Below, one piece after another: positions 1 through 64,000 of a DNA stretch of 64,000 bases (positions are counted from its first letter, which is position 1; each line of letters opens with the position of its first letter). The position numbers and the translations under genes are program-made. Source of the stretch: Cupriavidus respiraculi. Lineage in GTDB: Bacteria; Pseudomonadota; Gammaproteobacteria; Burkholderiales; Burkholderiaceae. The stretch lies in assembly GCF_914271545.1 (NCBI RefSeq), contig NZ_CAJZAH010000003.1, positions 248,001 to 312,000 on the forward strand, written 5' to 3'. A model generated the notes under the pieces. The model was not told where the DNA came from. It saw nothing but the letters and a program-made list of their open reading frames with translations, and did no database searches.

Positions 1-1
1 T

Positions 2-181
2 CTGGCCGAGGTGCTGGAGACCGGCCGCAACGAAATCCACGTCGATCCGGACATCGGGCGCCGCGCCCATACCTGCATCGACCGCATGCTCAGCTTCGCC
101 GCGCAGCAGCAGGCCAACGTGCGGCCCGCCGCCGACCTCGCGCAGGCGCACGCCTTGTTTCAGGGAGTCGGACCGGCATGA
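2..181 (+). CDS. nadA: Quinolinate synthase, C-terminal end (partial)
   Basis: Open frame running in from the left edge and ending in TGA. The visible 59 residues carry the ending typical of quinolinate synthase Nad[13 protein letters not shown] followed by CIDRMLSFA. NadA uses a [4Fe-4S] cluster to condense iminoaspartate with dihydroxyacetone phosphate into quinolinate, the second step of de novo NAD synthesis. Its stop overlaps the nadC start as ATGA, so the two are translationally coupled. The identification rests on this tail plus the nadC and nadB neighbours; most of the gene lies outside the window. Confidence 0.85.
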
Positions 182-1041
182 AGACCAACCCAACTTTCGA
201 CAGCTATGGCCCGGCCCTGGTGGCGGCGGTGCGCGAGAACGTGCGCGCGGCCATTGCGGAGGACCTTGGCAGCGGCGATCTGACGGGCCTGCTGGTCCCC
301 GAGGACAAGCCGGCGCAGGCGCGCGTGATCGTGCGCGACGAGGCGGTGCTGTGCGGCCAGCCGTGGTTCGACGCCTGCATGCACGCCGTCGATCCGCGCC
401 TGCAGGTGCGCTGGCACCAGCAGGAGGGGGCCAGCATGGAAGCCAATTCGCTGGTCTGCGAAATCTCCGGCCCCGCGCGCTCGCTGCTGACCGCGGAGCG
501 CCCCTCGCTGAATTTCCTGCAGTTGCTCTCGGGCGTGGCTACCGCGACGCGGCACTACGCCGACCTGATCGCCGACACGCGCGCGCGCGTGCTCGATACC
601 CGCAAGACGCTGCCGGGTTTGCGGCTGGCGCAGAAGTATGCGGTCAAGATGGGCGGCGGAGAGAATCAGCGGCTTGCGCTGTATGACGGGATCTTGATCA
701 AGGAGAACCATATCGCGGCGGCCGGTGGTATCACCGCCGCGCTGAAGGCGGCCTTCGCGGTGGCAGCGGGCGCCACGGTGCAGATCGAGGTGGAGTCGCT
801 CGAAGAACTGGAGGAGGCGCTGGCGGCTGGCGCCAAGTCGGTGCTGATCGACAACTTCACCGTGGAGATGATGCGCGAGGCGGTGCGAATCAACGCAGAC
901 CGCGCGCTGCTCGAGGTATCGGGCGGGGTCAACGCGGAGACGATCCGCGGCTACGCGGAGACCGGGGTGGACCGCATCTCGGTCGGCGCGCTGACCAAGG
1001 ACGTGCGGGCGACCGACTATTCGCTGCGCATCGTCGGCTGA
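178..1041 (+). CDS. nadC: Nicotinate-nucleotide diphosphorylase (quinolinate phosphoribosyltransferase)
   Basis: 287 residues, the normal NadC length. It converts quinolinate and phosphoribosyl pyrophosphate into nicotinate mononucleotide, CO2 and pyrophosphate. Visible family signatures are TRKTLPGLR (about residues 141-149), the GGGENQR stretch (about 159-165), KENH (175-178) and the C-terminal barrel segment EVSGGVN. The ATG at 178 sits inside the nadA stop and has GGAG about nine bases upstream. It forms the end of a nadA-nadC unit that converges on nadB, with a shared hairpin between them. Confidence 0.97.
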
Positions 1042-1064
1042 GCCTTCCATATCCTCCGCCCGCG

Positions 1065-1105
1065 AAGGGCCCGCGTTCCAAAAGGGAGCGCGGGCCCTTC
1101 TTCTT
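1065..1105. terminator. Bidirectional hairpin between nadC and nadB
   Basis: A 12-base perfect inverted repeat, GAAGGGCCCGCG (1065-1076) and CGCGGGCCCTTC (1089-1100), with a 12-base loop and a short T-rich tail TTCTT on the plus strand. It lies between two convergent genes and probably ends both transcripts. Confidence 0.8.
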
Positions 1106-1121
1106 GGTACGGTGCGCGGGC

Positions 1122-2720
1122 TTACTTCGTCTGCTTGCGCGGCGCCCGGGGCTGCAAGACCGTGGGCAGCGCCTTGGGCAACGTCTCCGGATAGTCCCGG
1201 CTGAAATGCAGGCCGCGGCTTTCGTGGCGGGTATAGGCGCTGTCCACGATCAACGCGGCGACCTCCACCAGATTGCGCAACTCGAGCAGATCGCGGGAGA
1301 CCCGGAAGTTGGCGTAGTACTCGCTGATTTCCTCCCGCAGCAGTCCGATGCGGTGTTGCGCCCGCTCCAGCCGCTTGCTGGTGCGCACGATGCCGACGTA
1401 GTTCCACATCATCCGGCGCAGTTCGTCCCAGTTGTGCGAGACCACGACTTCCTCATCCGCGTCGGACACCCGGCTTTCGTCCCAGCCCGGCAACGCAAAG
1501 TCGGGCCGGCCCGCCTTCTCCTGGGCCGCGATGTCGGCGGCGGCGGCGCGTCCGACCACCATGCATTCCAGCAGCGAGTTCGAGGCGAGGCGATTGGCGC
1601 CGTGCAGGCCGGTGCAGGCGGTCTCTCCAACTGCATAGAGATTGGCCACATCGGTACGGCCCGAGGTATCCGTCACCACGCCGCCGCAAGTGTAGTGCGC
1701 GGCGGGAACGACCGGGATCGGCTCCCGCGTGATGTCGATGCCCAGTTCGAGGCAGCGTGCGCGGATGGTCGGAAAGTGTTCCTCGAGGAAGGCCGCGGGC
1801 TGATGCGTGATATCGAGATACACGCAATCGAGACCGCGCTTCTTCATCTCGAAGTCGATGGCCCGGGCTACCACGTCCCGAGGCGCGAGCTCCGCGCGGG
1901 CGTCGTGCTCGGGCATGAAGCGCGTGCCGTCGGGCAGCACCAGCAAGCCTCCCTCGCCGCGCACCGCCTCGGAGATCAGGAAGGACTTCGCGTACGGGTG
2001 ATAGAGGCAGGTCGGATGGAACTGGATGAATTCCATATTGCCGACGCGGCAGCCGGCCCGCCAGGCCATCGCGATGCCGTCGCCGGTGGCGGTGTCGGGA
2101 TTGGTCGTATAGAGATAGACCTTGCCGGCGCCGCCGGTGGCCAGCACCGTATGGGTTGCGGTGATCGTGCGGACTTCGCCGGAGATGTCGTCCAGCACGT
2201 ACAGCCCGTAGCAACGATTGCCGGGCAGGCCCATCTTGGCCGACGTGATCAGGTCGATCGCGCAATGGTCTTCGAGGACGGTGATGTTCGGATGGCGCGC
2301 GGCACGCTCGCTGAGCGTGCTAACCACCGCGTGGCCGGTCGCGTCGGCGGCGTGGATGATGCGGCGGCGGCTGTGGCCGCCCTCGCGCGTCAGGTGGTAG
2401 CCGAGTTCGGCCTGCTCGTCCCGGGTGAAGGGCACGCCCTGGTCGATCAGCCATTGGATCGCTTCGCGTCCGTGCTCGACGATATAGCGCGTCGCTCCTT
2501 CGTCGCAGAGTCCCGCGCCCGCGACCAGCGTGTCATCGATATGCTCGTCGTGGCTGTCGCCGGAATCGAGCACGGCGGCAATGCCGCCCTGGGCCCAATC
2601 GCTGGCGCCCTGAGTCATGTCGCGCTTGCTGATCAGGACAACCTTGTGGCTGTGGGCCAGTTGCAGCGCGACCGTAAGGCCTGCCAGTCCGCTGCCGACG
2701 ATGGCGACGTCGAAATTCAT
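1122..2720 (-). CDS. nadB: L-aspartate oxidase
   Basis: 532 residues from the ATG at 2720 ([11 protein letters not shown]). An upstream in-frame ATG at 2822 would add 34 residues that precede the conserved FAD-binding start and overlap the rpmG terminator, so it is rejected. NadB oxidises aspartate to iminoaspartate for NadA. The dinucleotide motif GSGLAG is at residues 9-14; the substrate/FAD region shows QGGIAA, the TGGAGK block and a C-terminal [14 protein letters not shown] segment typical of aspartate oxidases. It faces nadC, so the three genes needed to make nicotinate mononucleotide from aspartate sit together. Confidence 0.96.
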
Positions 2721-2810
2721 GGGGCGGGAGGGCGCGGGGCGCCGGGCTGAGCGGTGAAGCCGGAAAGTGTACACCGCATGACAACGCGCGTGACGGCCGC
2801 CCAGAAAGCA

Positions 2811-2834
2811 AAAACCCCGCATGAGCGGGGTTTT
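2811..2834 (-). terminator. Intrinsic terminator of rpmB-rpmG
   Basis: Perfect hairpin AAAACCCCGC ... GCGGGGTTTT with a four-base loop. Read on the minus strand it ends in a run of five T, just past the rpmG stop and before nadB, which lies downstream on the same strand. Confidence 0.9.
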
Positions 2835-2872
2835 GCGAGGCCGCCGTGGTCGGCGGCAGGAGCCGGGATCAA

Positions 2873-3043
2873 TTACTTGATCTTCGTTTCCTTGTACTCC
2901 ACATGCTTGCGGACGACGGGATCGAACTTCATGATCGCCATCTTTTCCGGCATGGTGCGCTTGTTCTTGGTGGTCGTGTAGAAATGACCCGTACCTGCGG
3001 TCGATTCCAGCTTGATTTTGTCGCGTCCGCCTTTGCTGGCCAT
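2873..3043 (-). CDS. rpmG: 50S ribosomal protein L33
   Basis: 56 residues, [20 protein letters not shown] at the N terminus and [19 protein letters not shown] at the C terminus, which is the standard L33 pattern of beta/gammaproteobacteria. It is a structural protein of the large ribosomal subunit near the E site. The zinc-type CXXC motifs are absent, so this is the cysteine-free paralogue. It follows rpmB by 14 bases on the same strand and is closed by a strong terminator. Confidence 0.97.
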
Positions 3044-3057
3044 GATGTACTCCTAAA

Positions 3058-3291
3058 TCAGACTTCGCCGCGTGCGCGCAGGTCTGCGAGCACGGAGTCG
3101 ATGCCTTTCTTGTCGATCAGGCGCAGACCGGCGTTCGAGACGCGCAGGCTCACCCAGCGGTTTTCAGATTCAACGAAGAAACGACGATTCTGCAGGTTGG
3201 GCAGAAAACGGCGCTTGGTCTTGTTGTTCGCGTGGGAAACGTTGTTGCCGACCATCGGCGCTTTCCCGGTCACTTGACAGACGCGTGCCAT
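3058..3291 (-). CDS. rpmB: 50S ribosomal protein L28
   Basis: 77 residues with the L28 start [20 protein letters not shown] and the [11 protein letters not shown] segment; full length for the family. Structural component of the large ribosomal subunit. First gene of an rpmB-rpmG operon, as in most proteobacteria. A sigma70-type promoter is visible upstream at 3393-3422. Confidence 0.98.
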
Positions 3292-3392
3292 GAAGCACTC
3301 CTAACTCTTCTATTCGTGGACAATGTTCGCCAACAGATCAACAAAAGGCGCGCGGCCCGGACTGCAGCGGTTAAGACTTCAGCAAAACGGGC

Positions 3393-3422
3393 ATTATAGA
3401 CCGGAAAGTCCTGGGCGATCAA
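3393..3422 (-). promoter_or_regulatory. Sigma70-type promoter of rpmB-rpmG
   Basis: On the minus strand, TTGATC (3422-3417) and a perfect TATAAT (3398-3393) are 18 bases apart, about 100 bases before the rpmB start. Strong -10 match, fitting a highly expressed ribosomal protein operon. Confidence 0.65.
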
Positions 3423-3470
3423 TGCCTTCAGTGATTTCCTGGCGACAGGTGTGCAACCGTGACGCCGGCG

Positions 3471-4145
3471 TCACAGGAGCCCGTGCTGGGCTAGCGAAAA
3501 CGTGGTGTTGCCCGCTACGACGATGTGGTCCAGGACGCTGACATCGATCAGTCCCAGCGCGCCGACCAGCACACGCGTGATCTCGATGTCCGCGGTACTC
3601 GGCTCCACGTGCCCCGAGGGGTGGTTGTGGGCGACGATCACCGCGGCCGCATTATGCATCAACGCTTGGCGTGCGACTTCGCGCGGATGCACGCTGGTCT
3701 GGCTGATGCTGCCGCGGAACAGCTCCTCGGCGGCCAGCAGCCGGTTGCGCGCATCCAGAAACAGGCAGAAGAACACTTCGTAGGGCCGGTGCGACAGCGT
3801 CAGGCGCAGGTAGTCGCGCACAGTGTCGATCGAGGTCAGGGACGGCCGCAGCTTCAGTTCCTCAGCCAACGCCCGGCGGGTCAGTTCCTGCGCCGCCTGC
3901 AACTGCGCGAACTTCGCGCTTCCCATGCCCTTGAAGCGGTTGAACTGGTCCGCCGTCGCCCCAAGCAGGCGGGTCAGCGAACCGAAATCCCCGATCATGT
4001 CCCGGGCCAGGTCCAGCGCGCTCTTGCCGGGCACGCCCGCGCGCAGGAACACCGCCAGCAGTTCCGCATCGGACAGGGCGGCCGGGCCGCCCAGCAACAG
4101 CTTTTCACGCGGACGCTCGTTGACGGGCCAGTCTGCAATGGACAT
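3471..4145 (-). CDS. radC: RadC family JAMM-domain protein
   Basis: 224 residues from the ATG at 4145 (MSIADWPVNERPREKLL), the conserved RadC start; the longer upstream frame overlaps the divergent isomerase gene and is not used. An N-terminal helix-hairpin-helix-like part (GAADQFNRFKGMG region) is followed by a JAB/MPN metalloprotease-like domain with the zinc motif H173-x-H175 ... D186 in AHNHPSG. The biochemical role of RadC proteins is unsettled despite the old name for a DNA repair gene. It is divergent from the FKBP gene and precedes rpmB by about 180 bases. Confidence 0.93.
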   Translation of the reverse strand: MSIADWPVNERPREKLLLGGPAALSDAELLAVFLRAGVPGKSALDLARDMIGDFGSLTRLLGATADQFNRFKGMGSAKFAQLQAAQELTRRALAEELKLRPSLTSIDTVRDYLRLTLSHRPYEVFFCLFLDARNRLLAAEELFRGSISQTSVHPREVARQALMHNAAAVIVAHNHPSGHVEPSTADIEITRVLVGALGLIDVSVLDHIVVAGNTTFSLAQHGLL

Positions 4146-4229
4146 GCGGGTCTCCGGGGGATGGAATCGGGGCAGGGCGGCGGGCGGCCCAGTCGCATAC
4201 AATACGGGCTGTCGACAGGTTGAGCACCC

Positions 4230-4727
4230 ATGAATTTGCAAACTCTTGCGTCGGAAGGATCCGACGGCGGTGAGGCCGCTACGCCTCGCAAGACCGTTCA
4301 GGCCGATTCGTTCCTGACCCTCCACTACAGCATCGCCCTGGAAAACGGCACGGAAATCGTCAGCACATTCGAAGACAAGCCCGCCACGCTGCTGCTTGGC
4401 CAGGGCCAGTTCGCGCCCACGCTGGAGCAGGCGCTCTTCGGCATGGCCGAGGGCGAGCGCACGACGTACCGGCTGGCGCCCGAGCATGCCTTCGGCCCGC
4501 GCAATCCGGAGCTGTTGCAGCGCGTCTCGCTGGCCACGCTGCGCGAGAACAGTTCGTTCGAGGAGGACTATGCGCCCGGCGACCTGGTCGAGTTCAACGC
4601 CCCTGGCGGCGGCAAGTACGCTGGCGTGCTGAAGGAAGTCGGCGAGACCTCGGCCCTGTTCGACTTCAACCACCCGCTGGCGGGCCAGACCATCCTGTTC
4701 GATGTCCAGCTGATCGGCATCCTGTAG
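4230..4727 (+). CDS. fkpB: FKBP-type peptidyl-prolyl cis-trans isomerase (SlpA-like)
   Basis: 165 residues. One FKBP domain fills most of the protein after a 25-residue polar N-terminal extension; visible motifs are the [10 protein letters not shown] strand, the [17 protein letters not shown] segment and PEHAFG. The interrupted domain with an inserted flap is typical of SlyD/SlpA-type chaperone isomerases. It has no signal peptide, so it should be cytoplasmic. ispH starts 52 bases downstream, the usual fkpB-ispH order in proteobacteria, though a terminator-like hairpin lies in between. A TACAAT at 4198-4203 could be its -10 element. Confidence 0.9.
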
Positions 4728-4743
4728 CCCCCGTAGCCAATAC

Positions 4744-4767
4744 GCGCGCCGATGGCGCGCCGTTTTT
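4744..4767 (+). terminator. Terminator-like hairpin between fkpB and ispH
   Basis: GCGCGCC (4744-4750), loop GAT, GGCGCGC (4754-4760), then CGTTTTT. It is a short GC stem with five T, placed 13 bases before the ispH start, so it would cut or partly attenuate read-through into ispH. Confidence 0.55.
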
Positions 4768-4779
4768 CCGAACCCTTGC

Positions 4780-5739
4780 ATGTCTGAACCGATCACCGCC
4801 GCCGACGCGGAAATCCTGCTGGCCCAGCCACGAGGCTTCTGCGCCGGGGTGGACCGCGCCATCGAGATCGTCGAGCGGGCGCTCCAGCGCTTTGGCGCGC
4901 CTATATATGTGCGCCACGAAATCGTGCACAACGCCTATGTCGTCGCGGACCTGCGCCGCAAGGGCGCGGTGTTCGTGCGCGAGCTCGACGAGGTGCCGGC
5001 CGGCGCCACCGTCATCTTCAGCGCCCACGGCGTATCGAAGGAAGTCCGCAACGAGGCCCAGGCACGCGGCCTGAACGTGTTCGATGCCACCTGCCCGCTG
5101 GTGACCAAGGTCCACGTCGAGGTGGGGAAGATGCGGGCCGAGGGTTGCGAGATCGTGATGATCGGTCACAAGGGACATCCGGAGGTCGAGGGCACCATGG
5201 GGCAGGCCGAGGGCGGCATGCTGCTGGTCGAATCGGTGGCCGACGTGCAGACGCTGCAGGTCGCCGATCCCGCGCGCCTCGCCTATGTCACGCAGACCAC
5301 GCTGTCGGTCGATGAGACGCTGGAGATCGTCGCGGCTCTCAAGGCACGCTTCCCGCTGATCGCGGAGCCGAAGAAGCAGGACATCTGCTACGCGACCCAG
5401 AACCGCCAGGACGCCGTCAAGTTCATGGCGCCCCAGGTGGACGTGGTGATCGTGGTGGGCAGCCCCAACAGCTCCAACTCGAATCGCCTGCGCGAGCTGG
5501 CCGAGCGGCTGGGCGTACCCGCCTATATGGTGGATGCGCCCGAGCAGCTGCGCGCGGAATGGATCGCCGGCAAGCGCCGCATCGGCCTGACGGCGGGCGC
5601 CTCGGCGCCGGAGGCGCTGGCGCAGTCCATCGTCGACCGGCTGCGGGAACTCGGCGCGCGCAACGTGCGCTCGCTCGGCGGCATCGAGGAAACCATGTCG
5701 TTCCCGTTGCCCAAGGGGCTGCAGCCGGTCGCCGGCTGA
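4780..5739 (+). CDS. ispH: 4-hydroxy-3-methylbut-2-enyl diphosphate reductase
   Basis: 319 residues, standard IspH (LytB) length. Last step of the non-mevalonate isoprenoid pathway, reducing HMBPP to isopentenyl and dimethylallyl diphosphate with an iron-sulfur cluster. The three cluster cysteines are visible in [28 protein letters not shown] and [10 protein letters not shown], and the substrate-binding NSSNSNRL and the TAGASAPE motif are present. Initiation at 4780 gives [20 protein letters not shown]. Confidence 0.97.
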
Positions 5740-5751
5740 TCTCCTTCTACC

Positions 5752-5773
5752 CCGGATCGCGGCCGCGATCCGG
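5752..5773. terminator. 22-base perfect palindrome after ispH
   Basis: CCGGATCGCGG and its exact reverse complement meet without a spacer, 12 bases past the ispH stop. It could form a very stable stem at the transcript end, but there is no T-run, so it may equally be a protein-binding palindrome. Confidence 0.4.
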
Positions 5774-6157
5774 CACACCCCCTCAAATAGACACTCTCCA
5801 GTGGAGACCGCGCGGTCCCATGGTGGTTGCCCCCTTCGCGTCCCTTGCTGTCGAGCATTACCGATGGGCCGATTCGAAACCGAATTGGGTAATGTCACTT
5901 AGACTTCACAATTACCTTCCCGATCTTTGTATTCTTTGTCTTTTGTTTCAGACAAATCAGGGTAATCCCGATAATGGGGTTTTCCCTGTGATGGTGCATG
6001 CGGAATTCCTGTTCTATCCCGCTTTGGTGCGTCCGTATAAATGAAATGCCTATTTAATAAAGGCAGGCGGCGGCGCCGCCGCGCGCACTAAATGGCGGGC
6101 CATGTGAAGCCCCGGCATGGTTCTTGTTAGATGTGGCCCCAGCCCTGCCAGATAGAC

Positions 6158-6193
6158 GGGAATTGCCCCAATCCCGGCATTGGGGAAATTCCC
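6158..6193. promoter_or_regulatory. 36-base interrupted palindrome, likely operator or leader hairpin
   Basis: Left arm GGGAATTgCCCCAAT (6158-6172), six-base centre CCCGGC, right arm ATTGGGGaAATTCCC (6179-6193). Fourteen of fifteen arm positions pair; the single mismatch is G opposite A in the middle. It lies about 45 bases upstream of the predicted -35 box and about 170 bases upstream of the binding-protein start, with no T-run. That position fits a regulator site better than a terminator. Confidence 0.5.
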
Positions 6194-6237
6194 TAGCTCA
6201 TTTGGTAGGTAAACGGTTCAGGTTGTTGCGTCGCATA

Positions 6238-6265
6238 TTGCATCCGCAAAAAAAGGGGATACAAT
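6238..6265 (+). promoter_or_regulatory. Predicted promoter of the branched-chain amino acid transporter
   Basis: TTGCAT (6238-6243) and TACAAT (6260-6265) are separated by 16 bases, giving an untranslated leader of about 90 bases. The gene has the site TAGGAGAT just before its ATG at 6362. Confidence 0.5.
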
Positions 6266-6361
6266 TCGCGCGTTTCAAATTGAAACTAACTAAAGGCGGT
6301 ACAGGGAAACGAACGGGAGGCGTTGCGGGACCCTGTTCTTGTGAATCCTAGGAGATCACTC

Positions 6362-7567
6362 ATGCAAATCACGTTTGCCAAGATTCTGCCGATCGCTGCG
6401 GCAGTGGCACTGGTTACTGCTTGCGGCAAGAAGGACGAGGCGCCGGCCGATTCGGCTGCGTCGGCCCCCGCCGCAGCCGCACCCGCACCCGCCGCCGCTG
6501 GCGACGTCGTGGTCAAGATCGGCCACGCGGCTCCGCTGACTGGCGGCATCGCCCACCTTGGCAAGGACAACGAAAACGGCGCCCGCCTGGCCGTCGAGGA
6601 AGTCAACAAGGCCGGCCTGGAAGTTGGCGGCAAGAAGGTCAAGCTGGAACTGGTCGGCGAAGACGACGCGGCCGACCCGAAGACCGGTACCTCGGTTGCC
6701 CAGAAGCTGGTCGATGCCAAGGTCGTGGCCGTCGTCGGCCACCTGAACTCGGGCGTGTCGATCCCCGCCTCCAAGATCTACAGCGATGCCGGCATCGTTC
6801 AGATCTCGCCGTCGTCGACCAACCCCGACTACACCAAGCAGGGCTTCAAGACCACCTACCGCGTGGTCGCGACCGACGCCCAGCAAGGTCCGGCGCTGGC
6901 CAACTACGCCGCCAAGAGCCTGAATGCCAAGAGCGTGGCCATCGTCGACGATGCCACCGCCTACGGCAAGGGCCTGGCCGACGAGTTCGAGAAGACCGCC
7001 AAGGCGGCCGGCGTGAACGTGGTGGCGCGTGAAGCCACCAACGACAAGGCCACCGACTTCAAGGCGATTCTGACGAAGATCAAGGGCAGGAAGCCGGACG
7101 TGATCATGTACGGCGGCATGGACGCCACCGGCGGTCCGTTCGCCAAGCAGGCCAAGGAACTGGGCATCGCCGCCAAGATCGTCGGCGGCGATGGCGTCTG
7201 TACCGACAAGGTGGCCGAGCTGGCCGGCGACGCGGTGCAGAACATCATCTGCTCGGAAGCAGGCCTGGCCCTGTCGAAGATGGAGAAGGGCGCCGACTTC
7301 CAGAAGCGCTATCAGGACCGCTTCAACGCGCCGGTGCAGATCTATGCGCCGTTCACCTACGACGCCGTGATGGTCGTGGTCGACGCCATCAAGCGCGCCG
7401 GTGCCACCGACGCGGCCGCCATCCTGGCCGAAATGCCCAAGACTAACTATCAGGGCGTGATCGGCAACATCGCCTTCGACGAGAAGGGCGACATGAAGGA
7501 AGGCACCATCACGCTGTACGACTACAAGGACAAGAAGAAGTCCGTGCTTGACGTCGTGAAGATGTAA
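6362..7567 (+). CDS. Branched-chain amino acid ABC transporter, substrate-binding lipoprotein
   Basis: 401 residues from the ATG at 6362, preceded by AGGAGAT; an upstream ATG at 6323 would spoil the signal sequence. The signal peptide ends in a lipobox (LVTAC), so the mature protein starts with a lipid-modified cysteine. An Ala/Pro-rich linker of about 25 residues follows, then a Leu/Ile/Val-binding (periplasmic type I) fold with VKIGHAAPLTGG and GHLNSGVSIPASKIY. It captures branched-chain or related amino acids for the LivHMGF complex encoded next. A strong terminator after it suggests much more binding protein than permease is made. Confidence 0.93.
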   Translation: MQITFAKILPIAAAVALVTACGKKDEAPADSAASAPAAAAPAPAAAGDVVVKIGHAAPLTGGIAHLGKDNENGARLAVEEVNKAGLEVGGKKVKLELVGEDDAADPKTGTSVAQKLVDAKVVAVVGHLNSGVSIPASKIYSDAGIVQISPSSTNPDYTKQGFKTTYRVVATDAQQGPALANYAAKSLNAKSVAIVDDATAYGKGLADEFEKTAKAAGVNVVAREATNDKATDFKAILTKIKGRKPDVIMYGGMDATGGPFAKQAKELGIAAKIVGGDGVCTDKVAELAGDAVQNIICSEAGLALSKMEKGADFQKRYQDRFNAPVQIYAPFTYDAVMVVVDAIKRAGATDAAAILAEMPKTNYQGVIGNIAFDEKGDMKEGTITLYDYKDKKKSVLDVVKM

Positions 7568-7589
7568 TACGGACCTACCGGTCCCTCCG

Positions 7590-7626
7590 AACGGCACCGT
7601 GAGTACTTTGCGGTGCCGTTCTTTTT
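7590..7626 (+). terminator. Intrinsic terminator after the liv binding-protein gene
   Basis: AACGGCACCG (7590-7599) and CGGTGCCGTT (7611-7620) form a ten-base stem, followed by CTTTTT. It separates the binding-protein gene from livHMGF and is probably partly read through. Confidence 0.88.
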
Positions 7627-7725
7627 AGCCTCGCCTTAAGTATTAGCGCCCTTACCGTGGGTGGACTCGGCAGGCCGCTTACCGGCATCTCACCCTACCA
7701 AACCACCCAACTACCAGCGTCCGGT

Positions 7726-7744
7726 CGGCATGCACACCATGCCG
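7726..7744 (+). promoter_or_regulatory. Small hairpin upstream of livH
   Basis: CGGCATG, five-base loop, CATGCCG: a perfect seven-base stem 28 bases before the livH start codon. It lies in the leader between the upstream terminator and livH; an mRNA-stabilising or processing role is possible but unproven. Confidence 0.35.
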
Positions 7745-7772
7745 TAGGTTCGGACGGAAGTCAGGAGTATTC

Positions 7773-8708
7773 ATGGATATCTTTATCCAGCAGATCGTGA
7801 ACGGTCTGGTGCTCGGCAGCATCTATGCGCTGATCGCACTGGGCTACACCATGGTCTACGGCATTCTCGGCATCATCAATTTCGCCCACGGCGATGTGCT
7901 GATGATCGGCGCGCTGACCGCTCTGTCAGCCATTCTCGGTCTCCAGAAATTTGCCCCGGGCCTGCCCGAGTGGCTCACGCTTGTCATTGCCACGCTGATC
8001 GCCATGCCGGTCTGCGCGGTACTGTCGTTCTCGATCGAGCGGATCGCCTACAGGCCGCTGCGCAATGCGCCCCGGCTCGCGCCGCTGATCACCGCGATCG
8101 GCGTCTCCATCATCCTGCAAACCGTGGGCATGCTGATCTGGTCGCGCAACCCGCTGACGTTCCCGCAGCTGCTGCCTTCCGAGCCGATCGATATCGGCGC
8201 CACGGGCGCCACGATCACCGGCAAGGAGATGGTCATCATCGGCATGGCCGTGATGGTCATGTCGGGTCTGCTGGCCCTGGTCAACCGCACCAAGCTCGGC
8301 CGCGCGATGCGGGCGACCGCGGAGAACCAGAAGGTCGCGGGTCTGATGGGCGTGAACCCCAATTTCGTGATCTCGGCCACCTTCATGATCGGCGCGGCGC
8401 TCGCGGCGCTGGCCGGCGTGATGATGGCCACCAACTACGGCAACGCCCACTTCTACATGGGCTTCATTCCGGGCCTGAAGGCGTTCACCGCGGCAGTGCT
8501 CGGTGGCATCGGCAACCTGGCCGGCGCGATGGTCGGCGGCATGCTGCTGGGCCTGATCGAGGCGCTCGGCGCCGGCTACATCGGCGACCTGACCAACGGC
8601 GTGTTCGGCTCCAACTACCAAGACGTCTTCGCCTTTATCGTGCTGATCACCGTACTCGTATTCCGTCCGTCCGGCATCATGGGCGAACGTGTTTCCGACC
8701 GGGCTTGA
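7773..8708 (+). CDS. livH: Branched-chain amino acid ABC transporter permease LivH
   Basis: 311 residues, highly hydrophobic with about eight membrane segments. The start MDIFIQQIVNGLVLGSIYAL and the GYTMVYGILGIINFAHGD segment are typical of LivH. The MRATAENQKVAGLMGVN loop is the cytoplasmic EAA-like contact with the ATPases. A clear ribosome site (CAGGAG) precedes the ATG. It forms the inner-membrane channel with LivM. livM starts 13 bases after its stop. Confidence 0.96.
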   Translation: MDIFIQQIVNGLVLGSIYALIALGYTMVYGILGIINFAHGDVLMIGALTALSAILGLQKFAPGLPEWLTLVIATLIAMPVCAVLSFSIERIAYRPLRNAPRLAPLITAIGVSIILQTVGMLIWSRNPLTFPQLLPSEPIDIGATGATITGKEMVIIGMAVMVMSGLLALVNRTKLGRAMRATAENQKVAGLMGVNPNFVISATFMIGAALAALAGVMMATNYGNAHFYMGFIPGLKAFTAAVLGGIGNLAGAMVGGMLLGLIEALGAGYIGDLTNGVFGSNYQDVFAFIVLITVLVFRPSGIMGERVSDRA

Positions 8709-8721
8709 GGAGAGAGAAACC

Positions 8722-9879
8722 ATGACCGCTCCGATCCCAACTTCCGTCCAGGCGCCGCCGCTCACGCGCACGCCTGCCAAGACCATGGCCGCGCTGGTGG
8801 CGTTCCTCGCCATCGCGCTTTGCGCCCCGTTCCTCGTCCAGACGCTGGGCGGCAACTACTGGGTGCGCGTGCTGGACTTCGCGCTGCTGTACATCATGCT
8901 GGCGCTGGGTCTGAACATCGTCGTCGGCTTCGCCGGCCTGCTCGATCTGGGCTATATCGCGTTCTACGCGGTGGGCGCCTATCTGATGGCGCTGCTCGGC
9001 TCGCCGCACCTGGCCAATCAGTTCGAGGCCATCCAGCAACTGTTCCCCAACGGCTTCCATGTCAGCGTCTGGTGGGTCCTGCCGCTGGCGGCGCTGGTGG
9101 CCGGCATCTTCGGCATGCTGCTGGGCGCGCCCACGCTGAAGCTGCGCGGGGACTACCTGGCCATCGTGACGCTCGGCTTCGGCGAGATCATCCGCATCTT
9201 CATGAACAACCTGGACCGCCCGGTGAACATCACCAACGGGCCGAAGGGCATCACGGCGGTGGACTCGGTGAAGATGTTCGGCTTCGATTTCGCGAAGTCG
9301 CACGACATCCTGGGCATCAAGTTCACGCCGGTGTTCCTGTACTACTACCTGCTGATCGCGCTGGTCGTGCTGATCGTATTCGTCAGCCTGCGCCTGCAGA
9401 ATTCGCGCATCGGCCGCGCCTGGGTCGCGATCCGCGAAGACGAGATCGCCGCCAAGGCGATGGGCATCAATACCCGCAATATCAAGCTGCTGGCCTTCGC
9501 CATGGGTGCCTCGTTCGGCGGCGTCTCGGGCGCGGTGTTCGGCGCCTTCCAGGGCTTCGTCTCGCCGGAATCGTTCACGCTGTGGGAATCGATCTACGTG
9601 CTGGCGATCGTGGTGCTCGGCGGCATGGGCCATATTCCGGGCGTGATCCTGGGCGGCATCCTGCTGATCGGTTTCCAGGAGCTGCTGCGCGTGGTGGCCG
9701 AGCCGGTGCAGCATACGCTGTTCGGCCAGATCATCGTCGACGCGGAAGTGCTGCGGCAATTGCTGTTCGGCCTCGCGCTGGTTGGCGTGATGCTGTACCG
9801 CCCGGCGGGCCTGTGGCCGTCGCCGCGCAAGGAAGACCGTCCGGTGGTGCGCCGCGCGGGCAGTCTGAGCCGTCTGTGA
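8722..9879 (+). CDS. livM: Branched-chain amino acid ABC transporter permease LivM
   Basis: 385 residues from the ATG at 8722, preceded by GGAGAGAGAAACC; the ATG at 8689 lies inside livH and is not used. A hydrophilic N-terminal tail of about 25 residues is followed by roughly nine to ten membrane spans. LivM signatures GLNIVVGFAGLLDLGY and GRAWVAIREDEIAAKAMGIN are present. It pairs with LivH in the inner membrane. Confidence 0.96.
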   Translation: MTAPIPTSVQAPPLTRTPAKTMAALVAFLAIALCAPFLVQTLGGNYWVRVLDFALLYIMLALGLNIVVGFAGLLDLGYIAFYAVGAYLMALLGSPHLANQFEAIQQLFPNGFHVSVWWVLPLAALVAGIFGMLLGAPTLKLRGDYLAIVTLGFGEIIRIFMNNLDRPVNITNGPKGITAVDSVKMFGFDFAKSHDILGIKFTPVFLYYYLLIALVVLIVFVSLRLQNSRIGRAWVAIREDEIAAKAMGINTRNIKLLAFAMGASFGGVSGAVFGAFQGFVSPESFTLWESIYVLAIVVLGGMGHIPGVILGGILLIGFQELLRVVAEPVQHTLFGQIIVDAEVLRQLLFGLALVGVMLYRPAGLWPSPRKEDRPVVRRAGSLSRL

Positions 9880-9892
9880 ACCGGAGGAAACG

Positions 9893-10669
9893 ATGAGCAA
9901 CGACAACATCCTCCTGTCCGTCAAGGGGGTCAACAAGCGATTCGGCGGCCTGCAGGCGCTGTCCGACGTCGGCCTGGAAATCAAGCAGGGCGAGATCTAC
10001 GGCCTGATCGGCCCGAACGGCGCCGGCAAGACCACCTTCTTCAATGTGGTCACCGGCCTCTACACGCCGGACTCGGGCGAGTTCGTGCTGGGTGGCGTGC
10101 CCTATCAGCCGACCGCGGTGCACGAAGTGGCCAAGGCCGGTATCGCGCGTACCTTCCAGAACATCCGCCTGTTCGGCGAGATGACCGCGCTGGAAAACGT
10201 CATGGTGGGCCGTCACGTGCGCACCAAGGCCGGCGTGTTCGGCGCGGTGTTCCGCCCGCCCTCGGTGCGCCGCGAAGAAGACGCGGTGGAGGACATGGCG
10301 CACGATCTGCTCGACTACGTGGGCATCGGCAAGTACGCCAACTTCACCGCGCGCAACCTGTCCTACGGTCACCAGCGCCGCCTGGAGATCGCCCGCGCGC
10401 TGGCCACCGAGCCGAAGCTGCTCGCGCTGGACGAACCGGCCGCCGGCATGAACGCCACCGAGAAGGTGGAGCTGCGTGGCCTGCTCGACAAGATCCGCAG
10501 CGATGGCCGCACCATCCTGCTGATCGAGCACGATGTGAAGCTGGTGATGGGCCTGTGCAACCGCCTGACCGTACTCGACTACGGCAAGGTGATCGCGCAG
10601 GGCCTGCCGCATGAAGTCCAGAACAACCCGGCGGTGATCGAGGCCTACCTCGGTACCTCCGCGCACTGA
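9893..10669 (+). CDS. livG: Branched-chain amino acid ABC transporter ATPase LivG
   Basis: 258 residues. Walker A GPNGAGKTTF (about residues 39-48), signature LSYGHQRRLEIARAL and Walker B LLALDEPAAGMN are all visible. The long insert between Walker A and the signature, and the PAAGMN ending, are typical of LivG. It powers LivHM from the cytoplasmic side. The start at 9893 follows a GGAGG site 13 bases after livM. Confidence 0.97.
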   Translation: MSNDNILLSVKGVNKRFGGLQALSDVGLEIKQGEIYGLIGPNGAGKTTFFNVVTGLYTPDSGEFVLGGVPYQPTAVHEVAKAGIARTFQNIRLFGEMTALENVMVGRHVRTKAGVFGAVFRPPSVRREEDAVEDMAHDLLDYVGIGKYANFTARNLSYGHQRRLEIARALATEPKLLALDEPAAGMNATEKVELRGLLDKIRSDGRTILLIEHDVKLVMGLCNRLTVLDYGKVIAQGLPHEVQNNPAVIEAYLGTSAH

Positions 10670-10683
10670 CGGGGGAGCAGTCC

Positions 10684-11400
10684 ATGAAAGACACAGTATT
10701 GAAGATCTCCGGCCTGAAGGTTGCCTACGGCGGCATCCAGGCGGTCAAGGGCATCGACCTCGAAATCAAGGACGGCGAGCTGGTGACGCTGATCGGCGCC
10801 AACGGCGCGGGCAAGACCACCACCATGAAGGCCATCACGGGCCTGCAGGGCTGGGCCGGCGGCGATATCGAGTATCTGGGCCGCTCCATCAAGGGCGTGC
10901 CGAGCTATGAGCTACTCAAGCGCGGCCTGGCCATGGTGCCGGAGGGTCGCGGCGTGTTCGCGCGCATGACCATCACCGAGAATCTGCAGATGGGGGCCTA
11001 CACGCGCAACGACGAGGCCGGCATCAAGGCCGATGTCGATCGCATGTTCGGCATCTTTCCGCGGCTGAAGGAGCGCGCCAACCAGCTCGCCGGCACGATG
11101 TCGGGCGGCGAACAGCAGATGCTGGCGATGGCGCGTGCGCTGATGAGCCAGCCCAAGCTGCTGCTGCTGGACGAGCCCTCGATGGGCCTGTCCCCGATCA
11201 TGGTGGAGAAGATCTTCGAGGTGGTGCGCGATATCTCCGCGCAGGGCGTGACCGTGCTGCTGGTCGAGCAGAACGCGCGTCTCGCCTTGCAGGCGGCTGA
11301 CCGCGGCTACGTGATGGAGTCGGGCCTCGTTACCATCAACGGCGATGCCAAGCAGATGCTGGACGACCCGAAGGTGCGGGCCGCCTACCTGGGCGAATGA
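10684..11400 (+). CDS. livF: Branched-chain amino acid ABC transporter ATPase LivF
   Basis: 238 residues, the usual LivF size. Walker A GANGAGKTTT (about residues 38-47), signature MSGGEQQMLAMARAL and Walker B LLLLDEPSMGLSP are intact. It acts as the second ATPase of the transporter. The start follows a GGGGGAG site 14 bases after livG. A strong terminator closes the operon. Confidence 0.97.
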   Translation: MKDTVLKISGLKVAYGGIQAVKGIDLEIKDGELVTLIGANGAGKTTTMKAITGLQGWAGGDIEYLGRSIKGVPSYELLKRGLAMVPEGRGVFARMTITENLQMGAYTRNDEAGIKADVDRMFGIFPRLKERANQLAGTMSGGEQQMLAMARALMSQPKLLLLDEPSMGLSPIMVEKIFEVVRDISAQGVTVLLVEQNARLALQAADRGYVMESGLVTINGDAKQMLDDPKVRAAYLGE

Positions 11401-11429
11401 CGCCCTTGGATGCGCCCTACCGGCCAAAG

Positions 11430-11457
11430 AAAGCCCCGCGCAAGCGGGGCTTTTTTT
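11430..11457 (+). terminator. Terminator of the liv operon
   Basis: AAAGCCCCGC, loop GCAA, GCGGGGCTTT, then more T: a ten-base perfect stem with a tail of seven T, 30 bases past livF. Confidence 0.95.
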
Positions 11458-11595
11458 ATGCCGTCGGGCGATCGCGCAGGCATGGCCGCCGACACAGATC
11501 GGTAACCGATAGAGCGGCCAAGTTTTCGACATCGCATGCGGCTCCCGCGGCCCATCCTTCGTGCTCCGGCCACCGGCTGCTACGAGTCCCTCCTT

Positions 11596-12591
11596 ATGCA
11601 AGAGCCATGCGATGCCTCATACAAATTGATGTTTTCGTCGCCAAAGATCGTCCGCGATCTGGTCAGGGGTTTCATCCCGGACGACTTGCTGCATAGCCTC
11701 GACTTTGCTTCACTGGAGAAGGTGCCGTGCAGCTACGTGACCGATCACCTGCGCCAGCGCGCTGGCGATGTCGTATGGCGGGTAAAGGTCGACGGGGAGG
11801 CGGCCTATCTCTATCTGGTGATCGAGTTCCAGCGCACGGTCGATCCGTTCATGGCGGTCAGGATCCAGACCTACGTCGGACTGCTGTATCAGAATCTCAT
11901 CCGTGCCGGCCAGGCGTTGCCGGGCCGTCGGCTTCCGCCGGTATTGCCGATCGTGATGTACAACGGCGCCGCGGGATGGACGGCGGCCACCGATATCGCG
12001 CATCTGATTCCGGGCATGTCGGCACTCTTGGTGCGTCATCGGCCCGGGCTTGCGTATCTGCTGCTCGATGAGAACCAATACAGCGACGACCAATTGGCAC
12101 GGATGGACAACCTGGTCGCGTGCATGATCCGTTTCCAGCGTGCACCGTTCGGCGCGGTGCTGTGCGAAGTGGTGGATCGGCTGATCGGGTTGCTGGATGA
12201 TGACGCCGAGCTGAAGCGCACCTTTGCGCTCTGGTTTAGGGCGGTAGTGTCGGTGCGCAGCGACCATGCCGTGTCGCTGCCAAAAATCGAGGACCTGAAG
12301 GAGCTACGAATGGTGATGGGTCAAAGCTTCGAAGAGTGGAAGCAGCAGTGCAGGATGGAAGGTCTCTGGGAAGGCCGGCAGGAAGGCCTCCAAGCGGGGC
12401 GCCAGGAAGGGCGACAGGAAGGCCGGCTCGAAGGCGAAGCGATGCTGTTGCAAAGAATGCTGACGCGCCGCTTCGGGGCGCTTCCGCAGCAGCTGGTCTG
12501 GAGAATCGAGTCGTCGCCCTTAGAGCAGATCGACGCGTGGGCCGATCGCTTGCTGACCGCAAGCACACTCGAGGAAGTGTTCGAGTCTTGA
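11596..12591 (+). CDS. Rpn family recombination-promoting nuclease / putative transposase
   Basis: 331 residues from the ATG at 11596 (MQEPCDASYKLMFSSPKIV), the usual Rpn/YhgA-type start; an in-frame ATG at 11536 would add 20 unrelated residues. Residues 1-200 match the PD-(D/E)XK nuclease fold of this family, with candidate catalytic D58 and E77-F78-Q79 (LVIEFQ). A C-terminal stretch of repeated EGRQEG-like units (about residues 260-285) is typical of the family. Rpn proteins are DNA endonucleases that promote RecA-independent recombination in E. coli. It stands alone between two terminators, and no second copy is in the window. Confidence 0.88.
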   Translation: MQEPCDASYKLMFSSPKIVRDLVRGFIPDDLLHSLDFASLEKVPCSYVTDHLRQRAGDVVWRVKVDGEAAYLYLVIEFQRTVDPFMAVRIQTYVGLLYQNLIRAGQALPGRRLPPVLPIVMYNGAAGWTAATDIAHLIPGMSALLVRHRPGLAYLLLDENQYSDDQLARMDNLVACMIRFQRAPFGAVLCEVVDRLIGLLDDDAELKRTFALWFRAVVSVRSDHAVSLPKIEDLKELRMVMGQSFEEWKQQCRMEGLWEGRQEGLQAGRQEGRQEGRLEGEAMLLQRMLTRRFGALPQQLVWRIESSPLEQIDAWADRLLTASTLEEVFES

Positions 12592-12630
12592 GCGCAAAGG
12601 TCGTGTTGCGGCATCGGACCGTACGGCAAA

Positions 12631-12657
12631 AGCGGCCGCTTCCAGCGGCCGCTCCGG
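12631..12657 (-). terminator. Hairpin between the Rpn gene and argD
   Basis: Two copies of the self-complementary AGCGGCCGCT (12631-12640 and 12644-12653) separated by TCC form a strong stem. Read on the minus strand it ends in TTTT, so it can end the argD transcript. A second nine-base stem, GCCAGTGCC/GGCACTGGC, lies at 12679-12705 directly after the argD stop. Confidence 0.6.
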
Positions 12658-12719
12658 TGTGAAACGACACAGATGCCCGCCAGTGCCCGGTCGCCCGGCA
12701 CTGGCATGGCAGTCGTTCC

Positions 12720-13907
12720 TCAAGCCAGCTTGGTCAGCAAGGTACGCAGCATGCCGATCATCTGGTCGATCTCTTCGCGCGTCACGTTCAGCGCGGGCAT
12801 GAAGCGCAGCAGGTTGGGCCGCGGCGCATTGAGGAGCAGGCCGGTGGGCTGCATCTCGCGCGCTTCCTCGACCAGTCGCGGGCCGATGTCCTTGCCCAGC
12901 AGCAGCGCCCGCAGCAGGCCTTCGCCGCGCTCGCCGCCGAGGCCGAATTCCGTCGACAGCGCCAGCAGCTGCTCGCGCAGGTAGGCCGACTTCTCCTGCA
13001 CGTCCTGCAGGAAGCCGGGCGCCGTCAATTGGGCGATCACCGCCGCGCCCACGGCGCACATCAACGGATTGCCGTTGTAGGTGCCGCCCTGGTCGCCGGC
13101 TTCGAAGCTGGCGACTTCCGCCTTGCACAGCAGGGCCGACAGCGGCACGCCGCCGCCGATGCCCTTGCCCAGCGTCATGATGTCCGGCTCCACGCCCGAG
13201 AGCTGATAGGCGAACAGCGTGCCGCAGCGGCCGCATCCCGACTGCACTTCATCGACGATCAACAGCAGCTTGTGCTTGTCTGCCAGCGCGCGCAGGCCCT
13301 GCATGAATTCGCGCGAGGCGGGGATCACGCCGCCTTCGCCCTGCACCGGCTCGAGCATGATGCCGACGGTCTTGTCGGTGATCAGCGCTTCCACGGAAGC
13401 CAGGTTGTTCAGTTCCGCTTTCGGGAAACCCGGCACCTGGGGGGCGAAGATCGTGTCCCAGCCCGCCTTGCCGGATGCGCTCATGGTGGCAAGCGTGCGG
13501 CCATGGAAGCTGTGGTCCATGGTGATGATCTCGAACGCGCCGCCCTTGTGCTTGCGCCCCCATTTGCGCGCCAGCTTGATGGCACCTTCGTTGGCTTCGG
13601 CGCCGCTGTTGGCGAAGAAGACCTTGTCGAAGCAGCTATGGTCGGTCAGCAGCTTGGCCAGATCGATCATCGGCTTGTTGTAGAAGGCCGGGCTGGGATT
13701 GATCAGCTTGCCGGCCTGCGCCACCAGCGCGTCCACCATGCCCTGGTTCGAATGACCCAGGCAGTTGACTGCCCAGCCCTGGACGAAGTCGAGATAGCGC
13801 TTGCCGTTATGGTCCGTCAGCCACGAGCCCTTGCCTTCGGTGAAGACGAGCTCGGGACGATTGGTGATGTACATCAACGATTGGACGGGATACTCAGCAA
13901 ATGCCAT
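12720..13907 (-). CDS. argD: Acetylornithine aminotransferase
   Basis: 395 residues from the ATG at 13907 ([22 protein letters not shown]); a further 35 residues of open frame upstream have no homology-like content. Class III PLP aminotransferase: phosphate-binding [16 protein letters not shown], the VQGEGGV motif, [14 protein letters not shown] with the cofactor aspartate, and the PLP lysine in LGKGIGGG. It converts N-acetylglutamate semialdehyde to N-acetylornithine in arginine synthesis and may also serve succinyldiaminopimelate. It is monocistronic, with a promoter, short arginine-rich ORF and terminator in its 216-base leader. Confidence 0.9.
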
Positions 13908-14000
13908 GGCGGACTCCAGGGTCGGCGTGATACGAAATGGAAAGGAGAAACGGTTCGGACCGCGATCCAGTGCCCCGATACGCCGGAGCCAGGACCCAAA

Positions 14001-14030
14001 ACAAAAAGCCACGGGGGTTGCCCGTGGCTT
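14001..14030 (-). terminator. Intrinsic terminator inside the argD leader
   Basis: AAGCCACGGG (14006-14015) and CCCGTGGCTT (14021-14030) make a perfect ten-base stem with a five-base loop. On the minus strand it is followed by TTTTTGTTTT. It lies between the strong promoter at 14131-14159 and the argD start at 13907, so transcription must pass it to reach argD. Confidence 0.85.
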
Positions 14031-14057
14031 CGTGACCTGAACAGACGCTGTCGACGG

Positions 14058-14123
14058 TCAGCCGCGTGGCACCCTGGCGGGTAGCAACGTACGGAAGCTG
14101 CGTCGGACAATGGCGTGGTTCAT
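14058..14123 (-). CDS. Possible 21-residue arginine-rich leader peptide of argD
   Basis: ATG at 14123 to TGA at 14058, encoding 21 residues with Arg at 7, 8, 11, 17 and 20 (codons CGA, CGC, CGT, AGG, CGC). The predicted transcription start lies at about the A of the ATG, so it would be translated as a leaderless or nearly leaderless message. The stop is 27 bases before the terminator hairpin. The arrangement resembles ribosome-mediated attenuation leaders, but I found no convincing antiterminator pairing. A non-coding small RNA ending at the same terminator is the main alternative. Confidence 0.35.
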   Translation of the reverse strand: MNHAIVRRSFRTLLPARVPRG

Positions 14124-14130
14124 GCGGGCA

Positions 14131-14159
14131 AATATAAGACGCATGCGCCCGGGTGTCAA
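14131..14159 (-). promoter_or_regulatory. Strong sigma70 promoter of the argD leader
   Basis: On the minus strand a perfect TTGACA (14159-14154), 17-base spacer and TATATT (14136-14131). This is the best consensus promoter I found in the window. Transcription should start near 14124. Confidence 0.8.
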
Positions 14160-14214
14160 AACGAAATGTGATGGACCCGGGCATTGTTGCGTGCGCGGAA
14201 CGGCAGGGGCGCGG

Positions 14215-15285
14215 TCAGGACGCCGCCTGCGGGGCGGTGCCGGCGGGGTGCATGTCGGCCTCGGAGGTGAACGAGTCGGCGAAGAACGCGTCCTCGTGCA
14301 GATCGCAGCGGGCGACGAAGTCGCGGCGGGCGGCATCGACCATCACCGGCGCGCCGCAGGCATAGACCTCGAATCCGGACAGATCTGGCAGGTCCGCCAT
14401 CACGGCCTCGTGCACGAAGCCCGCGCGGCCGTCCCACTCGTCCTCGGCCTGGGCGTTCGAGACGACCGGCACATAGCGGAAGTTCGGCAGGTCGCGGGCC
14501 CACTGCTCGCACAGCGCATGCATATACAGGTCGCGCGGCCGGCGGCCGCCCCAGTACAGCGTCATCGGCCGCGTGATACCGGTATAGGCGGCGTGCTCGA
14601 CGATGGCCTTGACCGGCGCGAAGCCGGTGCCCGAGGCCAGCAGCACGACGGGCTTATCGGATTCTTCGCGCAGGAAGAAGCTGCCGAGCGGTCCTTCGAA
14701 GCGCAGGATGTCGCGCTCCTTCATGGCCGGCTGGCCCTCGCGGGCGCCGAACACGTAGTCGGTGAAGGCGCCGCCCGGCATATGGCGGATATGCAGTTCG
14801 ATGGGACCTTCCGCATGCGGCGGCGTGGCGATCGAATAGCTGCGGCGCTTGCCGTCGCGCAGCAGGAATTCCACGTACTGGCCAGCCAGGTATTGCAGGC
14901 GCTCGGTGGCCGGCAATTGCAGGCGGGCGACGATGACGTCGTCGGCCACGCGCTCCAGGCTCGTCACGCGGCACGGCACTTTCTTGATCGGAATATCGCC
15001 GGCGCCATGGACCTCCCGGCATTCGATGGTGATATCGGTAGCGGCGGTGGCGCAGCAGAACAGGGCGCGGCCCTCGGTTTTCTCTTGAGCGGACAGGGCG
15101 GAGGCGGCATGATCGCCTTGCACGATGTCGCCGGCCACCACGCGGCCCTTGCACGAACCGCATGCCCCGTTCTTGCAGCCGTAGGGCAGACCCACGCTGT
15201 GGCGCAGCGCGGCGGCCAGAATGGTTTCGCCCGGGTCCGCGTCGAATTGGCGTCCGCTGGGCATGACTGTCACTTGATAAGCCAT
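14215..15285 (-). CDS. Ferredoxin-type FAD/NAD(P)H reductase (CDP-6-deoxy-delta-3,4-glucoseen reductase-like)
   Basis: 356 residues from the ATG at 15285 (MAYQVTVMPSGRQFDADPG). An N-terminal plant-type [2Fe-2S] ferredoxin domain carries the cluster cysteines in CKNGACGSCKG and a later CC. An FAD domain (RRSYSIATPP) and an NAD(P) domain (LLASGTGFAPVKAIVE) follow. This architecture passes electrons from NAD(P)H through flavin and cluster to a partner enzyme. Betaproteobacterial copies are usually labelled CDP-6-deoxyglucoseen reductase, but no sugar-nucleotide genes are nearby, so the partner is unknown. Its start is 9 bases from that of the divergent SDR gene. Confidence 0.85.
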   Translation of the reverse strand: MAYQVTVMPSGRQFDADPGETILAAALRHSVGLPYGCKNGACGSCKGRVVAGDIVQGDHAASALSAQEKTEGRALFCCATAATDITIECREVHGAGDIPIKKVPCRVTSLERVADDVIVARLQLPATERLQYLAGQYVEFLLRDGKRRSYSIATPPHAEGPIELHIRHMPGGAFTDYVFGAREGQPAMKERDILRFEGPLGSFFLREESDKPVVLLASGTGFAPVKAIVEHAAYTGITRPMTLYWGGRRPRDLYMHALCEQWARDLPNFRYVPVVSNAQAEDEWDGRAGFVHEAVMADLPDLSGFEVYACGAPVMVDAARRDFVARCDLHEDAFFADSFTSEADMHPAGTAPQAAS

Positions 15286-15294
15286 AATCACTCG

Positions 15295-16254
15295 ATGAGC
15301 AAAAATCTGTCGCGACGTCGTCTGGGTCGTCCGCGCTTGTTGATCGTTGGATGCGGCGACGTGGGGACACGTTGCCTGCGCATGCTGTCGGCGCGTTTCC
15401 GCGTGTTCGCAGTCACCTCGCAGCCGGGTCGCCGCGCCGAACTGCGCGCGGCCGGCGGGGTGCCCCTGGTGGCGGACCTGGACCGGCCGGCCACGTTGTC
15501 GCGCCTGACCGGTCTCGCGGACCGGGTGCTCGACCTCGCGCCGCCGCCCGCACAGGGCGAGAAGGATCCGCGTACGCTGGCCCTGCTGCACGCGCTGCGC
15601 CGTACCGCCTGGCGTACCGCCGCTTGCGAACCCCGCATTCTACCCGAGGGGGCCAACCGCCGGCGCGGCCGCCGGACGGCCCGGCCGGCGCTGGTCTATG
15701 CCAGCACGTCGGGCGTCTATGGCGATCGGGGCGGCGCCCGGGTGGCCGAATCCCACCTGGTACGGCCGCAGACCGCCCGCGCGCGCCGCCGCGTGGCCGC
15801 CGAACAGGCGGTGCGCGGCTTTGGCGTGGCCAGCGGCTGGCGGGCCAGCATCCTGCGCGTTCCCGGCATCTATGCCGAGAACCGCCTGCCCACCGCGCGC
15901 CTGTCCAGGCGGACGCCGGCGCTGGTGCCGCAGGACGACGTGTACACCAACCATATCCACGCCCACGATCTCGCCCGCGCCATGATCGTGGCGCTGTTTC
16001 GCGGCCGGCCGCAGCGCGTGGTGCATGCCAGTGACGACTCCGAGCTGCGCATGGCCGATTACTTCGACCTGGTGGCGGACCGCCGCGGCCTGCCCCGGCC
16101 CCCGCGCCTGACGCGCGAGCAGGTGCGGCAGGCGGTGGAGCCGAATCTGCTCAGCTTCATGAGCGAGTCGCGCCGGCTGGACAACGCGCGCCTGAAGCGC
16201 GAACTGCGCCTGCGTCTGCGCTACCCGACCGTCGCATCCTTCTTCGATACCTGA
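15295..16254 (+). CDS. NAD-dependent epimerase/dehydratase family protein (atypical extended SDR)
   Basis: 319 residues starting MSKNLSRRRLGRPRLLIVGCGDVG. The Rossmann motif GCGDVG lies at about residues 19-24. YASTSGVYGDRGG is an SDR-like segment, but the usual YxxxK pair is not obvious, as in the YeeZ-like atypical group. The protein is unusually rich in Arg. A typical family role is sugar-nucleotide or quinone handling, but no specific function can be assigned. It is transcribed divergently from the ferredoxin-type reductase, and their control regions must overlap each other's coding sequence. Confidence 0.8.
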   Translation: MSKNLSRRRLGRPRLLIVGCGDVGTRCLRMLSARFRVFAVTSQPGRRAELRAAGGVPLVADLDRPATLSRLTGLADRVLDLAPPPAQGEKDPRTLALLHALRRTAWRTAACEPRILPEGANRRRGRRTARPALVYASTSGVYGDRGGARVAESHLVRPQTARARRRVAAEQAVRGFGVASGWRASILRVPGIYAENRLPTARLSRRTPALVPQDDVYTNHIHAHDLARAMIVALFRGRPQRVVHASDDSELRMADYFDLVADRRGLPRPPRLTREQVRQAVEPNLLSFMSESRRLDNARLKRELRLRLRYPTVASFFDT

Positions 16255-16304
16255 GGCCGTTCCGCGGCCGGTGGCATGGCGTTTGCGTAGCAGCACGCAC
16301 ACCG

Positions 16305-16320
16305 TTCCTGTCTATACAGC
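16305..16320 (-). promoter_or_regulatory. Putative HutC operator, distal copy
   Basis: On the minus strand it reads CTGTATAGACAGGAAC, identical over all 16 bases to the site before hutH (20106-20121). It lies 174 bases upstream of the second copy and in the opposite orientation. The core TGTATAGACA is nearly self-complementary, as expected for a GntR/HutC dimer. Confidence 0.65.
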
Positions 16321-16488
16321 ATCGCGCCGAAATGCCCGAGCCCGGTGCGGACGGCCGAATGCGGTGCCCGGGGCCATGCGCTCGCGCACCATCAGGGGGC
16401 GTTTTTCCGGCCTTGAGCGCGGTTCTGGTGCCGGGCAACAAGGCGACGGCCGGCTTAGGGGTTTGCCCGCAGCCAGCCTTTGCGCGCC

Positions 16489-16516
16489 TTGACTTGTATA
16501 TACAGGAACGTTAGAT
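16489..16516 (+). promoter_or_regulatory. Promoter of the transporter-hut operon
   Basis: TTGACT (16489-16494), 16-base spacer, TTAGAT (16511-16516). The operator-like sequence at 16494-16509 fills the whole spacer, so a bound repressor would block RNA polymerase. Confidence 0.6.
16494..16509 (+). promoter_or_regulatory. Putative HutC operator in the transporter promoter
   Basis: TTGTATATACAGGAAC differs by two bases from the other two copies. The core TGTATATACA is a perfect palindrome, matching the known preference of HutC-type repressors for TGTATA-like half-sites. It sits exactly between the -35 and -10 boxes. Confidence 0.75.
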
Positions 16517-16616
16517 TGCCCGGAAACGATCGGCGCCGCACGCATGGCGCCGCCACGACCGGGCGACCGGCCGCGCCAAGCGGCCTTCGTTCGCATCACG
16601 CCAAAGGAGCCTACAG

Positions 16617-17576
16617 ATGGGGATTCGCCTCGTTAGCGGTCTTGCGCGCACCGCGCTTGCCGCCGTCATCGTCGCCGCGGGAGCGGCGCATGCCCAGACC
16701 ACCGAAATCGCGCTGGGCATGAGCGGCTGGACCGGCTTCGCGCCACTGACGCTTGCCGACAAGGCGGGCATCTTCAAGAAGAACGGGCTCGATGTCTCGA
16801 TCAAGATGATCCCGCAGAAGGACCGGCACCTGGCGCTGGCCTCTGGCGCGATCCAGTGCGCCGCCACCACGGTCGAGACGCATGTGGCCTGGAACGCCAA
16901 CGGCGTGCCGATCACGCAGATCGTGCAGCTGGACAAGTCCTACGGCGCCGACGGTCTGGCCGTGCGCGCGGACGTGAAGTCCTTCGCCGACCTGAAGGGC
17001 AAGACGGTCGGCGTGGACGCGCCGGGCACCGCGCCTTACTTCGGGCTGGCCTGGATGCTGAAGAAGAACGGCATGTCCATCAAGGACGTCAAGACCACCA
17101 CGCTGTCGCCGCAGGCCGCCGCGCAGGCCTTCGTCTCGGGCCAGAACGATGCCGCGATGACCTACGAGCCGTACCTGTCGACGGTGCGCCAGAGCCCGGA
17201 CAAGGGCAAGATCCTCGCCACGACGCTGGACTACCCGATGGTGATGGACACGCTGGGCTGCGCCCCCAAGTGGCTCAAGGACAATCCCAAGGCCGCCCAG
17301 GCGCTGGTCGACAGCTATTTCGAGGCGCTCGACATGATCCGCAAGGAGCCGGCCAAGTCCAACGAGATCATGGGCGCGGCCGTCAAGCAGACCGGCGAGC
17401 AGTTCGCCAAGTCGGCGGCCTTCCTGCGCTGGCAGGACCGCGAGGCAAACCGCAAGTTCTTCGGCGGCGAGCTGGCCGCGTTCAGCAAGGAAGCGGCCGC
17501 CGTGCTGCTGGAAATCGGCGTGATCCGCCAGGTGCCCGATGTCACGGCCCTGTACGACGCGCGCTTTCTGAAGTAA
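16617..17576 (+). CDS. ABC transporter substrate-binding protein, NitT/TauT type, in the hut regulon
   Basis: 319 residues. Signal peptide of about 26 residues ending AHA|Q. The mature part is a SsuA/THI5-type periplasmic binding fold, with GMSGWTGFAPLTLADKAGIFKKNG, the VGVDAPGTAPYF lobe and NDAAMTYEPYL. Relatives bind sulfonates, nitrate or thiamine precursors. Here the promoter carries a HutC-like operator and the next genes are hutC and the hut enzymes, so histidine, urocanate or a related imidazole is the likely ligand. It lacks the lipobox seen in the liv binding protein. AAAGGAG precedes the ATG. Confidence 0.85.
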   Translation: MGIRLVSGLARTALAAVIVAAGAAHAQTTEIALGMSGWTGFAPLTLADKAGIFKKNGLDVSIKMIPQKDRHLALASGAIQCAATTVETHVAWNANGVPITQIVQLDKSYGADGLAVRADVKSFADLKGKTVGVDAPGTAPYFGLAWMLKKNGMSIKDVKTTTLSPQAAAQAFVSGQNDAAMTYEPYLSTVRQSPDKGKILATTLDYPMVMDTLGCAPKWLKDNPKAAQALVDSYFEALDMIRKEPAKSNEIMGAAVKQTGEQFAKSAAFLRWQDREANRKFFGGELAAFSKEAAAVLLEIGVIRQVPDVTALYDARFLK

Positions 17577-17592
17577 CCGGGATACCGCTGCC

Positions 17593-18468
17593 ATGACGCA
17601 AGCTCACATCGGCACCGGGCCGGCGACCCAGGCCCCCGCCGCGTCGACCGCCGCACCGGCGGTCGCACCGGCGCGGCGACGCCATCCGTGGCTGATGCCG
17701 CTGGTCGCGGTGTCGCCGCGCGCCCGCTGGGTGCTCGGCCTGTCGTTCTTCGTGCTGTTCTTCCTGCTGTGGGCCGCGGTCACGTTCGGCGGCCTGGTGC
17801 CGCGCACCTTCCTCGCCGATCCGCTGACCATGGCCAGGGAAGGGGTGCTGCTCTTTACCGAGTACAACTTCATCGCCGATATCGGCATGACGGTCTGGCG
17901 CGTGCTGGGCGGCTTCGTGCTGGCCGCGGTGCTGGCGGTGCCGCTGGGCATCTTCATGGGGGCGTACAAGGCGGCCGAGGCGTTCTTCGAGCCCTTCGTC
18001 TCGTTCTGCCGCTACCTCCCGGCGTCGGCATTCATCCCGCTGCTGATCCTGTGGGCGGGCATCGGCGAGACGCAGAAGCTGCTGGTGATCTTCATCGGCT
18101 CGTTCTTCCAGATCGTGCTGATGGTGGCCGTGACCGTGGGCAGCGCGCGCCGCGATCTGGTCGAGGCGGCCTATACGCTGGGCGCCAACAGCGCCGGCAT
18201 CGTCAAGCGCGTGCTGATTCCCGGCGCGGCGCCCGATATCGCGGAGATCCTGCGGCTGGTGCTGGGCTGGGCCTGGACCTATGTGATCGTGGCCGAACTG
18301 ATCGGCTCGTCCTCGGGCATCGGGCACATGATCACCGACAGCCAGGCGCTGCTCAATACCGGGCAGATCATCTTCGGCATCATCGTGATCGGCTGCATCG
18401 GCCTGATCTCGGACCTGCTGTTCAAGCTGGCCAACCAGCGCCTCTTTCCGTGGAGTTCGATCAAATGA
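17593..18468 (+). CDS. ABC transporter permease, NitT/TauT type
   Basis: 291 residues. A 45-residue Ala/Pro/Arg-rich cytoplasmic N terminus is followed by about six membrane spans. The permease EAA loop is visible as DLVEAAYTLGANSAGIVKRVLIPGAAPDI. It forms the homodimeric channel for the binding protein 16 bases upstream. Its stop overlaps the ATPase start as ATGA, so the two should be made together. Confidence 0.9.
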   Translation: MTQAHIGTGPATQAPAASTAAPAVAPARRRHPWLMPLVAVSPRARWVLGLSFFVLFFLLWAAVTFGGLVPRTFLADPLTMAREGVLLFTEYNFIADIGMTVWRVLGGFVLAAVLAVPLGIFMGAYKAAEAFFEPFVSFCRYLPASAFIPLLILWAGIGETQKLLVIFIGSFFQIVLMVAVTVGSARRDLVEAAYTLGANSAGIVKRVLIPGAAPDIAEILRLVLGWAWTYVIVAELIGSSSGIGHMITDSQALLNTGQIIFGIIVIGCIGLISDLLFKLANQRLFPWSSIK

Positions 18469-19244
18469 GTGCGCTGTCCATCCAGCAGGTCTCGCGTACC
18501 TTCGTCAACCCGAATGGCGGCCAGACCCAGGCTCTGCTGCCGGTCGACTTCGAGGTGCGCGACAACGACTTCGTCACCATCCTGGGCCCGTCCGGCTGCG
18601 GCAAGTCCACGCTGCTGCGCATCGTCGCGGGCCTCGATTCACCCACGTCCGGCCGGGTGCTGCTCGACGGCCAGCCTGTCGTCGGTCCCGGCGCGGACCG
18701 GGGCATGGTGTTCCAGTCGTACACGCTGTTTCCGTGGCTGACCATCGAGCAGAATGTCCGCTTCGGCCTGCGCGAGCGGGGCATGAGCGCGGCCGAGCAG
18801 CGCGAGCGCAGCGACTTCTTCATCCAGCGGGTGGGGCTGCGCGGCTTCGAGCAGCATTTCCCCAAGCAGCTCTCCGGCGGCATGCAGCAGCGCACGGCCA
18901 TCGCGCGGGCGCTGGCCAACGATCCGAAGATCCTGCTGCTGGACGAGCCGTTCGGCGCGCTGGACAACCAGACCCGCGTGCTGATGCAGGAACTGCTGCT
19001 CGGCATCTGGGAAGCGTCGCGCAAGACGGTGATGTTCGTCACGCACGATATCGACGAAGCCATCTTCATGGCGAACCGGGTTGCGGTATTCTCCGCGCGG
19101 CCGGGCCGCATCAAGAGCGAGATCGCGGTCGACTTTCCGCATCCGCGCCATTACACCATCAAGACCTCCCCGGAGTTTTCGCGGCTCAAGGCGCTGCTGA
19201 CCGAGGAGATCCGCGCCGAGGCGATGGCCTCGGCGGAGCACTGA
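18465..19244 (+). CDS. ABC transporter ATP-binding protein, NitT/TauT type
   Basis: 259 residues from the ATG at 18465, overlapping the permease stop. Walker [10 protein letters not shown] (about residues 43-51), Q-loop [12 protein letters not shown], signature [15 protein letters not shown], Walker [12 protein letters not shown] and the H-loop VTHDIDEA are intact. It closely follows the SsuB/TauB/NrtD plan. hutC begins six bases after its stop, placing the transporter and its presumed regulator in one transcript. Confidence 0.93.
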
Positions 19245-19249
19245 CCATC

Positions 19250-20029
19250 ATGACCACTGCCGCCGCGGCACGCCGCCCCACCTCCGCGCGCCACCCCCAG
19301 GACGCCACGCCCACTGCGCTGTACCAGCAGGTCAAGGAGTTCATCGCCCGCAATATCCAGAGCGGCGCGTGGCAACCCGGCGATCGCGTGCCGTCGGAGC
19401 AGGAGCTGGTGAGCCGCTTCGGCGTCTCGCGCATGACGGTCAACCGCGCGCTGCGCGAGCTGGCCGAGCAGGGCAGGGTGGTGCGGGTGGCCGGCGTCGG
19501 CACCTTCGTGGCCGAGCACAAGCCGCAATCGACGCTGCTGTCGGTGGTCAACCTGCAGGACGAGATCCGCATGCGCGGCCACGATTACGCCTGCGACGTG
19601 ATGCTGGTCGAGCGGGCAGCGGCCTCCATCGAGGTGGCGGCGGCGCTGGACCTGCGCACCGGCGAGTCGGTGTTCCACTCGGTGTGCGTGCATCGCGAGG
19701 ACGGCGTGCCGGTGCAACTGGAGGACCGCTACGTGAATCCGCGCGTCGCGCCCGACTTCATCAACCAGGACTTTGCCGGCGTCAAGCCGGGCGAATACTT
19801 GCTGCGCCATGTGCCCTACGATCAGGTGGAGCACGTGGTGGACGCGGTGGCGGCCACGGCCGAGCAGGCCGGCATGCTCGAGATGCCGGCCAGCCAGCCG
19901 TGCCTGCTGTTGACGCGGCGCACCTGGACAGCCGGCACGCCGGTGACCTTCGTACGCTGCCTGCATCCGGGCAACCGCTACCGGCTGGGCAGCCGCTTCC
20001 GCGCCGACGGCAACCCCGCGTTCGGCTAG
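19250..20029 (+). CDS. hutC: Histidine utilisation repressor, GntR/HutC family
   Basis: 259 residues. An N-terminal winged helix (about residues 22-90: [47 protein letters not shown]) is followed by a UTRA ligand-binding domain (about 105-250) with [23 protein letters not shown]. HutC represses hut genes and is released by urocanate in characterised species. It lies between the transporter and hutH. Matching operator sequences occur before both transcription units, so it probably controls its own expression too. Confidence 0.93.
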
Positions 20030-20105
20030 GCGCCGCCGCGCCCTGGCCGCCCATAAATCTGCTGCCGGCAGATGGCGTGGGCAAAACGAACTGGTTTAGA
20101 CTGAG

Positions 20106-20121
20106 CTGTATAGACAGGAAC
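20106..20121 (+). promoter_or_regulatory. Putative HutC operator before hutH
   Basis: CTGTATAGACAGGAAC, identical to the distal copy at 16305-16320 on the other strand. Its last bases (AGGA) are also the likely ribosome-binding site of hutH, whose ATG is at 20128. I could not place a confident -35/-10 pair here. Confidence 0.7.
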
Positions 20122-20127
20122 ATACAA

Positions 20128-21714
20128 ATGACAGCACACTCCAACGATTCCCGCTCCGCGACCCCAAGTCCCCTTCTGACGCTGGTGCCGGGCCAAGTCA
20201 CGTTGGCCGACCTGCGCCGCATCTACCGTGGCGAGGTCCGGCTGGCGATGGACGAATCCGCCTGGCCCGGCGTGCGCGCGGCGCAGGCCACGGTGCAGCA
20301 GATCATCGACACCGATGCCGTGGTCTACGGCATCAACACCGGCTTCGGCAAGCTGGCGCAGACGCGCATCCCGCATGACAAGCTGGCCGAACTGCAGCGC
20401 AATCTGGTGCTGTCGCACAGCGTCGGCACCGGGCCCGACCTGGCGCCGGACACCGTGCGGCTGATCCTGGCGATGAAGGCCGTCAGTCTTGCGCGCGGCC
20501 ACTCGGGCGTGCGGCCCGAACTGATCGAGGCGCTGCTCGCGCTGGTGAACCACGGCGTTACCCCGTGCATTCCGGCCAAGGGCTCGGTCGGCGCGTCCGG
20601 CGACCTGGCGCCGCTGGCGCATATGTCTTGCACGCTGATCGGCGTGGGCGAAGCGATGATCGACGGCCGCCGGGTGCCGGCCGCCGAAGGCATGGCGCAT
20701 GCCGGGCTGGACGTGTTCGCGCTGGGCCCCAAGGAAGGGCTCGCGCTGCTCAACGGCACGCAGGTTTCCACCGCGCTGGCGCTGGCTGGCCTGTTCGCCG
20801 CCGAGGACGCCTTCGCCGCCGGGCTGGTGGCCGGCGCGCTGTCGCTGGAGGCGATCAAGGGCTCGGTCAAGCCGTTCGATGCGCGCATTCACGATGCGCG
20901 GGGGCAGGCGGGGCAGATCGAGGTGGCCACGGCGGTGCGGGCGCTGCTGGACGGCAGCGAGATACTGGAATCGCACCAGACTTGCGGCCGCGTGCAGGAC
21001 CCGTATTCGATCCGCTGCCAGCCGCAGGTCATGGGCGCGTGCCTGGACAACCTGCGCCACGCCGCGCGCATCCTGCGCATCGAGGCCAATGCCGCCTCCG
21101 ACAATCCGCTGGTGTTCCCGCAGCAGGGCGATGTGGTCTCGGGCGGCAACTTCCACGCCGAGCCCGTGGCCTTCGCGGCCGACATCATCGCGCTCGCGCT
21201 GGCGGAGATCGGCGCCATTTCCGAACGCCGGCTGGCGCTGCTGCTCGATACCGGGCTGTCCGGCCTGCCGCCGTTCCTCGTGCGCGACGGCGGCCTGCAT
21301 TCGGGCTTCATGATCGCCCAGGTCACCGCGGCCGCGCTGGCCTCGGAGAACAAGTCGCTGGCGCATCCGGCCAGCGTGGACAGCTTGCCCACCTCCGCCA
21401 ACCAGGAGGACCATGTGTCGATGGCCACCTATGGCGCGCGCCGGCTGGGCGACATGGCACAGAACACCGCGGTGGTGGTCGGCATCGAGGCGATGGCCGC
21501 GGCGCAGGGCATCGAATTCCATCGGCCGCTGAAATCCTCGCCGCTGCTGGAGACCGAGCTTGCCCGCATTCGGGAACGCGTCGATTTCGTCGAAGGGGAC
21601 CGTTACCTCGCGCCGGATATCGAGGCGATGAAGCAATGGGTGGTGCAGGGCGACGCCGGCGCGGGATGGCCGCAGGCGGTGCGCGCGGTGCTGCCGACGC
21701 AGGTCGGGGTATAG
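20128..21714 (+). CDS. hutH: Histidine ammonia-lyase
   Basis: 528 residues. It deaminates histidine to urocanate, the first step of the pathway. The self-forming MIO cofactor triad Ala156-Ser157-Gly158 lies in [14 protein letters not shown]. Other family landmarks are [24 protein letters not shown] and NQEDHVSM. The N terminus is about 15 residues longer than usual, but no later ATG keeps the conserved [10 protein letters not shown] start, so 20128 is chosen. The ATG follows AGGAACATACAA, which overlaps the operator. Confidence 0.97.
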
Positions 21715-21813
21715 CAAGGCTTCCGGGTGAGGGGGAACGACCGCAACAGCGGCGCCCCCAACCAACGGCACAAGCAGAGAGCGAAACGAAACGAAGCGCA
21801 AGGAGATCCAGAC

Positions 21814-23529
21814 ATGAACGCCAACGAACAGCAATTCGCCCAGGCCGCACAACACGCCCGCGGCCGCCGCGAGATCCGCGCGCCGCACGGCACGCAGCTG
21901 CACTGCAAGAACTGGCTGATCGAAGCCGCCTATCGCATGATCCAGAACAACCTGGACCCGGACGTCGCCGAGCGGCCGCAGGACCTGGTGGTCTACGGCG
22001 GCATCGGCAAGGCCGCGCGCAACTGGGAATGCTTCGATGCCATCCTGGACAGCCTGCGCCGGCTCGGCGAGGACGAATCGCTGCTGGTGCAGTCGGGCAA
22101 GCCGGTGGGCATCTTCCGCACGCATGCCGACGCGCCGCGCGTGCTGATTGCCAATTCCAACCTCGTGCCGCACTGGGCCAACTGGGACAAGTTCAACGAA
22201 CTGGATCGCGCCGGCCTGATGATGTACGGCCAGATGACCGCGGGCTCGTGGATCTACATCGGCACGCAGGGCATCGTGCAGGGCACCTACGAGACCTTCG
22301 TCGAAGCCGGCCGCCAGCACTACGACGGCGATCTGGCCGGCAAGTGGATCCTGACCGCGGGCCTGGGCGGCATGGGCGGCGCGCAGCCGCTGGCCGGGGT
22401 GCTGGCGGGCGCGTGCGTGCTGGCGATCGAATGCCAGGAGTCGCGCATCGACTTCCGGCTGCGCACGCGCTATCTCGACAGGAAGGCCACCACCATCGAC
22501 GAGGCGCTCGCCATGATCGCGGAAGCCACGGCGAAGAAGGAGGCCATCTCGGTGGGGCTGCTGGGCAACGCCGCGCAGATCATGCCCGAGCTGGTCAAGC
22601 GCGCGCAGGCGGGCGGCATGCGCCCGGACCTGGTCACCGACCAGACCTCGGCCCACGACCTCGTCAACGGCTACCTGCCGGCGGGCTGGACCGTCGAGCA
22701 ATGGGAGGCCGCGCGGCAGTCGGACCCGAAGTCGGTCGAAGCCGCGGCGCGTCCCTCCATCGTGGAGCACGTGCGTGCCATGCTGGCCTTCCAGCAGATG
22801 GGCGTGCCCACGCTGGATTACGGCAACAATATCCGCCAGGTGGCGTTCGACGAGGGCGTGGCCAACGCGTTCGACTTCCCCGGCTTCGTGCCGGCCTATA
22901 TCCGGCCGCTGTTCTGCCGCGGCAAGGGTCCGTTCCGCTGGGTGGCGCTGTCCGGCGACCCGGAAGACATCTACAAGACCGACGCCAAGATGAAGGAGCT
23001 GTTCCCCGACGACAAGCCGCTGCACCGCTGGCTCGACATGGCGCGCGACCGCATCGCCTTCCAGGGCCTGCCGGCGCGGATCTGCTGGGTGGGACTGGAC
23101 GAGCGCCACCGCGCGGGGCTGGCCTTCAACGAGATGGTCAAGTCGGGCGAGCTGAAGGCGCCCATCGTCATCGGCCGCGACCACCTCGACTGCGGCTCGG
23201 TGGCGTCGCCCAACCGGGAGACCGAGGCCATGCGCGACGGCTCGGACGCGGTGTCGGACTGGCCGCTGCTCAATGCGCTGCTCAATACCGCCGGCGGCGC
23301 GACGTGGGTCAGCCTGCACCATGGCGGCGGCGTCGGCATGGGCTTCTCGCAGCATAGCGGCGTGGTCATCGTCTGCGACGGCACCGAGGCCGCGGCCCGC
23401 CGCATCGAGCGCGTGCTGTGGAACGACCCGGCCACCGGCGTGATGCGCCACGCCGATGCGGGCTATGACATCGCCATCGACTGCGCGCGCGAAAAGGGCC
23501 TGGATCTGCCGATGGTGAAGGGCGCATGA
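21814..23529 (+). CDS. hutU: Urocanate hydratase
   Basis: 571 residues from the ATG at 21814, preceded by AAGGAGATCCAG; an ATG at 21727 lies in the leader and is not used. It converts urocanate to imidazolonepropionate using tightly bound NAD. Visible motifs are the NAD region [13 protein letters not shown], the [16 protein letters not shown] stretch and the family motif [18 protein letters not shown] with the active-site cysteine. It overlaps hutD by four bases. Confidence 0.97.
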
Positions 23530-24125
23530 CGGCATCGCCCGCGCGATATTTCTCGCTGGCGGCGCTGACGCCTGCGCCCTGGAAGAACGGCGGCGGCGTG
23601 ACGCGCGAGATCGCCGCCATGCCGCAAGGCGCCGGCATGGGGGACTTCGACTGGCGCATCAGCGTGGCCGACATCGCGGCCGATGGTCCCTTTTCCGCGT
23701 ATCCCGGCATCGACCGGCAGATCGTGCTGCTCGAAGGCGCGGGCGTGCGCCTGCGCGCGGATGACGGCCGCTTCGACCATCGCCTGGACCGCGTGGGCGA
23801 GCCGTTCGCCTTCGCGGGCGAGGCCGGCGTGCACGCCAGCCTGCTCGACGGCCCGACGCGCGACTTCAACGTGATGACACGGCGCGGCCGTACGCGTGCC
23901 CGCGCGTGGTCGGTCCGGGAAGCCGTGGCCGTGCCCGGCGGGACGCAGGCCACCGTGATGCTGGTGATCGCCGGCGAGTGGCACGGCGACGTGCAGGCGT
24001 CCACGATGCCGATGCGCCCGGGCGACGGCCTGGTGCTCGGCCCCGGCGCGCCTCTGCATCTGCGGCCCGCGAGCGCCGAATCCCATTGCCTCCTCGTTAC
24101 CCTCGATCTGGACGCAACACCATGA
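23526..24125 (+). CDS. hutD: HutD family protein
   Basis: 199 residues, a cupin-type HutD protein. Family features are the start [47 protein letters not shown] and [14 protein letters not shown]. HutD is widespread in hut operons; in Pseudomonas fluorescens work it appeared to limit over-activity of the pathway, possibly by sensing formylglutamate, though its mechanism is unsettled. It overlaps hutU and hutI as ATGA on both sides. Confidence 0.92.
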
Positions 24126-25399
24126 CGCCATCCCCGAACGAAATGGCCGTGGCCGGCGCACCGTCGGCCGACGGCGTCTGGCATCGCTGCCATCTGCTAC
24201 CCGATGCCGACCCGGCGCGCGCCATCCGCGACGCGGCCCTGGTGGTCGAGCAGGGTCGGATTGCGTGGCTGGGACCGGAAGCCGAGCTGCCGCCCACCTA
24301 TGGCGCGCTGCCCCGGCACGACGCAGGCAATGCGTGGATCACGCCCGGCCTGGTCGACTGCCATACCCATCTGGTCTACGGCGGCCAGCGCGCCGACGAG
24401 TTCGCCATGCGGCTGGCCGGCGCGAGCTACGAGGAAATCGCGCGCGCCGGTGGCGGCATCGTGTCCACGGTGCGCGCCACGCGCGCCGCGGACGAGGACA
24501 CCCTGTTCGCGCAGGCGGCCAGCCGCCTTGCACCGCTGCTGGCCGAGGGCGTCTGCGCCATCGAGATCAAGTCCGGCTACGGGCTGGACCTGGACGCCGA
24601 GCGCAAGCAGCTGCGCGTGGCGCGCCGGCTGGGCCAGGCGTTCGGCGTGGCCGTGCATACCACTTTCCTGGGCGCCCATGCGCTGCCGCCCGAGTACGCC
24701 GGCCGCGCCGATGCGTATATCGATACGGTGTGCGACACCATGCTGCCCGCGCTGGCCGCCGAAGGGCTGGTCGATGCAGTCGATGCCTTCTGCGAATCCA
24801 TCGGCTTCTCGCCGGCGCAGACCGAGCGCGTGTTCGAGGCCGCGCGGCGGCACGGCCTGCCGGTCAAGCTGCATGCCGAGCAATTGAGCAATCTGGGCGG
24901 CGCCGCGCTGGCCGCGCGCCATCGCGCGTTGTCGGCCGACCATCTGGAGCATCTGGACGAGGACGGCGTGCGCGCCATGGCCGAGGCCGGCACGGTGGCC
25001 GTGCTGCTGCCGGGCGCCTACTATTTCCTGCGCGATACGCATCTGCCGCCGCTGGACCTGCTGCGTCGGCACGGCGTGCCGATCGCGATCTCGACCGACC
25101 ACAACCCCGGCACGTCTCCCGTCACTTCGCTGCTGCTGATGATGAACATGGCCTGCACGCTGTTCCGCATGACCGTCCCGGAGGTGCTGGCTGGCGTCAC
25201 GGTCCATGCCGCGCGCGCGCTCGGCGCGGCAGACCGCCATGGCGTCCTCGCGGTGGGCCGCGCCGCCGATTTCGCGGCCTGGAACGTGCAATCGCCGGCC
25301 GAACTGGCCTACTGGTTCGGCCGCAACCCGCTCGCCGTGGCGGTGCGGCAGGGCCGCGTGTTTCCCGCGGCCGCCGCCGGGCAAGGAGAGCGCCGATGA
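24122..25399 (+). CDS. hutI: Imidazolonepropionase
   Basis: 425 residues. Amidohydrolase-fold enzyme opening imidazolonepropionate to formiminoglutamate. Metal ligands are visible in [10 protein letters not shown], the later KLHAEQLSN and [11 protein letters not shown]. The substrate region [12 protein letters not shown] is intact. A 20-residue N-terminal extension precedes the conserved core. It overlaps hutD before it and hutF after it as ATGA, so hutU-D-I-F form one tightly coupled block. Confidence 0.97.
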
Positions 25400-26778
25400 G
25401 CGACAACCACCTGTTCGCGCCGCAGGCGCTGCTGCCTTCGGGCTGGGCCCGCGACGTGCTGCTCGCCTGGGACACCGAGGGCGTGCTGACCATCGTCCAA
25501 CCGGAAGCCCGGCCGCCGGCGCACGTCGACCGTGCGGCGGGCCCGGTGCTGCCGGGCATGCCGAACCTGCATTCGCATGCGTTCCAGCGCGGCTTCGCGG
25601 GGCTGACCGAATACCGCAGCGCCGCCGACGACTCGTTCTGGAGCTGGCGCGACCTGATGTACCGCTTCGCGCTGCGGCTCTCGCCCGATACGCTGGAGGC
25701 CATCGCCACGCAGCTCTATGTCGAGATGCTGCGCGCGGGCTATACCAGCGTGTGCGAGTTCCAGTACGTGCATCACGATCCCGCGGGCAAGCCCTATGCC
25801 GATCCCGCCGAGATGTCGCTGCGGCTGCTGCGCGCGGCCGAACGCACCGGCATCGGCATCACGCTGCTGCCGGTGCTGTACCAGGCGTCCGGCTTCGGCG
25901 GCCAGGCGCCGCAGGACAATCAACGGCGCTTCCTGCACGACACCGACGCGATGCTGGCCTTGCTGTCCCGTCTGGCGCCGCTGTGCACGGGCAGGGCGCG
26001 GCTCGGGCTGGCTCCGCATTCCCTGCGCGCAGTGCCGCGCGAAAGCCTGCAGGCGGCGGTGGCGGGACTGCACCGGCTCGACGCGACGGCGCCGGTGCAT
26101 ATCCATATCGCCGAGCAGCAGCGCGAGGTCGACGAGTGCATCGCCTGGTCGGGCACGCGCCCGGTCGCATGGCTGCTCGATCATGCCGAGGTCGATGCAC
26201 GCTGGTGCCTGGTGCACGCGACGCATATGGATTGGGACGAGCGCCGCCGCCTCGCCCACAGCGGGGCGGTGGCCGGCATCTGCCCGACCACGGAGGCCAA
26301 CCTGGGCGACGGCGTGTTCGATGCCGCGCCGTATCTGGCGCAGGCCGGCGCCTGGGGTATCGGCTCGGACAGCCATGCCAGCGTCAGCGTGGCCGAGGAA
26401 CTGCGGCTGTTCGAGTATGGCCAGCGGCTGGCGCTGCAAAAGCGCAATGTGCTCGCGTCCGATACCGACCCGCAGGTGGCCGACCGGCTCTATCACGATG
26501 CGGTGGCCGGCGGGGCGCGCGCCGCCGGGCGTCCGGTGGCGGGCCTCGCCGCCGGGCAACAGGCCGATTTCGTCGTGCTCGACGGCTCCCATCCCGCGCT
26601 TGCCGGGCTGTCCGGCGCGCAGGCGCTGGCTGTCCACGTCTTCACCAATCACGGGCATGAGACACTAGCGCAGGTCCGCACCGCCGGGCGCGTGCGCGTG
26701 CACCACGGCGCCCACGCCCTGCAGGCCGAGGCCGGCCGCGCGTTCGCCGCCGCCCGCGCCAGCCTGCTTGCCGACTGA
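25396..26778 (+). CDS. hutF: Formimidoylglutamate deiminase
   Basis: 460 residues. Amidohydrolase of the HutF group, converting formiminoglutamate to N-formylglutamate and ammonia. Metal-binding motifs [32 protein letters not shown] and GSDSHASVS are all present. Its presence with hutG shows the five-step route through formylglutamate, rather than the four-step formiminoglutamase route. Start ATG at 25396 lies inside the hutI stop, with AGGAGAG upstream. Confidence 0.96.
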
Positions 26779-26810
26779 TCCTACAAGCTGCTACCCACGA
26801 CAGACCCGCA

Positions 26811-27629
26811 ATGACGTCTTTCTCTACCGATACCCCGCCCTTCGTGTTCCATCGCGGCACCCGCCCGCTACTGGTGTCGATGCCCCATGTCGGCACCTAC
26901 CTGCCCGCTGCGGTCGCCGGCCGCCTGACCGCCGAGGCGCGCACCGTGCCGGACACCGACTGGCATCTTGAGCGCCTGTATGGCTTCGCGAAGGAGCTGG
27001 GCGCATCCATCCTGGTGGCCACGCATTCGCGCTATGTGGTCGACCTGAACCGCCCCCCCGACAACGCCAACCTGTATCCGGGGCAGGACACCACCGGCTT
27101 GTGCCCGGTCGATACGTTCGACAAGACGCCGTTGTACGCGGACGGCAGCTCCGGCCCCGACGAAGCGGAGATCTTCGCGCGCCGGGACGCGATCTGGCGG
27201 CCGTACCATGCGGCGCTGGCCGAAGAACTGGCGCGGCTGCGCGCCGAGCACGGCACGGTGGCGTTGTGGGACGCGCATTCGATCCGCTCGCAGCTGCCGC
27301 GCTTCTTCGAGGGCAAGCTGCCCGACTTCAACCTCGGCACGGCCAACGGCGCGAGCTGCGACGCGGCGCTGGGCGAGCGCATGCTGGAGCTGGCCAACGC
27401 CGCGCCCGGCTATACCGCGGTGCTCAACGGCCGCTTCAAGGGCGGCTATATCACGCGCCAGTACGGCCAGCCGGCGCAAGGCGTGCAGGCGGTGCAACTG
27501 GAACTGGCCCAGTCGGCGTACATGAGCGAGACGTACCCGTTCGCCTACGACGAGGCATTGGCGACGCGGCTGCAACCCACGCTGCGGGCCATGCTGGCCA
27601 CCATGCTGGAGTACGTCGAAGCCCGCTGA
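26811..27629 (+). CDS. hutG: N-formylglutamate deformylase
   Basis: 272 residues. Hydrolyses N-formylglutamate to glutamate and formate, the last hut step. FGase family motifs are SMPHVGTYLP, DTDWHLERLYGFA, VVDLNRPPDN, LWDAHSIRSQLPR and GRFKGGYITRQYG. It starts 32 bases after hutF, and a strong terminator follows, closing the cluster. Confidence 0.96.
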   Translation: MTSFSTDTPPFVFHRGTRPLLVSMPHVGTYLPAAVAGRLTAEARTVPDTDWHLERLYGFAKELGASILVATHSRYVVDLNRPPDNANLYPGQDTTGLCPVDTFDKTPLYADGSSGPDEAEIFARRDAIWRPYHAALAEELARLRAEHGTVALWDAHSIRSQLPRFFEGKLPDFNLGTANGASCDAALGERMLELANAAPGYTAVLNGRFKGGYITRQYGQPAQGVQAVQLELAQSAYMSETYPFAYDEALATRLQPTLRAMLATMLEYVEAR

Positions 27630-27653
27630 GAAAGCGGGACGCGAGAGCCGAAG

Positions 27654-27689
27654 GGCCCGGCGCGCAAATGGCGCGCCGGGCCTTTTTTT
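27654..27689 (+). terminator. Terminator of the hut cluster
   Basis: GGCCCGGCGCGC (27654-27665), five-base loop, GCGCGCCGGGCC (27671-27682), then seven T. It is a perfect 12-base GC stem 24 bases after hutG and just before the convergent protease gene. Confidence 0.95.
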
Positions 27690-27690
27690 G

Positions 27691-28461
27691 CTACTTGCCG
27701 GCGCGCAGCCGGTCCTCGATGTGCTTGGCGCGATCGAGCGAGCCGGGGTGGGTGCTCAGCATGCTCGACTTGCCGCCGTCGAGCGCGGCCAGCTTGCGGA
27801 ACGCGGTCACCAGCGCCTCCCGGTTGGCCTTGTTCTTCGTCAGCAGGTCGAACGAATAGTCGTCCGCCGCGGTTTCCTGCCGCTGGGAGAACTGCGAGTT
27901 GATCAGTGTCTCGCCCAGCTCGCCGAGCTGCGAGGACGACAGCGCGGTCAGCGTCGCGCTGCCCGTCGAGCCCAGCACGCCGCGCGCCGCCGCCGTGGCA
28001 TAGGCGACCTGCATCGCCGCCTTGGTATGCCCGAGCGCCACGTGGCCAATCTCGTGGCCCACCACGCCTCGCACCTCGTCGTCGGTCATCAGGTCCATCA
28101 GGCCGCTGTAGATGCGCACGCAGCCGTTCGCCATCGCCCAGGCATTGACCTCCTTGGTCTCGTACACCTTGGCGTCGAGCGGGATTCCTGTGTTCTGCAG
28201 GCCGGCCATGATGGTCGTCAGCCGCTTGCCGTAGGTGCTGGTCGGCGCGGCAATGGCGTTCTTCTTGTCCATCTCGGCGCAGGACTGGTCGGACAGCGTC
28301 TTCACGTTGGCGTCGGACAGCGTCGCCGCCGAGAACAGGCTGCCGCCGGCCTGCGTCAGCCCTTCCATATTGGCGCCGGCGCAGCCCACCAGCAGGGCGG
28401 CGCTGGCGAGGGCGGCACAGGCGAGGGCACGTGAGGGAAGGGCGGCGGTCGAGGGCTTCAT
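27691..28461 (-). CDS. M48 family metalloprotease, predicted lipoprotein
   Basis: 256 residues from the ATG at 28461. Signal peptide with lipobox LLVGC (Cys27), so it is probably anchored in the outer membrane facing the periplasm. The zinc motif HEIGH is at residues 136-140, and a third ligand is likely the Glu in RQETAADDYSFDLL. This is the LoiP/YggG-like branch of M48 peptidases, implicated in envelope protein quality control. It converges on hutG and appears monocistronic. Confidence 0.9.
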   Translation of the reverse strand: MKPSTAALPSRALACAALASAALLVGCAGANMEGLTQAGGSLFSAATLSDANVKTLSDQSCAEMDKKNAIAAPTSTYGKRLTTIMAGLQNTGIPLDAKVYETKEVNAWAMANGCVRIYSGLMDLMTDDEVRGVVGHEIGHVALGHTKAAMQVAYATAAARGVLGSTGSATLTALSSSQLGELGETLINSQFSQRQETAADDYSFDLLTKNKANREALVTAFRKLAALDGGKSSMLSTHPGSLDRAKHIEDRLRAGK

Positions 28462-28643
28462 GAGGCGCTCCGGTAGGTTGGTGGTGGGTGGCCGGACAGC
28501 ATAGCCAACGGGAGGCGGCCTGTGCACCGGAATCTGTCTGACGCCCGCTTCCGGTTTCTTTCCCAAAGTTTGCGGTACAGGCACGAAAGCGGGCCTGAAC
28601 GCGCGCGGCCATGATCCTCCTTTTGTCGCCTTCTCCGGTTCCC

Positions 28644-29879
28644 ATGAGCAACGCCATTTCTCCCCTCGTATTTCGCAATGCCGACGCCTGCTTCCAGGCG
28701 CTGTCCACAAGCGACGTGCCCAACGGCACCGTCGTCGTCATCGGCAAAACGCCGATGCGCGTGGAGGTAGGCCGTTTCAAGGACAAGCCGGTAGCTCTCG
28801 AGCCCATGACCGGCGGCACCCGCGGCCCGGGCCAGCCCAGAAACCTGTGGCAGCGATTCGTCGCAATGCTGTGCAGCCTCGTTCCCCGGCGCGCCGCGCG
28901 CACGATCACGCCATCGAGACGCCAGGCGGCGGCGATCGTGGCCAGAAGCGAGCATGCGCGTCGCCGGAAGATGTACGAATCGTTGTGGCTGCGTGAAGCT
29001 GCAACGTCCGCCGTGTCAGGGCGAGGTCGCGAGGGAGCCGGCACGGCACAGTCGGGTGCTGCGCTGAAGGACCGCGTCCTCGCACGCTTCGCGCCGGACA
29101 TTGCTCAGGCGCTTGCCTCCATTCGGGAGGTGTACGCGCGCCTGCCCGCCCCGCAGGCCGACGCGGTCGCGCGCGACATCATGCGTCCGCTGGCGCGCGA
29201 ATTCGAGCACGCCATGGCCGGTTGCCGCGGTGCCGGCATGTCGGCGGCGCAATGCAAGGAGATGGAGACTGCCGTGTGGGATCCCCTTGCGAAGGAGATG
29301 TCGCTACGGATGGCTGACAGGCATGTGCCGGCAACCGTTACCGATCCCCGCGAGCGTGCCCTGCAGCGGCGCGATATCGCCAGGAAGGCGGAGGGACGCG
29401 TGCAACGCGGCGCGGGTGGGGCACGACAGGAGCGGCTGGACGAAGCGGTGGCGGCCCTGGATGCCATCGACCGGGGCAGCCTGTCGGCTATTCCCGCGCG
29501 GAATCAGTTTGCCCTCCGGTGCCGGGCCGACGATCCGCCGGAAATGCATGACTACGCCGCCATGCATATCCTCACACAGTTGAAAGCCCGGGTGGACGAG
29601 CCGGAGCTGGCCGAGCTGTTCGCGATGATCAAGGACACGTCTCCCGCGACCCTTGGCGCCGTCACGGCGGAGCTGGCGATGCGGTGGCAGGTGGCTTGCC
29701 ATGTTCCCAATCAGCACGGCAATGCGGTTGCACTTGCGGAACCGATCACACAGGCGATGGGGGCATTGCTGAACGGGGACCCGTACTACACGACGGAGAC
29801 GGCAACGTACCTTCCGCTCCAAGCGATGGCAGAAAAGATACGGCAGGCGGCCGATCCGGCGAAGGGCGCAAAAGGGTAG
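28644..29879 (+). CDS. Unrecognised protein beside tRNA-Leu
   Basis: 411 residues from the ATG at 28644 (MSNAISPLVF); an in-frame ATG at 28611 would add 11 hydrophobic residues. Neither start has a good ribosome site. I recognise no family. The N-terminal 60 residues look like a small beta-rich segment, then a very Arg-rich stretch (about residues 60-115), then a mostly helical, Ala-rich C-terminal half. No signal peptide or clear membrane span. It is isolated between a divergent protease gene and a tRNA. Codon use looks less GC-biased than that of neighbouring metabolic genes, hinting at acquisition. Function unknown. Confidence 0.6.
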   Translation: MSNAISPLVFRNADACFQALSTSDVPNGTVVVIGKTPMRVEVGRFKDKPVALEPMTGGTRGPGQPRNLWQRFVAMLCSLVPRRAARTITPSRRQAAAIVARSEHARRRKMYESLWLREAATSAVSGRGREGAGTAQSGAALKDRVLARFAPDIAQALASIREVYARLPAPQADAVARDIMRPLAREFEHAMAGCRGAGMSAAQCKEMETAVWDPLAKEMSLRMADRHVPATVTDPRERALQRRDIARKAEGRVQRGAGGARQERLDEAVAALDAIDRGSLSAIPARNQFALRCRADDPPEMHDYAAMHILTQLKARVDEPELAELFAMIKDTSPATLGAVTAELAMRWQVACHVPNQHGNAVALAEPITQAMGALLNGDPYYTTETATYLPLQAMAEKIRQAADPAKGAKG

Positions 29880-29962
29880 TGACCGCCGGCGTAAGGGGAA
29901 CTTGGCCAGGGTGTGGCGGCGACCCGCCAAGGGGCAGACAGGGGAATGCGGAGTTCTTGAGA

Positions 29963-30047
29963 TGGTGCCCGGGGTCGGACTCGAACCGACACGCCTTGCG
30001 GCGGGGGATTTTGAGTCCCCTGCGTCTACCTGTTTCACCACCCGGGC
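29963..30047 (-). tRNA. tRNA-Leu (anticodon CAA)
   Basis: 85 bases including an encoded CCA end. The acceptor stem GCCCGGG pairs with CCCGGGC. The anticodon stem GGGGA/TCCCC encloses the loop CTCAAAA, giving anticodon CAA (reads UUG). A long class II variable arm (GCCGCAAGGCG region) and the T-loop GGTTCGAGTCC are present, both typical of tRNA-Leu. The 3' end faces the unrecognised gene. Confidence 0.96.
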
Positions 30048-30167
30048 ATCGCGCTGGAAGGTGCCGGAGGATCGCCGGGAGCCGGCGGCCAGCACTGCGC
30101 TGAGTCGCGCATTATGCCGGAATTCCCCTGGGGTCACAAGGCGACGCCGGGGCGGGCCAAGCCCCGT

Positions 30168-30527
30168 TCAGCGTTGCCGTTTCTCCCGCGTCGAGCGGTT
30201 CCGGTCGTAGAACTCGGGAGGCTTGCGGGCGATCCAGCGGATGAAGTCGGCGATCGCCGGGTGGGCGCGCAGCCGGTCCCAGTCGTGGAATTCGCTGGCG
30301 AGTTCGGCCTCGGTGAAGACCGAATGGATCTTCTGGTGGCAGACGCGGTGCATGGGCACCGATTCCCGCCCGCCGTGGCTGCGCGGGACCGGATGGTGGA
30401 GATCCACGGTCGGGCCGGGCGGCAGGGGCCGGCCGCATAGCGGGCACAGCCCCGTGGACGCCTGCGGGTCGTCTGGCGGGCCGGCCTGGTCACGCCGGCC
30501 CGCGCGCAGATGGCGTTTGACGACCAT
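30168..30527 (-). CDS. HNH endonuclease family protein
   Basis: 119 residues. A zinc-type CPLCGRP pair, DLHHPVPRSHGG with the catalytic His pair and HRVCHQKIHSVF form a compact HNH fold in residues 28-72. The tail (FIRWIARKPPEF) is common in small bacterial HNH proteins of unknown biological role. It starts 33 bases after the dehydrogenase gene on the same strand, so may be cotranscribed. No phage or restriction genes are nearby. Confidence 0.8.
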   Translation of the reverse strand: MVVKRHLRAGRRDQAGPPDDPQASTGLCPLCGRPLPPGPTVDLHHPVPRSHGGRESVPMHRVCHQKIHSVFTEAELASEFHDWDRLRAHPAIADFIRWIARKPPEFYDRNRSTREKRQR

Positions 30528-30560
30528 GTCGCACCGTTGGGCGTTGGCAGGGCCGGCCGC

Positions 30561-31424
30561 TCAGGTCTCCAGCACCCGCAGCAGCGACGAGGTGTCGTCC
30601 TTGCCCCAGCCGTGCTCCATCAGCGCGTTGAGCTGCGCCGCGGTGGCCTGCATCGCCGGCAGCGTCAATCCAAGCTCGCGCGCGATGTCGTCGGCCAGGC
30701 CGAAGTCCTTGTCGTGCAGCCGCGCCTCGATGCCGGCGGCGAAATTGCGCGTGACCATCTTCGGACCCATCAGGTCCAGCATCCGGCTGCCCGCGAAGCC
30801 GCTGGCCATGGCCTGCAGCACGCGCGCGGCATCGACCTGCTGCGCGTTGGCGAAGCGGATCGCCTCGGCGATGCCCTGGATGTTGACCACCTGCGCGATC
30901 TGGTTGCACAGCTTGGCGACTTGGCCCGCCCCGTGGTCGCCGATATGGGTGATGTTCTTGCCGAACAGCGCCAGCAGCGGCTGCACGCGCGCCAGCACCT
31001 CGGGCTTGCCGCCCACCATGATGGTGAGCGTGGCGGCCTCGGCGCCGGCGCTGCCGCCCGACACGGGGCAGTCCAGCGCCTCGATGCCGCGCGCGGCCAG
31101 CGCCGCGGCAATCTCGCGCGTGACGATCGGCGAGATGGTGCTGTGGTCCACGCAGACGCTGCCGCGGGCGGCGCCCTCGATGGCGCCGTTCTCGCCCAGC
31201 AGCACTGCACGCACGTCTTCCGACGCGGTCACGTTGGTGAAGATCACCTCGGCGCCGCGCGCGGCCTCCGCGGGCGTGAAGAACGGTTCGGCGCCCAGGG
31301 CGCGCGCCGCGTCGGCGGCCTCCGGGCGGCGTACCGCGGCCCGCACGGTGTGGCCGGCGGCGAGCAGATGGCGGACCATGGGCTTGCCCATGGCACCCAG
31401 GCCGATAAAGGCGACGGTGGTCAT
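30561..31424 (-). CDS. NAD(P)-dependent beta-hydroxyacid dehydrogenase (3-hydroxyisobutyrate dehydrogenase family)
   Basis: 287 residues. N-terminal Rossmann motif VAFIGLGAMGKPMVRHLLAAG, the substrate motif DCPVSGGSAGAE, and the catalytic-lysine region GAGQVAKLCNQ, where the family Lys is in place. Members oxidise 3-hydroxyisobutyrate, tartronate semialdehyde or similar acids. The exact substrate is not clear from sequence. It is 37 bases downstream of an amino-acid-type binding protein gene, suggesting use of a transported acid. Confidence 0.88.
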   Translation of the reverse strand: MTTVAFIGLGAMGKPMVRHLLAAGHTVRAAVRRPEAADAARALGAEPFFTPAEAARGAEVIFTNVTASEDVRAVLLGENGAIEGAARGSVCVDHSTISPIVTREIAAALAARGIEALDCPVSGGSAGAEAATLTIMVGGKPEVLARVQPLLALFGKNITHIGDHGAGQVAKLCNQIAQVVNIQGIAEAIRFANAQQVDAARVLQAMASGFAGSRMLDLMGPKMVTRNFAAGIEARLHDKDFGLADDIARELGLTLPAMQATAAQLNALMEHGWGKDDTSSLLRVLET

Positions 31425-31461
31425 GTGTTGCGTCTCCTGATGGATTGCTGGGGCAGCGGGC

Positions 31462-32661
31462 TTACTTGTCGCCCGCGTAGGCGAACTTGCCGCCGCGGAT
31501 CACGCCCATCACGCGCGAGCGCTGGTCGAAGCCCTGATGGTCCTTGGGGCTCAGGTTCAGCACGCCGTTGGGGACGGTCAGGTTCGTGGTGGTCTCCAGC
31601 GCGGCGCGCATCGCATGGCGGAATTCCTTCGTGCCCGGTTGCGCGCCCGTCTTCAGCGCGCGCCCCGCGGCATCGTCCAGCAGCTGCCATGCGCCCCAGG
31701 CATCCCCCGCGAACTGCGTGACGGTGTTGGGCCCGAACTTCGCCTCGTAACGGGTCACGAAGTCCACGGCGACCTTCTTGACCGGATGGCTGTCGGGCAG
31801 CTGGCGCGCCACCACCACCGGCCCGGTGGGGAACAGCGTGCCTTCGACATCGCGGCCGCCCATGCGCAGGAATTCCCACGTCGCGATGCCGTGGGTCTGG
31901 AAGACCTTGCCCTTGTAGCCGCGCTCGCCCAGCGTCTTCTGCGGCAGCACCGACGGCGTGCCGGCGCCGGCGATCAGGATGGCGTCCGGGTTGGTCGCCA
32001 TCAGCTTGAGCACCTGGCCGGTGACGGAGGTGTCGTTGCGCGAGAAGCGTTCGTTGGCCACCACCTGCAGCTTGCGCACCTCGGCCAGCCGCGAGAATTC
32101 GCGCCACCAGCTTTCGCCGTAGGCGTCGTTGAAGCTGATGAAGCCCACCGTGCGCACCCCGTTGTTGCTCATGTATTCCGTGAGCACCGTCGCCATCTGC
32201 GAATCGTTCTGAGGCATCTTGAACGCCCAGCGCCGCTTGGCATCGGTCTGCGGCTCGATGATGGAAGCCGAGGCGGCCAGCGCCACCATCGGCGTCTCGC
32301 CCTCGGCCACCGCATCGAGCGCGGCCAGCGCGGTCGGCGTGATATTCGGGCCGACGATCACGTCGACCTTTTCCTCGGTGATGAACTTGCGCACGTTGCG
32401 CACGGCGGCCGACGGATCGGAGCCGTCGTCGAGCACGATGTAGTGAGCCTTTTGCCCGCCCAGCGTCTGCGGCCACATCAGCACCGTGTTCTTGGACGGG
32501 ATGCCGATGGAGGCGGCCGGCCCGGTGGTGGACACGTCGATGCCGACGCGGATATCGGCGCGCACCGGCGCACTGGCCAGGGTGGCCGCCAAGGCGGCGG
32601 TACAGAGCAGGGCACCGAGTGCGTTCACGGGTGCCGCAAGGCGGAAAGGCAGGCTGGGCAT
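31462..32661 (-). CDS. Branched-chain-amino-acid-type ABC transporter substrate-binding protein, orphan
   Basis: 399 residues. N-terminal signal sequence of about 35 residues ending near VRA|D, then a Leu/Ile/Val-binding fold (IRVGIDVSTTGPAASIGIPSKNT, GPNITPTALAALDAVAEGETPMVAL, FISFNDAYGESWWREF). No permease or ATPase gene is adjacent, so it must use a remote LivHMGF-type complex or act alone. Its ligand is unknown; related proteins bind aromatic or small organic acids. GGAGGAGAC precedes the ATG after an unusual low-complexity leader. Confidence 0.88.
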   Translation of the reverse strand: MPSLPFRLAAPVNALGALLCTAALAATLASAPVRADIRVGIDVSTTGPAASIGIPSKNTVLMWPQTLGGQKAHYIVLDDGSDPSAAVRNVRKFITEEKVDVIVGPNITPTALAALDAVAEGETPMVALAASASIIEPQTDAKRRWAFKMPQNDSQMATVLTEYMSNNGVRTVGFISFNDAYGESWWREFSRLAEVRKLQVVANERFSRNDTSVTGQVLKLMATNPDAILIAGAGTPSVLPQKTLGERGYKGKVFQTHGIATWEFLRMGGRDVEGTLFPTGPVVVARQLPDSHPVKKVAVDFVTRYEAKFGPNTVTQFAGDAWGAWQLLDDAAGRALKTGAQPGTKEFRHAMRAALETTTNLTVPNGVLNLSPKDHQGFDQRSRVMGVIRGGKFAYAGDK

Positions 32662-32760
32662 GGGATTGTCTCCTCCGTTGTATGTCTCAGTCGCGTGGTG
32701 GTCGTTGTTCCGGTCTTCGTCGTTGCCTCTGTCGTCGCTTCGTTCGGCGTTTCCCTGCCC
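32662..32760 (-). other. Purine/CA-rich low-complexity leader
   Basis: On the minus strand the stretch before the binding-protein gene is built from repeated ACGAC, GAAG and CAAC units and is almost free of T. It should be unstructured RNA ending in the ribosome site GGAGGAG. It separates the methyltransferase stop from the binding-protein start. Confidence 0.4.
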
Positions 32761-32774
32761 GCCGCCATGCTCGT

Positions 32775-33926
32775 TCAGCGCAGCGCCAGCCGCCACAGCG
32801 ACGTCACCTCGGCGGCGCGCGCCGCATGCAGCGGGTCGCTCTCGTCGCTGGCGCGCGGATGGCGCGGCTTGATATCGGTGCGGCCCAGCACCTTCAGGCC
32901 TGCGGCGTCGATCATGCCGGTCAGCGCCTCGCGCGTGCGCAGGCCGAGGTGCTCGGCCAGGTCCGACAACACGAGCCAGCCTTCGCCCCCGGGGGCGAGG
33001 TGCGCAGGCAGGCCGGCCAGGAAGCCCTTGAGCATGCGGCTGTCCGGATCGTACACGGCATGCTCGATCGGCGAGTTCGGCCGGGCGGGCACCCACGGGG
33101 GGTTGCACACCACCAGCGGCGCACGGCCTTCGGGAAACAGGTTGGCCTGCACGATCTCGACCTGGCCGCTCAGTCCCAGCCGTTCGATATTGTCGGCCGC
33201 GCAGCCCAGCGCGCGCCCATCCTGCTCCGTGGCGATCACGCGCCGCACGCCGCGCCTGGCCAGCACCGCGGCCAGCACGCCCGTGCCGGTGCCGATGTCG
33301 AAGGCCAGCGAGTTGGCCGACAGCGCGGCCGGCAGCGGTGCCTGACCGATCAGGTCGACGTACTCGCCCCTTACCGGCGAGAACACCCCATACCAGGGGT
33401 GGATGCGATCGCCCAGCGCCGGTACCGGCACGCCCTTGCGGCGCCATTCGTGGGCGCCGATCAGGCCGAGCAGTTCGCGCATCGAAGCCACGTACGGACC
33501 ATCGCTCGCCTGCGCTGGGCCATAAGCCTCCGTGCAGGCCTCGCGGACGTCGGGCGCGCGCCGCAGCGGCACGGTGTGGTCCGCCTCGAATGGCAGCAGC
33601 AGCATGCCCAACGTGCGGGCGCGCTGCGACTGCGCCAGCCGGTGCAGGTGAAAGGCTTCGGTGGGCGAGGCGGGCGGCTTGGGCGCGCGCCGCGGCTTGC
33701 GGTCGACGCGCCGCGCCAGCGCCTGCAGCAGTTGGCGGGCGTTCTGGAAGTCGCCGCGCCACAGCAGGGCGGTGCCCTCGCAGGCCAGGCGGTAGGCGCT
33801 GTCGGCGCTGATGGTGTCGTCGGCGACGACCACGCGCTTCGGCGGCGGCATGCCCGATTCCGAGCGCCAGCGGGCGCTGCGGGCCTCGCCGTCCTCGGTC
33901 CAGTTCAGGGTCGGGTATTCGTTCAT
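32775..33926 (-). CDS. Class I SAM-dependent methyltransferase (small-domain type)
   Basis: 383 residues from the ATG at 33926, which has GAGG at better spacing than the ATG at 33932. The C-terminal half is a Rossmann methyltransferase with AFDIGTGTGVLAAVLARRG and the NPPW motif (VVCNPPWVP), typical of N-methylating enzymes acting on glutamine or nucleic-acid bases (HemK/RlmG-like). The N-terminal ~170 residues are a separate domain I cannot name. The substrate is unknown. It lies upstream of the binding-protein gene on the same strand. Confidence 0.82.
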   Translation of the reverse strand: MNEYPTLNWTEDGEARSARWRSESGMPPPKRVVVADDTISADSAYRLACEGTALLWRGDFQNARQLLQALARRVDRKPRRAPKPPASPTEAFHLHRLAQSQRARTLGMLLLPFEADHTVPLRRAPDVREACTEAYGPAQASDGPYVASMRELLGLIGAHEWRRKGVPVPALGDRIHPWYGVFSPVRGEYVDLIGQAPLPAALSANSLAFDIGTGTGVLAAVLARRGVRRVIATEQDGRALGCAADNIERLGLSGQVEIVQANLFPEGRAPLVVCNPPWVPARPNSPIEHAVYDPDSRMLKGFLAGLPAHLAPGGEGWLVLSDLAEHLGLRTREALTGMIDAAGLKVLGRTDIKPRHPRASDESDPLHAARAAEVTSLWRLALR

Positions 33927-34028
33927 GCGCATCCTCGCTGCGGTGTGCTCGACAGGCGATTCGGCGTCGGTGTCATGGCGGTGTTTGTATACATATAGGG
34001 AGGCCGGCGGCGCGATGCCGCCAAGTCC

Positions 34029-34970
34029 TCAGAGTTCGTAGGCTTCGTAGTCGCCGGACAGCGCCTGCTCGACCAGCTTGCGGTTGAGCGTGGGCGAGAA
34101 CAACTCGATGAAGGTGTAGACGAAGCTGCGCAGGTAGGCCCCTTGCTTGACGGCCAGATGCGTCACATTCGTGCCGAACAGGTGGCCGGCCGGGATGCCC
34201 CGCAGGCCGCGGTCGCGCTCGGCGTCGTAGGCCACGCCGGCGACGATGCCGATGCCCAGCCCGATCTCGACGTAAGTCTTGATCACGTCGGCGTCGATGG
34301 CTTCGAGCACGATGTCGGGTTGCAGGTGGCGCAGCTCGAACGCCTTGTCGATCTTGGTGCGCCCCGCGAAGTTGGCGTCGTAGGTGACGATGGGGTATTC
34401 CATCAGGTCTTCCAGCGACACGTGCTTCTTGTCCAGCAGCGGGTGGTCCGGCGGCGTGACGATGGTGTGCTGCCACTGGTAGCCGGGCAGCGACACCAAA
34501 TTCTTGTCGCTGGAGATCCCCTCGGTGGCGATCGCGATATCGGCCTGGTCGTGCAGCACCATGTCGGCGATCTGCGCCGGATTGCCCTGCTGGATCGACA
34601 GTCGCACCTTCGGGTAGCGCTTGGTGAATTCGCCGATCACGCGCGGCAGTGCGTAGCGCGCCTGGGTATGCGTGGTGGCGATGGTGAAATTGCCCTGGTC
34701 CTGCGCCGCATAGTCCTTGCCCACGCGCTTGAGGCTTTCCACCTCCTGCAGGATCTTCTCCACCGACGTGAGGATGCGGCGGCCCGGCTCCGTAAGACTG
34801 CGGATCCGCTTGCCATGGCGCGTGAAGATATCGACGCCCAGTTCCTCTTCCAGCTCGATGATCGCCTTGGAGACGCCGGGTTGTGATGTATAGAGCGCTT
34901 TAGCGGCTTCGGTCAGGTTGTAATTCTGCCGGACGGCCTCGCGCACGAAGCGGAACTGATGGAGGTTCAT
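34029..34970 (-). CDS. cysB: CysB family LysR-type transcriptional regulator
   Basis: 313 residues. N-terminal helix-turn-helix (residues 1-60: MNLHQFRFVREAVRQNYNLTEAAKALY, SQPGVSKAIIELEEELG) is the CysB-specific version with an asparagine-rich first helix. The C-terminal ligand domain matches CysB/Cbl and binds acetylserine, sulfate or thiosulfate in known cases. It is divergent from the sulfur genes, which it should activate under sulfur limitation. Confidence 0.93.
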   Translation of the reverse strand: MNLHQFRFVREAVRQNYNLTEAAKALYTSQPGVSKAIIELEEELGVDIFTRHGKRIRSLTEPGRRILTSVEKILQEVESLKRVGKDYAAQDQGNFTIATTHTQARYALPRVIGEFTKRYPKVRLSIQQGNPAQIADMVLHDQADIAIATEGISSDKNLVSLPGYQWQHTIVTPPDHPLLDKKHVSLEDLMEYPIVTYDANFAGRTKIDKAFELRHLQPDIVLEAIDADVIKTYVEIGLGIGIVAGVAYDAERDRGLRGIPAGHLFGTNVTHLAVKQGAYLRSFVYTFIELFSPTLNRKLVEQALSGDYEAYEL

Positions 34971-35126
34971 ATAACTACGTCCGTATAAACAAACAACTTC
35001 TTATTAGTTTGAGATATGAGGCCAGTTTATTACGATTTGCGAACTTTGTTAATGAACGGCTGGACCCTTTGCGCCCGCAGGCCATAGCGTGGGGCGCGCG
35101 GTGGGGCACCGGCGCGGCGGCCCCCA
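34971..35126. promoter_or_regulatory. Divergent control region between cysB and the sulfur operon
   Basis: 156 bases, of which 34971-35060 is clearly A+T-rich against the surrounding DNA. It must hold the cysB and sulfur-operon promoters and CysB sites. I could not assign exact -35/-10 boxes with confidence. Confidence 0.55.
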
Positions 35127-35900
35127 ATGTCCCTTGCCTTTACCGTTTCCGGTCTGCTGGTAGGCGTCCTCGTCGGATTGACCGGCGTGGGTGGCGGCTC
35201 GCTGATGACGCCGCTGCTGACCCTGCTGTTCGGCTTCTCGCCTGCCACCGCGGTCGGCACAGACTTGGCGTTCGCCGCCATCACCAAGGGGTTTGGCACC
35301 ATCGCACACCGGGCCCACGGCCACATCCACTGGCATATCGTGCGGCGCCTGTGCATCGGCAGCCTGCCCGCCGCCGTCGTCGCCATCCTCGTGCTCAAGA
35401 GCGCCGGCGAACTCGACGCCCGCTGGCTGCACGCCATCCGGATGTCGATCGGCATCTCGGTGATCCTGACCGTATTGTCGCTGCTCTTTCGCCGCCAGCT
35501 GCTGGCCTGGCTGTCGCGCAATCCGCGCTTCCAGCTGGAAGGCCGCCCGCAGGCCATCGCCACCGTGGTGGTCGGCGCGGTGATCGGCGTGCTGGTGACG
35601 GTGTCGTCGATCGGCGCCGGCGCGGTCGGCGCCACGCTGATCCTGCTGCTCTATCCGAAACTGAAGCCGGCCGAGGTGGCCGGCACCGATATCGCCTACG
35701 CCGTGCCGCTGACGGCGCTGGCCGGCCTCGGCCACGTCTGGCTGGGCACGGTGGACTGGAACCTGTTGCTGGCGCTGCTGGTGGGCTCGATCCCCGGCAT
35801 CTGGCTCGGCGCCCAGCTGTCGCGGGCGCTGCCCGAGCGGCTGGTGCGCGGCGCGCTGGCGACCACGCTGACGCTGGTTGCCATCAAGCTGGTTTCCTGA
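35127..35900 (+). CDS. TauE/SafE family sulfite/sulfur-compound permease
   Basis: 257 residues, about eight membrane helices. The TSUP repeat appears twice, as LVGLTGVGGGSLMTPLLTLLFGFSPATAVGTDL and in the second half as VLVTVSSIGAGAVGATLILLLYPKLKPAEVAGTD. TSUP proteins move sulfite, sulfoacetate or related anions. Its position between cysB and cysI implies sulfate/sulfite transport or sulfite export during assimilation. The start lacks a strong ribosome site. Confidence 0.88.
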   Translation: MSLAFTVSGLLVGVLVGLTGVGGGSLMTPLLTLLFGFSPATAVGTDLAFAAITKGFGTIAHRAHGHIHWHIVRRLCIGSLPAAVVAILVLKSAGELDARWLHAIRMSIGISVILTVLSLLFRRQLLAWLSRNPRFQLEGRPQAIATVVVGAVIGVLVTVSSIGAGAVGATLILLLYPKLKPAEVAGTDIAYAVPLTALAGLGHVWLGTVDWNLLLALLVGSIPGIWLGAQLSRALPERLVRGALATTLTLVAIKLVS

Positions 35901-35945
35901 GCCTTCCACGCTTAACCGAATACGCATACTGAACGGACCCACACC

Positions 35946-37637
35946 ATGTATCAGTACGATCAATACGACCAGCGCATCGTCCTCGAGCGCGTTGCCCAGT
36001 TCCGCGATCAGGTGCGCCGCCGCCTGGCGGACGAGCTGACCGAAGAGGAGTTCGTGCCGCTGCGGCTGCAGAACGGCCTGTACATGCAACGCCACGCCTA
36101 CATGCTGCGCGTGGCGATTCCCTATGGGCTGCTGGCATCGAAGCAGATGCGCATGCTCGCGCATATCGCGCGCACCTACGACCGCAACTACGGCCACTTC
36201 TCGACGCGCCAGAACATCCAGTACAACTGGATGGAGCTGGAGCGCGTGCCGGATGCGCTGGCCGACCTGGCCTCGGTCGAGATGCACGGCATCCAGACTT
36301 CGGGCAACTGCGTGCGCAACATCACAACCGACCACTTCGCCGGCGTGGCGCCGGACGAGGCGGTCGACCCGCGGCCGCTGGCCGAACTGCTGCGCCAGTG
36401 GAGCACCTTCCAGCCGGAATTCGCCTTCCTGCCGCGCAAGTTCAAGATTGCCATCTCGGCCTCGGCGGACGACCGCGCCGTGGTGCAGATGCACGATATC
36501 GGCATCTACGCCTACCGCAATGACGCGGGCGAGCTCCGCCTGCGCATCCTGGCCGGCGGTGGCCTGGGCCGCACGCCCATCCTCGGCTCGATCATCAAGG
36601 ACGACCTGCCGTGGCAGCACCTGCTGACCTACGTCGAGTCCGCCATCCGCGTCTACAACCGCTACGGCCGCCGCGACAACAAGTACAAGGCGCGCATCAA
36701 GATCCTGGTGAAGGCCATCGGCGTGGAGAAGTTCGCGCAGGAAGTCGAGGAGGAATGGCAGTACAGCAAGGACGGTCCCGGCACGCTGACGCAGGAAGAG
36801 TTCGACCGCGTGGCACAGTACTTCGCCCCGCCGGCCTATGACAAGCTGCCCGACACCGACGCCGGTTTCGAGCGCCACCTGCTCGAGGACAAGGCGTTCG
36901 CGCGCTGGGTGCGCCGCAGCGTGCATGCCCACAAGGTGGCCGGCTACGCCGCGGTCACGCTGTCGACCAAGCCCGGCATCGCCGCGCCGCCGGGAGACGC
37001 CACCGCCGAGCAGATGGACCTGGTCGCGGACCTGGCCGACCGCTTCGGCTATGGCGAGCTGCGCGTGGCGCACGAGCAGAATCTGGTACTGCCGGACGTG
37101 CGCAAGCGCGATCTGTACGAACTGTGGCAGATCGCGAAGGAGGCGGGCCTGGCGACGGCCAACATCGGCCTGCTGACCGACATCATCGCCTGCCCCGGCG
37201 GCGATTTCTGCTCGCTGGCGAACGCCAAGTCGATCCCCATCGCGCAGGCGATCCAGCAGCGCTTCGAGGACCTCGACTTCGTCCACGACCTGGGCGAGAT
37301 GTCGCTCAACATCTCGGGCTGCATCAACGCCTGCGGCCACCACCACGTCGGCAACATCGGCGTGCTGGGCGTCGATAAGGACGGCGAGGAGTGGTACCAG
37401 GTCACGCTGGGCGGCGCGCAGGGCAACCAGACCGCGCTGGGCAAGGTGATCGGCCCCTCGTTCAAGGCCGAGGAAATGCCCGAGGTGGTCAGCCGCATCG
37501 TCGACACGTTTGTGGAAAACCGCCACGACGACGAGCGCTTCATCGACACGTTTGCCCGCATCGGCATGGCGCCGTTCAAGGAACGCGTCTACGCCGACAA
37601 GCGCGCCGACAAGCAGCGCGAACGCGCCGAGGCCTGA
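35946..37637 (+). CDS. cysI: Sulfite reductase, hemoprotein subunit (siroheme and 4Fe-4S)
   Basis: 563 residues. Two nitrite/sulfite reductase ferredoxin-like half domains and two siroheme/4Fe-4S domains. The cluster cysteines are in IACPGGDFCSLANAK and SGCINACGHHHVGNIG; siroheme-side residues are in QTSGNCVRNIT and STRQNIQYNW. It reduces sulfite to sulfide. No cysJ flavoprotein is nearby, so electrons probably come from ferredoxin or another donor. Siroheme would be made by the methyltransferase at the end of this operon plus a chelatase. Confidence 0.95.
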   Translation: MYQYDQYDQRIVLERVAQFRDQVRRRLADELTEEEFVPLRLQNGLYMQRHAYMLRVAIPYGLLASKQMRMLAHIARTYDRNYGHFSTRQNIQYNWMELERVPDALADLASVEMHGIQTSGNCVRNITTDHFAGVAPDEAVDPRPLAELLRQWSTFQPEFAFLPRKFKIAISASADDRAVVQMHDIGIYAYRNDAGELRLRILAGGGLGRTPILGSIIKDDLPWQHLLTYVESAIRVYNRYGRRDNKYKARIKILVKAIGVEKFAQEVEEEWQYSKDGPGTLTQEEFDRVAQYFAPPAYDKLPDTDAGFERHLLEDKAFARWVRRSVHAHKVAGYAAVTLSTKPGIAAPPGDATAEQMDLVADLADRFGYGELRVAHEQNLVLPDVRKRDLYELWQIAKEAGLATANIGLLTDIIACPGGDFCSLANAKSIPIAQAIQQRFEDLDFVHDLGEMSLNISGCINACGHHHVGNIGVLGVDKDGEEWYQVTLGGAQGNQTALGKVIGPSFKAEEMPEVVSRIVDTFVENRHDDERFIDTFARIGMAPFKERVYADKRADKQRERAEA

Positions 37638-37650
37638 GCCCGGCCCGAGC

Positions 37651-37676
37651 GCACAGAGAACGCACAGAGAACGCAC
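37651..37676 (+). repeat. Tandem 11-base duplication over a ribosome-binding site
   Basis: GCACAGAGAAC occurs twice head to tail (37651-37661 and 37662-37672), followed by a third partial copy GCACA just before the ATG at 37677. The repeated unit holds the AGAGA that serves as the Shine-Dalgarno of the DUF934 gene. Confidence 0.85.
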
Positions 37677-38285
37677 ATGGCAAAGATCATTCAACTGCAA
37701 CGCGCCGCACAAGCGGATGCACAGCCGACGCCCGTCATCGTCGACGACGCGTGGACCGTGCTGCGTGGCGCCGAAGGGCAGGCCCCGACCGACGAGCAGA
37801 TCGCCGCGGCGGCCGCCGGCCAGGACCCGGTGCTGTTTCCGTTCACCGTCTGGCAGGCGCACAAGGACGGCCTGCTGGCCGATCGTTCGCCCGCCATCAC
37901 CGGCATCTGGCTCGCACCGGAAGACGAGCCCGGCGACGTCAAGGCCGAGTTCCCGCGGGTGTCCGTGCTGGCGGTCGATTTCCCGGTGTTCCGCGACGGC
38001 CGCGGCTTCTCCACGGCCTATCTGCTGCGCACCCGCTACGGGTGGAGCGGCCAGCTGCGTGCCGTCGGCGACGTGCTGCGCGACCAGCTCAATTTCATGA
38101 AGCGTTGCGGGTTCGATGCCTTCGCGGTGCGCGCGGACAAGAACATCGAGGACGCCATCAAGGGCTTCACCGAGTTCACCGTGACGTACCAGGCCTCGGT
38201 CGACGAGCCGCTGCCGCTGTTCCGCCGCGCCCGCGCCGCCGATGCCGCGGCACCGGCCGGCACGCACGCCAGGGAATCGGCATGA
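37677..38285 (+). CDS. DUF934 family protein of the sulfur operon
   Basis: 202 residues, recognised as DUF934 by its fixed place between cysI and cysH and by motifs such as VDFPVFRDGRGFSTAYLLRTRYGW, LRAVGDVLRDQLNFMKRCGFDAF. It is often annotated as an oxidoreductase without direct evidence. It may help sulfite reduction, since it always accompanies CysJ-less CysI in beta- and alphaproteobacteria. It overlaps cysH as ATGA. Confidence 0.88.
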   Translation: MAKIIQLQRAAQADAQPTPVIVDDAWTVLRGAEGQAPTDEQIAAAAAGQDPVLFPFTVWQAHKDGLLADRSPAITGIWLAPEDEPGDVKAEFPRVSVLAVDFPVFRDGRGFSTAYLLRTRYGWSGQLRAVGDVLRDQLNFMKRCGFDAFAVRADKNIEDAIKGFTEFTVTYQASVDEPLPLFRRARAADAAAPAGTHARESA

Positions 38286-39082
38286 GCAGCGTGAGCGAGA
38301 TCGGCATTATCGAGGTGGCCCCGGCCGCGTCGTCGCTGCGTCCGGCGCTGTGGACGGCGCCGGAGTACACCGGCAGCGTAGCCGCCCTCGAAGCCAAGGA
38401 GCGCGAGCTGCAGGCCCGCCTGGCCGATATCGCCGGGCGCTTCTTCCGCGCGCGCTTCGCCTCGAGCCTGGCAGCCGAAGACATGGTCATCACCGACGCG
38501 ATCCTGCGCAGCGCGGAAAGCGTGCGGACCGGCATCCGCGTATTCACGCTGCAGACCGGCCGCCTGCACCCGGAAACGCTGGCTGTGCTGGACGGCGTCA
38601 AGGCGCACTACGGCTACGACATCGAGCAGTTCACGCCGGACCCCGAGGCGGTCGAGAACTATGTGCGCAACCATGGCCTGAACGCCGTGTACGACAGCGT
38701 GGATCTGCGCAAGACCTGCTGCGGCATCCGCAAGGTCGAGCCGCTGAACCGCGCGCTGTCGCACGCCGATGCGTGGCTGACCGGCCAGCGCCGCGAGCAG
38801 GCGGTCACCCGCACCGAGCTGCCGTTCGAGGAGCTCGACGAGGCGCGCGGCATTCCCAAGTTCAACCCGATCGCGGACTGGACCGAGGCCGAGGTGTGGG
38901 CGTATCTGAAGCGCCATGACGTGCCCGTCAACGCGCTGTATGGCAAGGGCTATCCGAGCATCGGCTGCGAGCCGTGTACGCGCGCCGTGCGCGTCGGCGA
39001 GGATCTGCGCGCCGGACGCTGGTGGTGGGAAAGCAAGGATTCCAAAGAGTGCGGTCTGCACGAACAGAACATCAAGCATTGA
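38282..39082 (+). CDS. cysH: APS/PAPS reductase (iron-sulfur type)
   Basis: 266 residues. Reduces adenylyl sulfate to sulfite with thioredoxin. Both cluster cysteine pairs of the APS-reductase type are present, KTCCGIRKVEPLNRAL and IGCEPCTRAV, plus the catalytic ECGLHEQ near the C terminus. The P-loop-like SLAAEDMVITDAI and RTGIRVFTLQTGRL segments are family features. The double-cysteine motifs mark the [4Fe-4S] APS reductase, which agrees with the absence of an APS kinase gene (cysC). Confidence 0.94.
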   Translation: MSSVSEIGIIEVAPAASSLRPALWTAPEYTGSVAALEAKERELQARLADIAGRFFRARFASSLAAEDMVITDAILRSAESVRTGIRVFTLQTGRLHPETLAVLDGVKAHYGYDIEQFTPDPEAVENYVRNHGLNAVYDSVDLRKTCCGIRKVEPLNRALSHADAWLTGQRREQAVTRTELPFEELDEARGIPKFNPIADWTEAEVWAYLKRHDVPVNALYGKGYPSIGCEPCTRAVRVGEDLRAGRWWWESKDSKECGLHEQNIKH

Positions 39083-39090
39083 GGCCAGAC

Positions 39091-40098
39091 ATGGGCATCA
39101 TGAACGAACTCCAGGCCGGCGCGAGCGCCGCCGATACCGCGGGCGAAGCGTCCGGCGACATCCGCCATCTGACCGAGGTCCAGAACGATCACCTGGACCG
39201 GCTCGAGGCCGAGTCGATCTACATCATCCGCGAGGTCGTGGCCGAATGCCGCAATCCCGCGCTGCTGTTCTCGGGCGGCAAGGACTCCATCGTCATGCTG
39301 CACCTGGCGCTGAAGGCGTTCCGCCTGGACCACGGCGGCCGCGCGCGCAAGATCGAGCTGCCGTTCCCGCTGGTGCATATCGACACGGGACACAACTATC
39401 CCGAGGTGATCGCATTCCGCGACCAGCGCGTGGGAGAGATCGGCGCGCGGCTGGTGGTGGGCCATGTCGAGGAATCGATCAAGCGCGGCACGGTGCGCCT
39501 GCGCAAGGAAACCGATTCGCGCAACGCGGCGCAGGCCGTCACGCTGCTCGAGACCATCGAGGCGCACAAGTTCGACGCGCTGATGGGCGGCGCGCGCCGC
39601 GACGAGGAAAAGGCCCGCGCCAAGGAACGCATCTTCTCGTTTCGCGACGAGTTCGGCCAGTGGGACCCCAAGGCGCAGCGCCCCGAGCTGTGGAGCCTGT
39701 ACAACGCGCGCATGGCGCCCGGCGAGCAGATGCGCGTGTTCCCGATCTCGAACTGGACGGAGCTCGACGTGTGGCAGTACATCGCCCGCGAGAACCTCGC
39801 GCTGCCCCCGATCTACTACGCGCACCAGCGCGAGGTCGTGCGCAAGAACGGCCTGCTGGTGCCGGTGACGCCGATCACGCCGAAGCAGGACGGCGACGTC
39901 AGCGAAGTGCTGTCGGTCCGCTTCCGTACCGTGGGCGATATCAGTTGCACCTGCCCCGTGGCCAGCACGGCCGCGACGCCGGTGGAGATCATCGCGGAGA
40001 CCGCGGTGACCGAGATCACCGAGCGCGGCGCCACGCGGATGGACGACCAGACCAGCGAGGCCTCGATGGAGCGCCGCAAGAAGGAAGGCTACTTCTGA
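39091..40098 (+). CDS. cysD: Sulfate adenylyltransferase subunit 2
   Basis: 335 residues from the ATG at 39091, with GAGG upstream; a second ATG at 39100 is possible. PP-loop ATPase motif LLFSGGKDSIVMLHLALKAF, then FPLVHIDTGHNYPEV and the GGARRDEEKARAKERIFSFRD loop. With CysN it makes APS from ATP and sulfate. It follows cysH by eight bases and precedes cysN by 58. Confidence 0.96.
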   Translation: MGIMNELQAGASAADTAGEASGDIRHLTEVQNDHLDRLEAESIYIIREVVAECRNPALLFSGGKDSIVMLHLALKAFRLDHGGRARKIELPFPLVHIDTGHNYPEVIAFRDQRVGEIGARLVVGHVEESIKRGTVRLRKETDSRNAAQAVTLLETIEAHKFDALMGGARRDEEKARAKERIFSFRDEFGQWDPKAQRPELWSLYNARMAPGEQMRVFPISNWTELDVWQYIARENLALPPIYYAHQREVVRKNGLLVPVTPITPKQDGDVSEVLSVRFRTVGDISCTCPVASTAATPVEIIAETAVTEITERGATRMDDQTSEASMERRKKEGYF

Positions 40099-40156
40099 AC
40101 CCGTTTGATGTCGCGCGGCGGCCCCGTGGGCGCGGCGCGACCGTAAGGATTGCACC

Positions 40157-41461
40157 ATGACGAATCAAGCCACCCACCAGGGCCTGCTGCGCTTCATCAC
40201 CGCAGGCTCCGTCGACGACGGCAAGAGCACGCTGATCGGCCGGCTGCTGTTCGACAGCAAGTCCGTGCTGTCGGACCAGCTGACCGCGCTGGCCAACGCC
40301 AAGCACAAGCGCACCGCCGGCGAGCAGATCGACTTCTCGCTGCTGACCGACGGCCTGGAGGCAGAGCGCGAGCAGGGCATCACGATCGACGTGGCCTACC
40401 GCTATTTCTCGACGGCGCGGCGCAAGTTCATCATCGCCGATACCCCCGGCCACGAGCAGTACACCCGCAACATGGTGACCGGCGCCTCGACCGCGCATGC
40501 GGCCATCGTGCTGGTCGATGCCACGCGCGTGACGGTCAAGGACGGCCGCGCCGAGCTGCTGGCCCAGACCAAGCGCCATTCGGCCATCCTGAAGCTGCTC
40601 GAGCTGCAGCACGTGATCGTCGCGATCAACAAGATGGACCTGGTCGACTTCAGCGAGCAGCGCTTCAACGAGATCCGCGCCGCCTATGACGAGCTTGCCG
40701 GCCAGCTGGGCCTGAAGGACGTGCGCTACGTACCGGTTTCCGCGCTGCGCGGCGACAACATCGTGCATGCCAGCGAAGCGATGCCGTGGTACCAGGGCGA
40801 GCCGCTGCTGCAGCTGCTGGAGGACCTGCCGGTCGAGGAAACCGCGCCCGAGGGCGAGACCGCGCTGCGCTTCCCCGTGCAGCTGGTGATCCGGCAGGAC
40901 GGCTCCCAGGCCGACGACTTCCGCGGCTATGCCGGCCGCGTCGAGGCGGGCACCGTGCGCGTGGGCCAGAAGCTGCGCGTGCTGCCGGCCAACCGCGAGG
41001 CCGTGGTCGCCGAGGTGCTCACGCCCAACGGCGCTGCCGAGTCAGCGAACGTGGGCGAGACCGTCACCATTACGCTGACCGAGGATGTGGATGTGTCGCG
41101 CGGTGACATGTTCGTCGCCGCCGATGCCGAGGCCAATGGCGCGAAGAAGCTGCAGGCGGACCTGTGCTGGTTCGACGACACCGCGCTCAACACCGCGCGC
41201 AAATACGTGCTCAAGCACACCACGGCGACCGTGTTCGCCCGCGTGTCGGCGGTCGATCGCGTGCTGGACGTGCATACGCTGTCGCAGGAAACCGGCCGCC
41301 ATGACATCCGCCTGAACGACATCGGTTCGGTGCAGATCTCGTTGCAGAAGCCGCTGGTGTGCGATGTCTACGGCGACAACCCGGCCACGGGTGCGTTCGT
41401 GCTGATCGACGAGGCGACCAACCATACGGTCGCCGCCGGCATGATCCGTGCGTATTCCTGA
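40157..41461 (+). CDS. cysN: Sulfate adenylyltransferase subunit 1 (GTPase)
   Basis: 434 residues. Elongation-factor-like GTPase: P-loop GSVDDGKSTLIG, switch DTPGHEQYTRNM and NKMD are present. It couples GTP hydrolysis to sulfate adenylation by CysD. No kinase domain is fused at the C terminus, so this is CysN alone and not a CysNC fusion. AAGGATTGCACC precedes the start. Confidence 0.96.
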   Translation: MTNQATHQGLLRFITAGSVDDGKSTLIGRLLFDSKSVLSDQLTALANAKHKRTAGEQIDFSLLTDGLEAEREQGITIDVAYRYFSTARRKFIIADTPGHEQYTRNMVTGASTAHAAIVLVDATRVTVKDGRAELLAQTKRHSAILKLLELQHVIVAINKMDLVDFSEQRFNEIRAAYDELAGQLGLKDVRYVPVSALRGDNIVHASEAMPWYQGEPLLQLLEDLPVEETAPEGETALRFPVQLVIRQDGSQADDFRGYAGRVEAGTVRVGQKLRVLPANREAVVAEVLTPNGAAESANVGETVTITLTEDVDVSRGDMFVAADAEANGAKKLQADLCWFDDTALNTARKYVLKHTTATVFARVSAVDRVLDVHTLSQETGRHDIRLNDIGSVQISLQKPLVCDVYGDNPATGAFVLIDEATNHTVAAGMIRAYS

Positions 41462-41507
41462 GCCGACGAGCCACAACAGGCATCCACGACAAGGCAAGGA
41501 GTTCACG

Positions 41508-42278
41508 ATGGGCAAGGTCTACCTGATCGGGGCGGGTCCCGGTGCCGCGGACCTCATTACGGTGCGCGGTGCACGATTGTTGGGCGAAGCCCAGGTCGTG
41601 CTGCACGATGCGCTGGTGTCGCCCGAGATGCTGGCATGGTGCCCACAGGCGCAGCTGGTGGAAGTGGGCAAGCGGTGCGGCAAGCGCTCGACCGCCCAGC
41701 TTTTCATCAACCGCCAGATCGTCGATCTGGCGACCAAGCACGAACGCGTGGTGCGGCTGAAGGGCGGCGATCCGATGCTGTTCGGCCGTGCGGACGAGGA
41801 GTTGCAGGCGCTGGAGGAGGCCGGCATCGACTACGAGATCGTGCCCGGCATCACCGCCGCGCTGGCGGCCGCATCCGCCATCGCCAAGCCGCTGACCAAG
41901 CGCGGCGTATCGCGCAGCGTGGCCTTCGCCACGCAGTCCAAGGCGCCGGAGACTGTCGACGTGGAGGCCGACGTCAAGGCCGACACGCTGGTCTACTACA
42001 TGGGCCGCGACCAGGCCGCTGCCATCGCCGCGCAGCTGATCGCCCACGGCAAGTCGCCCAACACGCCCGCCTGGGTCGTCGAGGCGGCCTCCACCGCCCA
42101 CCAGCGCAGCAGGCAGTTCACGTTGCGGCAGATGGCGGCCGGCGAAGCGGCGGCCTGGATCGACGCGGAGCAGCCGAGCCTCCTGATGATTGGCGAGGCG
42201 CTGGCGTCGCGGGCGACGGAGCAAATCCCTTTCGCAAGCGCCATGTGCGGGCTGCAGGAAGCGGTAAGGGCGGCGTAG
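41508..42278 (+). CDS. cobA: Uroporphyrinogen-III C-methyltransferase (SUMT)
   Basis: 256 residues from the ATG at 41508, with AAGGAG upstream. SAM-binding LIGAGPGAADLITVRGARLL and the LKGGDPMLFGRADEEL and VPGITAALAAASA motifs identify it. It methylates uroporphyrinogen III twice, making precorrin-2 for siroheme. It has no CysG dehydrogenase/chelatase domain. As last gene of the sulfur operon it supplies siroheme for CysI; cysG-type naming is also used. Confidence 0.93.
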   Translation: MGKVYLIGAGPGAADLITVRGARLLGEAQVVLHDALVSPEMLAWCPQAQLVEVGKRCGKRSTAQLFINRQIVDLATKHERVVRLKGGDPMLFGRADEELQALEEAGIDYEIVPGITAALAAASAIAKPLTKRGVSRSVAFATQSKAPETVDVEADVKADTLVYYMGRDQAAAIAAQLIAHGKSPNTPAWVVEAASTAHQRSRQFTLRQMAAGEAAAWIDAEQPSLLMIGEALASRATEQIPFASAMCGLQEAVRAA

Positions 42279-42295
42279 CGGGCAAAGTGGCGGCT

Positions 42296-42666
42296 CTATG
42301 CCTTCGGCGCAGCGTTGCCTGCGTCCGATTTCAGGCCGGGAAGAACCGTCAGCAGCCCCGGCAGTGCCGACCGCACGGTGTCCCAGACCACATCGAGATC
42401 GATCTCGAAGTATCCGTGGGCAATGCGGTCGCGCATGCCCGCATAGCTCGCCATGGCACTTCCGCGTGCCGCTGTGCGAAGTCGGGGTAGTGGTCCATGA
42501 TCTTCGTGGCGGCCTCGCCAAGAATCACCATGCTCATGATCACCGCCTGCTGTGTTCGCTTGTCCGCAGCAAAAGATTGCCGGTCGAGGCCTTCGACGAA
42601 CGTGCATGCGTCGGTGGCAGCTTCGGTCATATGGTCGAGATAGTCGACGAGCCGATTCGCCCTCAT
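42296..42666 (-). pseudogene. HepT-like HEPN ribonuclease toxin gene with a frameshift
   Basis: The first frame, from the ATG at 42666, gives a normal HepT N terminus (DYLDHMTEAATDACTFVEGL ... PWRAMR). The continuation with the catalytic R-x4-H motif (MRDRIAHGYFEIDL) lies in another frame and runs to a stop at 42296. The break is at a G run near 42440: one extra base would restore PWRAMR-GMRDRIAHGYF. As read, the active-site half is out of frame, so the toxin would be inactive. A sequencing error in the G run is possible. Confidence 0.82.
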
Positions 42667-42953
42667 ACCGGCTGCGCCTCGGCCAGGACATGGTCCCGGA
42701 ATCTTGCCGGCAACTCCGCAGGGGTCAGCACATCGACCGGTACGCCCAACAGTTGCTCGAGTTCGTCCTGCAGCGCGCCAAGATCGAACAGGGTTGCGCC
42801 AGGCAGCGCGTCCACTAGCAAGTCCAGGTCGCTGCCGTCCCGATCGGTCCCGTGTACCACCGAACCGAAGACGCGAGGATTGGCTGTCCGGAAGCGGCTC
42901 GCCGCATCTCGCACGGCGGAGCGCTGACTATCGAGGGCGGTCGAGGGCTTCAC
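42663..42953 (-). CDS. MntA-like minimal nucleotidyltransferase (antitoxin of HepT)
   Basis: 96 residues, starting with GTG at 42953 (VKPSTALDS) with GGGAG at good spacing upstream. The nucleotidyltransferase motif FGSVVHGTDRDGSDLDLLVD carries the GS and paired Asp residues. In characterised HepT-MntA pairs the antitoxin AMPylates the HEPN ribonuclease to silence it. Its stop overlaps the HepT ATG by four bases, the usual coupled arrangement. It looks intact although its partner is frameshifted. Confidence 0.85.
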   Translation of the reverse strand: MKPSTALDSQRSAVRDAASRFRTANPRVFGSVVHGTDRDGSDLDLLVDALPGATLFDLGALQDELEQLLGVPVDVLTPAELPARFRDHVLAEAQPV

Positions 42954-42984
42954 GGCATCTCCCGGGGATGGAATTCGCCATAGT

Positions 42985-43012
42985 TTGACAGAGCCCGGCC
43001 ATGGCCTACAAG
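42985..43012 (+). promoter_or_regulatory. Predicted promoter of tam
   Basis: A perfect TTGACA (42985-42990), 16-base spacer, TACAAG (43007-43012). It is about 100 bases before the tam start, and overlaps the upstream region of the divergent antitoxin gene. A second candidate, GATAAT at 43040-43045, lies in a small GCAGC/GCTGC hairpin. Confidence 0.45.
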
Positions 43013-43109
43013 GCGGTTCCGTTAAAGGTTGTAGCAGCGGATAATGCTGCATTCCCGCAAGCCGATCGCAGTACGCGAGCTGTGCCGTGCGGACGACCGG
43101 AGACAAGCG

Positions 43110-43880
43110 ATGACTTGGTCAGCGACCCAATACGTGGCCTTCGAAGCCGAGCGGACCCGTCCCTCCCGCGATCTGCTCGCCGCGGTGCCGGACACCCCCG
43201 TCAGAGCGGCTGTCGACCTGGGCTGCGGCCCCGGCAATTCGACCGAGGTCGTGGCGGCCCGCTATCCCGACGCCACGGTGCATGGGCTGGACAGCTCCAC
43301 CGACATGGTCGAGGCGGCCCGCAAGCGCCTGCCGCATCTTCGCTTCGATACCGCCGACATCGAAGGCTGGGCCGACCCCGGTCCCTACGACCTGATTTTC
43401 GCCAACGCCGTGCTGCAATGGGTGCCGGACCACGCGGCACTGTTTCCGCGGCTGGTCGGCAAGCTGTCGCCCGGCGGCCATCTCGCCGTGCAGATGCCGG
43501 ACAACCTCGATGAGCCGGCCCACCGCCTGATGCGCGAGACCGCCGCCGGCGGGCCATGGGCCGCGAAGCTGGCGGATGCCGCCAAGGCTCGCGCGGCGCG
43601 CGCCGACGCCGCCTGGTACTACGGCATGCTGAGGCCGCACTGCAGCCGGGTCGATGTCTGGCGCACGACCTACCACCACGTGCTGGCCGGGGGCGCCGCC
43701 GCAGTGGTCGAGTGGTTCAAGGGCAGTGGGCTGCGTCCGTTCCTGGCGCCCCTGGACGCGGCCGAGCAGGCCGACTACCTGGCGCGGTACACCGAGGCGG
43801 TGGCGCGGGCCTATCCCGCGCAGCCGGACGGCTCGGTGCTGCTGCCGTTCCCGCGGCTGTTCATCGTCGCGACGCGATAG
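43110..43880 (+). CDS. tam: Trans-aconitate 2-methyltransferase
   Basis: 256 residues from the ATG at 43110, with GGAGACAAGCG upstream. Typical Tam start MTWSATQYVAFEAERTRPSRDLL, SAM motif AAVDLGCGPGNST, and the ILFANAVLQWVPDHAALFPRL-like segment. It methylates trans-aconitate, which forms spontaneously from cis-aconitate and inhibits the TCA cycle. It is divergent from the broken toxin-antitoxin pair and converges on cbiX, with four bases between their stops. Confidence 0.9.
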   Translation: MTWSATQYVAFEAERTRPSRDLLAAVPDTPVRAAVDLGCGPGNSTEVVAARYPDATVHGLDSSTDMVEAARKRLPHLRFDTADIEGWADPGPYDLIFANAVLQWVPDHAALFPRLVGKLSPGGHLAVQMPDNLDEPAHRLMRETAAGGPWAAKLADAAKARAARADAAWYYGMLRPHCSRVDVWRTTYHHVLAGGAAAVVEWFKGSGLRPFLAPLDAAEQADYLARYTEAVARAYPAQPDGSVLLPFPRLFIVATR

Positions 43881-43884
43881 TCGC

Positions 43885-44295
43885 TCAGGCCGGGGACAGC
43901 GAGGCGGCGCAGTAGGCGGCGATGGCGTCGAGCACGCTGTCGGCCTCGCCCACGGCCGCCACGCTGCGAATCCGCGTGGCCGGATATTGGGCGCGGCAGG
44001 CATCGAGCAACGCCGGCAGATCGCGCCGCAGGTGGCCGCCCTGGCCGAAGAAGACCGGCACCACGGTGATATCGGCGACACCTTCGTCCGCCAGCGCGCC
44101 GATCGTCTCGGGCAGCGCCGGCGACATCAGTTCCAGGAAGGCCAGCCGCACTTCGCATTGCGGCATGGCGGCGACCAGCTTGTCGTGCAGGCGGTCGAAC
44201 GGCTCGCGCCAGCGGGCATCGCGCGCGCCGTGGGCGAACAGCACCAATGCCTGCGACGCGGAGCTGGGTTGGGGCCCTGCCGGAGATGCGTTCAT
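43885..44295 (-). CDS. cbiX: CbiX/SirB-type sirohydrochlorin chelatase
   Basis: 136 residues, the short single-domain form. VLFAHGARDARW and VPVFFGQGGHLRRDLPALL hold the metal-binding histidines. It probably inserts iron into sirohydrochlorin (or cobalt into precursors), completing siroheme together with cobA across the short tam region. It is the last gene after lptF-lptG, starting 13 bases past the lptG stop, so it appears to be cotranscribed with outer-membrane export genes. Confidence 0.88.
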   Translation of the reverse strand: MNASPAGPQPSSASQALVLFAHGARDARWREPFDRLHDKLVAAMPQCEVRLAFLELMSPALPETIGALADEGVADITVVPVFFGQGGHLRRDLPALLDACRAQYPATRIRSVAAVGEADSVLDAIAAYCAASLSPA

Positions 44296-44308
44296 CGGTG
44301 CGGGTCCG

Positions 44309-45463
44309 TCAGTGCCGGTCGACCCATCGCAGCGCGATCAGGCCGAACAGCAGGTAGATCGTCCCGGGCAGCAGCGCCGACACGATCGGCGGCCACGTAT
44401 GCAGCAGGCCCACGTGCGAGAACAGCGTGTTGGACAGGTGGAAGGACAGCCCCAGCATGATGCCGCCGAATACCTTGACGCCGACCGCGCCAGCGCGGGC
44501 GTGCAGATACGCGAACGGCAGCGCCAGCGCGACCATCACGAACAAGGTAAGCGGATAGACGACCTTCTTCCAGAACGCGATCTCGTAGCGCTGCGTGTCC
44601 TGCTTGTTGTCGCGCAGGTGGCGGATATAGCGGAACAGGTCCAGCGTCGACATGCGCTCCGGCGTGACCAGCAGCACGGAGAGGATCTGCGGCGTCAGTT
44701 CCGAGTGCATCGTCATGCCGGGGAAGCTCTTGCGCTCGGCGCGGAAGGCCGGCGCCAGGCCGTCGCGCTGCTCGCCGGCCGTCTTGGGCAATTCCACGAA
44801 GCGGGTCTCGGTGACCTTGTCCAGTTGCCATTCCTGGTTCCCGCGGTACCGGCCCTGCTCGGCGACGCGGATCACGCTCAGGCGGTATTCGTGGTCGAAC
44901 TCGTAGACGGTCAGGCCGTTGATGGTCTGGTCCGGCAGCAGGCCCGCCACGTTGACGAAGCGGGTCACCTCGGTGCCGCGCTGCGGATCGCGGTCGCGGT
45001 CCTTGACCCAGACGCCGGACTTGAAACCGGCCGACACCGTGGCCCCGAGCGACTCCAGCTTGACCTTCTGCGCATACTGCTCGGTGCGCGGGCCGATGAA
45101 CTCGCCGAACAGGAAGGTGGCGATGGCCAGCGGCAGCGCCAGCTTGAACAGCGAGAACAGCGCCTGCCGCGTGTTCAGGCCCGCCACCCGGAAGATGGTG
45201 AATTCCGACTGGCTGGCCAGCTGCGAGAACACGTAGATGGCACTGATGAGCACCGCGATCGGCAGCACCTCGTAGATGCGGGTCGGCGCCTGCAGCATGA
45301 CGTGCAGGAAGGCGACGAACGACGTGTAGCCGCCCGAGACGTTCTCCAGCTCGTTGAGCATGTCGAAGAACACGAACAGCGCCAGCACCGCGAACAGGAT
45401 GAAGACGAAAACCCCGTAGATCAGCCGCGCGAAGTAACGCTCGTAGACGCGCAGGATCCTCAT
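44309..45463 (-). CDS. lptG: Lipopolysaccharide export permease LptG
   Basis: 384 residues from the ATG at 45463. YjgP/YjgQ family protein: three N-terminal membrane helices, a periplasmic beta-jellyroll domain (about residues 125-265) and three C-terminal helices. The start MRILRVYERYFARLIYGVFVFI is the standard LptG pattern. With LptF and LptB it extracts lipopolysaccharide from the inner membrane. It overlaps lptF by four bases. Confidence 0.95.
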   Translation of the reverse strand: MRILRVYERYFARLIYGVFVFILFAVLALFVFFDMLNELENVSGGYTSFVAFLHVMLQAPTRIYEVLPIAVLISAIYVFSQLASQSEFTIFRVAGLNTRQALFSLFKLALPLAIATFLFGEFIGPRTEQYAQKVKLESLGATVSAGFKSGVWVKDRDRDPQRGTEVTRFVNVAGLLPDQTINGLTVYEFDHEYRLSVIRVAEQGRYRGNQEWQLDKVTETRFVELPKTAGEQRDGLAPAFRAERKSFPGMTMHSELTPQILSVLLVTPERMSTLDLFRYIRHLRDNKQDTQRYEIAFWKKVVYPLTLFVMVALALPFAYLHARAGAVGVKVFGGIMLGLSFHLSNTLFSHVGLLHTWPPIVSALLPGTIYLLFGLIALRWVDRH

Positions 45464-46584
45464 GCCCGGGCCTCCGCGGCGGTGCGGCGCCGGCGCAGGC
45501 CGAACACCGCGCGCCATCCGCCGAGCCCGAACTTCTGGCGGTAGCGGAACAGCATCACCGCGCTGAGGAAGGCGATCAGGTGGAACGGCCACCAGGCCAG
45601 CCAGAAGGGCAGGGAGCCGGAGCGGACCCACGCCTGCGACAGGTTGATCAGGTTGCTGTAGGTCAGGTAGATCAGCACCGCGAACACCAGCGGCGTGTAG
45701 CGGCCCAGCCGCGGGTTGACATAGGCGAGCGGGATGGCGATCAGCACGAAGTTGAAGGCGAGGATCGGCAGCGACAGGCGCCAGATCAGCTCGCCGAGAT
45801 TTTCATTGGTGGGGTTGCGCAGCAGGTCGATGGTGTCGCGGCTCTTGACCGGCAGGTTGGCCTCGGTTTCGGGCGGCTTGCTGTCGACCTTCACCGCATA
45901 GCGGTCGAACTCGACGATGCGGTAGTCCAGCCGGCCCGGCGTGCCCGCGTAGCGGCGGCCGTCCTCCATTACCACCAGGCGGTCGCCGTTGGGCATGGTC
46001 TCGAACTGGCCCTGATGGGCCAGCGCCACGCCGATCTTGCCGGCCTCGGCATTGGCGACGAACACGTTGCGCGCATGGCGCATGTCGCCGTCGATGCTTT
46101 CGATGAACAGCACGTAGTTGCCGTTGGACGGCTCGATGAAGCGCCCCGCGGCGATCATCGACAGCACGCCGCGCTGCTGGAAGCGGTCGCGGAACAGCGC
46201 GCTCTGCTGGTTGGCCCAGGGCCAGGCGAAGGCGCCCAGCAGCAGGGCCAGCACGATGAACGGCGCGGCGAACTGCAGCACCGGCCGCACGAAGTCGCGC
46301 AGCGACAGGCCGGCGGAAAACCACACCACCATTTCCGAGTCCTTGTACCAGCGGGTCAGGACGATCAGCGTGGAGATGAACAGCGTCGCGCACAGAAGGA
46401 TCGACAGATACCCGAGCGCGGCGAGGCCGATCAGCATCAGGACGTCGTTGGGGCTGGCGCGGCCGGTGGCCGCCATGCCCAGAATGCGGATCACGAGCGA
46501 GGTCAGCATGAAAGTCAGCATGACCAGGAACACCGCGCCGGCGGTGTAGGCGAGCTCGCGACGCAAGGCTTGTTGAAAGATCAT
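45460..46584 (-). CDS. lptF: Lipopolysaccharide export permease LptF
   Basis: 374 residues. Start MIFQQALRRELAYTAGAVFLVML, six membrane helices around a periplasmic domain, and the typical MVVWFSAGLSLRDF loop. Partner of LptG in the LptB2FG complex. It is first in an lptF-lptG-cbiX unit and divergent from pepA, as in many proteobacteria, with 193 bases between starts. Confidence 0.95.
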   Translation of the reverse strand: MIFQQALRRELAYTAGAVFLVMLTFMLTSLVIRILGMAATGRASPNDVLMLIGLAALGYLSILLCATLFISTLIVLTRWYKDSEMVVWFSAGLSLRDFVRPVLQFAAPFIVLALLLGAFAWPWANQQSALFRDRFQQRGVLSMIAAGRFIEPSNGNYVLFIESIDGDMRHARNVFVANAEAGKIGVALAHQGQFETMPNGDRLVVMEDGRRYAGTPGRLDYRIVEFDRYAVKVDSKPPETEANLPVKSRDTIDLLRNPTNENLGELIWRLSLPILAFNFVLIAIPLAYVNPRLGRYTPLVFAVLIYLTYSNLINLSQAWVRSGSLPFWLAWWPFHLIAFLSAVMLFRYRQKFGLGGWRAVFGLRRRRTAAEARA

Positions 46585-46777
46585 GCGATGTCGTATCCGG
46601 GCTGTCTGCCGGCGAGGGCGGGGCGGGCGCCGGTGAGTGACTGCTGACGGTGGCTGGCGAGCGTCAGCATCGCGGACCAGCGGCGGCCGGGCGCTGCCGA
46701 AGTGAAGCCAAAAGTTCGCGAATCAAAATCGCGGATAATGGGGGCTTTCGTTGTGAACAAGCCCCGAAGGAAGCGCG

Positions 46778-48322
46778 ATGGAATTTAGCACAAAAGCCCT
46801 TGATTTGAGCAAAGCCGGCCAAAATGGTTTCCTGGCGACCAAGACGGACTGCCTGGTGGTGGGACTGTTCGAGGGCCAGAGTCTGGCCGGTGTCGCCAAG
46901 GCGCTGGACGCCGCGACCAAGGGCTTGGTGGCGAGGCTGATCAAGCTCGGCGACTTCGAAGGCAAGCGCGGCACCCACCTGATGCTGCACGAGGTCGCCG
47001 GCGTGGGCGCCGCCCGCGTGTTGCTGGTCGGCCTGGGCAAGGAAGCGGAGTTCGGCGACAAGGCGTTCGCCGAGAGCGTGCGTACCGCCCTGCGCGGCCT
47101 GGCCGTGACCCGCGCCGCGAGCGTGCTGTGGTGCCTGGCCCCGGCCTCGCAGCCCGGCGCGGCCGCCGGCGACGCCGCCCGCCTGGTCACCACCATCACG
47201 CTGATCCGCGAGGCCGGCTACCGCCTGCTCGAGCGCCATCCGGAGCTCAAGCGCAACGGCAACGGCAACGGCAAGGGCAACGACAAGCCGCTGGGCCTGC
47301 GCAAGGTCGTACTGGCCGTGGATACGGCCGAGGCCAAGGCCGCCGCGCAGGCGGTGGTGCGCGGCGTGGCCATCGCCAACGGCATGGAGCTGGCCAAGGA
47401 CCTGGGCAACCTGCCTTCCAATATCTGCACGCCGACTTACCTTGCCGATACCGCGCGCGATATCGCCAAGCGCCACAAGCTCAAGATCGAGGTGCTGGGC
47501 CGCAAGCAGATCGAGGCGCTGAAGATGGGCGCGTTCCTCGCCGTGACCAAGGGCGCGGTCGAGCCGCCGCAGTTCATCGTGCTGCGCTATGACGGCGCCG
47601 GCGCCAAGCAGGCCCCGGTGGTGCTGGTCGGCAAGGGCATCACCTTCGATACCGGCGGCATCTCGCTCAAGCCGGGCGAGGGCATGGACGAGATGAAATA
47701 CGACATGTGCGGCGCTGCCTCGGTACTTGGCACGCTGCAGGCCGTGGCCGAGATGGGCCTGAAGCAGAACGTCATTGCCGTGGTCCCCACCTGCGAGAAC
47801 ATGCCCAGCGGCACGGCCACCAAGCCGGGCGACGTGGTGACCAGCATGTCGGGCCAGACCATCGAGATCCTGAACACCGACGCGGAAGGGCGCCTGATCC
47901 TGTGCGATGCGCTGACCTATGTCGAGCGCTTCAAGCCGGCTGCGGTGATCGACGTGGCCACGCTGACGGGCGCCTGCATCATCGCGCTCGGCCATGTGAA
48001 CAGCGGCCTCTACGCCCGCAGCGACGCGCTGGCCGACCAGCTGCTGGCCGCGGGCCGCAAGGCGATGGACACCGCCTGGCGCCTGCCGCTGGACGACGAA
48101 TACCAGGACCAGCTGAAGTCGAACTTCGCCGATATGGCCAATATCGGCGGCCGTCCGGCCGGCAGCGTGACCGCGGCCTGCTTCCTGGCGCGCTACACCG
48201 CCAGCTACGACTGGGCCCACCTGGATATCGCGGGCACGGCGTGGAAGAGCGGCGCGGCCAAGGGCGCCACCGGCCGTCCGGTGCCGCTCCTGACCCAGTT
48301 CCTGATGGATCGCGCCGCCTGA
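46778..48322 (+). CDS. pepA: Leucyl aminopeptidase
   Basis: 514 residues. M17 metallopeptidase: [17 protein letters not shown] with the metal-ligand Lys and Asp, [11 protein letters not shown], and the signature [10 protein letters not shown]. An NGNGNGKGN linker lies between the N-terminal and catalytic domains. It releases N-terminal residues from peptides in the cytoplasm and can act as a DNA-binding cofactor in some bacteria. GATAAT at 46734-46739 may be its -10. holC follows by 13 bases. Confidence 0.96.
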
Positions 48323-48335
48323 GGCGGAGGCTGCC

Positions 48336-48776
48336 ATGACGCGCATCGACTTCCATAGCAATGTCCCCGACAAGCTGGCCTATGTCTGCCGCCTGGTGCG
48401 CAAGGCCTACGGCGCGGGGCAGAAGATGGTGGTGCACGGCGAGGCGGCGCAGCTTGCCGAGCTCGATGCGCGGCTATGGACGTTCTCGCCGCTGGACTTC
48501 CTGCCGCACTGCGCCGCCGGCAGCGCCAATGCGGCCGTCACGCCGATCGTGCTGGCGGAAACGCTGGACGAGGTGCCCCACCACGCGCTGCTGATCAATC
48601 TGCGCCGGCAGCCGCCCGTGCAGTTCGCCAGCTTCGAGCGGATGATCGAGGTGGTGGGCGCCGACCCGGACGACCGTGCGGCAGGGCGCGAGCGCTACAA
48701 GATGTACCGCGAGCGCGGCTATCCGCTGGCGCATCACGATATCGCGCAGCCCGCGGGGCAGGGAGGCGCGGCATGA
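48336..48776 (+). CDS. holC: DNA polymerase III subunit chi
   Basis: 146 residues. HolC family features are MTRIDFHSNVPDKLAYVCRLVRKAY, LWTFSPLDFLPH and a C-terminal RERYKMYRERGYPLAHHDI. Chi links the clamp loader to single-strand-binding protein. The pepA-holC order is widespread. It overlaps the next gene as ATGA. Confidence 0.94.
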   Translation: MTRIDFHSNVPDKLAYVCRLVRKAYGAGQKMVVHGEAAQLAELDARLWTFSPLDFLPHCAAGSANAAVTPIVLAETLDEVPHHALLINLRRQPPVQFASFERMIEVVGADPDDRAAGRERYKMYRERGYPLAHHDIAQPAGQGGAA

Positions 48777-49252
48777 CCGAACGCACCACGTCGCGGGTGA
48801 TTCCACGTCCCGATGCCAACGACAGCATTCCGGTGCTGACCGAGGTGTTCGAATTGCCGGGCGGGCCGGCCGACGCCCAGCCGGCGCCGGCGCACGACGG
48901 GTCCGGGCCGCTGCCGGCCTACGCCGACGAGCGGACAGCTGCCGTGCCGGAGGACGACGCCGGGCAGTTGCAGGCGCAAGGCGAGCCTGCCGGGCAGGCT
49001 GATCCGCTGGCAGCTGCGACCGAGGAAGATCTGCGCGCCGTCCGCTCCGAACTGCTGGCCCGCGTGATGATGCGCTTTCGCACCGAATGGCCGCCGCTGG
49101 TGCAGGCGCAGACCGAAGCGGCGCTGCAGGAGCGGCTCGCGCCCCTGGCCACGCAGATCGCCAATGAACTGAGCCGGGCGCTGGAGGCGCGGCTGGTGGA
49201 GTGGCTGGATGCGACGCTGGAAGAGATAGAGCGGGACCCGGGCCAAAGCTGA
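48773..49252 (+). CDS. Small conserved protein after holC (DUF2486-like)
   Basis: 159 residues from the ATG at 48773. The N-terminal SIPVLTEVFELPG motif and a C-terminal amphipathic region (TEEDLRAVRSELLARVMMRF ... LSRALEARLVEWLD) with a low-complexity, acidic middle match what I recall as DUF2486 proteins found beside holC in Burkholderiaceae. No enzymatic motif. It is translationally coupled to holC, so a replication-linked role is possible but unproven. Confidence 0.65.
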   Translation: MTERTTSRVIPRPDANDSIPVLTEVFELPGGPADAQPAPAHDGSGPLPAYADERTAAVPEDDAGQLQAQGEPAGQADPLAAATEEDLRAVRSELLARVMMRFRTEWPPLVQAQTEAALQERLAPLATQIANELSRALEARLVEWLDATLEEIERDPGQS

Positions 49253-49287
49253 TCGTGGCCCGCGGTGCCAGACATTTCGCCTGACCA

Positions 49288-49314
49288 GAAAAAAGGCCCG
49301 CGGTTGCGGGCCTT
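49288..49314 (-). terminator. Terminator shared by ilvD and the holC operon
   Basis: AAGGCCCGC (49293-49301), loop GGTT, GCGGGCCTT (49306-49314). On the minus strand the stem runs into TTTTTT, so it mainly ends ilvD. On the plus strand the tail is weak. Confidence 0.88.
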
Positions 49315-49346
49315 GTCATGTCAGCGCAGACCGCGCGAACCGAACC

Positions 49347-51020
49347 TCAATCCGTCACCGCCCCCTTGCTCGCCGTCGACGCCAGCTTCGAGAACTTCGC
49401 CAGCACCCCACGCGTATAGCGCGGTGCCGGCGCCTTCCATGCCGCGCGGCGCTTGGCCAGTTCCTCGTCGCTGACGTTCAGCTGCAGCACCAGCTTGTGC
49501 GCATCGATGGTGATCGAGTCGCCTTCCTGCACCAGCGCGATGGTGCCGCCCACAGCCGCTTCGGGCGCGACGTGTCCCACGACCATGCCCCAGGTGCCGC
49601 CCGAGAAGCGGCCATCGGTGATGAAGCCGACCGACTCGCCGAGCCCCTTGCCGATGATGGCGGACGTCGGCGCCAGCATTTCCGGCATGCCGGGGCCGCC
49701 CTTCGGTCCCAGATAGCGCAGCACCAGCACGTCGCCGGCGTTGATCTTGTCGGCCAGGATCGCGTTCATCGCGCTTTCCTCGTCCTCGAACACGCGGGCC
49801 GGTCCGGTGATGACCGGATTCTTCAGGCCGGTAATCTTGGCGACCGCGCCTTCCTCGGCCAGGTTGCCCTTCAGGATGGCCAGATGGCCTTCCTTGTAGA
49901 GCGCCTTCTCGATCGGCATGATCACGTCCTGGTCGGCGCGCGGCTGGTCGGGCACGCCTTCGAGTTCCTCGGCCAGCGTGCGGCCGGTGATGGTCAGGCA
50001 ATCGCCATGCAGCAGGCCCGCGTTCAGCAGGATCTTGAGCACTTGCGGAATGCCGCCGGCGCGGTGCAGGTCGGTGGCCACGTACTGGCCCGACGGCTTG
50101 AGGTTGCAGATCACCGGCACCTTGCGGCGGATGCGCTCGAAGTCGTCGATCGTCCATTCCACTTCGGCCGCGTGCGCGATGGCCAGGAAGTGCAGCACCG
50201 CGTTGGTCGAGCCGCCGGTGGCCATGATCAGCGACACGGCGTTCTCGATGGACTTGCGCGTGATGATGTCGCGCGGCTTGATGTCGTTCTTGATGGCTTC
50301 GACCAGCACGCGCGCCGATTCCGCCGCGCTGTCGACCTTCTCCTGGTCGGGGTTGGCCATGGTCGACGAGTACAGCAGCGACATGCCGAGCGCCTCGAAC
50401 GACGAGCTCATCGTGTTGGCCGTGTACATGCCGCCGCAGGAACCGGTCGACGGGCAGGCGTTCTTCTCCACGCCCTCGAAGTCCTCCGCGCTCATGCGGC
50501 CCGCGGTGAATTCGCCCACGGCCTCGAACGACGAGACGATGGTCAGGTCCTTGCCCTTCCAGTTGCCCGGCTTGATGGTGCCGCCATAGACGTAGATGCC
50601 CGGCACGTTGGTGCGGGCCAGCGCGATCATGCCACCCGGCATGTTCTTGTCGCAGCCGCCGATCACCACCACGCCGTCCATCCACTGCCCCTGCGCGGCG
50701 GTCTCGATGCAGTCGGCGATGACTTCGCGCGAGATCAGGGAATACTTCATGCCCTCGGTGCCCATCGACATGCCGTCCGAGATCGTCGGCGTGCCGAAGA
50801 TCTGCGGATTGGCGCCGGACGACTTGATCGCGTCGACGGCGGCGTCGGCCAGGCGCTGCAGGCCGGCGTTGCAGGGCGTGATGGTGGAGTGCCCGTTGGC
50901 GATGCCCACCATGGGCTTGTCGAAGTCTTCCTTCTTGTAGCCCAGCGCGTAGTACATCGAGCGGTTGGGCGAGCGCGCCACGCCTTGCGTGATGTGCTGG
51001 GAACGTTTGTTGAATGCCAT
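49347..51020 (-). CDS. ilvD: Dihydroxy-acid dehydratase
   Basis: 557 residues. Iron-sulfur dehydratase of branched-chain amino acid synthesis. Cluster cysteines are visible in [14 protein letters not shown] and [17 protein letters not shown], and the C-terminal [11 protein letters not shown]-like segment reads [15 protein letters not shown]. Start at 51020 ([22 protein letters not shown]) with CGGAGA upstream. It is divergent from a LysR gene that shares its control region. Confidence 0.96.
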
Positions 51021-51137
51021 GGGAATCTCCGGGGGGACGGTGGGCCGCGGGCCGGCGCCGGGGAATGCCGGTGCGGTCGCGCGCCACGATATTTGTGGCC
51101 GCCAGAATGCCCCTTGCGTTTTGGTGTGTCAAATATA

Positions 51138-51171
51138 TTATTCGTGGCTTATTGAGATGTTTCACGAATAA
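51138..51171. promoter_or_regulatory. LysR-type operator between ilvD and its divergent regulator
   Basis: TTATTCGTG (51138-51146) and CACGAATAA (51163-51171) form a perfect nine-base inverted repeat with a 16-base spacer, ending 11 bases before the regulator start. On the minus strand a TTGACA (51132-51127) lies next to it. Confidence 0.6.
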
Positions 51172-51182
51172 CACCCACTCCA

Positions 51183-52175
51183 ATGGACCTGCGCCAGCTA
51201 CGCTATTTCGTCACCGTCGCGGAGGAACTGCATTTCGGCCGCGCGGCGCAGCGCCTGGCGATGACGCAGCCGCCGCTGTCGCAGCAGATCCAGGCGCTGG
51301 AGGAGGAAATCGGCGTGCGGCTGTTCGCCCGCACGCGCCGTTCGGTCGCGTTGACCCCGGCGGGTCGGCAATGGCTGCCCGAGGTGCGCCGCGTGCTGGC
51401 GGATGCGGCCGCCTTGCCGGAACTTGCGCAGCGTTTTGCCCGCGGCGATGCCGGCACGCTGTCGCTGGCCTTCGTCAGCACCGCCGATTACGGCATCCTG
51501 CCGGACCTGCTGCGGCGCTTTCGCGCCGACCATCCCGATGTCGAACTGCAACTGCGCGAGGCGACCAGCGACGTCCAGTTCGAGGCGTTGATCGAGGGCA
51601 CCATCGACGCCGGACTCGTGATCCGGCCACAGCTGCCCACGATGCCGCCTGGGCTGTCCTACCTGCCGCTGGTGCGCGAGCCGCTGGTGCTCGCGGTGCC
51701 CGAGGGATGGCGGCCGCCGGGGACCACTGCGCCGCGCGGCAAGGCCCGCGCGAGCGACGCGCAGGCCGGGCCCGTATCGCTGCGGGACGTCGCCGAGGCG
51801 CCGCTGATCATCTTCCCGCGTCGAAGCGCGCCGGCGTTTTATGACATCATTACGGGCTACTATGCGCGCGACGGCCTGGTGCCGACCATCGGCCAGGAGG
51901 CCATCCAGATGCAGACCATCGTCAGCCTGGTCTCGGCCGGCATGGGCGTGGCGCTGGTGCCCGCGTCGCTGTGCAACCTGCGCCGTACCGGCGTGTCGTA
52001 CCTGCCGCTGCGCGATGCCGCGCCCGATATCGAAACGGGGCTCGCATGGCGCGAAGGCGGCGCGGATGGTCCCGGCCCGGTGCTGCGCTCGTTCATCGGC
52101 ATCGCATCGACGCTGGCGGCCGAGCGCGGTGCCGTGCCCACGCCGGGCAGGCGGCGACGCGACGCCACAGGCTGA
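51183..52175 (+). CDS. LysR family transcriptional regulator
   Basis: 330 residues. N-terminal LysR helix-turn-helix [42 protein letters not shown], then a two-lobed effector domain ([34 protein letters not shown]). The [13 protein letters not shown] version is typical of the CatR/BenM-like group, whose ligands are often aromatic or small acids. Divergent from ilvD, so ilvD regulation is a reasonable guess. A low-conservation insert of about 20 residues lies near residue 190. Confidence 0.9.
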
Positions 52176-52266
52176 GCCCCGGCCGAACCACTGGCCGCTT
52201 CCATGCACGACGAATCGCGTCGCGTCCCTTCCCAACCCTCATTGCATCGCTGACCCTGGCACAACT

Positions 52267-53070
52267 ATGCTGATTCATCCGAACTTCGACCCGGTCGCCA
52301 TCCACCTGGGCCCGCTGGCCATCCGCTGGTACGGCCTGATGTACCTGGCCGGCTTCCTGATGTTCCTGGGCTTCGGCCGGCTGCGTATCCGCCAGCCGCA
52401 GATGGTCGCGCAGGGCTGGTCGGCGAAGGACCTGGACGATCTGCTGTTCTTCGGCGTGCTGGGCGTGATCCTCGGCGGGCGGCTCGGCTACGTGCTGTTC
52501 TACAAGCCGGCGTACTACCTCTCGCACCCGATGGAGATCTTCAAGCTGTGGGAAGGCGGCATGGCGTTCCACGGTGGCTTTCTCGGCGTGGTCATCGCGA
52601 TGTGGCTGTTCGCGCGGCTGCGCCGCCGGCACTGGATGGAGGTCACCGACTTCATCGCGCCGATGATTCCATGCGGCCTGGCCGCCGGGCGCCTCGGAAA
52701 CTTCATCAACGGCGAGCTGTGGGGCCGGCCCACCGACGTGCCGTGGGGCATGATCTTTCCGCAGGCCGCCGACAATATTCCGCGCCATCCCTCGCAGCTC
52801 TACCAGTTCGCGGGCGAAGGCGTGCTGCTGTTCATCCTGCTGTGGCTGTTCGCACGCAAGCCGCGCCCGATGGGCGCGGTGTCGGGCCTGTTCCTGGTCG
52901 GCTATGGCACGTTCCGCTTCCTGGCCGAGTTCGCGCGCGAGCCGGACAACTTCCTCGGCCTGCTGGCGATGAACTTCTCGATGGGCCAGTGGCTGAGCCT
53001 GCCGATGATCGCCGCGGGGATCGGCATGATGTGGTGGGCGTACCGGCGCGAGCCGCGCGTCGCGGCGTAA
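52267..53070 (+). CDS. lgt: Prolipoprotein diacylglyceryl transferase
   Basis: 267 residues from the ATG at 52267. Seven membrane helices; family signature [19 protein letters not shown], plus the HGGFLGVV and RHPSQLYQ motifs. It transfers diacylglyceryl to the lipobox cysteine of lipoprotein precursors, such as the LivK-type and M48 lipoproteins in this window. It follows the LysR gene on the same strand and ends 19 bases before the convergent Bug gene. Confidence 0.96.
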
Positions 53071-53089
53071 GCGCGGCGCACGCCGATCC

Positions 53090-54067
53090 TTAGTCCACCT
53101 GCGCGCCGGAGCTCTTGACGATCTTCGCCCACTTGTCGATGTCGGCCTTGAGCAGGGCCGCCAATTGCTGCGGCGACCCGCTCATGACCTCCGCGCCCTG
53201 AGCGGCCAGCTTGTCGCGCAGCCCCTTGTCGGCCAGCGCGGACTGCATGGTCTGCGACAGTTTCTCGGTGACTTCCTTCGGCGTGCCCTTGACCGCGAAC
53301 AGCGCGACCCACAGGTCGCCGCTGTAGCCCGGCACCGTCTCCCCGATGGCCGGAATGTCCGGCGCGAAGGGCGAACGCTTCGCGGAACTGACGCCCAGTG
53401 CGCGCACCTTGCCGGCCTTGATATGGGCCAGCACCGACGGCAGGCTGGCAAAGGCCATGGGCACCTGGTTGCCCAGCACATCGTTGAGCGCGGGCGCCAC
53501 CCCCTTGTACGGTACGTGTTCGAGCTGGATGCCCGCCATGCTGTTCAGCATCTCGCCGAGCAGGTGGTTCAGCGTGCCGTTGCCGGCCGACGCGTAGCGG
53601 TATTCGCCGGGCTTGGCCTTGGCCATGCCGATCAGTTCGGGCAGGGTCTTGGCCTGGAACGCGGGGTTGACCACCAGCACGTTGGGCACGCTCGCCACCG
53701 GCGCGATGGGCTCGAAGTCCTTGACCGGATCGAACGGCACCGAGCGGTACAGCGAGGGATTGATGGCCTGCGAACTGCTGATCGTCATCAGCAGCGTATA
53801 GCCGTCGGGCTTTGCCCGCGCGGCGGCCTGTGTGCCGATATTGCCGCCCGCTCCCGGGCGGTTCTCCACCACCACCTGCTGGCCGAGGCGCTGCGACAGG
53901 TCCGCGGCCACCAGGCGTGCGACGATATCGTTGGTGCCGCCGGGCGCCTGCGGCACGATCATCTGGATGGGTTTGGACGGCCAGGTGTCCGCGTGGGCGG
54001 CGCCGGCCGCGGACAGCAGTGCCAGGGCCGAGGCGATGCCGGCCAGGGCATGACGGGTGCGTTGCAT
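53090..54067 (-). CDS. Tripartite tricarboxylate transporter substrate-binding protein (Bug family)
   Basis: 325 residues from the ATG at 54067. Signal peptide ending AHA|DTWPSKP, then a TctC/Bug fold: VPQAPGGTNDIVARL, QQVVVENRPGAGGNIGTQAAARAKPDGYTLLM and HVPYKGVAPALNDVLGNQV. No tctA or tctB partner is adjacent, as is usual for most Bug proteins. It lies downstream of a LysR gene on the same strand and opposite a CoA-transferase/lyase pair, suggesting an organic acid ligand. Confidence 0.9.
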   Translation of the reverse strand: MQRTRHALAGIASALALLSAAGAAHADTWPSKPIQMIVPQAPGGTNDIVARLVAADLSQRLGQQVVVENRPGAGGNIGTQAAARAKPDGYTLLMTISSSQAINPSLYRSVPFDPVKDFEPIAPVASVPNVLVVNPAFQAKTLPELIGMAKAKPGEYRYASAGNGTLNHLLGEMLNSMAGIQLEHVPYKGVAPALNDVLGNQVPMAFASLPSVLAHIKAGKVRALGVSSAKRSPFAPDIPAIGETVPGYSGDLWVALFAVKGTPKEVTEKLSQTMQSALADKGLRDKLAAQGAEVMSGSPQQLAALLKADIDKWAKIVKSSGAQVD

Positions 54068-54187
54068 GGTGTCTCCTGATGAGCCAGTGTCGGCCGCCGC
54101 GACGCTCGTCGCCCGGAGCGGTCCCCTGGATGGCTGGACTCTACACAAGCACCCGAGCCGGCGGAAATTCAATCGCCGACTATGGGC

Positions 54188-54202
54188 ATAAGCGGCACTT
54201 AT
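54188..54202. promoter_or_regulatory. Putative LysR site before the Bug gene
   Basis: ATAAG-cggca-CTTAT: perfect five-base inverted repeat with a T/A-flanked 15-base frame, overlapping the LysR stop and lying about 120 bases upstream of the Bug start. A related ATGGG-N6-CCCAT palindrome is at 55255-55270 on the other side of the LysR gene. Confidence 0.35.
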
Positions 54203-55170
54203 TCCAGCGCCGCGGGACGCAGCGGGGGCGGCGCCTTGAGCGAACCGCCCTCGGCGATGCGGGCGGCGACGATCTCGCGCAGGATGTCGGCCACCGCCTC
54301 GGCGGCCGCGGTGCGTGGCAGCGCGCGCGGCCAGCACAGGGACAGCGTGCGGCGCAGCTCGGGAACGATCAGCCGGCGCGGCATGGCCGTGTCCGGTTCC
54401 GCCACCGACGAGGCCGGGAGCACGGTGCAGGCCAGCCCCTCGCGCACCGACGCCAGCAGGAAGGGCAGCGAATCGAGATCGGCCACCACATCGAGCGTAA
54501 TGCCCGCCTTGGCGAAGCTGCGCTCCACCACCTCCCGCAGCCCCTGCGAGCCGCTGGGCAGCACCAGCGGTACGCCGTCGAGGGCCTTCAGCGCAATGGT
54601 CGGCTCGCCTTCGGACTTCGCCGCGCGCCGGCGGGAGGCGCCGGTTGCCGCGCCCGGCGGGTTGCCGATCAGGTACAGCGATTCGCTGGCCAGCGGCTCG
54701 GGCTCCACCGCGCGCGACGGCGTGTCGCGAAAGAGAATGGCGAAGTCGAGCCGGTTGTTGTTCAGCAGCTCGGAGATATAGCCGCTCATGCTTTCGAACA
54801 GTTGCAGCCGCACGCGCGGATAGCGCTCACGCACCGCGCGGATCAGCGCCATGCCGAAGGCGGCGGCGGCCGTGGTCGGCAGGCCGATCGCCACCGCGCC
54901 GGAGACATCGGCGCCGGCCACGCGCACGTCGGCGCCGGCGATTTCCACCTGCTTGAGGATGGTGCGGGCATGGCGGTACAGCGTCTTGCCGGCCTCCGTG
55001 GGCTTGACCCCCTTGGCGCCGCGATGCACCAGCGGCACGCCAAGTTCCGCTTCCAGCGCCGCCAGCTGCTGGCTTAGCGCGGGTTGGGCGACGCAGACCA
55101 CTTCGGCGGCCCGTGTCAGGCTGCCATGATCGACGATCGCGACGAAGTAGCGCATGGCGCGCAGGTCCAT
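54199..55170 (-). CDS. LysR family transcriptional regulator
   Basis: 323 residues. Helix-turn-helix MDLRAMRYFVAIVDHGSLTRAAEVVCVAQPALSQQLAALEAELG followed by an effector domain with RYPRVRLQLFESMSGYISELLNNNRLDFAILF, as in the NAC/CynR-like group. It is divergent from the CoA-transferase gene and upstream of the Bug gene, so it probably controls both. The two small palindromes beside it are candidate sites. Confidence 0.9.
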   Translation of the reverse strand: MDLRAMRYFVAIVDHGSLTRAAEVVCVAQPALSQQLAALEAELGVPLVHRGAKGVKPTEAGKTLYRHARTILKQVEIAGADVRVAGADVSGAVAIGLPTTAAAAFGMALIRAVRERYPRVRLQLFESMSGYISELLNNNRLDFAILFRDTPSRAVEPEPLASESLYLIGNPPGAATGASRRRAAKSEGEPTIALKALDGVPLVLPSGSQGLREVVERSFAKAGITLDVVADLDSLPFLLASVREGLACTVLPASSVAEPDTAMPRRLIVPELRRTLSLCWPRALPRTAAAEAVADILREIVAARIAEGGSLKAPPPLRPAALE

Positions 55171-55339
55171 ATCGGTGTCCTTGCAGGAGCGGTCGGATCG
55201 GCGCGGTCGCGGGAGGCAGCGAGCGCGTGATCCGCTAAGGTATGCATTCTACTTATGGGCGGCTACCCATCGCCTATTTCACATCGCCGTGGCGGGCGAG
55301 TAGATTGACCGTGTCGCCATCCTTCGCCAATCCTTCGCC
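55171..55339. promoter_or_regulatory. Divergent region between LysR and CoA-transferase genes
   Basis: 169 bases. It holds ATGGG-N6-CCCAT at 55255-55270 next to TACTTAT, the best operator candidate. No clear -35/-10 pair could be fixed. Confidence 0.35.
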
Positions 55340-56512
55340 ATGTCCCTTCCATTGCAAGGCATCACCGTCGTCTCCCTCGAACAGGCCATCGCCGCGCCGT
55401 TCTGTACCCGCCAGCTCGCCGATCTGGGCGCGCGGGTGATCAAGATCGAGCGCCCGGGCGTGGGCGACTTCGCCCGTGCCTACGACAGCCGCGTGAACGG
55501 CCTGTCGTCGCACTTCGTCTGGACCAACCGCTCGAAGGAAAGCCTCACGCTGGACGTCAAGGAGCCCGGCGCGAAGCCGGTGATGGAAGCGCTGCTCGCG
55601 CGCGCCGACGTCCTGGTGCAGAACCTCGCGCCGGGGGCCGCGGCTCGGCTGGGGCTGGACTACGCCAGCCTGTCGGAGCGCTATCCGCGCCTGATCGTCT
55701 GCGATATCTCCGGCTACGGCGACGACGGCCCCTATCGCGACAAGAAGGCCTATGACCTGCTGGTGCAGAGCGAGTCGGGCTTCGTGTCGGTGACGGGCAC
55801 GGCGGAGGAGGGCGCCAAGGCGGGCGCCTCGGTCGCCGATATCGCCGCCGGCATGTACGCCTACAGCAATATCCTCGCCGCGCTGATCGAGCGCGGCCAG
55901 ACGGGCCGGGGCAAGCAGATCGACATCTCGATGCTCGAATCGATGGTCGAGTGGATGAGTTTCCCGATGTACTACGCCTACCAGGGCGCCGAGCCGCCGC
56001 CGCGCGCCGGCGCGGCCCACGCCACGATCTACCCCTACGGCCCGTTCCCCACCGGCGACGGCAAGACCGTGATGCTGGGCTTGCAGAACGAGCGCGAGTG
56101 GAATGTGTTCTGCCAGACCGTGCTCGAAGACCCGGCGCTGGCCACCCATCCGGACTACGCCAGCAACAGCCTGCGCAACACCAACCGCGACAGCCTGCGT
56201 GCGCGCATCGTCGAGGCGTTTGCCCGCTTCAGCGCGGAAGACGTCATCGCGCGGCTGGATGCGGCCCGCATCGCCAATGCCCGCGTCAATACCATGGCGG
56301 ACGTGTGGGCCCACCCGCAGCTCGCGGCGCGCTCGCGCTGGCGCCACGTCGGCACGCCCGCCGGCACCATTCCGGCGCTGCTGCCGCCGGGGATGAAGGA
56401 CGCGCGCATGGATCCGGTGCCCGCGGTCGGCGAGCACACGGAGGCCATTCTGGCGGAGCTGGGCTGTACATCCGGCCAGGTGCGGGCGCTGCGCGACGCC
56501 GGCGCGATCTGA
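55340..56512 (+). CDS. CaiB/BaiF family (class III) CoA-transferase
   Basis: 390 residues. Family III CoA-transferase; the catalytic Asp lies in DKKAYDLLVQSESG, after the conserved ICDISGYGDDGPY. It moves CoA from a donor such as succinyl-CoA or acetyl-CoA to a carboxylic acid. The adjacent CitE-type lyase suggests the product is a 3-hydroxyacyl-CoA, for example citramalyl- or malyl-CoA. The exact acid cannot be read from the sequence. Confidence 0.88.
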   Translation: MSLPLQGITVVSLEQAIAAPFCTRQLADLGARVIKIERPGVGDFARAYDSRVNGLSSHFVWTNRSKESLTLDVKEPGAKPVMEALLARADVLVQNLAPGAAARLGLDYASLSERYPRLIVCDISGYGDDGPYRDKKAYDLLVQSESGFVSVTGTAEEGAKAGASVADIAAGMYAYSNILAALIERGQTGRGKQIDISMLESMVEWMSFPMYYAYQGAEPPPRAGAAHATIYPYGPFPTGDGKTVMLGLQNEREWNVFCQTVLEDPALATHPDYASNSLRNTNRDSLRARIVEAFARFSAEDVIARLDAARIANARVNTMADVWAHPQLAARSRWRHVGTPAGTIPALLPPGMKDARMDPVPAVGEHTEAILAELGCTSGQVRALRDAGAI

Positions 56513-56529
56513 GATCCGAGGAGACGGCC

Positions 56530-57360
56530 ATGGATGCCATGCAACGCCTGCCCCGCAGCTATCTGTTCGTGCCGGCGAACCGGCCGGAACGCGTCGGCAA
56601 GGCCATCGACAGCGGCGCGGAGGCCGTGATCGTCGATTTCGAGGACGCCGTCGCCCCGGACGACAAGGCGGGCGCACGCCAGGCGCTCGCCGCGCCGTGG
56701 GCGGACCTTTGCACTCGGGCCTCGCAGGCAGGGGTGGAGTTGCTGGTGCGCATCAATGCGGCCGACGCCTCGTACCACGAGGGCGACCTGCAATGGTGCG
56801 CGTCGCAGGGCGTCCACAGCCTGGTGCTGCCCAAGGCCGAGGCGGCTGGCGTGCGTGCGCTGCACCAGCGCCTGCCCGCGGCCCGCGTGCATCCGCTGCT
56901 GGAGACCGCCGCCGGCTTTGCCACGCTGCGCGAGCTGGCCGCCGCGCCCGGTGTAGCCAGACTGCTGTTCGGCAGCATCGACCTGATGTTCGACCTCGAC
57001 GTGGCCGACGAAGGCGAGCCGCTGCACTATTTCCGCAGCCGGCTGGTGCTGCATTCGCGGGCGGCCGGCCTGCCCGCGCCGGTGGACGGCGTCTGTACCG
57101 CGCTGGGCGACGCCGCCGCGCTGGAGGCCGAAACCCGGCGCGCGCGCGGGTTCGGCTTCGGCGCCAAGCTGCTGATCCATCCCGCCCAGGTGGCGGGCGT
57201 GCATACGGCCCTGTCGCCCAGCGGCGAGGAGCAGGCGTGGGCACGGCGCATCGTCGACGCCGCGGCGCAGGCGAAGGGCGCGGCGGTCGCGGTCGACGGC
57301 AAGATGGTCGACCGCCCGGTGCTGGAACGCGCCCGCCGCATCCTGCTGCAGGCCTCGTAG
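56530..57360 (+). CDS. HpcH/HpaI (CitE-type) aldolase/CoA-ester lyase
   Basis: 276 residues from the ATG at 56530, with GAGGAGACGGCC upstream, 17 bases after the CoA-transferase. RSYLFVPANRPERVGKA, VIVDFEDAVAPDDK, LFGSIDLMFDLDV with the metal-binding Glu/Asp pattern are CitE-type features. Such lyases split citramalyl-CoA or malyl-CoA to acetyl-CoA plus pyruvate or glyoxylate. Together with the transferase it makes a two-step activation and cleavage module. Confidence 0.87.
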   Translation: MDAMQRLPRSYLFVPANRPERVGKAIDSGAEAVIVDFEDAVAPDDKAGARQALAAPWADLCTRASQAGVELLVRINAADASYHEGDLQWCASQGVHSLVLPKAEAAGVRALHQRLPAARVHPLLETAAGFATLRELAAAPGVARLLFGSIDLMFDLDVADEGEPLHYFRSRLVLHSRAAGLPAPVDGVCTALGDAAALEAETRRARGFGFGAKLLIHPAQVAGVHTALSPSGEEQAWARRIVDAAAQAKGAAVAVDGKMVDRPVLERARRILLQAS

Positions 57361-57441
57361 GACGCTTTCCGGGGCGCGGCGCGCCGGCTGTGTGCGCCAT
57401 GCCGCCCTGCAGCATCAAAAGTCCTTGCCAACGTTCGCGTT

Positions 57442-57457
57442 ATTCATAATTATGAAT
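57442..57457. promoter_or_regulatory. 16-base perfect palindrome before the malonate regulator
   Basis: ATTCATAATTATGAAT is a perfect palindrome 73 bases before the GntR gene start, inside a probable -10 region with TTGCCA (57425-57430) upstream. It is an AT-rich operator candidate in GC-rich DNA, likely for the GntR-type regulator itself. Confidence 0.55.
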
Positions 57458-57530
57458 TACCGCGCCACGCCGCCGGCAGGACTGTCTGGCCGGACGTGCC
57501 GACGCGGTCGCATCCTTTCCCGGAGGCACC

Positions 57531-58271
57531 ATGCGAATCGTCCAGCAAGCGCTGTATCTCGAAGTCGCCGACCGGCTGCGCGCCATGATCGACGAGCACA
57601 CCCTCGTGCCCGGCGCCTGGATCGACGAAGTTGCCCTGGCCGATAGCCTCGGCATCTCCCGCACCCCGCTGCGCGAAGCGTTGAAAGTCCTGGCCGCCGA
57701 AGGCCTGGTGCGGCTCGAACCGCGCCGCGGCTGCTTCGTCAACGAGCTGTCCGAAGAGGATCTCGACGACATCTTTCCGCTGATGGCGCTGCTCGAAGGC
57801 CGCTGCGCCTACGAGGCCGCGCGCAACGCGACCGAGCAGGACCTCGACATGCTCGACGGCCTGCACCGCCAGCTGGCGGACTACGCCCGCGCCGGCGATA
57901 TCGACGCCTACTACGAAACCAACTACCAGATCCACGAGGCCATCCAGCGCCTGGCCGGCAATCGCTGGCTGTCGGGCCTGATCGGCGACCTGCGCAAGGT
58001 GCTGCGGCTGTCGCGCCACAAGAGCCTGCAGCTGCCCGGGCGCATCGCGGAATCGTGCGCCGAACACCTGTCGGTATTCGCCGCGCTGAAGGCGCACGAT
58101 CCGGAGGGCGCCGAGGCGATGATGAAAACGCATCTGCTGCGCCAGCGCGGCGCGCTGAAGGACCTGGACCGTGCCGCGCGGCAACAGGACGCGCCGGATG
58201 CGGTCCGGCCCGCGCGCAGGCGCCTGCGGCTGGCGGCGGGCGACGGCGGCACACAGGCCGACGGCGCATGA
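57531..58271 (+). CDS. GntR family regulator of the malonate operon (MatR-like)
   Basis: 246 residues. FadR-type GntR protein: winged helix (about residues 10-70, with LADSLGISRTPLREALKVLAAEGLV) and an all-helical FCD ligand domain (YYETNYQIHEAIQRLAGNRWLSGLIGDLR). It leads the malonate operon and is followed 93 bases later by matA, matching the position of MatR, the malonate-responsive repressor. Identification as MatR rests mostly on location. Confidence 0.85.
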   Translation: MRIVQQALYLEVADRLRAMIDEHTLVPGAWIDEVALADSLGISRTPLREALKVLAAEGLVRLEPRRGCFVNELSEEDLDDIFPLMALLEGRCAYEAARNATEQDLDMLDGLHRQLADYARAGDIDAYYETNYQIHEAIQRLAGNRWLSGLIGDLRKVLRLSRHKSLQLPGRIAESCAEHLSVFAALKAHDPEGAEAMMKTHLLRQRGALKDLDRAARQQDAPDAVRPARRRLRLAAGDGGTQADGA

Positions 58272-58364
58272 GCGATGCGCATGACCGTTGGCTGACCGCC
58301 GGCATCCGCTGGATGCGGCAATGTTTCGAGCAACCGTGGCAACCCCTTTGGACAGCGTGTCTTC

Positions 58365-59858
58365 ATGATGACCTTTGATACCGGCGAACAAAAAGTGAGT
58401 GCACCGCTTGGTGCGAGCGAATCCGCGACGGGGCCGGCCAACGCGACGTTTCTGGCCCGCGTCGGCCGCTGGTTCGGCCGCAAGAACGACGCCGACGTGG
58501 CCGCAGGCACCCCGGCCGCCAAGGGCGCGGCGCCCGCGGGCAAGGAAGGCGCCTCGCCGCTGCCGGCACGGGTGGCGCGCCGCCATCGCGAGCAGCTGCG
58601 CCAGTGCTTCGATGCGCGCCTGACCGACAGCGCCGCCAACGCCGCGGCGCAGGCATGGCGCGCGGAATACGAAGCGGCGGACGAGGCCACGCGCCAGGCG
58701 ATGCTCGGCGTGCTGGCCGAGGTTGCCAATAGCGGTGGAGAGGACGGCGAGCGGACCGAAGGCGCCGCCGCCGAACACGGCAAGGGCGGCCGGGCCACCG
58801 GCCTGTCGCAGGCGCTGTCCAACGCCCGCATCCGCTTCTTCAAGCGCTTCGCGGGACAGCACGCCAAGGGGCCCCACAGCGCCTGCGGCCTGCATTTCCT
58901 CATCCATCTGCGCGCCGACATGCAGCGCTGGCACAAGCGCGTGCCGGGGCTGCGCGCGCTCGACGACGACCTCGAGGCGCTGTTCTCCAACTGGTTCGAC
59001 GTCGGCCTGCTCGAACTGCAGCCGATCACCTGGGATTCGCCCGCCTCGCTGCTGGAAAAGCTGATCCGCTACGAGGCGGTGCACGAGATCGCCTCGTGGG
59101 CCGACCTGCGCAACCGGCTCGACTCGGACCGGCGCTGCTACGCGTTCTTCCATCCCCGCATGCCGCGCGAGCCGCTGATCTTCGTCGAGGTGGCGTTCGT
59201 GCCCGAGATGGCCGCCAACGTGCATGCGCTGCTGGACGAAGCCGCGCCCGTCGAAGACCTGCGCCGCGTCAAATGGGCGATCTTCTACTCGATCTCCAAC
59301 ACGCAGCCGGGTTTGCGCGGCGTGAGCTTCGGCAACTTCCTGCTCAAGCGCGTCATCGAGGAACTGCAGCGGGAATTCCCCAAGCTCAAGCAGTTCGCCA
59401 CGCTGTCGCCTATCCCGGGTTTTGCCGACTGGCTGCGCAAGCAGGACAAAGGCACCATCGAGCGCGTCGTGGGCGAGAAGCGCCTGCAGCGCTGGGGCGA
59501 ACGCGAGGCGGGCGCGCCGGCCACCGCGTCGGAATGGCTGTCCGCGCTGGGTGCGGACGCTGGCGGCGCGGACGAGGCGCTGGTGCGCGACACCGGCCTC
59601 GCGCTGGCCGCCCACTTTCTCGTGCGCGAGCGCAGCGGCGCCTTGCCGGCGGATCCGGTGGCGCGCTTCCATCTGGGCAATGGCGCCTGCGTGGAGCGGC
59701 TGAACTGGGCCGCGGACCTCTCCACCAAGGGCCGCGCGCAGTCCTGCGGCATGATGGTCAACTATCTTTACGCGCCAGAAGCGCTGGACGACAATCTGGC
59801 ACGGCTGGGCGAGGGCAATCCGCGCATGAGCCGCGCCGTCGCCAAGCTGCTGTCCTAG
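58365..59858 (+). CDS. matA: Malonyl-CoA decarboxylase
   Basis: 497 residues. MCD family: an N-terminal helical domain (up to about residue 200) and a GNAT-like catalytic domain. Conserved segments are FYSISNTQPGLRGVSFGNFLLKRVIEEL, FATLSPIPGFADWL, DPVARFHLGNGA and the final LNWAADLSTKGRAQSCGMMVNYLY. It converts malonyl-CoA to acetyl-CoA and CO2. A 70-residue low-complexity N terminus precedes the domain. A second ATG follows the first; 58365 is the longer start. Confidence 0.93.
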   Translation: MMTFDTGEQKVSAPLGASESATGPANATFLARVGRWFGRKNDADVAAGTPAAKGAAPAGKEGASPLPARVARRHREQLRQCFDARLTDSAANAAAQAWRAEYEAADEATRQAMLGVLAEVANSGGEDGERTEGAAAEHGKGGRATGLSQALSNARIRFFKRFAGQHAKGPHSACGLHFLIHLRADMQRWHKRVPGLRALDDDLEALFSNWFDVGLLELQPITWDSPASLLEKLIRYEAVHEIASWADLRNRLDSDRRCYAFFHPRMPREPLIFVEVAFVPEMAANVHALLDEAAPVEDLRRVKWAIFYSISNTQPGLRGVSFGNFLLKRVIEELQREFPKLKQFATLSPIPGFADWLRKQDKGTIERVVGEKRLQRWGEREAGAPATASEWLSALGADAGGADEALVRDTGLALAAHFLVRERSGALPADPVARFHLGNGACVERLNWAADLSTKGRAQSCGMMVNYLYAPEALDDNLARLGEGNPRMSRAVAKLLS

Positions 59859-60040
59859 CGGGCGGCGGCATCGGGCGGGCGCCCGTCGACGGGAGGGGTG
59901 CCCGTGCCGTTGTGTTCGTGGAAGTGGTGTTAGCAGTGCAACGAGGGGAGCGGCGCCATGCCGCAAAGTTGACAAGGCGGGTTCGCGAGGCCTGCCAACA
60001 AGGTCCGATGGACCGACAAACAGAAAAAAGGAGACACACC

Positions 60041-61036
60041 ATGCATCGTCACATCCGTTCGGCCGTGCGCGCCTGCGCGCTCGCATCGGGCCTGCTGGCC
60101 GGCATCGCCGCCGTGGCCCCTGCCGCGCACGCCGATACCTGGCCGTCCAAGCCCGTTACGGTCATCGTGCCGTTCCCCGCGGGCGGCGGCACCGACGCCT
60201 TCGCCCGGCCGCTGACCGCGCAGCTGTCCAAGCAATTGGGCAAGCAGTTCGTCATCGACAACCGCGGCGGCGCCGGCGGCACCGTGGGCGCAAGCCTGGC
60301 CGCCAAGGCCGCGCCGGACGGCTACACCATCTTCATCGGCGGCGCCCACCATGTGATCGCGCCCTCGTTCTACAAGAAGCTCGACTACGACATCGAGAAG
60401 GACTTCGTTCCCATCACCGTGATCGCGCAGCCGCCGCAGGTGGTGGTCGCCAATCCCACCAAGGTGCAGGCCAACACGCTGCAGGAACTGATCGCCTTCG
60501 CCAAGAAGAATCCCGGCAAGCTGAACTACGGATCGGCCGGCAACGGCTCCTCGCACCATCTGGCGGGCGAACTGTTCAAGATCCAGACCAAGACGTTCAT
60601 CACGCATATCCCGTACAAGGGCGCCGGTCCCGCGCTGTCGGACCTGATCGCCGGCCAGGTCGACCTGGTCTTCGACGGGCTGGGCTCGTCGGCGCAGCAC
60701 ATCCGCTCGGGCCGCATCAAGGCGCTGGCGGTGGCCTCGAACAAGCGCTCGCCCGCGTTCCCCAACGTGCCGACGGCGGCCGAAGCGGGCGTTCCGGGCT
60801 ATGAGGTGTCGACGTGGTACGCGATGTGGGTGCCCAAGGGCACGCCCAAGGAAATCAGCGACAAGCTCTACGCCGAAGTCGACAAGGCGCTGAACTCGCC
60901 CGAGATGAAGCAGATCTGGCTGACCAACGGTTCGGAGACCCCGCGCTTCACGCCCGACCAGTTCGCGCAGTTCCAGCGCGCCGAACTCAAGCGCTGGGCA
61001 CAGGTGGTGCAGGACTCCGGCGCGAAGATGGACTGA
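60041..61036 (+). CDS. Bug family substrate-binding protein within the malonate operon
   Basis: 331 residues from the ATG at 60041, with AAAAGGAGACAC upstream. Signal peptide ending AHA|DTWPSKP, the same mature start as the Bug protein at 53090-54067. TctC fold: VPFPAGGGTDAFARPLTAQLS, VIDNRGGAGGTVGASLAAKAAPDGYTIF, THIPYKGAGPALSDLIAGQVDLVFDG. Its place between matA and matB suggests malonate or a similar acid as ligand. No tctA/tctB genes accompany it, and no matC carrier gene is present. Confidence 0.88.
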   Translation: MHRHIRSAVRACALASGLLAGIAAVAPAAHADTWPSKPVTVIVPFPAGGGTDAFARPLTAQLSKQLGKQFVIDNRGGAGGTVGASLAAKAAPDGYTIFIGGAHHVIAPSFYKKLDYDIEKDFVPITVIAQPPQVVVANPTKVQANTLQELIAFAKKNPGKLNYGSAGNGSSHHLAGELFKIQTKTFITHIPYKGAGPALSDLIAGQVDLVFDGLGSSAQHIRSGRIKALAVASNKRSPAFPNVPTAAEAGVPGYEVSTWYAMWVPKGTPKEISDKLYAEVDKALNSPEMKQIWLTNGSETPRFTPDQFAQFQRAELKRWAQVVQDSGAKMD

Positions 61037-61097
61037 TGCCCATGCGCGCTTCCTTCGCTTCCCGCGCATCGTCGTCCCGCTTCGCCGGGGCGCGGCC

Positions 61098-61880
61098 ATG
61101 AGCGGCACCATCGCGCTGGAGCGCGATGGCGAGATCGCCTGGGTGACGTTGTCCAACCCCGGCAAGCTCAACGCCATCTCTGCGGCGATGTGGCGCGCGC
61201 TGGCGCAGACCTTCGCCGGGCTGGCGGCAGACACGTCGCTGCGCGGCGTGGTGTTGCGCGGCGCCGGCGGCAACTTCGCCGCCGGCGCCGACATCGCCGA
61301 GTTTCCGCAGGAGCGCGGCGATGCCGCGGCGGTGCGCCGCTATCACGTCGAGACCATCGCACCGGCGCTGGCGGCGGTGGCCGATTGCCCGCACCCGACG
61401 GTTGCGATGATCGAGGGCGTCTGCGTCGGTGGCGGGCTGGAGATCGCCAGCCAGTGCGACATGCGCATCGCCGCCGACGACTGCCGCTTCGGCGTGCCGA
61501 TCAATCGGCTCGGCTTTCCGATGGCGCCGGGCGAGCTGCAGGGTCTGCTCGCGCTCGCCGGGCGCGCGACCACGCTGGAAATCCTGCTCGAAGGCCGCGT
61601 GTTCGATGCCGCCGAGGCGCGCGAGAAGGGCCTGCTGACGCGCGTGGTGCCGCCCGCCGCGCTGGCCGGGGAAGTCGGGGCGACCATGCGGCGCATCGCC
61701 GCGGGCGCGCCGCTTGCCGCGCGCATCAACAAGGCCACCATCCGCAGGCTGTCGCCCGCCGTGCCGCCGTTGACCGAGGCCGAACTGTCCGCGCACTTCG
61801 CCTATGCCGGGAGCGCCGACCATGCCGAGGGCGTCGCCGCGTTCCTGGCGCGCCGCCCACCGAAATTCCGCGGGGAATAG
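61098..61880 (+). CDS. Enoyl-CoA hydratase/isomerase family protein
   Basis: 260 residues. Crotonase fold: start MSGTIALERDGEIAWVTLSNPGKLNAISAAMW, oxyanion-hole residues in GAGGNFAAGADIAEF and VGGGLEIASQCDMRIAADD, then FGVPINRLGF. The glutamates that define true hydratases are not clearly placed, so other crotonase reactions are possible. It is not a known part of malonate degradation, but lies between the Bug gene and matB in the same operon. Confidence 0.85.
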   Translation: MSGTIALERDGEIAWVTLSNPGKLNAISAAMWRALAQTFAGLAADTSLRGVVLRGAGGNFAAGADIAEFPQERGDAAAVRRYHVETIAPALAAVADCPHPTVAMIEGVCVGGGLEIASQCDMRIAADDCRFGVPINRLGFPMAPGELQGLLALAGRATTLEILLEGRVFDAAEAREKGLLTRVVPPAALAGEVGATMRRIAAGAPLAARINKATIRRLSPAVPPLTEAELSAHFAYAGSADHAEGVAAFLARRPPKFRGE

Positions 61881-61902
61881 GCGCCGCGCGCCCACGCCCC
61901 GC

Positions 61903-61943
61903 ATCCGCTTTCCCTTATCCGCTTTCCCCTTATCCGCTTATTC
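61903..61943 (+). repeat. Short tandem repeat before matB
   Basis: ATCCGCTTTCCCTT (61903-61916), ATCCGCTTTCCCCTT (61917-61931) and a degenerate third copy ATCCGCTTATTCCTT follow head to tail in the 79-base gap before matB. Pyrimidine-rich; probably replication slippage, with no known function. Confidence 0.75.
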
Positions 61944-61959
61944 CTTCCTGATCCGGACC

Positions 61960-63513
61960 ATGAACGCCAATCTGTTCGCCCTGTTCGAAAGCCGCTTCCC
62001 CGAAGACCGTGGCAACTGCTGTATCGAGACGCATGACGAGCTGTACTACAGCTGGGACGATCTGGATCGCGCCACCGCCAAGATGGCGAACCTGCTGGCC
62101 TCGCTGAAGCTGCCCGAGGGCGCGCGCGTGGCGGTCCAGGTCGAGAAGTCGCCCGAGGCGCTGTTCCTCTATTTGGCCACGCTGCGCGCCGGCTACGTCT
62201 ACCTGCCGCTGAACACGGCGTACCAGGAAGCCGAGATCGACTACTTCATCGGCAATGCCGAGCCGTCGGTCATCGTGTGCGGCAGCAGGAACGAGCCGTG
62301 GGTCGCCAAGGTGGCGGCCCGCCATGGCACCGCCCACGTCTTCACGCTGGACGAGAACCGCACCGGCTCGCTGCTGGAACAGGCCGCGGCGCAGCCCGAT
62401 ACCTTCGCCACGGTGCCGCGCAACGACGACGATCTCGCGGCCATCCTGTACACCTCGGGCACCACCGGCCGCAGCAAGGGCGCGATGCTGACGCACCGCA
62501 ACCTCGCCTCGAACGCGCTGACACTGCACGAGGCGTGGGGCTGGCGCAGCGACGACGTGCTGCTGCACATGCTGCCGATCTTCCATGTGCACGGCCTGTT
62601 CGTGGCCTCCCATGGCGCGCTGCTGGCCGGTGCCAAGATGATCTGGATGCCCAAGCTCGACATGCCGCAGCTGCTGCGCTTCCTGCCGCGCTCCACCGTG
62701 ATGATGGGCGTGCCCACCTACTACGTGCGCATGCTGCAGGACCCGCGCTTCTATCACGACACCTGCCGCAACATGCGGCTGTTCGTCTCGGGATCGGCGC
62801 CGCTGCTGCTGGAGACGTTCGACGCCTTCCGCGAGCGCAGCGGGCACACCATCCTCGAGCGCTACGGCATGAGCGAGACGGTGATGCTGGTATCGAACCC
62901 CTACGACACCTCGCAGGGCGAGCGCATCGGCGGCACGGTAGGCCGCCCGTTGCCGGGCGTGTCGGTGCGCGTGGTCGATGGCGACGGCAAGCCGTGCGCG
63001 CCGGGCGAGATCGGCAATGTCGAGGTCAAGGGGCCCAATGTGTTCAAGGGCTACTGGCGCATGCCGGAGAAGACGAAGGAAGAGTTCACCGCCGACGGCT
63101 GGTTCAAGACGGGCGACGTGGGCCGCTTCGGGGGCGCCATCGTCAGCCAGGCGGGCGAGCGCAAGGTGCCGGACGACTACCTGACCATCGTCGGGCGCAG
63201 CAAGGATCTGATCATCTCGGGCGGCTACAACGTCTACCCGAAGGAGATCGAGAGCTTCATCGATGAGATGCCGGGGGTGGTGGAGAGCGCGGTGATCGGT
63301 GTGCCGCACCCGGATTTCGGCGAGGCCGTGGTCGCCGTGGTGGTGGGCAAGCCCGATGCATCGCTGGATGAAACGGCGCTGATCGGTACGCTCAAGCACC
63401 GCATCGCCAACTTCAAGGTACCCAAGCGCATCCACGTGGTGCCGGAACTGCCGCGCAATGCGATGGGGAAGGTGCAGAAGAACGTGTTGCGCGAGCAGTT
63501 CGCCGCGCTCTGA
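61960..63513 (+). CDS. matB: Malonyl-CoA synthetase (malonate-CoA ligase)
   Basis: 517 residues from the ATG at 61960. Acyl-CoA synthetase family: P-loop-like AAILYTSGTTGRSKGAMLTH, the LERYGMSETVML motif, TADGWFKTGDVG and the hinge GRSKDLIISGGYNVYPKEIE, with the catalytic lysine in PRNAMGKVQKN near the C terminus. The start MNANLFALFESRF is typical of MatB. It activates malonate to malonyl-CoA for MatA. The pairing with matA supports the assignment. Confidence 0.94.
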   Translation: MNANLFALFESRFPEDRGNCCIETHDELYYSWDDLDRATAKMANLLASLKLPEGARVAVQVEKSPEALFLYLATLRAGYVYLPLNTAYQEAEIDYFIGNAEPSVIVCGSRNEPWVAKVAARHGTAHVFTLDENRTGSLLEQAAAQPDTFATVPRNDDDLAAILYTSGTTGRSKGAMLTHRNLASNALTLHEAWGWRSDDVLLHMLPIFHVHGLFVASHGALLAGAKMIWMPKLDMPQLLRFLPRSTVMMGVPTYYVRMLQDPRFYHDTCRNMRLFVSGSAPLLLETFDAFRERSGHTILERYGMSETVMLVSNPYDTSQGERIGGTVGRPLPGVSVRVVDGDGKPCAPGEIGNVEVKGPNVFKGYWRMPEKTKEEFTADGWFKTGDVGRFGGAIVSQAGERKVPDDYLTIVGRSKDLIISGGYNVYPKEIESFIDEMPGVVESAVIGVPHPDFGEAVVAVVVGKPDASLDETALIGTLKHRIANFKVPKRIHVVPELPRNAMGKVQKNVLREQFAAL

Positions 63514-63530
63514 ACGACGGGAAACCGTGG

Positions 63531-63556
63531 CGCCCCGGGCCGCGCGGCCCGGGGCG
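63531..63556. terminator. Palindrome between matB and the SIMPL-domain gene
   Basis: CGCCCCGGGCC (63531-63541), loop GCGC, GGCCCGGGGCG (63546-63556): a perfect 11-base GC stem between convergent genes, without a T-run. Likely a weak bidirectional transcript end. Confidence 0.5.
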
Positions 63557-63565
63557 ATCGCCGTC

Positions 63566-64000
63566 TTACTTGAGCATCTGCACGGAGCCGTTGACCGACA
63601 CGGTGACCTGCGCCTTGCCGCCTTCGATCGGCACCGGTGCGGCCTCTGCCATCATGGCCTTCGCGGCGTACATGCGCGGCTGCGGCGGTACCGCGCCGAC
63701 ACCGCCGACCTGCACGTTGCGGATGGTATAGCTGCCGTAGCCAAACAGCTTGGTGGTGGTCTGCGCCTTGTCGCGGAAGCTGGCCACGGCCTGCTCGGTC
63801 AGCTTGGCCTCGGCGGCCTGGCGGGCCTCGCGCGACAGCGAGAAGCCGATGTTCTGCACCTGCATCTGGTTGGCGAGCTGGCCGGCCAGCTTCGAGACCG
63901 CGGCGAAGTCGCGCGACTCGAGGATGACTTCGGCGCGGCCGCGCCAGGTGCTGATGCGGCCGTTCTTGTCGGTGCTGGGGAAGATCGTGAAGCCGCCGGA
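63566..64000 (-). CDS. SIMPL domain-containing protein, C-terminal part (partial)
   Basis: 145 codons including the stop at 63566, running off the right edge. The sequence shows a SIMPL/DUF541 domain: NQMQVQNIGFSLSREARQAAEAKLTEQAVASFRDKAQ, GYGSYTIRNVQVG and a final AQVTVSVNGSVQMLK strand. These are usually exported periplasmic proteins of unclear function (relatives include BP26 of Brucella). The N terminus and signal peptide are outside the window. Confidence 0.88.
   Translation of the reverse strand, partial: SGGFTIFPSTDKNGRISTWRGRAEVILESRDFAAVSKLAGQLANQMQVQNIGFSLSREARQAAEAKLTEQAVASFRDKAQTTTKLFGYGSYTIRNVQVGGVGAVPPQPRMYAAKAMMAEAAPVPIEGGKAQVTVSVNGSVQMLK

Follow-up and report, generated by a model that had tools for sequence, protein, structure and literature searches.

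A compact histidine gene cluster in this 64-kb stretch of DNA (the whole of which is referred to here as the window) carries three copies of one operator-like sequence, two of them in front of the same operon, which raises the question of what the more distal of these two copies does. The first-pass annotation had read all three as operators of the repressor HutC. We find that the distal copy is paired with a predicted sigma-54 motif, an arrangement that is kept across the genus Cupriavidus and in part of the loci outside it.

Gene content of the cluster

The cluster consists of an uptake-hutC operon followed by a catabolic operon, as follows.

16617..17576, + strand: ABC transporter substrate-binding protein (NMT1/THI5-like; PF09084, 77.7 bits; SsuA-type NCBIfam models match below cut-off), by context a HisX-type uptake component
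17593..18468, + strand: ABC transporter permease (PF00528)
18465..19244, + strand: ABC transporter ATPase (PF00005)
19250..20029, + strand: hutC, GntR/UTRA repressor (TIGR02018, 315.1 bits, cut-off 220; PF00392, PF07702)
20128..21714, + strand: hutH, histidine ammonia-lyase, first gene of the catabolic operon (TIGR01225, 686.1 bits, cut-off 539.15)
21814..27629, + strand: hutU, hutD, hutI, hutF, and hutG (profile matches)

The repressor falls in the GntR/HutC subfamily, exceeding the curated cut-off of TIGR02018 and containing both the GntR and the UTRA domains; a second model, NF011575, stays below its own cut-off (265.7 versus 424 bits). Comparative genomics has described a proteobacterial HutC regulon in which HutC and the hut genes are joined, in Comamonadaceae, Ralstonia, and Rhizobiales, by HisXYZ, a predicted uptake system of the ABC type (PMC5343134), and the gene order and operators found here fit that description as far as it is set out there. 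ABC uptake genes within the HutC regulon are thus present in this cluster as in others of the group, and by context they are HisXYZ-type uptake components, with histidine or urocanate as the putative substrate (no family model names a substrate, and sulfonate/taurine-type models match below cut-off).

Uptake genes, hutC, and hutH occur in this order in 32 of 33 genus loci. Beyond the genus, a transporter match is present in 42 of 45 outside loci, in forms that are 60 to 81% identical. In a sample of 200 genomes from the family, 178 had no match to the transporter (E≤1e-60) and the 22 that did all belong to this genus; the sample missed the 60 to 81% identical forms present in the outside loci.

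Three predicted HutC operators

The three copies, all predicted operators, are situated as follows.

16304..16319, − strand: distal HutC operator O1, 0 mismatches to CTGTATAGACAGGAAC; core TGTCTATACA at 16309-16318; present in 32/33 genus relatives
16494..16509, + strand: proximal HutC operator O2, 2 mismatches to CTGTATAGACAGGAAC; core TGTATATACA at 16495-16504; inside the spacer of promoter P2
20106..20126, + strand: HutC operator O3 before hutH; 16-mer at 20106-20121, 0 mismatches; core TGTATAGACA at 20107-20116, plus a possible third half-site, TACA, at 20123-20126

An identical pair of 16-mers had been noted previously: the copy at 20106-20121 was placed correctly, and the inverted copy is real but lies at 16304-16319, the position of 16305-16320 given in the first-pass annotation being one base too high. 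The two-mismatch copy at 16494-16509 stands with its coordinates unchanged. With up to three mismatches allowed, CTGTATAGACAGGAAC matches the window exactly three times, whereas dinucleotide shuffles of the window contain a mean of 0.07 matches (largest, 2; 0/100 reach 3). The 12-bp core CTGTNTANACAG is found without mismatch at only two places in the whole 5.59-Mb genome, both in this cluster, and the copy at 16494 differs from it by one mismatch. Weaker matches are not enriched genome-wide: one-mismatch versions of CTGTNTANACAG occur at 17 places versus 40 for a reversed control pattern, and CTGTATAGACAGGAAC with up to three mismatches occurs 11 times versus 21 for the control. No further operators were detected in the hutU-hutG stretch (21814..27629) by either the 16-mer (≤3 mismatches) or the 12-bp core (≤1 mismatch).

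The published HutC consensus is TGTA-N2-TACA (PMC12977541, for the sites considered there), which the O2 core fits exactly and the O1 and O3 cores fit with one mismatch (TGTATAGACA and its mirror). We considered and dropped a longer, asymmetric 16-bp operator that includes GGAAC, which follows the core in 16/34 hutH operators, 1/34 proximal operators (that of the window only), and, mirrored, 3/33 distal operators; the AAC with which the 16-mer ends is no general part of the site.

Among same-genus relatives (33 loci fetched from 35 searched, not independent samples of one another), O1, O2, and O3 are all present in 32/33, so the check proposed for these sites, conservation in related genomes, came out in their favor. 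The single exception (L070) retains O2 before hutC and has no uptake genes, no O1, and no sigma-54 motif. Since the consensus fits, hutC adjoins, and the sites are conserved as TGTA-N2-TACA-type operators at hut promoters, we read all three as, most likely, HutC operators, and the view of a compact histidine regulon with three such sites holds up.

Two other readings of the sites bear on this assignment. That they are bound mainly by a different GntR/HutC-like repressor is very unlikely: a 41% identical paralogue at another place in the genome (G000:C1:67264-67983) does have a near-identical operator, TTGTCTATACAG, upstream of it at C1:68205-68216, a site also present in L078, but its neighbors, judged by eye, look like thiolase and tripartite-transport genes rather than hut genes, and hutC itself is encoded between the operator sites and lies inside the operon beside them in 33/33 genus relatives fetched. 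Cross-binding of the paralogue to the sites is possible. It is more improbable still that O1 serves as a transcription terminator or end-of-gene signal for the upstream epimerase gene. O1 is an inverted repeat about 50 nt past the epimerase stop codon, but its sequence is that of the other two sites, no T-run comes after it, and it is kept in 32/33 relatives and absent from L070, which retains the upstream gene but has no uptake genes.

A sigma-54 motif at the distal operator

Reading O1 as a HutC operator leaves its position to be explained, and 22 nt upstream of it is a −24/−12 element.

16272..16286, + strand: sigma-54-type −24/−12 motif TGGCATGGCGTTTGC, predicted promoter P1 of the uptake-hutC operon, with a start that we infer near 16298

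This element, with GG at −24 and GC at −12, is the only exact match in the window (score, 14/14) to TGGCAY-N5-TTGC, which we take to be the sigma-54 consensus; the predicted start assumes a standard spacing from −12, and the scoring weights are our own. An exact match in 64 kb is not improbable by chance (0.4 expected in shuffles), and the case for the motif therefore rests on its conservation. A score of at least 12 of 14 occurs upstream of O1 in 32/33 genus loci, compared with 0/33 for O2 and 0/33 for O3, and in 9/9 held-out genus genomes the motif upstream of O1 scores at least 13; one genus locus (L069) has O1 and no recognizable sigma-54 motif. Among 41 outside loci with the transporter, a distal operator with up to two mismatches, a definition chosen after seeing earlier results, is present in 22; the motif lies no more than 60 nt away in 16 of them (controls, 0/40 and 0/24), leaving six with no recognizable motif. 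Under a one-mismatch definition the association is weaker (13/17 versus 9/24; p=0.025), and a score of at least 13 also turns up somewhere upstream in 5 of the 19 outside loci that have no distal site. Applied upstream of amtB, the same scoring returns a 14-of-14 sigma-54 site in 9/9 complete genus loci. The genome encodes both rpoN (TIGR02395, 483.3 bits, cut-off 277.35) and NtrC.

The first-pass annotation had instead suggested that the spaced pair at 16304 (16305 in its numbering) and 16494 could allow looping, and the corresponding alternative, that O1 and O2 form a repression loop through a HutC tetramer with the sigma-54 motif being incidental, is in our estimation unlikely. Both operators are conserved together in 32/33 relatives, and Pseudomonas HutC is described as forming higher oligomers on DNA (PMC12977541). 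Across 41 genus loci, however, O1 and O2 are separated by anything between 78 and 234 bp, and helical phasing over the 18 distinct distances is weak at best: R is 0.38 for a period of 10.0 bp, 0.28 for 10.5 bp, and 0.45 for 11.0 bp (Rayleigh p of about 0.07, 0.24, and 0.025, respectively, uncorrected for the three periods), the weak phase at 11 bp being in favor of a loop. The sigma-54 motif, which accompanies O1 within the genus, in the held-out genomes, and in most outside loci with a distal operator, explains O1 better. Looping is only weakened by these observations because it can coexist with promoter-specific repression.

NtrC-like elements downstream of P1

Between P1 and P2 are two elements singled out by position and enrichment.

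16344..16367, + strand: two GGTGC elements (16344-16348 and 16363-16367), NtrC-like half-sites

GGTGC occurs 1.61 times per region versus 0.28 in shuffles, with at least one copy in 40/41 genus regions; in 22/41, a copy stands at +34/+35 relative to the O1 core. With a pattern that we take to be the NtrC consensus, we also searched the interval that begins 350 nt before O1 and ends where the transporter starts. The full palindrome downstream of O1 beat a region's own shuffles at 0.05 in 22/41 regions, a mixed result, and we therefore claim only the GGTGC element. For this NtrC-type pattern, the best match lies downstream of the point where the O1 core begins in 32/33 loci (with one tie), and none was found upstream of P1, where such a site would normally be expected.

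The Pseudomonas systems offer a comparison. There, hut genes are under NtrC control, the HutC footprint at hutU overlaps the sigma-54 target site, and the hutF promoter of SBW25 contains three half-sites plus an NtrC-like second site, Pntr (PMC12977541, PMC8871633, for the promoters treated in those accounts). The region around O1 could, as a possible if rather doubtful elaboration, be a composite module in which a sigma-54 promoter, a HutC operator, and GGTGC(A) just downstream are combined, with either an NtrC-type activator acting from downstream or HutC itself occupying the NtrC-like element as at Pntr, such that urocanate and nitrogen signals would compete on the same short DNA.

The proximal and hutH operators

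O2 is associated with a promoter of a different type.

16489..16517, + strand: sigma-70-type promoter P2 (predicted), TTGACT (16489-16494)-17-TAGATT (16512-16517)

The operator core occupies the 17-nt −35/−10 spacer, as originally described. TTGACT adjoins O2 in the window and in all 32 of the relatives that have a distal site; L070 has TTGACC, and G233 has neither.

O3 overlaps AGGA at 20116-20119, 8 nt before the ATG at 20128, from which it had been proposed that repression could also act on translation start of hutH. This proposal is unsupported: HutC belongs to a DNA-binding family, and in 15/34 genus loci the ATG that first follows the hutH operator is not the adjoining one but is 29 to 97 nt away from the start of the core, so that overlap with the ribosome site is not conserved. 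What is constant is a TACA at +16, present in 34/34 genus hutH operators but in 0/33 distal and 1/33 proximal sites; the operators of the 45 outside loci, read on both strands, show it in only 1 of 210 readings. TACA at this spacing recurs at eight operators before hutU in other loci, four in another genus (L136, L146-L148) and four in this one (L076, L077, L150, L155). Because of this recurrence and the three-half-site precedent at Pseudomonas hutF, we set aside the idea that CATACAA, which follows O3, is a −10 box; given the rarity of TACA at outside, distal, and proximal operators, it may still be a lineage-specific promoter element. Inspection by eye revealed no convincing −35 element and no clean sigma-70 promoter for hutH.

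A predicted Cupriavidus-type HutC regulon

Sites, promoter motifs, hutC, conservation, and co-occurrence are observed. From these features, it is probable that the Cupriavidus-type HutC regulon comprises one repressor and three promoters with a separate operator at each, which would operate as follows.

(i) O1 would lie at about +12 to +21 of the sigma-54 promoter P1 and O2 in the spacer of the sigma-70 promoter P2. Both promoters would feed the uptake genes and hutC, and because both drive hutC, HutC would repress its own gene. O3 would overlap the hutH start region and carry the additional third half-site.

(ii) Without urocanate, HutC would occupy all three operators, blocking polymerase or early elongation, and with urocanate it would be released from them.

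(iii) P1 would fire only with an active enhancer-binding protein, most likely NtrC, and owing to this requirement uptake and repressor levels would rise further under nitrogen limitation.

The predicted arrangement resembles Pseudomonas hutU and hutF in the TGTA-N2-TACA operator, the putative HutC site near a sigma-54 motif, the possible third half-site, and the NtrC-like element. In Pseudomonas, as described in the sources above, the sigma-54 promoter is that of hutU and the NtrC sites are far upstream, whereas in Cupriavidus it is the uptake-hutC operon that has the sigma-54 motif; a sigma-70-type promoter with an operator of its own follows, and the NtrC-like elements are downstream of the motif. 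In the main text of the earlier regulon description (PMC5343134), the terms "rpon" and "sigma" occur 0 times and the passages on NtrC that we consulted name no hut genes; what is added here to that text is that the distal operator goes together with a sigma-54 motif, and in searches of an open-licence library we found no report of such a pairing in these bacteria. RegPrecise site lists may already include some, or even all, of these three sites.

What appeared to be an extra repressor site thus serves as evidence that the histidine uptake-hutC operon has a second promoter, of the nitrogen type; the arrangement is kept throughout Cupriavidus and in some of the outside loci (mostly from genera that we take to be Comamonadaceae). 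As far as the literature that we found goes, hut regulation in this group has been predicted but not dissected, and the arrangement leads to a direct prediction, namely, uptake that is rpoN dependent and HutC repressed. Natural comparisons are provided by the L070 lineage, with neither uptake genes nor O1 nor the motif, and by the 19/41 outside loci without a distal site.

Operator placement and conservation

The 16-mer reported in the first-pass annotation at three places does recur there and is not a product of chance (0.07 matches expected in shuffles, with 0 of 100 reaching three); two copies lie exactly where described, and the first begins one base lower. The features of the region are as follows.

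11536-12591, gene of the YhgA-like putative transposase family (PF04754), upstream of the hut cluster
ending at 16254, epimerase-like gene, upstream of the intergenic stretch with two operators
16272-16286, putative sigma-54-type -24/-12 motif
16304-16319 (-), distal operator (O1)
16489-16517, putative sigma-70-type promoter, whose spacer holds O2
16494-16509 (+), proximal operator (O2)
16617-19244, ABC uptake genes, after the two-operator intergenic stretch
19250-20029, hutC
20106-20121 (+), third operator, before hutH
onward to 27629, hutH, hutU, hutD, hutI, hutF and hutG, in this order

A whole-genome search finds the exact 12-bp core, CTGTNTANACAG, twice, each time within the hut cluster; with one mismatch allowed, there is no genome-wide excess (17 places versus 40 for a control pattern). 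A HutC search covered 35 same-genus genomes, from which 33 loci were fetched for site comparison. The uptake genes, hutC and hutH keep the same order in 32 of these 33 relatives, and all three sites, whose conservation the first-pass annotation had proposed to check, are likewise present in 32. The remaining locus (L070, genome G015) is without the uptake genes, the distal operator and the sigma-54 motif; it retains the hutH site and, ahead of hutC, TTGACC plus an operator. Both uptake-side operators also occur in all nine further genus genomes, which were not used to form the sigma-54 idea.

We consider it likely that HutC governs the regulon through one operator per promoter, two on the uptake-hutC operon and one on hutH. 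HutC would hold every one of the three promoters as long as urocanate is absent; once it is present, the hutH promoter and the sigma-70 promoter of the uptake-hutC operon would open; and under nitrogen limitation, the sigma-54 promoter would add expression of the uptake genes and the repressor, with hutC, behind both promoters of its operon, being subject to feedback. Repression by a HutC loop between O1 and O2, as suggested previously, would fit a weak 11-bp helical-phase signal between the two sites, and we regard it as improbable.

A sigma-54-type motif at the distal operator

The exact motif in the window carries little weight by itself (0.4 expected per 64 kb); the evidence for a candidate sigma-54 promoter is its conservation at one place. 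In 32 of 33 loci (the window and 32 relatives), the 60 nt preceding the distal operator contain a motif scoring at least 12/14; the sole exception is L069, which has the operator without such a motif. When those 60 nt were shuffled by dinucleotide 300 times, the observed score was matched or exceeded no more than once in any of the 32 loci. Scored in this way, the stretches upstream of the proximal operator (0/33) and of the hutH operator (0/33) yield no motif. Held-out genus genomes score at least 13 in 9 of 9 (eight plus G233). Motif and operator core are 19 to 25 nt apart (12 to 13 in three genus loci), so that the distal operator would lie at the expected start or shortly past it.

A named-genome scan gave 45 loci treated as outside the genus, mostly from Acidovorax, Paracidovorax, Variovorax, Curvibacter, Polaromonas and relatives; 42 have a transporter match, and 41 have sufficient upstream sequence. 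The distal operator (at most two mismatches) occurs in 22 of these 41, with the motif within 60 nt in 16 of the 22; 5 of the 19 loci without the site score as high somewhere in the wider upstream stretch. This association has a Fisher p of 0.005, uncorrected for kinship and under a two-mismatch definition picked post hoc, after certain Variovorax/Xenophilus loci had been inspected. With one mismatch and a 600-nt window, it is weaker (13/17 versus 9/24, p = 0.025), partly because in four Variovorax/Xenophilus loci the operator that follows the motif has two mismatches. The motif score is reached by 74 of 1,800 random 600-nt stretches drawn from the outside loci, and no motif precedes the proximal (0/40) or hutH (0/24) operator outside the genus. 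In four Acidovorax loci (L220, L226, L227 and L230), a sigma-54-like TGGCCCGCAATTTGC precedes the uptake genes but is not followed by a distal HutC operator.

The region between the two promoters averages 1.61 copies of GGTGC in the genus, versus 0.28 in shuffles; 40 of 41 regions have at least one copy, and 22 of 41 have one at +34/+35 from the distal core. In 15 of 22 loci outside the genus, GGTGC or GGTGT lies 10 to 25 nt after the distal core. The element resembles an NtrC half-site. In all 9 complete amtB loci of this genus, a 14/14 sigma-54 motif upstream of the gene is preceded by NtrC-like palindromes (10 to 11 of 12 letters) at a distance of 225 to 350 nt. In 32 of 33 loci (with one tie), the best match around O1 to the NtrC type, the only activator pattern tried, lies downstream of where the O1 core starts. 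An enhancer downstream of its promoter is an unusual placement.

Published accounts predicted HutC control of the hut genes and the HisXYZ uptake system in this group (PMC5343134) and describe NtrC control of Pseudomonas hut (PMC8871633), HutC acting at a sigma-54 promoter of Pseudomonas hutU, and HutC itself binding an NtrC-like site at a Pseudomonas hutF promoter (both PMC12977541). Here the putative sigma-54 unit stands on the uptake-hutC operon, a variant of known HutC control; we found no description of the two-promoter, two-operator layout in the literature searched.

The hutH operator and HutC relatives

TACA follows the hutH-operator core at a fixed +16 in all 34 genus loci, both the 19 with an adjoining ATG and the 15 whose first ATG is 29 to 97 nt from the core start. 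In other loci, 8 operators in front of hutU share this spacing; among the 210 operator readings from loci outside the genus, just 1 does. We read TACA as a putative third HutC half-site in this lineage; it is possible that it is a promoter element instead. The operator does overlap the ribosome site in the window, as first noted; those 15 of 34 loci do not conserve the overlap, which is therefore more readily explained as a consequence of promoter overlap than by the repression of translation start once suggested.

In L155 (G233), hutU directly follows hutC with no hutH match between, the operator precedes hutU, and TTGAC is absent from the proximal promoter. In three loci (L076, L077 and L150; genomes G002, G030 and G189), a second HutC relative (51 to 55% identity) is encoded immediately ahead of a hutU-like gene and has an operator of its own, which includes TACA at +16. 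Finally, a HutC-like GntR paralogue (41% identity) at G000:C1:67264-67983 (L078), elsewhere in the window's own genome, whose neighbors resemble, by eye, thiolase and tripartite-transport receptor genes, has a near-identical operator, TTGTCTATACAG, upstream (C1:68205-68216), and cross-talk with HutC is possible.
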